Virus record (IMG/VR): IMGVR_UViG_3300027788_001572
Coordinates: 1 to 30,389 of that record
Direction: 5' to 3' (one strand)
DNA length: 30,389 nucleotides
Source: a virus
Position numbers and translations under genes: made by a program. Of the stretch, positions 1 through 30,389 are shown piece by piece; positions within the stretch are counted from its first letter, which is position 1, and the number at the start of each line of letters is the position of its first letter. The notes under the pieces were generated by a model. It was given only the letters and a program-made list of their open reading frames with translations. It was not told the origin of the DNA and searched no databases.

Positions 1-105
1 AGGGAAGATTGCAATAGGATGCTGCCAATGATTATACATGAGTATGAAGCAGATAGGGGCAGTTGTCTTCGTGGTGATATCCTAAAGAAATCAATAGGAG
101 TATAA
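1..105 (+). CDS. C-terminal end of an upstream gene (partial)
   Basis: Frame 1 is open from the first base to a TAA at 103-105 and gives 34 residues ending KKSIGV. The frame stays open through the whole stretch, and its stop sits four bases before the next start codon, which is normal phage packing. The Shine-Dalgarno of the next gene (AGGAG, 96-100) lies inside it. The visible residues include two Cys and are rich in charged residues. They match no family I recognise, and the start lies outside the window. It is a real gene end mainly by its spacing; a chance open frame of this length cannot be excluded. Confidence 0.5.
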   Translation, partial: REDCNRMLPMIIHEYEADRGSCLRGDILKKSIGV

Positions 106-109
106 ATCA

Positions 110-325
110 ATGCCAAAGGCTAAACACTCACCATGTATCAGTGTATGCGAACATGATGATGAAGGATACTGTATAGGATGCCTTCGCACCAAGAAAGAGG
201 TACAAGGTTGGCGGAATAGAACAGAGGAAGAACAACTCGCTGGTATAGAGATGCTGAGAGAGAGAAAACAGAAACACAGAGCTCTCGACATAGCCCTAGA
301 TAGGGAACTCAATAGACGTTTCTGA
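110..325 (+). CDS. DUF1289-family small cysteine protein
   Basis: This 71-aa protein carries the DUF1289 signature: SPC-x3-C at residues 8-13, then D-x2-GYC-x2-C with Cys21 and Cys24, then RT-x2-E and a Trp at 34. The four Cys (9, 13, 21, 24) look like a metal or Fe-S site. The family consists of short proteobacterial proteins whose biochemical role is not established to my knowledge. After the Cys module the C-terminal half (about 37-71) is a highly charged predicted helix. The start is supported by AGGAG at 96-100, nine bases before the ATG, and by the motif beginning at residue 8. Finding it in a phage suggests a gene taken from a proteobacterial host. The family call is confident; the function is unknown. 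Confidence 0.85.
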   Translation: MPKAKHSPCISVCEHDDEGYCIGCLRTKKEVQGWRNRTEEEQLAGIEMLRERKQKHRALDIALDRELNRRF

Positions 326-489
326 AGTGATGCGGATAACCTCTCCCAAATAAACCCATAAATACCCATAATTACCCAAATATAATAAAGATATGAATAA
401 ACATAATATAGCTGTGTGCAGGGGGGATTAAAGTTTCCCATGTATCGGCATTTATTCTGCACTTATCTCAGAAATATTGCAGAAAAGAC
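326..489 (+). other. Non-coding stretch before the first early promoter
   Basis: I see no supportable gene here on either strand. The stretch holds the four-unit phased CCC repeat (341-380), a CATAAATA octamer inside it (357-364) that resembles a late-promoter core, and a run of six G (421-426). The long reverse-strand reading frame across this part has no ribosome-binding site and opposes every other gene, so I treat it as chance. No clear rho-independent terminator is visible. Confidence 0.5.
341..380 (+). repeat. Four 10-bp direct repeats with phased CCC tracts
   Basis: Four consecutive decamers (341-350, 351-360, 361-370, 371-380) each place CCC at the same offset, at 345, 355, 365 and 375. 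The three right-hand units fit WWWACCCAWA; the first is CTCTCCCAAA. The 10-bp period is close to one helical turn, so all tracts face the same side of the DNA. This is what an iteron array or a multimeric protein-binding site looks like, but its role here is unknown. It lies 3' of the DUF1289 gene and about 110 bp upstream of a sigma70-type promoter. Confidence 0.6.
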
Positions 490-518
490 TTGACAATCCC
501 TTGACAACGTGGTATAGT
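490..518 (+). promoter_or_regulatory. Sigma70-type promoter, TTGACA-N17-TATAGT
   Basis: A perfect -35 hexamer TTGACA (490-495) is followed by a 17-bp spacer and TATAGT (513-518), one mismatch from the -10 consensus. A second TTGACA lies at 501-506 but has no well-spaced -10. The predicted start near 525 gives a short leader into the 48-aa gene at 562. It is the first of three promoters of this form in the early segment. Confidence 0.75.
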
Positions 519-561
519 CTGCTTGTAGGATGGTTAATAAGACATATAGAGGTGTACAGAG

Positions 562-708
562 ATGATAAACGAGCAAGAGTACAGAGACATATATGCAGAG
601 TATTGCATGGAGAGTGGTGAGCGTATGACTGACAGAGGATTCATGGAATTCAAGGCCTGGCGTGCAAGGGTAGAGAAATTATTCGATAAGAGCTCAGATT
701 CTGCTTGA
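562..708 (+). CDS. Small hypothetical protein, 48 aa
   Basis: The ORF begins MINEQEYRDI and ends with TGA at 706-708. Support comes from AGAGGT at 548-553, eight bases before the ATG, and from a strong promoter just upstream at 490-518. The product is charged and predicted largely helical, with acidic, basic and aromatic residues alternating (EFKAWRARVEKLF near the C-terminus). It has no signal peptide, membrane segment or Cys cluster. I recognise no family. Small helical proteins made early are often phage host-interaction factors, but nothing in the sequence assigns this one. Its stop codon overlaps the -35 box of the next promoter, so it probably forms a one-gene early unit with read-through. 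Confidence 0.6.
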   Translation: MINEQEYRDIYAEYCMESGERMTDRGFMEFKAWRARVEKLFDKSSDSA

Positions 709-733
709 CATATCCCTTTGAGTGTGGTACTAT
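705..733 (+). promoter_or_regulatory. Sigma70-type promoter, TTGACA-N17-TACTAT
   Basis: TTGACA at 705-710 overlaps the TGA stop of the preceding gene. After a 17-bp spacer comes TACTAT (728-733), a close -10 match. The predicted transcription start falls around 740-741, which is the first base of the stem structure at 741-805. Confidence 0.75.
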
Positions 734-740
734 TAAGATA

Positions 741-805
741 ATGGAGAGAGACTTCAGGAACAGGGTTCGCCTGTTAGGTCATATGACACTGCTAGTCTCT
801 CCCAT
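741..805 (+). ncRNA. Candidate structured 5' leader or small RNA
   Basis: The ends of this 65-nt stretch pair to form a 12-bp stem with one bulge. Bases 741-744 (AUGG) pair with 802-805 (CCAU), A745 is bulged, and 746-753 (GAGAGACU) pair with 794-801 (AGUCUCUC). Inside it, AACAGG and CCUGUU close a six-pair hairpin around a GUUCG loop, and a short GUCAUAUGAC palindrome follows, so a three-way junction is possible. The predicted start of the promoter at 705-733 coincides with the base of the stem. A 27-codon frame beginning at 741 has no ribosome-binding site and would be leaderless, so I do not call it a gene. The element could be an mRNA-stabilising 5' structure for the gene at 821, a regulatory leader, or a separate small RNA. 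It is not a tRNA: no T-loop or anticodon arm fits. Confidence 0.45.
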
Positions 806-820
806 AGAAAGAATTAGATT

Positions 821-955
821 ATGACTAAAGAGAAGAAGACCTTTGCTTGGGACACGGTAATGACCCTATCCCTAACGTCTGATAAGATGACTGTACAGGG
901 CACGAATATCGAAGTTGTGTGGTGCCCTGTCACTAAGATGTTTTGGGAGATATAG
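821..955 (+). CDS. Small hypothetical protein, 44 aa
   Basis: The ORF runs from ATG at 821 to TAG at 953-955 and starts MTKEKKTFAW. It lies downstream of the promoter at 705-733 and the 741-805 structure. The ribosome-binding site is weak (AGAAAGAA around 806-813), so translation may depend on the upstream structure. The product has a Lys-rich N-terminus, then a stretch of alternating hydrophobic residues suggesting beta strands and ending WCPVTKMFWEI. It ends three bases before the next start, which supports a translated pair. No family is recognised. Confidence 0.5.
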   Translation: MTKEKKTFAWDTVMTLSLTSDKMTVQGTNIEVVWCPVTKMFWEI

Positions 956-958
956 ACT

Positions 959-1213
959 ATGAGCATATTGTGGAACACTCCCCCGACATTCCCGTCATTG
1001 TGTGCGACAGGCAAGAGCAGCCTTGATGATGTTACAGGGGATGATACATCCTTTCCTATGTACCTCTGGGCGTATGGGAACTATCGGTATGAGATAGAGG
1101 TTAAGCCCAACTCATACTTCTCTGACAGTGAGGTATTCGAGTCTTCATATGAGGATGCTCTGAGTAAGTTCTCAGATATGGCCATGCATGTAGAGGTAAC
1201 TCCCATAGTATGA
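959..1213 (+). CDS. Small hypothetical protein, 84 aa
   Basis: The ORF begins MSILWNTPPT and ends ...HVEVTPIV. GGGAGA at 945-950 gives a good ribosome-binding site eight bases before the ATG, and the gap to the preceding stop is only three bases. The product is acidic and mixed alpha/beta, with many aromatic residues (PMYLWAYGNYRYEIEV in the middle). It has no membrane segment and a single Cys. It is probably co-transcribed with the 44-aa gene from the promoter at 705-733. No family is recognised and no function is assigned. Confidence 0.6.
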   Translation: MSILWNTPPTFPSLCATGKSSLDDVTGDDTSFPMYLWAYGNYRYEIEVKPNSYFSDSEVFESSYEDALSKFSDMAMHVEVTPIV

Positions 1214-1256
1214 GAGACTATAGGGGGGGTCCAAGACTGGAAGAGTCTACCTAATC

Positions 1257-1264
1257 TATAAATG
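1257..1264 (+). promoter_or_regulatory. Possible T4-type late promoter core TATAAATG before the tRNA
   Basis: TATAAATG differs by one base from the late consensus TATAAATA seen before the structural genes. It lies 22 bases before the tRNA. In this AT-rich DNA a single near-match is weak evidence. Confidence 0.25.
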
Positions 1265-1286
1265 TAATAAGTATCCAGAGCATTAT

Positions 1287-1361
1287 TCCGTGGTAGTTCA
1301 GTGGTAGAACAATGGACTGTTAATCCATATGTCGTAGGTTCGACCCCTACCCACGGAGCCA
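1287..1361 (+). tRNA. tRNA-Asn (GUU) with encoded CCA
   Basis: The acceptor stem pairs TCCGTGG (1287-1293) with CCACGGA (1351-1357), with discriminator G1358 and an encoded CCA at 1359-1361. The anticodon arm is ATGGA-CTGTTAA-TCCAT, which puts anticodon GTT at 1319-1321 and reads Asn codons AAC/AAU. The T arm is GTAGG-TTCGACC-CCTAC with the conserved TTCGA. The D arm contains AGTTCAGTGGT, with the conserved GG-type D-loop. All four arms are intact, so the gene looks functional. An encoded CCA end is usual for many bacterial and phage tRNAs. It may supplement host tRNA for the Asn-rich virion proteins downstream, which is inference. Confidence 0.95.
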
Positions 1362-1417
1362 CCCCCCCAAACCTCAGCGCTATTCAATTGCACTACCCTA
1401 TATAAAACTAAAGGATC

Positions 1418-1510
1418 ATGCACAACAACCTAAAGAAGTTCCTGCATGATTCCCTAAAGGAGTTCCCCCCATGGCCACAAACATCAACGGAGCAGATATG
1501 CCTACCCTAA
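1418..1510 (+). CDS. Possible 30-aa leader peptide
   Basis: A short frame from ATG at 1418 has AAAGGA seven or eight bases upstream and ends at TAA 1508-1510. It overlaps the start of the gene at 1471 in another frame. Its first half is amphipathic, with a repeated pattern (LKKFLHDSLKEF) produced by a 14-nt imperfect DNA repeat (CCTAAAGAAGTTCC at 1429-1442, CCTAAAGGAGTTCC at 1453-1466). The second repeat copy carries the ribosome-binding site of the gene at 1471. It could be a coupling peptide or pure coincidence. Confidence 0.25.
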   Translation: MHNNLKKFLHDSLKEFPPWPQTSTEQICLP

Positions 1511-1647
1511 CAGTATTCAGAATGGAACTACAGAGAATTACCGATATGAACATAGAGATTAACCCTATCATCACAGAGTATATCAAGGGGCGCATCTCTG
1601 GCATAGAACAGCCCACCCCCGAAACTGAGAGCCTTTTGCTGACTTAA
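1471..1647 (+). CDS. Small hypothetical protein, 58 aa
   Basis: The ORF starts MATNINGADM and ends ...ETESLLLT with TAA at 1645-1647. AAAGGAG at 1456-1462 gives a strong ribosome-binding site, separated from the ATG by a TT and a run of six C. The product is probably helical and soluble; a central segment (LTVFRMELQRITDMNIEI) has heptad-like hydrophobic spacing. No family is recognised. It ends five bases before the next ORF, which lacks its own ribosome-binding site, so translational coupling is likely. It is in the early-segment cluster ahead of uvsX. Confidence 0.6.
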   Translation: MATNINGADMPTLTVFRMELQRITDMNIEINPIITEYIKGRISGIEQPTPETESLLLT

Positions 1648-1652
1648 CCCCT

Positions 1653-1820
1653 ATGGAAGCACTACTACTATTATTTTTGATTGGGTTCTGCATTTGTTTC
1701 TTTGTGAGGCACCCACTTATTTCTATTAAATATACACTTTATACCTTGACATTTGTTGTGTTAGGGTATATAGTAGTTATTACATTATTCTTTTACATAC
1801 TTGCAGGAGCAAATACATGA
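1653..1820 (+). CDS. Small two-helix membrane protein, 55 aa
   Basis: The ORF starts [12 protein letters not shown] and ends LAGANT. Residues about 3-18 and about 33-51 are strongly hydrophobic and separated by a short polar turn ([10 protein letters not shown]). This predicts a hairpin of two membrane helices with a basic loop. No clear ribosome-binding site precedes it, so it may be coupled to the gene ending at 1647. Its stop overlaps the uvsX start as ATGA (1817-1820). The sigma70-type promoter for uvsX lies inside it (1746-1774), and T-rich promoter DNA can fake a hydrophobic protein, so it is not certain. If real, the size and topology would fit a small holin, an immunity protein or another inner-membrane factor; none of these is shown. 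Confidence 0.45.
1746..1774 (+). promoter_or_regulatory. Sigma70-type promoter for uvsX, TTGACA-N17-TATAGT
   Basis: TTGACA (1746-1751), a 17-bp spacer and TATAGT (1769-1774) repeat exactly the form of the promoter at 490-518. The predicted start near 1781 gives a leader of about 36 nt to the uvsX ATG at 1817. It lies inside the 55-aa membrane ORF. Confidence 0.75.
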
Positions 1821-2866
1821 ACGATTTTCTAAAGGATGTTATCAAACAGGTTGGTAACGAGTACGCATCTATCGTGGATGACGGAGTTGAGGCAGGAGAT
1901 GTGGACAGTTTCATTGACACTGGCTCATATATCTTCAACGCACTACTGAGTGGTTCAGTGAATGGGGGGCTACCCGCTAACAAAATCACTGCAATTGCAG
2001 GAGAGAGTGCAACAGGTAAGACGTATTTCCTTATGGGTATCGTGAAGAACTTCCTTGACAATGATCCAAATAGCGGGGTCATATACTTTGAGAGTGAAAG
2101 TGCGATTACGCGTAACATGGTAGTTGACCGGGGAATTGATCCAAAGCGTATGGTGATCTTCCCAGTTACTACCGTGCAGGAGTTTCGCACACAGGCTCTC
2201 AAGGTTCTGGACAGTTATATGGCGCAACCTGAGAGTGAACGTAGTCCTATGTTCCTCTGTTTGGACTCTCTGGGTATGCTGAGTACCACGAAGGAAGTCG
2301 AAGACACTACCGATGGTAAAGAAACTCGTGATATGACAAGGGCTCAGGTGCTCAAAGCCGCGTTTCGAGTTCTGACGTTGAAGCTTGGGCGCGCGAAAAT
2401 CCCGATGGTGGTGACTAACCATACTTATGAGAGTATGGGCCTGTTCTCTACCAAGGAGATGGGTGGCGGTTCTGGTCTGAAGTATGCTGCGAGTAGTATC
2501 ATCTACCTGAGTAAGAAGAAAGAGAAAGATGGCACTGAGGTTATCGGTAATATCATTCACTGTAAGAACCACAAGAGTCGGTTGACCAAAGAGAACAAGA
2601 TGGTGGATGTGCGGCTGACCTATGACAAGGGGTTGGACCGATACTATGGCTTGTTGGAACTGGCAGAGAAGTATGAGGTCTTTAAGAAGGTGTCAACGCG
2701 GTATGAACTGCCTGACGGTACTAAACAGTTCGGTAAGAGCATTCTGAGTGACCCGGAAACCTACTTTACCGAAGACATCATGCATAAGCTAGACCTTGCA
2801 GCAGAAACAGAATTTAAATATGGAGTGAGCAAAAATGAAGAAACCATTCAAGACAGTAACGATTGA
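1817..2866 (+). CDS. uvsX: UvsX-like RecA recombinase
   Basis: This is a RecA/Rad51-family strand-exchange ATPase of the T4 UvsX type. In T4 UvsX works with UvsY and gp32 in recombination, repair and recombination-dependent replication. Walker A is GESATGKT at residues 62-69, a likely catalytic Glu lies in YFESE (90-94), and Walker B is FLCLD at 146-150. The glycine-rich DNA-binding loop L2 is [10 protein letters not shown] (215-224). At 349 aa it is somewhat shorter than T4 UvsX (about 390), with the difference at the ends. The start is supported by GCAGGAG at about 1803-1809 and by the sigma70-type promoter at 1746-1774. Its last 32 bases overlap the next gene. No uvsY is seen nearby. Family assignment is firm. 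Confidence 0.93.
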
Positions 2867-3032
2867 ATACTTTGAAGAATATTCAATTGACCCGAATGAT
2901 GATTATGAATTTGAGAATGGAACCAAATTTAAATCAGAAACTTTCCGGCGAATTAAAGCTGTGACAACTGAGAGTAAGTGGATTGGTTCAACTAAAGACC
3001 CAATCATTGCAACGACCTATGAATATCTTTAA
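2835..3032 (+). CDS. Small hypothetical protein, 65 aa, overlapping uvsX
   Basis: The ORF starts 32 bases before the uvsX stop in another frame, with GGAGTGAG at 2821-2828 as ribosome-binding site seven bases before the ATG. The product begins [18 protein letters not shown] and is a mixed-charge small soluble protein with many Thr and aromatic residues, probably beta-rich, without Cys. The overlap suggests translation coupled to uvsX. No family is recognised. A role in recombination would be a guess from position only. Confidence 0.65.
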
Positions 3033-3051
3033 ACTAAACAGGAACTAAAAC

Positions 3052-3321
3052 ATGAATATTGGTGATGAAGTTGCATACAACGGCGACTATGGTGATATCC
3101 TTCGCGGGAAGATTACTGCGATTGGTTCTGACAAGGACTCTTATGATGACATTAAGTTGGAAGACGGCGTGTTTATGTACAAATCCAAGAAGTTGAAGAA
3201 GTATGTTGCGTTCAAGGAAAAGTCCCTGAACTCTGTCTATATTGAGATTACCCGCTTCGGTACGAGGGGGATGGGTAATTTGGACTACATTCTTCCAAAT
3301 GAACTCATTGGTAATGTCTAA
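3052..3321 (+). CDS. Small hypothetical protein, 89 aa
   Basis: The ORF starts MNIGDEVAYNGDYGDI, with AGGAA at about 3040-3044 before the ATG. The N-terminal part (GDEVAYNGDYGDILRGKITAI) looks like a small SH3-like or KOW-type beta barrel, in which a short strand precedes a turn with GD and then RGKI. This is a resemblance, not a family assignment. A Lys-rich helix (about 42-55) and a short C-terminal beta part follow. It lies 19 bases after the preceding stop and probably shares the uvsX transcript. Confidence 0.6.
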   Translation: MNIGDEVAYNGDYGDILRGKITAIGSDKDSYDDIKLEDGVFMYKSKKLKKYVAFKEKSLNSVYIEITRFGTRGMGNLDYILPNELIGNV

Positions 3322-3429
3322 ATAACCAACCATGTTAGTAAAACGAACGAATCATTCCTATGATCTAGATAAATGTCTAGTTGAATAGGAACTCATACAG
3401 TCACGACTAGGTGATGAAAGGAGTTCATC

Positions 3430-3606
3430 ATGATAAGATATAGAATTATAGAAAAACAAACGGTAACCGAGGGTATGTCTGAGTACGAAGCTGCTGAAAT
3501 GCTTATGACTTTGCGAGACAGTGATCCAAAAAAGTTGTTTGATGTAGAACAGTATAATTGGTCAACTGATGGTAACCGCTTAGGGCGTGATCCAGACCTT
3601 CATTAA
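3430..3606 (+). CDS. Small hypothetical protein, 58 aa
   Basis: The ORF runs from ATG 3430 to TAA 3604-3606 and is preceded by a strong AAAGGAG (3417-3423) six bases before the start. The product begins MIRYRIIEKQTVTEGMSEYE. It reads as a beta strand, then a helix (SEYEAAEMLMTLRD) and a polar tail, which is plausible for a compact alpha/beta mini-protein. No family is recognised. GAACTC (about 3389-3394) can pair with GAGTTC that includes part of the ribosome-binding site (3421-3426), a possible translation switch. It is the last gene before the first clear late promoter at 3612. Confidence 0.65.
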   Translation: MIRYRIIEKQTVTEGMSEYEAAEMLMTLRDSDPKKLFDVEQYNWSTDGNRLGRDPDLH

Positions 3607-3611
3607 ACTCT

Positions 3612-3619
3612 TATAAATA
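3612..3619 (+). promoter_or_regulatory. T4-type late promoter octamer TATAAATA before gp5
   Basis: This is an exact match to the T4 late promoter consensus, which is read by RNA polymerase with gp55, gp33 and the sliding clamp. With T4 spacing transcription would begin around 3626, at or just inside the annotated gp5 start (3625). It marks the switch from the early-type segment to the structural genes. Confidence 0.7.
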
Positions 3620-3624
3620 GTCCC

Positions 3625-5103
3625 ATGCAAGATTTCATGGGTAAAGATGGTTTCAGTTGGTTCGTTGGTGTAGTTGAAGATAGGAATGATCCTGCTCAAT
3701 TGGGTAGGGTTCGTGTTCGTGTGCTTGGACGGCACAGTGATGACTTGACTCAGGTTAAGACTACTGATCTTCCTTGGGCGCATGTGATGCATCCTGTAAC
3801 TGATCCTTCTATGCAAGGTCTTGGCCACACACCTTCGTTTTTGACGCAAGGTTCGTGGGTTGTCGGGTTCTTTAGGGATACTGAAGCACAGCAACCTGTC
3901 ATCATGGGTACATTGCCGGGTATTCCAGATTCAGAAGCTAATCCAGCATCAGGATTTAATGATCCAAGGGGAGCCGAAGCTGTTGAAAATGCATATAAAG
4001 GTAACCCGAAGTATGGTCCTTACCCCGGCGAGATAGAACACAGTGGCCATGATATTGGAGAACCGGATACCAATCGTTTAGCTAGAGGTAGAGCATCAGA
4101 AGATCATAAATCACTTATTGATCGTAGGGAACAAAGATATTACGGCGACCCTGCTGATGCTGATGTTGACGAAGGTGTTGCGGGAGGTATTCCTCTTGCA
4201 ACCAAACCAAATCTTGAAAGTGTCTCTGATGAAGCAGTTGCGGAGATAAGAGAATATTGGGAAGAACCTGTACCTAAAGGAATTGAGGCGGATGCAGAAC
4301 CGTATATCTCTGGCGTCTATCCATATAATCATGTATTTGAGTCTGAGTCCGGTCATATCACAGAAGTTGATGACAGTCCCGGCGCAGAACGGTTGTTTCG
4401 TCAGCATATGTCTGGAACATTTGAAGAGATACACCCAGACGGAAGTGTAGTCACAAAGATTATGGGTAGTAATTTTGAGATTGTGGTTAATTCTGAGAAC
4501 ATTGTCATTAAGGGAAACCGAAATATAACAGTAGAAGGAAATGTAAGAGAACTCATCAAGGGTGACTACATACAGGAGATAGAAGGAGACTTCTTTCAGA
4601 AGATACACAAGAATCATCGTGTCAAGGTGGGTGCTGCAAACGATGATCATCCAAAAGGCCCCGGTGGTAATCGTGAAGAAGAGATTATCGGTAATCATTC
4701 TTTCAATATCAACGATGATATCAAAGGTAGAGTCGGTGGTGATTCGGTTGTTACCTTTGAGAAATCTAAAATTCAAATTGTTGGTGGTGGATATGATTTG
4801 GATGTTACGGGTAAGGAGATGGATTCAAACGCTGGTGGTGATGGTATTTTCATGACAACGAATTCTAACTATACCGTGCTTGCAAAGACTAATATATCTC
4901 AGTCAACCATATCGGGGATTATGTCTCTGAAGTCTGGTGACACACTGAACGTAATGTCAGCATCTGCAATGGATATCTTTGCTGAGACAACTTTGGATTC
5001 ATCATCTGGAACAGTACACACGATAAGATCAGGGCAAACCCGTGTTATCGATGTAATAACTAATACACCAACGGCAACTAATTCTGTTAAGATTAACCCA
5101 TAA
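3625..5103 (+). CDS. 5: Baseplate hub / central spike protein, gp5-like
   Basis: This is the trimeric gp5 hub that connects the tail tube to the membrane-piercing spike. The N-terminal OB-fold signature DGFSWFVGVVEDRNDP followed by QLGRVRVRVLG covers roughly residues 8-36 of a domain reaching about 110. A charged linker (about 110-260) comes next. The C-terminal part (about 270-492) has repeating short V/I-x-G-x-x units such as IVIKGNRNITVEGNV, the intertwined beta-helix needle. No T4 lysozyme domain lies between the two, as in many marine T4-like phages. At 492 aa it is shorter than T4 gp5 (575). No ribosome-binding site precedes ATG 3625 or the in-frame ATG 3637, and the late promoter ends only five bases upstream. 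The mRNA may be leaderless, or the true start may be 3637. Confidence 0.9.
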   Translation: MQDFMGKDGFSWFVGVVEDRNDPAQLGRVRVRVLGRHSDDLTQVKTTDLPWAHVMHPVTDPSMQGLGHTPSFLTQGSWVVGFFRDTEAQQPVIMGTLPGIPDSEANPASGFNDPRGAEAVENAYKGNPKYGPYPGEIEHSGHDIGEPDTNRLARGRASEDHKSLIDRREQRYYGDPADADVDEGVAGGIPLATKPNLESVSDEAVAEIREYWEEPVPKGIEADAEPYISGVYPYNHVFESESGHITEVDDSPGAERLFRQHMSGTFEEIHPDGSVVTKIMGSNFEIVVNSENIVIKGNRNITVEGNVRELIKGDYIQEIEGDFFQKIHKNHRVKVGAANDDHPKGPGGNREEEIIGNHSFNINDDIKGRVGGDSVVTFEKSKIQIVGGGYDLDVTGKEMDSNAGGDGIFMTTNSNYTVLAKTNISQSTISGIMSLKSGDTLNVMSASAMDIFAETTLDSSSGTVHTIRSGQTRVIDVITNTPTATNSVKINP

Positions 5104-5116
5104 GAGGAAATAAAAA

Positions 5117-5587
5117 ATGCCCGGCATAGTAAGAAAAACTCAAGATCACCACATTGGCCATGCATCACCAAGTCCTAACGGATTTCACCAGACATCATAC
5201 GCTGAAGGTAGTCCCAATACTTTTGTTAATGGTACTGCTGCTGTTAGAATAGGAGATAAAACTGGTTGTGGTGATCCTGCTACAGCCGGGTCATCTAATA
5301 TTTTTATAAATGGAATAGCAGTACATAGATTGGGTGATTCAACAGGAGGCCACGCAAGTTGGGTTCCTAATGCTTCAACTACATCAAGCACTAATGTTTA
5401 TGCTAATGACGTAAGTGGATCTCAGGGTGATGTTGATGATGATAAAGCTTCAGCATCGAATAATACAGTATCAGGAGCAACAGTGGTAAGCACTGCTGAA
5501 TTACAGATGGCAGTAAGTCCTTTTACACAAACTGTAGATTCTTCCTGTACTGCTTATAATTTTACAACTAGTGTTTGTGGAGATTAG
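5117..5587 (+). CDS. PAAR-domain spike tip protein, gp5.4-like
   Basis: This is a PAAR-repeat protein that caps and sharpens the gp5 beta-helix needle, as T4 gp5.4 does. The N-terminal MPGIVRKTQDHHIGHA and the repeated blocks NTFVNGTAAVRIGD (34-47) and NIFINGIAVHRLGD (61-74) are diagnostic. His residues at 11, 12, 15, 24, 70 and 79 plus Cys51 are candidates for the tip metal site. PAAR proteins are usually about 95 aa; this one has an extra Ser/Asp-rich tail (about 96-156) with Cys144 and Cys154. AGAGGA at 5103-5108 supports the start, 13 bases after the gp5 stop, so the two are co-expressed. Confidence 0.92.
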   Translation: MPGIVRKTQDHHIGHASPSPNGFHQTSYAEGSPNTFVNGTAAVRIGDKTGCGDPATAGSSNIFINGIAVHRLGDSTGGHASWVPNASTTSSTNVYANDVSGSQGDVDDDKASASNNTVSGATVVSTAELQMAVSPFTQTVDSSCTAYNFTTSVCGD

Positions 5588-5588
5588 A

Positions 5589-7379
5589 ATGGTTGATTTT
5601 GCAAACGCTAATTTATGTGGCGCAAGTCCAGAACTGAATGACGTTATGAGTAAACTCACTGCGGCAAAATCAGATGCAAAAGCAAAGCTTAATGAAGCAG
5701 CATCTACTGCATCTGCTGCGTTTGCAGAAGCGCAGAATGAACTTGAGGGATTGAAAGATAAACTGCAAACTATTGAGATACCAACTCTACCTAAACTAAA
5801 CTTGCAGGCAGAAATTGCAAGTCTTACTTCACAGATACCCGGCACCCCAGCTTTTTTTTCTGCACTAGCAAAAATTAAAACAGAATTTGGTGATGACATA
5901 AAGTCTGGTGGTTTAGAGTTAGATAGTCTTGTTAGTAGTGCGACTGCGGCAATATTAGGTGGTGGTAATATTTGTGCCCTTGTTCCCAATCTTGAGAAAG
6001 AGGCAGGGAGTGCTGAACCATCAGCCCAAAAACCTATTGCACCAAAACAAGCAGCTGTCGCTGCCGTAACTGAAGCTTCATCTGTGGCGAACCAAAATAT
6101 TGGAGTAGAGACACAGTATGCTGCTTTGCAGAGCAAGATGTCATCTTTTTTTACAAGTTCAATAGCACCAACACAGGATACTTCTGCATTTCAAATAGCA
6201 CTACCCGGTGCATTTAAAACAGTGTCACTTGGTGGCGGTGCTCCCACTAGTGTTGCTTTTCCACCCACATCTGTGGGTGAGAGAACAAATTATGCCTCGG
6301 CACAACAAGGCGATGGATTTTCATATAAAAAAGCAACAATTACTGAAACATTTTCCCTTGCTGATGTTGTTCAAGAAGCCGCCTATACTGAAGTAGAGTC
6401 CGACGGCGAGGGCAATGAAGAAAAAAAGGAAATAGATGCCAAAACATATGTAATACTTAAACATAACCCTGTTAGAATTAAGAGCTTACTATTTCATACC
6501 GGCACAGGTGTTAATAAAGGATATTGGGACAGATCACAACGCAAAAGATTTAATTTAGACGAAAATATTGCAAGCACTGACGCAAATAAAGGATTTTATT
6601 ATAGAAATCGATATGGTCGTCACGCTGATCTACTTATCCCTACTGGTGATTATGCTACTACTGGGTTTAATGATAATACTAATTGGGCTACTTTCAGTTT
6701 GCAACCAAACCGATTTAACTTTTACCCTCCAGTTAAACTTTCTGATCATCCGGGCAACATAAAATCAGGTGGCACTGTTTTTAGTTCTGATCCTGACATA
6801 TTTGTAGGACATAATAAGAACCCTATGAGTGATGCAAGATTAAATTCCAAATATAAAGGGATGTGTGTTTTATTAACTTATTCATATCTGGAAAGGTATG
6901 ATCCTGATTATGTTCCCTCAAAAACACCACCAAAAAAGAACACTCCGGTGCCAGTCTCAACGCTGGACTACCCAGTCCCGCCGGACGCACAACCCACAGT
7001 GGCAACGGTAAAGCGGCCTCCAACCAAAGCCGAACCGGAGCCAGAAAAACCACCGCTTGCGCCGAAGAAGACACCCCCGGAAGAGATAGCAAAGATTAAA
7101 TCAGCATCAGATCGAAAATCAACCACCACACTGGCAGACTTACAAAAAATTGCTGACGCAAAATACAGTAGTTATAAGGTTGAGGTTCAACAACTGGGGC
7201 TCCACGATAGCGGCCAGTACCTAGTTCAGGTCACGATGGCCAGTATCACTAAGATGGGCTTCATGATCGTTAATAAGGCCCTTGTGAAAGCGAAAATAGG
7301 TTATACGGCCATAGGTAAACCACCAGAGCAAGCGCTTGAAGGTGCTGTGGCAAATATGCTGCGGGCGGCGAAAAAGTGA
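5589..7379 (+). CDS. Virion structural protein next to PAAR, 596 aa
   Basis: The start is ATG 5589, with GTGGAG (5576-5581) seven bases upstream; the in-frame GTG at 5571 has no ribosome-binding site. The first 80 residues are an Ala/Glu-rich coiled coil (AKSDAKAKLNEAASTASAAF). A middle part (about 240-440) is rich in Asn and aromatic residues and contains NPVRIKSLLFHTGTG. A Pro/Lys linker (about 446-505) and a small C-terminal domain ending ANMLRAAKK follow. Proteins with this N-terminus (Phe-Ala-Asn-x-Asn-x-Cys then long helices) occur beside gp5/PAAR in marine T4-like phages and are called structural. GC rises to about 52% in the last 420 bases, against about 35% at 6541-6720 (hand counts). 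The terminal module may have come from elsewhere. The exact role is unknown. Confidence 0.75.
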   Translation: MVDFANANLCGASPELNDVMSKLTAAKSDAKAKLNEAASTASAAFAEAQNELEGLKDKLQTIEIPTLPKLNLQAEIASLTSQIPGTPAFFSALAKIKTEFGDDIKSGGLELDSLVSSATAAILGGGNICALVPNLEKEAGSAEPSAQKPIAPKQAAVAAVTEASSVANQNIGVETQYAALQSKMSSFFTSSIAPTQDTSAFQIALPGAFKTVSLGGGAPTSVAFPPTSVGERTNYASAQQGDGFSYKKATITETFSLADVVQEAAYTEVESDGEGNEEKKEIDAKTYVILKHNPVRIKSLLFHTGTGVNKGYWDRSQRKRFNLDENIASTDANKGFYYRNRYGRHADLLIPTGDYATTGFNDNTNWATFSLQPNRFNFYPPVKLSDHPGNIKSGGTVFSSDPDIFVGHNKNPMSDARLNSKYKGMCVLLTYSYLERYDPDYVPSKTPPKKNTPVPVSTLDYPVPPDAQPTVATVKRPPTKAEPEPEKPPLAPKKTPPEEIAKIKSASDRKSTTTLADLQKIADAKYSSYKVEVQQLGLHDSGQYLVQVTMASITKMGFMIVNKALVKAKIGYTAIGKPPEQALEGAVANMLRAAKK

Positions 7380-7382
7380 AGA

Positions 7383-7390
7383 CATAAATA
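7383..7390 (+). promoter_or_regulatory. Late-promoter-like octamer CATAAATA
   Basis: One mismatch from TATAAATA, placed three bases after the preceding stop and 26 bases before the ATG at 7416. AAAGGAG precedes that ATG. Position and spacing match the other late promoters in the window. Confidence 0.45.
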
Positions 7391-7415
7391 CAAACATACA
7401 TAAAGGAGTTATATT

Positions 7416-7700
7416 ATGGGAAAGAAGAAATCAGGAGAAACAGAAACATCTAAGGGTGAACGCCGTAGCGTTAGCAAGTCCGTTACTAAGGCACTCCGTA
7501 GAGATTACATTGAGTTTAATTATGTTGATAGAATAAATAATCAGACTGAAGCATTTAGAAGGGGTAAGAATGTCGTGGTAACTATTCCTAACCCAAATCC
7601 AAATGAAACCAACAAACGATTCATTCGTGTTAATGCAAAAGATGTTTGGAAGTCGAATAATACTTATATGATGAAACAAAACACAGCAGAGAGTGTATAA
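7416..7700 (+). CDS. Conserved small structural-cluster protein, 94 aa
   Basis: The product starts MGKKKSGETETSKGERRS and contains a basic N-terminus (about 1-30), then NVVVTIPNPNPNETNKRF (53-70) and IRVNAKDVW. I recall similar proteins of about 90 aa, with the IPNPNPxETNKRFIRVNAKD stretch, between gp5 and gp25 in marine T4-like myoviruses. They have no assigned function to my knowledge. AAAGGAG at about 7402-7408 supports the start. The stop codon is embedded in the next late promoter (7696-7703). Likely roles are a minor virion or assembly protein; only the context suggests this. Confidence 0.75.
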   Translation: MGKKKSGETETSKGERRSVSKSVTKALRRDYIEFNYVDRINNQTEAFRRGKNVVVTIPNPNPNETNKRFIRVNAKDVWKSNNTYMMKQNTAESV

Positions 7701-7703
7701 ATA
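7696..7703 (+). promoter_or_regulatory. T4-type late promoter octamer TATAAATA before gp25
   Basis: Exact consensus, overlapping the TAA stop of the preceding gene (7698-7700). The gp25 ATG is 18 bases downstream with AAAAGGAA between, so transcription starting near 7710 would give a very short leader. Confidence 0.7.
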
Positions 7704-7721
7704 TAATAAAAAGGAATACTT

Positions 7722-8156
7722 ATGTCAAAGACCGCATACACTGATGGTACATTTCAGGGGGAAGAACGTGCAGCTCAAGTGTATTCTGATATTGATTTAT
7801 TCTTTGGTCCTAAAATTGGATCAAAGGATATCACCAAAGTTACTGACGTTGTTGCAGTCAAGAGGTCTGTAAGAAATCTTGTACTAACCAACTTCTACGA
7901 AAAACCCTTTCACCCAGAGATTGGTTCTGGTGTGAGAGATATTCTATTTGAACCTATGACACCGATTACGGCATATGTTCTGACTATGAAGATCGAAGAT
8001 GTGATTGAGAACTTTGAACCAAGGGCTAGACTCATGGGAGTTCGAGCTCAACCTAATCTTGACAACAACGCATATGAAGTATCCATTGAGTTTTATGTTG
8101 TTAATGCACCCACAGAACTTGTCAGTATGGAAGTTCTATTAGAGAGATTACGATAA
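7722..8156 (+). CDS. 25: Baseplate wedge subunit, gp25-like
   Basis: This is the gp25 wedge protein, which in T4 joins the gp6-gp7 wedge and resembles the sheath C-terminal fold so that contraction can begin there. The conserved pattern is present: a DIDLFFGP strand, the KRSVRNLVLTNFYEKPFHP core (48-66), GSGVRDILFEP (69-79), and the FEPRARL motif near residue 104 that anchors the family. At 144 aa it is close to T4 gp25 (132). The ribosome-binding site is AAAAGGAA. The stop overlaps the gp6 start as TAATG, so gp25 and gp6 are translationally coupled, as expected for proteins assembled together. Confidence 0.92.
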   Translation: MSKTAYTDGTFQGEERAAQVYSDIDLFFGPKIGSKDITKVTDVVAVKRSVRNLVLTNFYEKPFHPEIGSGVRDILFEPMTPITAYVLTMKIEDVIENFEPRARLMGVRAQPNLDNNAYEVSIEFYVVNAPTELVSMEVLLERLR

Positions 8157-10057
8157 TGGCAGCGACTAGAAAAAGACTCACTGTAACAGAATTTGATTTT
8201 GATGAGGTTAAAGATAATCTAAAAGTCTTTATGCGAAATCAGACAGAGTTCAAGGACTATGACTTCGAAGGTTCTGGCCTTAGTGCTCTCCTAGATGTTC
8301 TTGCATACAACACTCACTATCTTGGTTTCAATGCGAACATGCTTGCAAACGAAATGTTTCTTGATTCCTCACAGTTGAGGTCGAGTGTGGTTTCACATGC
8401 AAAGACTTTGGGATACACCACTCGTTCTGCTACAGCTGCAAAAGCAACTATTAATGTTTTTCTGAATACGTCCAACACCAGTGCAACTATGCCTGCGGGT
8501 ACAGTCTTCACCGCTAGTGTGGGCGATACATCTTATCAGTTCGTAACTATACAGGATACTACCGCATTTCTTCAGGGTGCGAGTATTGCATTTGATGACA
8601 CAGTTATATATGAAGGCAGTTATGTTTCATCTAGATACACTGCTGACACTCAGAATGTTGAACAGAGATTTCTTATTAATGATAATAGGGCAGATACAAC
8701 AACTCTCACAGTTACGGTACAAAACTCTTTATCAGATTCTACACTAACAACCTATACTCTAGCAACAGATATTTCTGGACTAACCTCTACCTCAAATGTT
8801 TATTTCCTACAAGAAGTTGAGGATGGTAAGTATGAAATATATTTCGGTGATGGTATTCTAGGTAGTGCGTTAGAGGATGGCAATATTATCATAATGAATT
8901 ATGTTGTTACCAACAAAGGTGCTGCAAATAGTGCCGCAGGCTTTACTAGTTCATCTGCAATTGATACTGTTAACAGTGTCAATGTTAGAACAGTGTCTCC
9001 GGCGGCCGGTGGTGCAGAACCAGAATCTATTGAGTCTATAAAATATAACGCACCCCTAGACTATGCGTCACAGGGTCGATGTGTTACAACAGAAGATTAT
9101 AAAACTTATATTAGACAACTCTTTGCAAATACTCAAGCGGTTTCTGTTTGGGGTGGAGAGGATGGTTCATTTAATAGCGTTACTGGTATATCAGATATTG
9201 CAGAGTATGGTAAGATATTCATTAGTGTGAAATCAATAACCGGATTGAATCTGAATGAGATTCAGAAAGCACAGTTGGTTACAGGGTTGGCTCCATATAC
9301 CGTTGCTTCACTAACTCCAGTAATCGTAGACCCAGAAATTTTAAATCTGATTATGAGTGTCAATTTTAAATTTGATAGCAATGCAACGGCAAAAAATAAA
9401 GAATCACTACAGTCAATTGTATCCAGTACTATCACAAATTACAACAACAATTATCTGAAAGTATTCAACTCTGTTTTTAGACACTCACAATTTACTGCTT
9501 TAATTGATGCTAGTGATACTTCTATATTAAATAATATTACTACAGTAGTTCTTTCCTTACTTCATACACCAAGTACGTCGGGTTCACTTTCCTTTACCGT
9601 CAATTTTGCAAACCAATTATACCACCCACACTCTGGCCATAATTCAACAGCTGGTGGTATCATTGCATCAACGGGTTTCTATATACAAGATAATACAAAC
9701 GAGATGTTCTTTGATGATGATGGTATTGGTAATCTTCGTATTTATTATTTGGATTCTGGGGCACGAACATATTACGATCTCTTGGCTGGAACTGTAAATT
9801 ATATAAATGGTTTAATTTCAGTTAATCCAATTTATATAACTACTGTATCTAATGTTGATGATAATGTATCAACATCAATAAGAATAACTGCATCACCAGC
9901 ATCCGTCGATATTGTTAGTAAGAGAAATCAGATTATTGAAATTGATCTTATTAATACGACAATCACCGCAGGAGGGGATACGATTGCAGTTAGTAGTGGC
10001 GGGGGTTCAACTAATTATGTTACAACTAGTAATTATGTAGCCCCTTCGAGTTATTAA
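8156..10057 (+). CDS. 6: Baseplate wedge subunit, gp6-like
   Basis: gp6 forms the inner ring dimers of T4-type baseplate wedges and holds them together during the hexagon-to-star change. The N-terminal region has the family pattern LTVTEFDFDEVKDNL, then FEGSGLSALLDVLAYNTHYL (about 41-60) with the following NANMLANEMFLDSSQLRSS. The middle contains APLDYASQGRCVTTEDYKTY (about 299-318), also a gp6 hallmark. At 633 aa it is close to T4 gp6 (660). The C-terminal third is more variable and ends with a Gly/Ser/Thr tail. The start overlaps the gp25 stop by one base, and the stop is two bases from the next ATG, so a continuous operon is clear. Confidence 0.9.
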   Translation: MAATRKRLTVTEFDFDEVKDNLKVFMRNQTEFKDYDFEGSGLSALLDVLAYNTHYLGFNANMLANEMFLDSSQLRSSVVSHAKTLGYTTRSATAAKATINVFLNTSNTSATMPAGTVFTASVGDTSYQFVTIQDTTAFLQGASIAFDDTVIYEGSYVSSRYTADTQNVEQRFLINDNRADTTTLTVTVQNSLSDSTLTTYTLATDISGLTSTSNVYFLQEVEDGKYEIYFGDGILGSALEDGNIIIMNYVVTNKGAANSAAGFTSSSAIDTVNSVNVRTVSPAAGGAEPESIESIKYNAPLDYASQGRCVTTEDYKTYIRQLFANTQAVSVWGGEDGSFNSVTGISDIAEYGKIFISVKSITGLNLNEIQKAQLVTGLAPYTVASLTPVIVDPEILNLIMSVNFKFDSNATAKNKESLQSIVSSTITNYNNNYLKVFNSVFRHSQFTALIDASDTSILNNITTVVLSLLHTPSTSGSLSFTVNFANQLYHPHSGHNSTAGGIIASTGFYIQDNTNEMFFDDDGIGNLRIYYLDSGARTYYDLLAGTVNYINGLISVNPIYITTVSNVDDNVSTSIRITASPASVDIVSKRNQIIEIDLINTTITAGGDTIAVSSGGGSTNYVTTSNYVAPSSY

Positions 10058-10059
10058 TT

Positions 10060-13000
10060 ATGGCACCACCTTTTGACTTATCTTGGACCCCAGAACTAGA
10101 GAATAAACTCAGTACTCAAATTGATGGACAACTACCTGACTTCATTGCTGAAGACCACCCACAGTTTTCTCAATTTCTAAAATCGTATTACCAGTTCCTT
10201 GAATCTGCTGAACTTCAATTAACAGTCAGTATTGATAACATCATTTTAGAGGTTCAGACTCCTACTAATCTTCTTAATGAAGATGGAACCCTGATTGTTA
10301 CTGAAAGTGGTACTGGTTCTACAGGTAAGTTTGTGGATAGTGAGACTATTACTGGTAGTACATCTTATGCCACTGCAAAGGTTCTTGTTGAAGACCTTGG
10401 TAATGCAACACCAAGATTATTTATATCTTCACAACAATTATTTGAAACTGGTGAAATTGTAACAGGTGGAACCTCTGGTGCAACTGGGGTTATCACAAAA
10501 TATCGTGCAAACCCTGTTCAAAATATTCAACAACTGTTGGCGTATGCTGATATTGATAATACAATTCATGACTTTATTGAAGAGTTTCGCAAATCCTTTA
10601 TGGCTGGAATTCCTACTAATATTGCAAATGGAATTAATAAGAGAGATTTAGAAAAACATATTGGTGACTTGTATAAAAAGAAGGGAACTAAAGAGGGTAT
10701 TAAACTCTTTATCAAAATCCTTCTGGGTGAGGAAGCAACAATATTCTATCCTAACCAATATATGACGAAACCGTCAGCAGCAGATTGGGATAAACCTACC
10801 ATTATCCGTGTTTCTTCTCCTAATGATATTGATGCAGATGAACTTATTGGACAATCAATTACAGGTGAGAGTAGCTTAGCAACTGCTCTTGTTGAGAATT
10901 CAACAACCTTTTCTCTCTCTGGTGGCACTTCTTATATTGAATTTGAAATTTCAAGTGTGATTGGAACCTTTGAAAATGGAGAAACTGCATATGGTATATC
11001 TGGCAAAGGAGATATAAGATATGATTTTGTTATTGACCAATTACTTTCAAGCACATCAATATCAAATGACGGAATACTATACAGTGCTGATGATGTCCTT
11101 GACCTTGATAATTCTGTTGCTATTGGTAGTGGTGATATTTCAGCTGTTGTTGGTACGGTTGAAAGGGGTTCAGTTTCAGATGTTATAATTGATTCTGGAG
11201 GAACGAATTATGAAATAGGTGAGATTGTAGTTTTTGCAGAGAACAGTTCTGAAGATGGAGTAGTGCATGAAGCGGCGGGTGTAGTTACTAGTACTAATGG
11301 TGTCATCGTTGATGAGTATGACGATGATGATATTGTTATCAATAAAGATATTATCATACAGGAAGCTGGTACAAACACTTTCTTAGAACTATTTAATTTT
11401 CAAGTTGAAGTGGGTACACTCATTGCAGAACAACCCTATGCAGTATTTGGAACTGATAGAATATATAGTGGAGCGGCCGGTTACTATTATCCAATATATT
11501 TATCAAATTCCGCAGCATCAAAAACTACTATTTTAAAATCATCTGCTTCTGTTAATGGTGAAACATTCAACTCAACAACAGTAACACTAGATGGGAATGC
11601 TGGGAATGATATTGCTATAGGGATGGTTGTACGATCAAATAGTATTGCTCAAGGTATAAAAGTTACAGTTACCTCTGTTACAGATCAATCAACTATCGTT
11701 CTGTCCATTCCACAATCACTCCCAGATAATGAAGTTTTAACATTTGATTCTCTTGCAAAAGCAGTGAGAATATATAAATTCCTTGAGTATCCCGGCGTTA
11801 ATTTCTATTCACCAACTGCAACAACAGTTTCAGCTGCAGCGTCTTATAGTACATCTACATATACTCTTTATGGTGGGAACTTTAACTATCAATCAGATCA
11901 TATCTACGGTGAGTCTGGTAATGCTGCGTCATACGATTATTCTGGAGGCGTCAACACTGAACTAGTTCTTGGTGACAGAATTCAATCTGAGTGGGCAGTA
12001 AATACAAAAGTTTTAGACACAAACCGTTATCCTAATGAGGGAATTGTGTTAGAGTCTGGTGATGGAGATATTACAAAAATAACGGTAACTGATCCGGGTT
12101 ATGGTTATGGATTATTACCTAGTGTTACTGTTAGGACTGGATATGGTAACGGTGCAAATGTTCTTGCAACAACCACAGACATTGGGCGAATTTCTTCTAT
12201 CAATATTACTAATCCGGGCTTCAGTTATACTGAATCCCCTACATCAGAAGCCCGCGCAAGTTTTATTATAAAAGATATAACGGGAGTTTTTGCTGTAGGT
12301 GATACACTAACATCACATACAGGTTTCATCCGGTCATATGATTCTACAACTCAGGTTCTAGAGGTTTCTATCGAAGATACGATTGCTGTTCAAGATGAAT
12401 CAAATGGAGTAACTTCCAACGAGGGTATGCGTCTTGAAGACTCTATTGTGGACGATGATTATGTTGATGACAATCTTATTTTAGATGCTGATCTTATCTA
12501 TGGGGACACCCTTGTTGATGAGAATGGAGATAGACTTTTAATAGACAATCTTGCGGCAACAACTGACTTCATACTCTTGGAGGATGATGAGGGTGAACTC
12601 ATTATGGAGCATCCTGAGCAAAGATTATCTTTCTTTGATTTAGAAGATGGTACACCCACCGGAGACGGACTTGGAAATGGATTCATATCTAGTGAAACCA
12701 CCGAGCGGACCGTTCAGGAATCGGGAACAACTGAACTTTCAGTTGCACCAAGGCAGGTAAAATTTATATTGGAAAGTGCCCCAACCCCAATCCTTACAGA
12801 CGGGGGTGGAACCTTTATCGAACTTGATGCTGACATAGAATACGAAGAAAACTTAGTTATCAATCAGACTAATAATGTTGCTACTATTCTTCTTGAAGAC
12901 GTGGGTCAAAATGAAACTGTACATCTTATCCTTTTAGAAGATGATACACCAGATGGCGGGGGGGCTGAAGGTAATGATGCAATTCTCTTGGATGGTACCA

Positions 13001-14253
13001 ACGCTTATAGTGAAGATGAAGATGACAAACTTTTCTTGGAATCGGCTCGCGATTTTCCTGAAGTTATTTATGCTAATGATGCACTTGTCTTGGATGGCAC
13101 TACCTCTAGTGGTGAAGATGAAAATGACAAACTCTTCTTAGAAGAGGGAATTCCCGGGCCTGCAAACATTGGTGAAAAAATTGTATTCAATGCCACAGAT
13201 GCAAATGGAACAAATGATCCCAGCGATCTGATTGTTTTAGAAGCTGGAACTAGTGACACACTGGGTAGTGATATTATTCTTGAAGATGCTACACCGGGTA
13301 ATGATGATCTGAATTCAGATCATATCGTTCTCGACGGTAGCGGATTTCTGACTATTGCGGGTGACAGTCTTGACTTGGAAGATTACACATCTGGTGATAT
13401 TCTTCTTGAAGATGCTACACCCGGCCGGGAGGCGGCCATAGATCATATCGTCCAAGATACTGCTGTTAATGCGAACGACAGTATTTCCTCAGAAGATTAC
13501 ACAACGGCAACCAATATATCAACTGCGATACTGGGTGGTGATATTCTTCTTGAAAGTGGTGGAGATCATATCGTCATCGAAGGCTCGCCGATTGCCGATA
13601 ATGTGGGTGACAATCTTGACTTAGAAGATTTCACATCTGTAATTGATGCATCCGGTAACAGCGATGCCACTGATTCTAATAATACACTTCTGTACGAAAA
13701 TGACGTTCCCTTTACTAACTTAACTTTAGATGCAACGAATGCAACTTCTCTTGATGCAACAGACAAAATATTGTTTGAGGATGCAGGATTTGATTTTTCT
13801 GACGGAACAACATCAATAACAACTGCTACAGCATCTGCAACAATTGCTGATGCAGATATTGCAAAGTTATCATTTAATTTGGGTACTTCTACTGAAAAAT
13901 TTGGGAAGTTTAATGGTATAAGTCATTTGATCAGTGAAGAATTGATTAGAATTCAAGATTCTTATTATTACCAAGATTTTTCATATGAAGTTCAGACAAA
14001 CTCTAGTGGTGATATATATCTGAATGAGTTGAAAAAAGCAGTTCATCCATCTGGATTTAATGTATTTGCAAAAGTTCTTAGTGTATCATTTGTTTCTGCT
14101 AAAGCTAAAGTTGCAGCAAAACCAAGTGAAGAGGGTACAATCGTATTTAGATTCAATAATGTAATACACAAATTTAGTGATGTAACCAATACAGATGATT
14201 ATTATAGTTACACATGGGACGCACCTAGAGTTAGAGACTCTAGTTACACCTAG
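10060..14253 (+). CDS. 7: Large baseplate wedge protein, gp7-like
   Basis: The N-terminus has FIAEDHPQFSQFLKSYYQFL (28-47). Residues about 204-222 read LYKKKGTKEGIKLFIKILL, and near 1328 there is VHPSGFNVFAKV. These match, in order, landmarks I recall in the C-terminal half of T4 gp7 (a FYSTKGIEASYKFLFKVL-like block and VHPVGFGF). The slot directly after gp6 is where gp7 lies in T4. gp7 bridges inner and outer wedge parts. Between the landmarks lie beta-rich modules (for example ITVTDPGYGYG, about 676-686). Residues about 790-1240 are very acidic, with units such as ILLEDATPG, DKLFLE and DHIVLDG repeated many times. At 1397 aa it is longer than T4 gp7 (1032). Assignment rests on these motifs and order. 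Confidence 0.65.
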   Translation: MAPPFDLSWTPELENKLSTQIDGQLPDFIAEDHPQFSQFLKSYYQFLESAELQLTVSIDNIILEVQTPTNLLNEDGTLIVTESGTGSTGKFVDSETITGSTSYATAKVLVEDLGNATPRLFISSQQLFETGEIVTGGTSGATGVITKYRANPVQNIQQLLAYADIDNTIHDFIEEFRKSFMAGIPTNIANGINKRDLEKHIGDLYKKKGTKEGIKLFIKILLGEEATIFYPNQYMTKPSAADWDKPTIIRVSSPNDIDADELIGQSITGESSLATALVENSTTFSLSGGTSYIEFEISSVIGTFENGETAYGISGKGDIRYDFVIDQLLSSTSISNDGILYSADDVLDLDNSVAIGSGDISAVVGTVERGSVSDVIIDSGGTNYEIGEIVVFAENSSEDGVVHEAAGVVTSTNGVIVDEYDDDDIVINKDIIIQEAGTNTFLELFNFQVEVGTLIAEQPYAVFGTDRIYSGAAGYYYPIYLSNSAASKTTILKSSASVNGETFNSTTVTLDGNAGNDIAIGMVVRSNSIAQGIKVTVTSVTDQSTIVLSIPQSLPDNEVLTFDSLAKAVRIYKFLEYPGVNFYSPTATTVSAAASYSTSTYTLYGGNFNYQSDHIYGESGNAASYDYSGGVNTELVLGDRIQSEWAVNTKVLDTNRYPNEGIVLESGDGDITKITVTDPGYGYGLLPSVTVRTGYGNGANVLATTTDIGRISSINITNPGFSYTESPTSEARASFIIKDITGVFAVGDTLTSHTGFIRSYDSTTQVLEVSIEDTIAVQDESNGVTSNEGMRLEDSIVDDDYVDDNLILDADLIYGDTLVDENGDRLLIDNLAATTDFILLEDDEGELIMEHPEQRLSFFDLEDGTPTGDGLGNGFISSETTERTVQESGTTELSVAPRQVKFILESAPTPILTDGGGTFIELDADIEYEENLVINQTNNVATILLEDVGQNETVHLILLEDDTPDGGGAEGNDAILLDGTNAYSEDEDDKLFLESARDFPEVIYANDALVLDGTTSSGEDENDKLFLEEGIPGPANIGEKIVFNATDANGTNDPSDLIVLEAGTSDTLGSDIILEDATPGNDDLNSDHIVLDGSGFLTIAGDSLDLEDYTSGDILLEDATPGREAAIDHIVQDTAVNANDSISSEDYTTATNISTAILGGDILLESGGDHIVIEGSPIADNVGDNLDLEDFTSVIDASGNSDATDSNNTLLYENDVPFTNLTLDATNATSLDATDKILFEDAGFDFSDGTTSITTATASATIADADIAKLSFNLGTSTEKFGKFNGISHLISEELIRIQDSYYYQDFSYEVQTNSSGDIYLNELKKAVHPSGFNVFAKVLSVSFVSAKAKVAAKPSEEGTIVFRFNNVIHKFSDVTNTDDYYSYTWDAPRVRDSSYT

Positions 14254-14261
14254 AGTTAGAG
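14222..14261 (+). repeat. 15-bp direct repeat at the end of the gp7-like gene
   Basis: CACCTAGAGTTAGAG occurs at 14222-14236 and again at 14247-14261, 25 bp apart. The first copy encodes the last residues of the protein. The second contains the TAG stop and leads straight into the late promoter at 14262. It looks like a local duplication or a recombination scar at a module border. Confidence 0.7.
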
Positions 14262-14269
14262 TATAAATA
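14262..14269 (+). promoter_or_regulatory. T4-type late promoter octamer TATAAATA before the first fibre gene
   Basis: Exact consensus directly after the 15-bp repeat and 20 bases before the fibre ATG at 14290, with AAAGGAAG between as ribosome-binding site. Confidence 0.7.
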
Positions 14270-14289
14270 CAATAAAGGAAGAATGAATA

Positions 14290-17200
14290 ATGGCATATCA
14301 ATCAATAGATTTAGGAACAACCGCAGGGGATGGTACAGGTGATACTATTCGAGATGGTGGTGATAAACTCAATGACAACTTTGAGGAAATCTATACTCTT
14401 TTGGGTACGGGTACTGCACTAAGTTCTGGTATTAGTGCTGATGCTACTGTTATAACTCTTATAGCTCCAACAATATCTGGTGTCGAAGCATTTGCAGACA
14501 ATGGTGATATCTCAAATCCTGTAATTACAAGAACAGGTGATACTAATACAGGTATATTTTTTCCTTCCGAAAACAACTTATCGGTTACAACAGGTGGAGC
14601 TCTTAGAACAACAGTCAATAGTACTGGATTGGTTGTTGTGGGTAATGTTACAACTACTGGTACGGTAGAACCTGCTGGTGACACTGCTGCTGAAGACAAT
14701 GCAGCAATCGGTTATACCTCAACAGAAGGCCTGATATTAACTGGGCAAGGCAGTACAAATGACATAACTATTAAAAATGACGCTGACGCAGATGTACTAG
14801 AAATACCAACTGGTACTACTAATGTAACTGTTGTTGGAGATATTACATCAGCAAAAACTCTTAATGCAGCTGGTGATACTGATGCTGGTGATAATGCTGC
14901 CATTGGTTATACTTCTGCTGAAGGGCTCATACTCACCGGGCAAGGCTCAACATCAGACATCACATTGAAGAATGATGCTGATGCTACTGTGTTCACAGTA
15001 CCTACTGGTACTACTAATGTGGATATTGTAGGAGTTGCAACCGCTGCTACATTTGAGCCAGATGGAGACACTGCGGCTAGTGATAATGCTGCAATCGGTT
15101 ATACCTCAACAGAAGGCCTGATATTAACCGGCCAGGGCAGCACAAATGACATAACTATTAAAAATGACGCTGACGCAGATGTTATTGAAATACCAACTGG
15201 TACAGTTAATGTTACAATGGCGGGTACTTTGGATGTTGTTGGTGCAGTAACAACTGCTGCCTTAACTGCCAGTGGTATCATGAAAACAGACGATACCACT
15301 GCTGCAACTTCTACAACAGATGGTTCTCTACAAACTGACGGTGGTTTGTCAGTAGTCCTAGATGCAGTTATTGGTGATGATTTGTTTATGTTAAGTGACG
15401 CTTCTGTAATTGCTTTTGGTGCAAACTCTGAAATCACATTGGCTCATGTCCATAATGTAGGGTTAACATTAACCCATGCCACTGGCAGCGATGACTATCC
15501 TATTGTATTACAGCTGAAATCTGAAGAGAATGCTATTACAGCAAATAACGTGATTGCTTCTCTTGAGTTTGCTGCTGGTGACTCAGATGGTACAGACGGC
15601 GCAACAGTCGCTGCTGGTATTCATGCAATTGCAGAAGGAACATTTAGTGCATCTGCAAACGCAACAAAATTAGTATTTACAACTGGTGTATCAGAAACTG
15701 CTGCTTCTAGTGCTACTGCTAAAGCAACACTAAGTTCAATCGGTGACTTCCAAGTTGCTGGTGACTTGGTTATCAAGGATGGTGGTCTTATTGGTTCTGC
15801 CAGTGACTTGGATGCATTAAGCATTTCTTCTGGTGGTGTGGTTAACTTTACTGCCAGACCTACCTTTGCTGCTTCTCTGACAATTCAAGATGGTGGGTCA
15901 ATCGGTTCTGCCAGTGACCTTAATGCAGTAACAATTTCAAGTGGTGGTGTAGTTGCTGTAACCGCAACAACTGCTTCTAGCTCTGCTTCTACCGGTGCCT
16001 TGACGGTTGCTGGTGGTGCTGGCGTTGCTGCTGACTTGAGTGTTGGTGATGACCTAAGATTGCTTTCAGATGCAGCGCATCTTTCTTTTGGCCAAGATTC
16101 AGAAGTTAAATTAACGCATGTCCATAATGATGGGCTATTGCTTAATACTGATATGCAACTCCAGTTTAGGGATAGTGCAATCAATATTAGGTCAGACGCT
16201 GATGGCGATTTAGATATTAATGCTGATGACGAAATAGAACTTAATTCAACACTTATTGATATCAACGGTAATGTAGAGATTAGTGGTACATTGACACAAA
16301 CAGGTGTTGCTACTTTTGTTGCAAGACCTGTATTTAGTGCAAATATTACAGTTCAAGATGGTGGTCAAATCGGTTCTGCTAGTGATGTAGACGCAATTGC
16401 AATTGCTTCTGACGGTGTAGTAACCTTTAGTCAAGCACCAGTATTTCCTAATGGTAGTATTGATATTGTTGATATTGATCTTGATGGTGCAACAGAGATG
16501 GGCGCAGCTATTGCAGATGCTGACTTATTTATGATAGATGATGGTGCTGGTGGCACCATGAAGTCAGTGCTTGCTTCAAGAATTGCATCTTATATTGGTG
16601 CAGGGATTTCCTCTGCTGCTGATAATATAACTGGCGGTGATTCCGCAGTTACTATATCAACAACCGTTGGTAATATCACACTTGATGCTGAACAGAGCGA
16701 TAAAGATATTATTCTTAAAGGTACAGATGGCGGTGTTGACACAACCTTCTTAACTATTTCTGGTGCTGCTGCTGGTTTAGCAACATTCAATGCTGGTATT
16801 ACAATTGGTGGAAATCTAATTATTCCTAATGCGGGTAACATTGGTTCTGCTAGTGATACAGACGCAATCGCAATCGCTTCTAATGGTGTAGTGACCTTTA
16901 GTCAAATACCAGTTATGCCAGCAAACTCCATCGACAGTGATGAATATATAGATGGTTCTATTGACCTCGCACATATGTCTGCTAACTCCGTTGACAGTGA
17001 CCAATATGTAGATGGCTCAATTGACGCAGCACATCTTGCCACTAATTCAGTGACAACTGTTAAGATAACTGATGCGAACGTCACATCTGCAAAAATAGCG
17101 AGCTCGGCTGTCTCAACTATAAAAATAGCAGCAGATGCCATAACTGGAACTAAGATTGCTGATGATGCAATTGATAGTGAACATATTGCTGCTGGTGCTA

Positions 17201-18348
17201 TTGATGCAGAACATATGGCTGCAAACTCCATTGATAGTGGTTCTTATGTAGATGGTTCTATTGACCTTGCACATATGTCAGCAAACTCCGTTGATAGTAA
17301 CCAATATGTAGATGGTTCTATTGATACCGCACATATTGCTGCTAGTCAAATAACATTGGCAAAGATGGCCACAAACTCTATTGATAGTAACCAATATGTA
17401 GATGGTAGTATTGATGTTGCACATATGTCTGCAAACTCAATTGACAGTGCTCAGTATGTTGATGGTAGTATTGATAGGGAACATCTTGCCGCTGATATTG
17501 TTGATGGAACTAAGATTGCTAATGATGCTATTAATTCAGAACACTATGCTGCAGGCAGTATTGATGCAGAACATATGGCTGCAAACTCTATTGATAGTGC
17601 TGCTTACGTTGATGGTTCTATCGATAGGGCACATCTTTCTGCTGACATCATAGACGGCACTAAGATTGCTAATGATGCTATTAACTCTGAGCATTACGCA
17701 GCAGATTCGATTGATGCTGAACACTATGCTGCTGGTTCTGTGGATGCAACTGCAATAGCTGCATCTGCTGTCGGCGCAAGCGAGTTAAATGTTAGTGGTA
17801 ATGGTACAACTTCGCAGTTCTTGAGGTCAGATGGTGATGGCACGATGACTTGGGCAGAGCCAACCTCGGTTGCAATTATTAGTGTGCAAGACTTTACGTC
17901 TAGTGGTACTTGGTCTAGACCCTCTGGCTGTACTAAGGTTCATGTTCATATTACCGCTGGTGGAGGTGGTGCCAGGCATGGCGATGCAGGAGGCGCCAAG
18001 GAAAGCGATGACGTTTATGGCAGTGGTGGAGATGGTGGATCAGCAGAAGAAGTTATTGATGTTTCAAGTACTGCTTCTGTTACTGTAACAGTTGGTGCCG
18101 GTGGCACCAGCCCCGAACATGGAAGTGCAGGTGGCGCTGGTGGAACTTCATCTTTTGGTAGTTTTTGTTCAGCTGGAGGTGGTGTTGGTGGTGGCAACTC
18201 AGGTACATCTGCTAATGGTTCAGGATCAGGTGGTAATATAAACAGAAGCGGTAATCTACACGGCCCGTCCTTTGGAGCAGGAGGAGATGCAGTCGTCTCC
18301 ACCGCACCCGGTAAGGCTGGATATGTTTATGTTGTCAATTACGGATAG
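14290..18348 (+). CDS. Tail fibre protein with glycine-rich tip, 1352 aa
   Basis: The N-terminus (MAYQSIDLGTTAGDGTGDTI, then KLNDNFEEIYTLLGTGTA) is the attachment module common to marine myovirus fibres and is shared with the partial gene at 27815. Three repeats of about 65 residues follow (about 128-320), each with EGLILTGQGST and KNDADA. Next come repeats of DGGxIGSASDxxAxxI..GVV (about 495-720 and near 855). An array of short SIDSxxYVDGSIDxAHM units fills about 877-1155. The last 155 residues begin FTSSGTWSRPSGCTKVHVHI and become a Gly/Ser-rich loop domain, the kind of glycine-rich tip that binds receptors in other phages. A late promoter (14262) and AAAGGAAG precede it. Host recognition is inferred from architecture. 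No intramolecular chaperone domain is seen. Confidence 0.8.
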   Translation: MAYQSIDLGTTAGDGTGDTIRDGGDKLNDNFEEIYTLLGTGTALSSGISADATVITLIAPTISGVEAFADNGDISNPVITRTGDTNTGIFFPSENNLSVTTGGALRTTVNSTGLVVVGNVTTTGTVEPAGDTAAEDNAAIGYTSTEGLILTGQGSTNDITIKNDADADVLEIPTGTTNVTVVGDITSAKTLNAAGDTDAGDNAAIGYTSAEGLILTGQGSTSDITLKNDADATVFTVPTGTTNVDIVGVATAATFEPDGDTAASDNAAIGYTSTEGLILTGQGSTNDITIKNDADADVIEIPTGTVNVTMAGTLDVVGAVTTAALTASGIMKTDDTTAATSTTDGSLQTDGGLSVVLDAVIGDDLFMLSDASVIAFGANSEITLAHVHNVGLTLTHATGSDDYPIVLQLKSEENAITANNVIASLEFAAGDSDGTDGATVAAGIHAIAEGTFSASANATKLVFTTGVSETAASSATAKATLSSIGDFQVAGDLVIKDGGLIGSASDLDALSISSGGVVNFTARPTFAASLTIQDGGSIGSASDLNAVTISSGGVVAVTATTASSSASTGALTVAGGAGVAADLSVGDDLRLLSDAAHLSFGQDSEVKLTHVHNDGLLLNTDMQLQFRDSAINIRSDADGDLDINADDEIELNSTLIDINGNVEISGTLTQTGVATFVARPVFSANITVQDGGQIGSASDVDAIAIASDGVVTFSQAPVFPNGSIDIVDIDLDGATEMGAAIADADLFMIDDGAGGTMKSVLASRIASYIGAGISSAADNITGGDSAVTISTTVGNITLDAEQSDKDIILKGTDGGVDTTFLTISGAAAGLATFNAGITIGGNLIIPNAGNIGSASDTDAIAIASNGVVTFSQIPVMPANSIDSDEYIDGSIDLAHMSANSVDSDQYVDGSIDAAHLATNSVTTVKITDANVTSAKIASSAVSTIKIAADAITGTKIADDAIDSEHIAAGAIDAEHMAANSIDSGSYVDGSIDLAHMSANSVDSNQYVDGSIDTAHIAASQITLAKMATNSIDSNQYVDGSIDVAHMSANSIDSAQYVDGSIDREHLAADIVDGTKIANDAINSEHYAAGSIDAEHMAANSIDSAAYVDGSIDRAHLSADIIDGTKIANDAINSEHYAADSIDAEHYAAGSVDATAIAASAVGASELNVSGNGTTSQFLRSDGDGTMTWAEPTSVAIISVQDFTSSGTWSRPSGCTKVHVHITAGGGGARHGDAGGAKESDDVYGSGGDGGSAEEVIDVSSTASVTVTVGAGGTSPEHGSAGGAGGTSSFGSFCSAGGGVGGGNSGTSANGSGSGGNINRSGNLHGPSFGAGGDAVVSTAPGKAGYVYVVNYG
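14704..15203 (+). repeat. Long near-identical DNA repeat inside the fibre gene
   Basis: About 110 bp beginning at 14704 (GCAATCGGTTATACCTCAAC) recur from 15091 with only a few third-position changes. They encode repeat units 1 and 3 of the fibre. Unit 2, lying between them (about 14895-15010), encodes nearly the same peptide but with many more synonymous differences. The offset of 387 bp equals two protein repeat units. Confidence 0.8.
16920..17755 (+). repeat. Degenerate repeat array SIDS-YVDGSID-AHM in the fibre
   Basis: Roughly a dozen units of about 20 codons encode variants of ANSIDSxxYVDGSIDxAHMS, some interleaved with DGTKIANDAINSEHYA units. DNA copies are similar enough that slipped pairing or recombination could change their number. 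Such arrays are typical of trimeric fibre shafts, where they lengthen the rod. Confidence 0.8.
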
Positions 18349-18359
18349 GAGTATATATC

Positions 18360-18578
18360 ATGGGATGGATATTAATTAATACAGAACAAGACGGTCAAGC
18401 TATTGATATGGTAGAAAAAGCTACTGAAAAATTTGATACTTATCACACATTAGTTTGGGTTAATAATAAGAATAAGAAATTGACACACGAAAATTTACAA
18501 TTTTATAAATGGAATGGTGAACAATTTGAAGGTGAAGAACCTAAAGAAGATATGGATAATTTTCCAGAGGAAAGATAA
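18360..18578 (+). CDS. Hypothetical protein, 72 aa, in the AT-rich cassette
   Basis: The ORF starts MGWILINTEQDGQAIDMVEK, with AGGAG at about 18347-18351 before the ATG, 11 bases after the fibre stop. It is a small acidic protein; its C-terminal third is dominated by Glu, Asp and Pro (FEGEEPKEDMDNFPEER). It has no Cys and no membrane segment. Its stop overlaps the next start as TAATG, so it is translationally coupled to the QueC-like gene. Both are much more AT-rich than the surrounding structural genes, which suggests they entered together. No family is recognised. It could be a small partner of the PP-loop protein, which is inference from coupling only. Confidence 0.65.
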   Translation: MGWILINTEQDGQAIDMVEKATEKFDTYHTLVWVNNKNKKLTHENLQFYKWNGEQFEGEEPKEDMDNFPEER

Positions 18579-19402
18579 TGAAAATTTATGTAGGTATGTC
18601 TAGCGGACAAGATAGTGCGGCCGTTTTATATAAGTTGTTAACTGAAACAGATCATGAAATATATGCTAGAAACTCTAGATATAAAAAATTATATCCTAAA
18701 AATGAAATAGATTTTTTTGAATCGTATACGAAAAAAACAGTAGAATGGTTAAAAACAAACGTAAGAGATTTTGATTTTGATATAAATGACGCATATGTTC
18801 CCGAATGGTCTTTTTATTTACCAGAGGAAAAAAGAAAATACACTGATGTATCTAAAGAAGTTATAGAGAAATATTATAATAAGTTTATACCTACGCAAGG
18901 AATTATTAATAATGTAGGAGTTAGCGATAGTTCAGGTAATAGGTTACCCTATATCGCATTAGTTATAGAAAGATTTTATAATTTAGCTAAACATGCTAAA
19001 GAAATGGGTGCTGATTCATTAATGACCGGGCACGATTCGGCACAAATGAGAGGCAACTCTGCCGAAAAGAAAGAATTTTATGAAGAAGCATTTAAAGTCT
19101 CTGTTGATTTTCCTCTTGGTCATATGCATAGATTTGAAATATTTGAAAGTATGCCTAAAGAACTTAGAGATATTATGAATCCTTGTGATTTTTGGTGGAA
19201 GGATAAAGAAAGGGGGCCTTGCGGTAAATGTAGAAAATGCTTAACAAGAAAGATTTATTATAGTCATAAATATAGTATGGAAGAGTTAGGAAAACTTTAT
19301 ACTGATCAGGTGTTGAATAAACAGCAAGATTCTAAACTAGGTATATTAGCAACAGGAAGAGGTACTGCATGGTATACATTAGAATATTTAAAAAGACTAT
19401 AA
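18578..19402 (+). CDS. Divergent QueC-like PP-loop ATPase
   Basis: Residues 7-15 read MSSGQDSAA, a PP-loop ATP-pyrophosphatase motif (canonical SGGxDS; the first Gly is Ser here). Cys203, then CGKCRKC with Cys215, 218 and 221, matches the C-x(n)-CGxCxxC zinc site of QueC, which makes preQ0 from 7-carboxy-7-deazaguanine. The middle (GNRLPYIALVIERFYNLAKH, about 120-139, then LMTGHD) lines up with the QueC GRN-helix-TG region. The YPDCR substrate motif of QueC is replaced by MRGNSA, so the substrate may differ. It is 274 aa, against about 230 for QueC. GC is about 27% over 18601-18780 against about 40% in gp8 (hand counts). PreQ0 feeds queuosine or 7-deazaguanine DNA modification, but no other pathway gene is in the window. 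PAPS-reductase-like and NAD-synthase-like PP-loop enzymes are less likely because of the Cys pattern. Confidence 0.65.
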   Translation: MKIYVGMSSGQDSAAVLYKLLTETDHEIYARNSRYKKLYPKNEIDFFESYTKKTVEWLKTNVRDFDFDINDAYVPEWSFYLPEEKRKYTDVSKEVIEKYYNKFIPTQGIINNVGVSDSSGNRLPYIALVIERFYNLAKHAKEMGADSLMTGHDSAQMRGNSAEKKEFYEEAFKVSVDFPLGHMHRFEIFESMPKELRDIMNPCDFWWKDKERGPCGKCRKCLTRKIYYSHKYSMEELGKLYTDQVLNKQQDSKLGILATGRGTAWYTLEYLKRL

Positions 19403-19430
19403 AGATACAAAAAGTTAATCAGACATAGTG

Positions 19431-19438
19431 TATAAATA
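19431..19438 (+). promoter_or_regulatory. T4-type late promoter octamer TATAAATA before gp8
   Basis: Exact consensus 26 bases before the gp8 ATG, after the AT-rich cassette. It would restore strong late transcription downstream of that cassette. In the leader, AGATT (19446-19450) and AATCT (19456-19460) form a five-pair hairpin that presents AGAGG in the loop as ribosome-binding site. Confidence 0.7.
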
Positions 19439-19464
19439 CTAATAAAGATTAGAGGAATCTATTA

Positions 19465-20970
19465 ATGGCAGCAATTATAACAGAAAAATTTAGTCTCCAC
19501 AATGCGGCGCAATTTTTCGAATCTTTTTCAGAAACTGCCCCAAATGTTTACTATATGTTATTTGGTAAGGTTACTCCATACACAGCAGCAACCAGTGGTG
19601 GTACAGATTTAATTCCACCCGATCCGGTAAATGATGTTTCCAATGAGTATTATATATGGGATCAATCTACTGCTGGTAAAAAACTTGCAACTAGTGATGT
19701 TACTCATGCAATTATTCGTCGTGATTGGGAAAATGGTACTATTTATGACAGGTATGAAGATAATGTTGGCCCCAACAATTTAACTACATCTGGTCAAAAC
19801 AACCTTTATAACTCTACATTTTACTTTCGTACATCTGATAAACGTGTTTATAAAGTCCTAGATAATAATGGTGGCATTGCATATTCGGGGTCTGAACCTA
19901 CCTCTGAATCAAATTCCCTCTTTTCTCAGGGTGGTTATATTCTCAAGTATATGTATACCATGACCACTACAGAACAAACAAATTTCCTAACAATAGACTT
20001 CATGCCTGTTAGTACGGATTCTACTGTTTCTGCAGCTGCGGTTGATGGTAAAATTGAAAGTCTTATTGTAACTGGTGGTTCTGGTTATACTGATGGTACT
20101 TACTATACTGCTGTAACCGGCGATGGTGTAAATGCAGGAACAAGTTCTGGTGCAATTGTATCCTTCGTGGTTTCTGGTGGGATTATTCAAAAATTTGGAT
20201 TAATCAATGGCACTGATACTGTTATATATACTGCTGGTGCTGGTTATAGATTTGGCACGGTTACTCTCACAGATGCAACAGTATTTACCGATGCAGCACT
20301 TACAACAGCTGTAGGTACAAATGTTATTAATGGTGGTGCTGCTGGTGCAATTCAAATTGTAATTGGTCCAAAAGGTGGTCATGGTTTTGATGCAGTTAAA
20401 GAATTGGGCGCACACTATATAATAATGTCATCCCGATTTATTGGTGCAGAACGTGATGATCTTCATGTAGGAAATGATTTTCGTAACATTTTTATTGTTG
20501 CTGACCCAACAACTTATGGAACATCAACAGTTGCATCTGATGACACTGTTCGACTAAGTTATGCATCAAAGTTGACAACTGTTAGTGGAACATTCGCTGT
20601 TGATGAGAAAATTACACAGGCGTCAACTGGCGCAGTTGCTACAGTGGTTGAGTGGGATGCTACTAATTCTATTCTTTATTATCAACAAGAAAGATATAAT
20701 GGTTATGGCACAGATTCAATTGGTGCTTATGCCATTTTATCTGGTACAAACGCTATCACAGGTGCAACTTCAAGTGCTGTGGGAACACCTGACGCAACAG
20801 CTGACACAGCAGTAACTCTTGCAAATGGATTTACTATCACATTTACTGATGGTTATGCTAACCCAGAACTTCAACCAGATAGTGGTAGTATTATATTTAC
20901 AGAAAACATAGCACCCAACTCCCGTTCAGCTGAACAAACGGACGATTTTAAAATTATAGTGGAATTCTAA
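19465..20970 (+). CDS. 8: Baseplate wedge subunit, gp8-like
   Basis: gp8 is a dimeric wedge protein at the outer part of T4 baseplates. The N-terminal third has the family pattern: ITEKFSLHNAAQFFESF (5-21), YYMLFGK (29-35), PPDPVND, then HAIIRRDW (81-88) followed by GTIYDRY. GGYILKYMYTMT matches the T4 gp8 GYVWEYLFEI block, and the C-terminus ENIAPNSRSAEQTDDFKIIV corresponds to ENRPPI-x-DQTEEINILF. At 501 aa it exceeds T4 gp8 (334). The extra length is two beta-rich modules (about 195-290, with VTGGSGYTDGTYY, and about 370-450) typical of marine relatives. It has its own late promoter, and its stop is nine bases from the next gene. Confidence 0.82.
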   Translation: MAAIITEKFSLHNAAQFFESFSETAPNVYYMLFGKVTPYTAATSGGTDLIPPDPVNDVSNEYYIWDQSTAGKKLATSDVTHAIIRRDWENGTIYDRYEDNVGPNNLTTSGQNNLYNSTFYFRTSDKRVYKVLDNNGGIAYSGSEPTSESNSLFSQGGYILKYMYTMTTTEQTNFLTIDFMPVSTDSTVSAAAVDGKIESLIVTGGSGYTDGTYYTAVTGDGVNAGTSSGAIVSFVVSGGIIQKFGLINGTDTVIYTAGAGYRFGTVTLTDATVFTDAALTTAVGTNVINGGAAGAIQIVIGPKGGHGFDAVKELGAHYIIMSSRFIGAERDDLHVGNDFRNIFIVADPTTYGTSTVASDDTVRLSYASKLTTVSGTFAVDEKITQASTGAVATVVEWDATNSILYYQQERYNGYGTDSIGAYAILSGTNAITGATSSAVGTPDATADTAVTLANGFTITFTDGYANPELQPDSGSIIFTENIAPNSRSAEQTDDFKIIVEF

Positions 20971-20979
20971 GGATCAATC

Positions 20980-23900
20980 ATGGCACAAAAAACTAATCTT
21001 AACGCAGCACCGTACTTTGATGATTTTAATGCAGAAAATAATTATCAAAGAATTCTCTTTAGACCGGGTTATGCAATCCAAGCAAGAGAGTTAACCCAAC
21101 TTCAGAGTGCATTACAACATCAAATTGAAGCACACGGTAGTCATATTTTCCGTGAAGGAGCAGTGGTTGTACCGGGTCAGGGTACAACTCAAGAATACTA
21201 CAGCTTGAAACTTGCAAGTACATTTAACTCAGCTGAAATTGATCCATCACAATATTATAACGTAGATAGTCCTACAACTATTACAGGTGCAACAACAGGT
21301 GTTACAGCAAAGGTCATTGGTTTCAAGGCTGCAACAACAACAGAACAACCCCTACTATATCTCTCATACATATCTACTGGTTCTGACTTTACAACGACTG
21401 TGTTTGCTGATGGTGAGAACCTTAGTGCTAATACTGCGATATCACATTCATCATCAAATTTTGCAGCTGATATTGCATCTGTTACTACATATACTTCACA
21501 GTATAGTGTTGCTGCAAATTCAAGTAAAGCAGAACTTGCAAGTGCAGAAGGTCCAGCAGCAAGAACAGGTCTTGCATATGCTATCGAATCTGGTATATAC
21601 TATATTCGTGGTTTCTTTGTTAATAATTTAGCAGAAACATTTGTCGTTAGTAATTATGATCAATCCTATACAGGCACAGTTGGTTTTAGAGTAACTGAAA
21701 CTATTGTCACACCAGAAACCGAAGAAAATTTATTGGATAATTCTACTGGGTCCAGTAATTATGCTGCGAAGGGCGCACATAGACTTAATGTCTCTGTTGC
21801 ACTAACTGCTATTGCGGACTTGACTAACACAACTAATTTTATATCTCTGATTGATATTAAAAATGGTAAGTCAAACGCAACAGGGCGGGCAACACCCTAT
21901 GCTCAAATTGCTAGTGAGTTTGCAAGACGGACTATGGATGAATCAGGAAATTATACTGTTCGACCATTTCAATTTGCTGCGTATGAATCCGTAGATGCTA
22001 GTGTGGGTCAAGATAACTTACCGGGTAAATATACTCTAGGTGCTACTACTGAGGATGGTAACATTGCTAGTAGTGATTATTTTGCTATTACTGCATCTCC
22101 GGGTAAGGCATACGTTAATGGTTTTGAGATTGAAAAGACTCAATCTACAATTAAGGATGTTTTGAAAGCAAGAGATTTTAATACTGTTAATGCTGCTGTC
22201 TCAACCTTTGATACTGGTAACTTTGCTCTTGTCAAAAATGTATACGGAACCCCTGATATCTCAAGTATAACTGGTGAAACTACCGCATTCAAAACTGTAG
22301 AATTTTATGATGCAGTAAATACTACTAGAGGTTCTGCAAACGGTAACTTAATTGGTGTAGGTCGAGCTAGAGGAATTGAATTTGATTCTGGATTGGTTGC
22401 TGGATCAAATGCAACCGATAACGATTCTTTTTATAAATTATATCTTTTTGATATACGGCCATTTACAAAGATTACTTTGAGTGGCACTCCTTCACCAACA
22501 CTTATTGCTTCACATGCAAATGGTGGTGTATTAATAACTGGCGTAACTTCTGGTGCCACAGGGTTGGTATATGCAGAGGGAACTTCTGGAACTACAGTAA
22601 ATTTAACTTCTGTGGTTGGTACATTTAGAGATGGAGAAGAACTTCAAGCATCAGATTCAGCTGAAGGTGACGGTGGTACTATTGAGAATAGTGGTAACAC
22701 AGACCTCACAATTGTATCCATCAAAACTAATACTATTGCTGAATTTCGACAGGTATTTATGGATGATGCAGATAGCGGTCAAGATTTTACAGCTGATTTT
22801 GATATTACAACACTAACGAATATCTTTGCTGATATTTCTCTTGAAGATGATGCATTATCATCTATTCAACAGGAGGATGGTACTGGTTCTGGTAATGTTA
22901 TTCAAGAGGGTTTTGATAGTGAATCAGCAAAACTAAAAGATACAAAGAAAAACAGAGCTATCTTTAAACTACCAAAAACTACAGTTAAAACTCTTTTAAC
23001 CGAAACAAATGATGGTGTCACTGATACGCAATATACAGTTCGAAGACAGTTTGTTGGAACTACGAACAGTTCTGGTGTTGTAACTTTTAATATTGGTACA
23101 AATGAGACATTTGTTGCACACAGTGAAAAAGACTACACAGTATCTATTCTTTCAGCTGGTGGTGGAACTGGGGTACAGGGTGACCTTGTTAGTATTTCTG
23201 GTAAAATTGCTGGTGCTGGAACGTCAACTCTTACTGTTACAGATGCAACTATTTTTGGAAGTGCAGCAAAAATAAAAATTATTACGACAATTCTTAAAAC
23301 TTCTGCTAAACAAAAAGATAAAACTACTAATTTGATGAAACAACTGAAAGTAACTTCTGGAACGACACATGCTTATGGGACACGCCCATCAGACCCCACT
23401 ATTTCTCTTGGTCGTGCAGATGCATTTAATCTTGTTGGGGTGTTTGACTCTGAGATTGCTGGTACAGATGCAATTCTTCCAGAATTTACTGTAACTAATC
23501 AAACAGGAACATTTACCAGAGGTGAAATAATCAAGGGTGGGACAAGCAATGCAACTGCAAGAGTTATTGGTACTACATCTCCGATAACTTTTATTAAAAC
23601 TACCGCCACAGATTTGGTAATCAACGAACAAATCACTGGTGAAAGTTCTGGTGCAACTGCTACTATTGGAATCATTACAGATGGTAGCACAAATATTGCA
23701 AATAAATATTCTTTTGATAGTGGACAACGAGATAATTTTTATGACATTTCACGAATTATAAGAAAACCATCTCATCCTGCACCTATAGGAAATTTGCTTA
23801 TTGTGTATGATTATCTGGAACATGGCTCTGGGGATGTTATAACAGTTGATTCTTATGTTGATATTGCTAATCAAATGGATTATGAAGACATTCCAAAATA

Positions 23901-24936
23901 TGAGGGGGCATCTACTTTTGATTTAAGAGATGCTTTTGATTTTAGACCAAGGGTTTCAGATATTGCTGGTACATCATCTACACTTGGTGTTGTTGACGAA
24001 ATTACAGGAAACTCTTTTGACTTCTACTCTAGAGTATATGATGGTACTGGTGCATCATTAGTTGATTTTGGCAAACCCGGTTCTACTATTCAAGCAGACC
24101 TTGAGTATTATCTTGCTAAGAAAGCATCACTTATTCTTGATGATAGAGGACTTCTTAGTATTATCGAAGGCGCATCTTCTGATATTCCTATTAAACCTGA
24201 CCTTCCAGTAGATGCTATGAAACTTGCCGATTTCAATATACCAGCCTATACCTTTAAAGCCAGCGATGTGACTATTAGAAGGACAAGAAATCAAAGATTT
24301 ACTATGAAAGATATTGGTAAGATTAATAATCGTCTTTCTAATGTTGAAAAGATGACAACTTTAAATATGTTAGAAAGAAATGCTTTAGACTTTGAAGTGA
24401 CTGATGCTAACGGATTGAATAGATTTAAGTCAGGAATTGTTGTTGATAATTTCCAAGGACATAGTGTTGGTGATGCCTTCCATAAAGATTATAAAAACTC
24501 TATGGATTTTTCTAGCGGAATACTGCGGCCAATTCATGTTACTAAATCAGTTGATCTTGAGGAGGCTGCGTCCACACTTGCGGGAAGAAATGCTGCTGGT
24601 TATCAGAAGACAGGTGATCTCATTACTCTCCCATATACAGAGGTTGTACTAACAGAACAACCATTTGCTAGTACAGTTGAACGTGTTGCACCATTTATGA
24701 CTGCAACATGGAAAGGTTTTTGTAGCATTGATCCAACTCAGGACAATTGGATGGAAACAGAAATTGCTCCTCAATTGATTCTTAACAAAGAGGGTAACTA
24801 TGATGCAGTTGTTGCTGCTATTGGTAATAATATGGGTGTGGTTTGGAACTCTTGGCAAACTTCTTGGGCTGGTGTTGTGGTACGAGATGATGGTCAACCA
24901 GAGCCGCCCGCACGAGATGATGATGATGACGATTAA
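20980..24936 (+). CDS. DUF4815 virion structural protein, 1318 aa
   Basis: The N-terminus is the DUF4815 hallmark: APYFDDFNAENNYQRILFRP followed by GYAIQARELTQLQSALQHQI and a HIFREGAVVVPG strand. The family occurs in marine T4-like phages as a large baseplate-periphery or fibre-associated structural protein; its exact place in the virion is not settled to my knowledge. The middle carries beta modules with SGATGLVYAEG-type repeats. The last 80 residues contain NNMGVVWNSWQTSWAGVV, a landmark that in the relatives I recall is followed by further domains in the same protein. Here the gene instead ends in a run of six Asp, and those domains begin in the next gene. AAGGA precedes the start, nine bases after gp8. 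Confidence 0.8.
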   Translation: MAQKTNLNAAPYFDDFNAENNYQRILFRPGYAIQARELTQLQSALQHQIEAHGSHIFREGAVVVPGQGTTQEYYSLKLASTFNSAEIDPSQYYNVDSPTTITGATTGVTAKVIGFKAATTTEQPLLYLSYISTGSDFTTTVFADGENLSANTAISHSSSNFAADIASVTTYTSQYSVAANSSKAELASAEGPAARTGLAYAIESGIYYIRGFFVNNLAETFVVSNYDQSYTGTVGFRVTETIVTPETEENLLDNSTGSSNYAAKGAHRLNVSVALTAIADLTNTTNFISLIDIKNGKSNATGRATPYAQIASEFARRTMDESGNYTVRPFQFAAYESVDASVGQDNLPGKYTLGATTEDGNIASSDYFAITASPGKAYVNGFEIEKTQSTIKDVLKARDFNTVNAAVSTFDTGNFALVKNVYGTPDISSITGETTAFKTVEFYDAVNTTRGSANGNLIGVGRARGIEFDSGLVAGSNATDNDSFYKLYLFDIRPFTKITLSGTPSPTLIASHANGGVLITGVTSGATGLVYAEGTSGTTVNLTSVVGTFRDGEELQASDSAEGDGGTIENSGNTDLTIVSIKTNTIAEFRQVFMDDADSGQDFTADFDITTLTNIFADISLEDDALSSIQQEDGTGSGNVIQEGFDSESAKLKDTKKNRAIFKLPKTTVKTLLTETNDGVTDTQYTVRRQFVGTTNSSGVVTFNIGTNETFVAHSEKDYTVSILSAGGGTGVQGDLVSISGKIAGAGTSTLTVTDATIFGSAAKIKIITTILKTSAKQKDKTTNLMKQLKVTSGTTHAYGTRPSDPTISLGRADAFNLVGVFDSEIAGTDAILPEFTVTNQTGTFTRGEIIKGGTSNATARVIGTTSPITFIKTTATDLVINEQITGESSGATATIGIITDGSTNIANKYSFDSGQRDNFYDISRIIRKPSHPAPIGNLLIVYDYLEHGSGDVITVDSYVDIANQMDYEDIPKYEGASTFDLRDAFDFRPRVSDIAGTSSTLGVVDEITGNSFDFYSRVYDGTGASLVDFGKPGSTIQADLEYYLAKKASLILDDRGLLSIIEGASSDIPIKPDLPVDAMKLADFNIPAYTFKASDVTIRRTRNQRFTMKDIGKINNRLSNVEKMTTLNMLERNALDFEVTDANGLNRFKSGIVVDNFQGHSVGDAFHKDYKNSMDFSSGILRPIHVTKSVDLEEAASTLAGRNAAGYQKTGDLITLPYTEVVLTEQPFASTVERVAPFMTATWKGFCSIDPTQDNWMETEIAPQLILNKEGNYDAVVAAIGNNMGVVWNSWQTSWAGVVVRDDGQPEPPARDDDDDD

Positions 24937-24951
24937 TGATTTTTTAATAGT

Positions 24952-24959
24952 AATAAATA
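24952..24959 (+). promoter_or_regulatory. Weak late-promoter-like octamer AATAAATA
   Basis: One mismatch from TATAAATA, in the 51-base gap between the two DUF4815-related genes and 28 bases before the second start, the same spacing as elsewhere. GGAG at 24975-24978 then serves the ATG at 24988. Confidence 0.35.
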
Positions 24960-24987
24960 AGAACAAATATAAACGGAGTTCCATCTG

Positions 24988-27468
24988 ATGGTAGATCAAA
25001 ATTATAATGCAATTACACAAACCAGAAGTGGTAAGAACACAGAGGTTTCAGAAGATTTTGAGCTAACAAGTAATGGGTTTAAATCTATTGCTAAAACTGT
25101 TATTCCATATGCACGACAAAGGGTCATTACTTTTACTGTAACAAGTTTAAAACCCTTTACAAAATTATTCATATATTTTGATAAGACGCTTGTTAATAAC
25201 TATGTTACTCCAGCATCAAGTGGAGCAATTGGAACTACTTTCTTAAACTTCTCAGATGTTACAACTCCTATTGCTGGCAGTAACTTAATTAGTGATGGTG
25301 TTGGTAACTGCAACGGAACTTTTACTATTCCTGACCCCAAACAAGGTGGCAATCCTAAGTTTCCAACTGGCGATCTTTCGTTTGTAATAACAGCAGACCC
25401 AAATAATAAACAAGTTGGTGACGGCGCAAATGAAATTGTTGCAAGAGAAACTTATGCTGAAGCAATGTATTCTGCTAACGGTATGTTAGATACGCAACAG
25501 GAAACTATTATCTCCACAAGAAATGCGATTGTAAAAACCACGGCTTTAACAGAAAATAGTGGAATTCTTTTAGGTGCAGTGATACCCACACCTGAGCCGG
25601 TTGATGACATGGACCCACTGGCGCAGACCTTTATTGTTTTGGATACAGATAGCGGTGCGGGAACTACTGGTGCATTTTTAACTTCTTGTGATATATTTTT
25701 CTTTCAAAAAGACCCAGCATTTCCTGTGACAATGGAAATTCGTAATGTAGTTAATGCTTCGCCCGGACCCAAAGTTTTACCATTTGGTAGAAAGACACTA
25801 GGCGCTGGATCAATTTCAACTTCTAATGACGGTAATACTGCGACAACCTTTACTTTTGATTCCCCTGTTTATGTGCAGGGTGGAACAGAATATGCAATAT
25901 GTCTATTAGCTAATACTCCAGATTATAAAGTATGGATTTCTGATCTTGGAACTCAAGATACTTCTGGTAATGAAATTACAGACCAACCTCACGTTGGTGT
26001 TATTTTCAAAAGTTCAAACAACAGAACATGGGTTCCATCTCCTACACAGGATATGAAGTTCTCTATGAAACGAGCGAAGTTTGACACATCTGCTGCTGGT
26101 TTGGTTACCTTGCAGAATAAAACATTACCCGCAAAAACTCTCGCAGCTAATTCTTTGGAGATGCTTGATAATAGTACTGCTCTAAAAGTTAATCATCCAG
26201 GCCACGGTATGTTTTCTATCCTTAATAATGTCACTATTGATGGGGTGCGATCTGGCGCAGAAACAACACTTAATGGTGCATTGTCATCTGCCGCAACATC
26301 CATTACTCTGACAAGTGGAACAAACTTTGATGACACTAGTGGTAAGTATTCTAGAGATGCCTCTAGCAATTACTATATTAAGATTGATGATGAGATCATT
26401 AGTTATACCACTATTTCTGGAACAGGTATTAGTAGTGCAACACGGGGTACGAATGGTACAACGGCAGTATCTCATGCAAATGGCGCAACAGTACGACTAT
26501 ATCAAATTAATAAAGTCCCGCTATATGATATTAACAAGACACACACTGCAATTGCTAATATTCAACAAGATAGTTATACTATTGTGCTTGACACCACACC
26601 AGTTATAAACAGTAATGATGGTAGTACTACAAGCTTTGGTGGAGATGTTATTACTGCAACAGAAAATGCTCAGTATGATGTTTCTACAACTAACATAGGA
26701 ATGCTGACTCCTGCAAGAACCAAAATTGGGGGTGGATTTTTAGCAACAACAGGAACAAGTCCAAGCGGTTCTGAAACTTCATTTACAAAATCATCAACCT
26801 CCAGAATTGTTTCCCTTGACGACAACTATTATTGGGATGAAACTAAACTGGTTGCATCTGGTATCAACGAAACAAATGAAATGGCTGGTGCTAAATCTCT
26901 TAGTATTCCATTGACCATGAGTTCAGACATTGATGCACTATCTCCAGTACTTGATTTGCAAAGAGCATCTATGATTGCTGTAGCAAATCAGGTAAATCAA
27001 ATTGATTCTTCATCTGATGTGTACCCAACATCTATATATAAATCAATGACGCAACCAGATGGTGATAATCATTCAGCAATTTATCTTACCAAGAAAATTG
27101 ATCTAGAAAATCCGGCGACTTCTTTGCGAGTTATTCTTGATGCAGTACGATCACCCGAATCAAGTATTAAAATATTGTTTAAAACTTTACGGGTTGATGA
27201 TGAATTTGACTTTGCTGAGATGGGTTTTAAATTCTTTAATGATGATGGAACTGTTTCTGGGTCTGGTTTGCCAGATGTTACAACTCGTCCTTCTGAGAGC
27301 AGGGTGGAATATCTTGAACATGAATATACTGCTGGTGTGACAGATGATGGTATTGGTTCTCCACTAGAAGAATTTATTTCTTTTCAAATTAAGATTGTTA
27401 TGAGAACAACCAATCAAGCTCTGCCACCACTACTTAGACAGCTTCGTGTTTTAGCTCTGGCAACTTAA
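24988..27468 (+). CDS. Structural protein matching the C-terminal half of DUF4815 proteins, 826 aa
   Basis: The N-terminal region has ITQTRSGKNTEVSEDF, then TVIPYARQRVITFTVTSLKP and a KLFIYFDK strand. This is the block (PFIRSR-x-I-x-F-GLKPNT-x-FFD) that I recall directly after the WNSWQ landmark in long DUF4815 proteins. Next come ETYAEAMYSANGMLDTQQE, DPLAQTFIVLD (about 209-219) and FLTSCDIFFFQKDPAFPVTM (about 227-246), also typical of those proteins. An AAATSITLTSG-type module (about 425-510) is inserted, and the C-terminus is beta-rich (SFQIKIVMRTT). It probably binds the preceding 1318-aa protein to form the same assembly. The start has GGAG nine bases upstream. Virion role is inferred from family and position. 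Confidence 0.72.
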   Translation: MVDQNYNAITQTRSGKNTEVSEDFELTSNGFKSIAKTVIPYARQRVITFTVTSLKPFTKLFIYFDKTLVNNYVTPASSGAIGTTFLNFSDVTTPIAGSNLISDGVGNCNGTFTIPDPKQGGNPKFPTGDLSFVITADPNNKQVGDGANEIVARETYAEAMYSANGMLDTQQETIISTRNAIVKTTALTENSGILLGAVIPTPEPVDDMDPLAQTFIVLDTDSGAGTTGAFLTSCDIFFFQKDPAFPVTMEIRNVVNASPGPKVLPFGRKTLGAGSISTSNDGNTATTFTFDSPVYVQGGTEYAICLLANTPDYKVWISDLGTQDTSGNEITDQPHVGVIFKSSNNRTWVPSPTQDMKFSMKRAKFDTSAAGLVTLQNKTLPAKTLAANSLEMLDNSTALKVNHPGHGMFSILNNVTIDGVRSGAETTLNGALSSAATSITLTSGTNFDDTSGKYSRDASSNYYIKIDDEIISYTTISGTGISSATRGTNGTTAVSHANGATVRLYQINKVPLYDINKTHTAIANIQQDSYTIVLDTTPVINSNDGSTTSFGGDVITATENAQYDVSTTNIGMLTPARTKIGGGFLATTGTSPSGSETSFTKSSTSRIVSLDDNYYWDETKLVASGINETNEMAGAKSLSIPLTMSSDIDALSPVLDLQRASMIAVANQVNQIDSSSDVYPTSIYKSMTQPDGDNHSAIYLTKKIDLENPATSLRVILDAVRSPESSIKILFKTLRVDDEFDFAEMGFKFFNDDGTVSGSGLPDVTTRPSESRVEYLEHEYTAGVTDDGIGSPLEEFISFQIKIVMRTTNQALPPLLRQLRVLALAT

Positions 27469-27469
27469 C

Positions 27470-27706
27470 ATGTCAAAATATTTAAAAATAGAAGGTGAGG
27501 AAAATTATGTTAAATCAGATAATGGTAGTCATGGAATTATAAATAACAATGTGAATGCATATCAGGTTGCAAAAAAACGTGCGAAAGAAGCACAAAGACA
27601 TAGGGATGAGATGCGTGAATCGAATAGAGAATTAAATACTTTGAAGTCTGAGATGCATGAAATTAAATCTTTACTACAACAATTAGTTGAGAAAAATAAA
27701 ATATAG
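27470..27706 (+). CDS. Small coiled-coil protein, 78 aa
   Basis: The ORF starts one base after the preceding stop and has no separate ribosome-binding site, so translation is probably coupled. The N-terminal 30 residues (YLKIEGEENYVKSDNGSHGI then INNNVNAYQVAKKRA) resemble small proteins I recall in this position in marine T4-like phages. Residues about 35-75 form a charged coiled coil with regular hydrophobic spacing ending EIKSLLQQLVEK. It is likely a minor virion or assembly factor; no biochemical function is known to me. The 108 bases after it hold no further gene or clear terminator, only the late promoter for the next fibre. Confidence 0.7.
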   Translation: MSKYLKIEGEENYVKSDNGSHGIINNNVNAYQVAKKRAKEAQRHRDEMRESNRELNTLKSEMHEIKSLLQQLVEKNKI

Positions 27707-27784
27707 ATATGTGATGGTGGGGTGTCATAATTCAGTGAATTAAATCCATTTGGTGAGGATAATAAAAAATAAACGATAAGTGTA

Positions 27785-27792
27785 TATAAATA
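27785..27792 (+). promoter_or_regulatory. T4-type late promoter octamer TATAAATA before the second fibre gene
   Basis: Exact consensus 22 bases before the ATG at 27815, with TGGAGAA between as ribosome-binding site. The arrangement mirrors that in front of the first fibre gene. Confidence 0.7.
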
Positions 27793-27814
27793 CATTTAAT
27801 GGAGAATACTGTAA

Positions 27815-30389
27815 ATGGCATATCAAGAACTTGGTATTGGAACGGTTGTTAATGATGGTACTGGTGATACCCTTCCCGTTGCTGGTGACAAAATTAATGA
27901 TAACTTTGTAGAGATTTATACTTTACTTGGTACGGGTACTGCACTAACGAGTGGTATTAGTGCCACTGCAACAGTGGTGACTTTAACTGCTCCAACAATT
28001 AGTGGTGTAGTCGGCGGGACGCAAACCTCTGCTACAATTACAACTCTGACAGGAACCACGTTTAACGCCGGAACTCTTGCATTAGCTGCTGGTTCTATTA
28101 CAGATGGTTCTGGAGCCATTAGTTTTGGTAATGAGAATTTAACAACAACAGGCGTAGTCACTGCTGCATCATTAGATATATCAGGTAATGTTGACGTTGA
28201 CGGAACCTTGGAAACCGATGCACTAACAATTGACGGTGTTACTCTTGCAGAAACTATTGCTGATACAGTTGGAGCGATGGTTAGTTCCAACACAGAAACA
28301 AATATTACAGTAACCTATGAAGATAGCGATAATACATTAGATTTCGTTATTGGTACGCTCAACCAAAGTACATCAGGGAATGCTGCAACAGCAACTGCAC
28401 TTGAAACTGCACGAACAATTCACGGTGTGTCATTTGACGGTACTGCTAATATTGATCTTTCTGAAGTCGTACAAGATACGGTCGGTGCGATGTTCTCTAG
28501 TAATACAGAGACAAACATTACTGCAACATATCAGGATGCAGATGGTACTATTGATCTTGTTATTGGCACACTCAATCAGGACACAACTGGAAATGCTGCC
28601 ACTGCCACTGCACTTGCAACTGCTAGAACTATCGGTGGAACCTCGTTTGATGGTTCTGCAAATATTGCAGTAGCGTTAGCAACACTTGCTACTACTGTTA
28701 CTATCACGGATAATGAATCTACGAATGAGAACAATGCGATCATCTTCACTGCTGGTGGTGATGTTGATGGCGGAAATCTTGGACTAGAATCTGATGGTAC
28801 ACTAACATACAACCCAAGTACGGGTAAAATAACTGCTACAGGATTTGTTGGTGCATTAACAGGTAATGCGAGTGGAACTGCTGCTACCGTTACAGGTGCA
28901 GCCCAAACAAATATAACCTCTTTGGGTACTTTAATAAGATTAGTTATTGCTGATGGTGGAACTGTCGGTTCTGTTTCTGAAACAGACGCAATTACGATTG
29001 CAGCAGATGGTGTTGTAACTATGGGTCAAATACCAGTTTTTAGTGCTGGTATTAATGTTTCTGGTGGTACTATTGCTGGTACACTCGCAACTGCCGCACA
29101 AACAAATATCACTTCAGTAGGAACACTAACTGCACTTCAAGTAGATAATATTAACATTAATGGTAATGCTATTACGAGTACTGCTGGTACTGACTTAACA
29201 ATTACTCCAGTAGCAGGACAACAGATTGTTCTTGATGGTACGATTGTCATTGATGCCGGAGTAGTCACTGGTGCAACAAGCATTACATCAACAGCTTTTG
29301 TTGGTGATATAACTGGTGATGTTACAGGTAATGCTGATACGGCGACCACACTTGCAACTGCTAGAACTATCGGTGGAACCTCGTTTGATGGTTCTGCAAA
29401 TATTGCGGTAGCACTAGCTACACTTGCTACTACTGCTACAGTCTCCGACAGTACTGCAAACACAAACTTTCCTGTGGTCTTCAACGATGAGTCGAATGCT
29501 CTGTTGGACGACACAGGTGCATTGCGTTACAACCCAAGCACAGGAACATTACTTGTTCCAAATCTTGTTGTAGCAGGAACAACTACTCAGGTTGACACTG
29601 TTACTATGGAGGCAGCAAACGCTGTTGTGTTTGAAGGTGCAACTGCTGATGACCACGAAACAACATTAACAATTATTGATCCAACTGCTGACCGCACACA
29701 GAGATTGATTAACCAGAGTGGTTATATTCCTCTACTTGCAGCACTCACAACTACTGCAATCACATCCACTCCAGAAGAACTTAATATTCTGGATGGTGCA
29801 ACGGTTGTGGTTGGAGAAATTAACGCACTGGATTTGGGTAGCACTGCTGTTGGTACTGCAATTGCAAGTAAAGCAGTTGTTCTAGACTCTAGTAAAGATT
29901 ACACAGGCATAAGAAATCTAACAATATCGGGCGAGATAGACGCTGCAACAGGAGACTATTCTGGTGCCGTTGATATTGCTGGCGCTACAACAACTGCCGC
30001 CATAACTGCTAGTGGAATTATTAAAACTGATGACACTACTGCTGCAACAAATACTACAGATGGTTCACTGCAAACTGATGGTGGTCTATCAGTTGTCTTG
30101 GATGCTGTTATCGGTGATGACTTATTCTTACTTAGTGATGCTGCTGTATTAACTTTTGGCGCAGATAAAGATGTTACTGTAACCCACGTTGCTGATGCAG
30201 GAATAATGATTAATGCTGCAATGCAACTCCGTTTCCGTGATAGCGCAATCAGCATCGGTTCTCCAGCAGATGGTGATCTAGATATCAATGCCGATGATGA
30301 AATAGAACTCAATTCAACCCTGATTGACATTAATGGTAATGTTGATATTAGTGGTACTACCTTAATGACTGGCGTCACAACGCACGGCG
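27815..30389 (+). CDS. Second tail fibre protein, N-terminal 858 codons (partial)
   Basis: The frame is open from ATG 27815 to the end of the window, so the stop and the receptor-binding tip are missing. The N-terminus (MAYQELGIGTVVNDGTGDTL, then KINDNFVEIYTLLGTGTA) is a clear paralogue of the fibre at 14290. After it come repeats of the classic phage fibre unit ATALATARTIGGTSFDGSAN with TQ.NITSLGTL blocks. Near the end, TTDGSLQTDGGLSVVLDAVI and DEIELNSTLIDINGNV match the first fibre (near residues 343 and 646) closely. The two fibres may form parts of one composite fibre or alternative tips. It has its own late promoter. A third partner or a chaperone could lie beyond the window. Confidence 0.8.
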   Translation, partial: MAYQELGIGTVVNDGTGDTLPVAGDKINDNFVEIYTLLGTGTALTSGISATATVVTLTAPTISGVVGGTQTSATITTLTGTTFNAGTLALAAGSITDGSGAISFGNENLTTTGVVTAASLDISGNVDVDGTLETDALTIDGVTLAETIADTVGAMVSSNTETNITVTYEDSDNTLDFVIGTLNQSTSGNAATATALETARTIHGVSFDGTANIDLSEVVQDTVGAMFSSNTETNITATYQDADGTIDLVIGTLNQDTTGNAATATALATARTIGGTSFDGSANIAVALATLATTVTITDNESTNENNAIIFTAGGDVDGGNLGLESDGTLTYNPSTGKITATGFVGALTGNASGTAATVTGAAQTNITSLGTLIRLVIADGGTVGSVSETDAITIAADGVVTMGQIPVFSAGINVSGGTIAGTLATAAQTNITSVGTLTALQVDNININGNAITSTAGTDLTITPVAGQQIVLDGTIVIDAGVVTGATSITSTAFVGDITGDVTGNADTATTLATARTIGGTSFDGSANIAVALATLATTATVSDSTANTNFPVVFNDESNALLDDTGALRYNPSTGTLLVPNLVVAGTTTQVDTVTMEAANAVVFEGATADDHETTLTIIDPTADRTQRLINQSGYIPLLAALTTTAITSTPEELNILDGATVVVGEINALDLGSTAVGTAIASKAVVLDSSKDYTGIRNLTISGEIDAATGDYSGAVDIAGATTTAAITASGIIKTDDTTAATNTTDGSLQTDGGLSVVLDAVIGDDLFLLSDAAVLTFGADKDVTVTHVADAGIMINAAMQLRFRDSAISIGSPADGDLDINADDEIELNSTLIDINGNVDISGTTLMTGVTTHG
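28613..29438 (+). repeat. Near-identical repeat of about 85 bp in the second fibre gene
   Basis: The stretch from 28613 (CTTGCAACTGCTAGAACTAT) recurs from 29351 and remains almost identical for about 85 bases, with only a few changes near its end. The offset is 738 bp, or 246 codons, so the copies are in frame. They encode the LATARTIGGTSFDGSANIAV fibre unit. Confidence 0.75.

Follow-up and report, generated by a model that had tools for sequence, protein, structure and literature searches.

The stretch of DNA analysed here (the window) is an entire IMG/VR record of 30,389 bases, a fragment rather than a complete genome, and its source is a T4-like marine myophage. The gp8 encoded here shares 54% identity with that of Methylophilales phage Melnitz and 40% with that of Pelagibacter phage Mosig, and the gene order gp25, gp6, fibre, slot, gp8 is similar to the order in both phages. 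Two open reading frames (ORFs) fill the slot between the fibre gene and gp8, encoding proteins of 72 and then 274 amino acids, and they meet in a TAATG overlap. The features of this region are:

14290..18348, + strand: tail-fibre gene, 1352 aa, with a Gly-rich C-terminal tip (PHROGs tail-fibre matches)
18327..18587, + strand: conserved island of 261 nt with 3 mismatches to sister contig L046, flanked on the left by the variable fibre tip and on the right by the PP-loop gene, also variable (windowed identity)
18360..18578, + strand: gene of the 72-aa acidic protein, in a slot of small fibre-associated or chaperone genes (ORF, L046 homologue, Mosig slot)
18578..19402, + strand: gene of the 274-aa predicted QueC-fold PP-loop protein (Pfam, PHROGs, NCBI model, AlphaFold, profile search)
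18599..18616, + strand: PP-loop motif SSGQDS, residues 8-13 (sequence, alignments)
19028..19066, + strand: GHDSAQMRGNSAE, residues 151-163, in place of the GxxxxDxSxYPDC of QueC; substrate pocket replaced (alignments)
19184..19240, + strand: four-cysteine zinc-type site C203-x11-C215-G-K-C218-R-K-C221 (26-sequence alignment)
19202..19226, + strand: 25-nt stretch matching the extreme end of L046 (6051-6075) at 23/25 positions, out of frame with the L046 allele (sequence match)
19465..20970, + strand: gene of the gp8 baseplate wedge protein, bounding the slot on the right (phrog_438, E 1.5e-106)

The original prediction had placed a coupled gene pair between a fibre gene and gp8, and both ORFs and their overlap lie exactly where it put them, with fibre-family matches on the left and phrog_438 on the right. 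It had also quoted a GC content near 27%, which is too low: we measure 28.8% for the 72-aa gene, 30.5% for the PP-loop gene and 30.2% for the pair, whereas the window averages 39.4% and the fibre gene 42.6%. Judged from sequence comparison, the pair is real and not a chance arrangement, as the 72-aa gene recurs in an independent contig and dozens of relatives of the PP-loop gene keep the PP-loop and cysteine positions. Within the fibre, residues 1206-1341 match PF21722 (Gly_rich_2, E 8.9e-8). Upstream, a 602-aa ORF at 5571-7379, flanked by a PAAR-motif gene and by gp25, has no PHROGs match.

The 72-aa protein begins MGWILIN and is acidic by count, with 16 Asp or Glu residues and 8 Lys or Arg residues. 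It matches nothing in Pfam or PHROGs, known chaperone families included, and its AF2 model (pLDDT 61) is too poor for a fold to be assigned. When relatives were sought in all loci of the enzyme family described below, only L046 contained one, where the gene is again co-inherited with a PP-loop enzyme gene. In Mosig, the slot just before gp8 is occupied by a PF16778 tail assembly chaperone (E 8.1e-12), a likeness that consists of the shared slot only. The protein had been proposed as an acidic partner of the enzyme; its acidity and co-inheritance are borne out, but because it occupies the chaperone slot, a partner role is just one of two readings.

The 274-aa protein passes the gathering cut-off of PF06508 narrowly (23.5 versus 22 bits) when searched whole, and a six-frame search breaks it into pieces that each fall below the cut-off. 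It also matches the 'QueC-like' family phrog_1550 over 61 residues (E 1.2e-5). Both of its predicted motifs are present, the SSGQDS loop and the C-x11-CGxCxxC site. In alignment A3, Ser13 of the PP-loop is invariant and Ser8 nearly so, and the complete SSGQDS is invariant in the clade to which the window protein belongs; across 26 sequences Cys203, Cys218 and Cys221 are invariant and Cys215 is nearly invariant. The substrate region is replaced, as had been anticipated for a divergent QueC-like enzyme. Neither the sequence nor the alignments contain the YxQxHxxE, VPxRN or YPDC motif (nor YPDCR) in this protein, and the alignments show that YPDC is absent from the whole phage family. Single substitutions in these three motifs abolish preQ0 formation in Escherichia coli (PMC13329287). 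Membership among ordinary QueC enzymes, which would have undone the prediction, is ruled out by the missing motifs and by a score of 17.6 bits against the cut-off of 150.3 for the QueC equivalog model TIGR00364.

To place the protein among PP-loop enzymes, we compared its AlphaFold model (mean pLDDT 79) with solved structures. VIA-align ranks Bacillus subtilis QueC first (Z 12.9, 3.4 Å over 179 residues), closely followed by ThiI (Z 12.3, tied with QueC within 1) and Cap9 (Z 11.6). The fold is shared by ThiI, NcsA/TtuA, MnmA, LarE and argininosuccinate synthase, with ThiI, LarE and MnmA fitting almost equally well, and Foldseek orders NcsA/TtuA ahead of QueC by E-value, so the fold alone is insufficient to single out QueC. 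A profile built from 26 family members finds QueC as its best solved relative (E 4.3e-6), and in a profile comparison against one canonical QueC only the PP-loop end aligns (probability 79). The assignment is drawn from the VIA-align score, the profile search and the zinc-type site taken together, and on these grounds the 274-aa protein is a QueC-fold protein, as modelled, but not a QueC. It belongs to the broad PF06508 superfamily, with the PP-loop, the four-cysteine site and a QueC-like predicted fold; zinc binding is likewise predicted. Canonical QueC (3bl5, 2pg3) resembles it over about 180 residues of the fold, in a PP-loop near the N-terminus, in a C-x(n)-CxxCxxC site and in a basic residue in the K165 region (R185 in the window protein). 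In contrast to canonical QueC, the window protein lacks the zinc-region tyrosine in addition to the three motifs, and is longer, and no FolE, QueD or TGT genes were found near it in this fragment. The short phage QueC-like proteins of phrog_1550 share a similar C-terminal CxxC region, with weak sequence similarity. One short QueC-like gene, gp16 of Mycobacterium phage FF47 (L005:9548-10153), is flanked by the genes for the major tail protein and a tail assembly chaperone, and resembles the window gene in its place among tail genes.

Relatives of the enzyme were found in stages of increasing breadth. A search with the 72-aa protein retrieved L046, the pair used as a query gave 25 loci, wider profiles gave 46 contigs besides the window, and L150 was added later. 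As judged by their sequences, these relatives form a phage-only family of uncultivated T4-like contigs, new here, and no description of it was found in the open-access literature. No members were found in cultured phage records. One pattern run over bacterial and archaeal genomes found no relative that would point to a cellular origin, and tblastn searches with both proteins against cultured phages, and with the enzyme against plasmids, gave no significant match. A scan of viral contigs with the 274-aa protein alone yielded no confirmed relative and the exact zinc-motif DNA pattern had no match, but search patterns taken from a motif-steered alignment of artificially substituted copies recovered two distant relatives. 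In BFVD, three viral proteins match strongly in structure, at 33, 22 and 23% sequence identity. The tree groups the window protein with L046 and the tandem pair of L107 (support 100/98) and places L046 nearer to the L107 pair than to the window (98/93), although long branches leave this fine placement unsure. A PP-loop protein of phage HTVC008M annotated as 'NAD synthetase' was considered and is not a family member; it lies between a carbamoyltransferase and UDP-glucose dehydrogenase (NC_020484, 128165-132312), a gene set that suggests sugar-acid tailoring.

The relatives are concentrated beside genes of the tail and neck. Of the 46 contigs, 41 have a PP-loop gene immediately upstream of a gp13-like neck gene, two or more family members occur within the stretch read in 21, and an asparagine-synthase-like gene with GATase domains accompanies PP-loop paralogues in 14; near-duplicates among the contigs mean that these counts are not independent. 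L128 holds six family members, one cut by the contig end and one with a degenerate PP-loop. Elsewhere, the L107 relatives adjoin gp5-like genes, the L018 relative lies among fibre-like genes, and the L064 relatives likewise sit in a fibre-like or baseplate setting. In L046, the same fibre gene and 72-aa gene as in the window precede the PP-loop gene. On the evidence of gene order, L150 independently repeats the arrangement of fibre, small protein (here 120 aa) and PP-loop gene, which is followed by an ORF with an SGGMDS loop, a 2OG-Fe oxygenase and more fibre-like genes. Neighbours across the family include GATase or asparagine-synthase-like proteins, Asp/Asn hydroxylases, 2OG-Fe oxygenases and radical SAM proteins. 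At the position just ahead of the neck gene, HTVC008M has four 2OG-Fe oxygenases and Melnitz has tail fibres, which indicates that this region takes up both tail and modification genes.

Divergent PP-loop tandem arrays of up to six genes lie directly upstream of neck genes at L063:1237-5882, L128:3-5858 and L064:6992-9696, with an asparagine-synthase-like gene in the L063 and L128 arrays. The last paralogue (THLKPNLK..) is conserved across the three arrays despite having lost its PP-loop. Small proteins of roughly 110 aa are encoded between the last two PP-loop paralogues (L064:8616-8939, L128:4795-5118, L063:4801-5142), and one of them has an insignificant match to prokaryotic ubiquitin (E 0.065).

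Comparison of the window with L046 reveals an abrupt change in conservation along the cassette. The fibre tip is variable, at 58-83% identity in 60-nt bins from 18080 to 18319; the island that follows is nearly identical and encodes a 72-aa protein matching at 71 of 72 residues, whereas the next PP-loop protein is only 38% identical over 239 columns and its gene only 47-67% identical in most 60-nt bins. Within the zinc-motif region, the 25-nt match to the end of L046 exceeds the at most 18/25 obtained with shuffled L046 tails, and it may have been left by an exchange or have arisen as an artefact of assembly at the contig end. By this comparison with one sister contig, the slot behind the fibre holds exchangeable alleles of the PP-loop enzyme. 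The proposal that the cassette is a late-acquired mobile element agrees with these data, as the same slot in relatives lacks the pair, and L046 carries a different enzyme allele.

Taken together, the sequences and the predicted model identify the window enzyme as part of a QueC-fold branch that is divergent, exchangeable and found in marine T4-like phages. It would be an ATP-consuming, zinc-type enzyme in which the CDG-binding residues are replaced. By analogy with QueC chemistry, it would use ATP to adenylate a carboxylate or similar acyl group, and the activated acyl would pass to a nitrogen nucleophile to give an amide-type product from a substrate other than CDG. Gene position, with its fibre, baseplate and neck neighbours, and the exchange pattern together point to a target at the tail or a surface. 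This could be the virion tail, namely the adjacent fibre, for which the 72-aa protein would serve as chaperone or carrier, or alternatively a glycan exposed at the surface of the phage or host, and alleles would be swapped as tail specificity changes. We favour non-CDG carboxylate activation that tailors the tail fibre or a surface target, as a tentative reading held at somewhat less than even confidence. Consistent with it are the fibre, gp5-like and gp13-like neighbours of the relatives, the presence among them of asparagine-synthase-like, hydroxylase, oxygenase and radical SAM genes suited to tailoring, and the step from a 261-nt island with 3 mismatches to a divergent allele. Weighing on it, the target is read from position, and marine T4-like phages fill such slots with many unrelated genes; other PP-loop families (ThiI, LarE, MnmA) compete closely for the fold; and the exchange is seen against a single sister contig, both the window and its relatives being fragments. 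The boldest version, in which a diversified set of QueC-fold ligases covalently modifies the phages' own fibres or fibre-associated proteins, as a counterpart on the virion to conjugation of the Cap9 type, and their alleles are swapped with the fibre tips to alter host recognition, is improbable.

A narrower form of tail or surface tailoring, which we consider rather unlikely, is WbpG-like sugar-acid amidation, in which a surface glycan would be amidated at a uronic acid or N-acetyl sugar. WbpG-type N-sugar amidotransferases (PF06508 cluster 5) belong to the same PP-loop superfamily and carry the signature SGGxDSxY and CxxC(x)6CxC (PMC13329287). Several paralogues in the phage family have SGGxDSxY-type loops (SGGIDSTY, SGGINSTY), the asparagine-synthase-like genes with GATase domains give the relatives amidotransferase-like neighbours, and HTVC008M offers the example of a different PP-loop protein next to sugar-acid genes. 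However, the window protein reads SSGQDSAA with C-x11-CxxCxxC, and so has neither the tyrosine nor the cysteine pattern of WbpG, the window yielded no recognisable sugar-pathway gene, and the glycosyltransferase-like appearance of the L048 and L131 neighbours finds no support in Pfam.

It is quite unlikely that the cassette performs an N-terminal conjugation like that of Cap9 or QatC, in which a small acid would be joined to Gly2 of the 72-aa protein, or that it mimics or jams the QatBC or Cap9 proteins of the host. Cap9 modifies an N-terminal glycine and QatB needs one (PMC13279940; PMC11996544), and the co-inherited 72-aa protein starts Met-Gly and would expose Gly2. Cap9 of type IV CBASS (9nto) shares the QueC fold and has a candidate protein partner alongside, but it keeps YxDC, which the window protein lacks, and the window locus has tail genes as neighbours in place of a CD-NTase or Cap10. 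QatC of qatABCD is closer in that it is a QueC-fold protein that also lacks YPDC, with a CGxCxx-type zinc site and an adjacent product starting Met-Gly, but the window protein has no N-terminal extension before the core (its PP-loop begins at residue 8) and spaces its cysteines C-x11-C versus C-x19-C. Neither cassette protein has a PADLOC match, and the neighbours are tail genes rather than qatA, qatB or qatD. Moreover, the MGWILIN start, with a strand predicted at low confidence from residue 3, differs from MGTS or MGGS on flexible tails, and the other family loci lack a recognisable 72-aa homologue.

A non-catalytic or passenger role, with the protein retained for some reason other than catalysis as a structural or binding protein or a decayed relative, is decidedly unlikely for the window protein. 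Some paralogues have lost the PP-loop or cysteines, and one large clade has SSSSDS instead of SGGxDS, but SSGQDS and the four cysteines are all retained in the window clade at 31-40% identity, and close relatives in another, neck-adjacent clade are under purifying selection (dN/dS about 0.05-0.2). The modification of DNA or tRNA with 7-deazaguanine, raised by the original prediction, is very unlikely despite the QueC fold, a tRNA-Asn with the queuosine-type anticodon GTT at 1287-1361 and a distant relative (L018) whose 354-kb genome encodes FolE and QueD, as the CDG-recognition motifs are lost, the tandem paralogues adjoin structural genes in a manner unlike a que operon, and profile searches found no FolE, QueD or TGT in the window or 16 related contigs, all fragments. 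The same searches did detect both FolE and QueD in two genomes, nt-1 and the jumbo genome of L018, and the TGT model matched no sequence, including these two.

A second use of the QueC fold, for protein conjugation in the immunity of bacteria, was recently shown for Cap9 and is inferred for QatC. The phage-only branch described here, with its changed pocket, tandem copies and fibre or neck setting, suggests a further chemistry of ocean phages, with no counterpart in the cultured phage records searched. These phages probably carry out additional QueC-fold chemistry, perhaps with their own tails as the target. Should the virion be the target, one could test whether receptor-binding proteins are chemically modified; should the enzyme act on a glycan or other substrate, the family would still constitute a new enzyme group. 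QueC-fold phage genes of this type should not be annotated as queuosine genes. Near the right end of the window, a second fibre-like ORF (27815-30388) is open at the end of the record and shares stretches of about 73-79% nucleotide identity with the L046 fibre gene.
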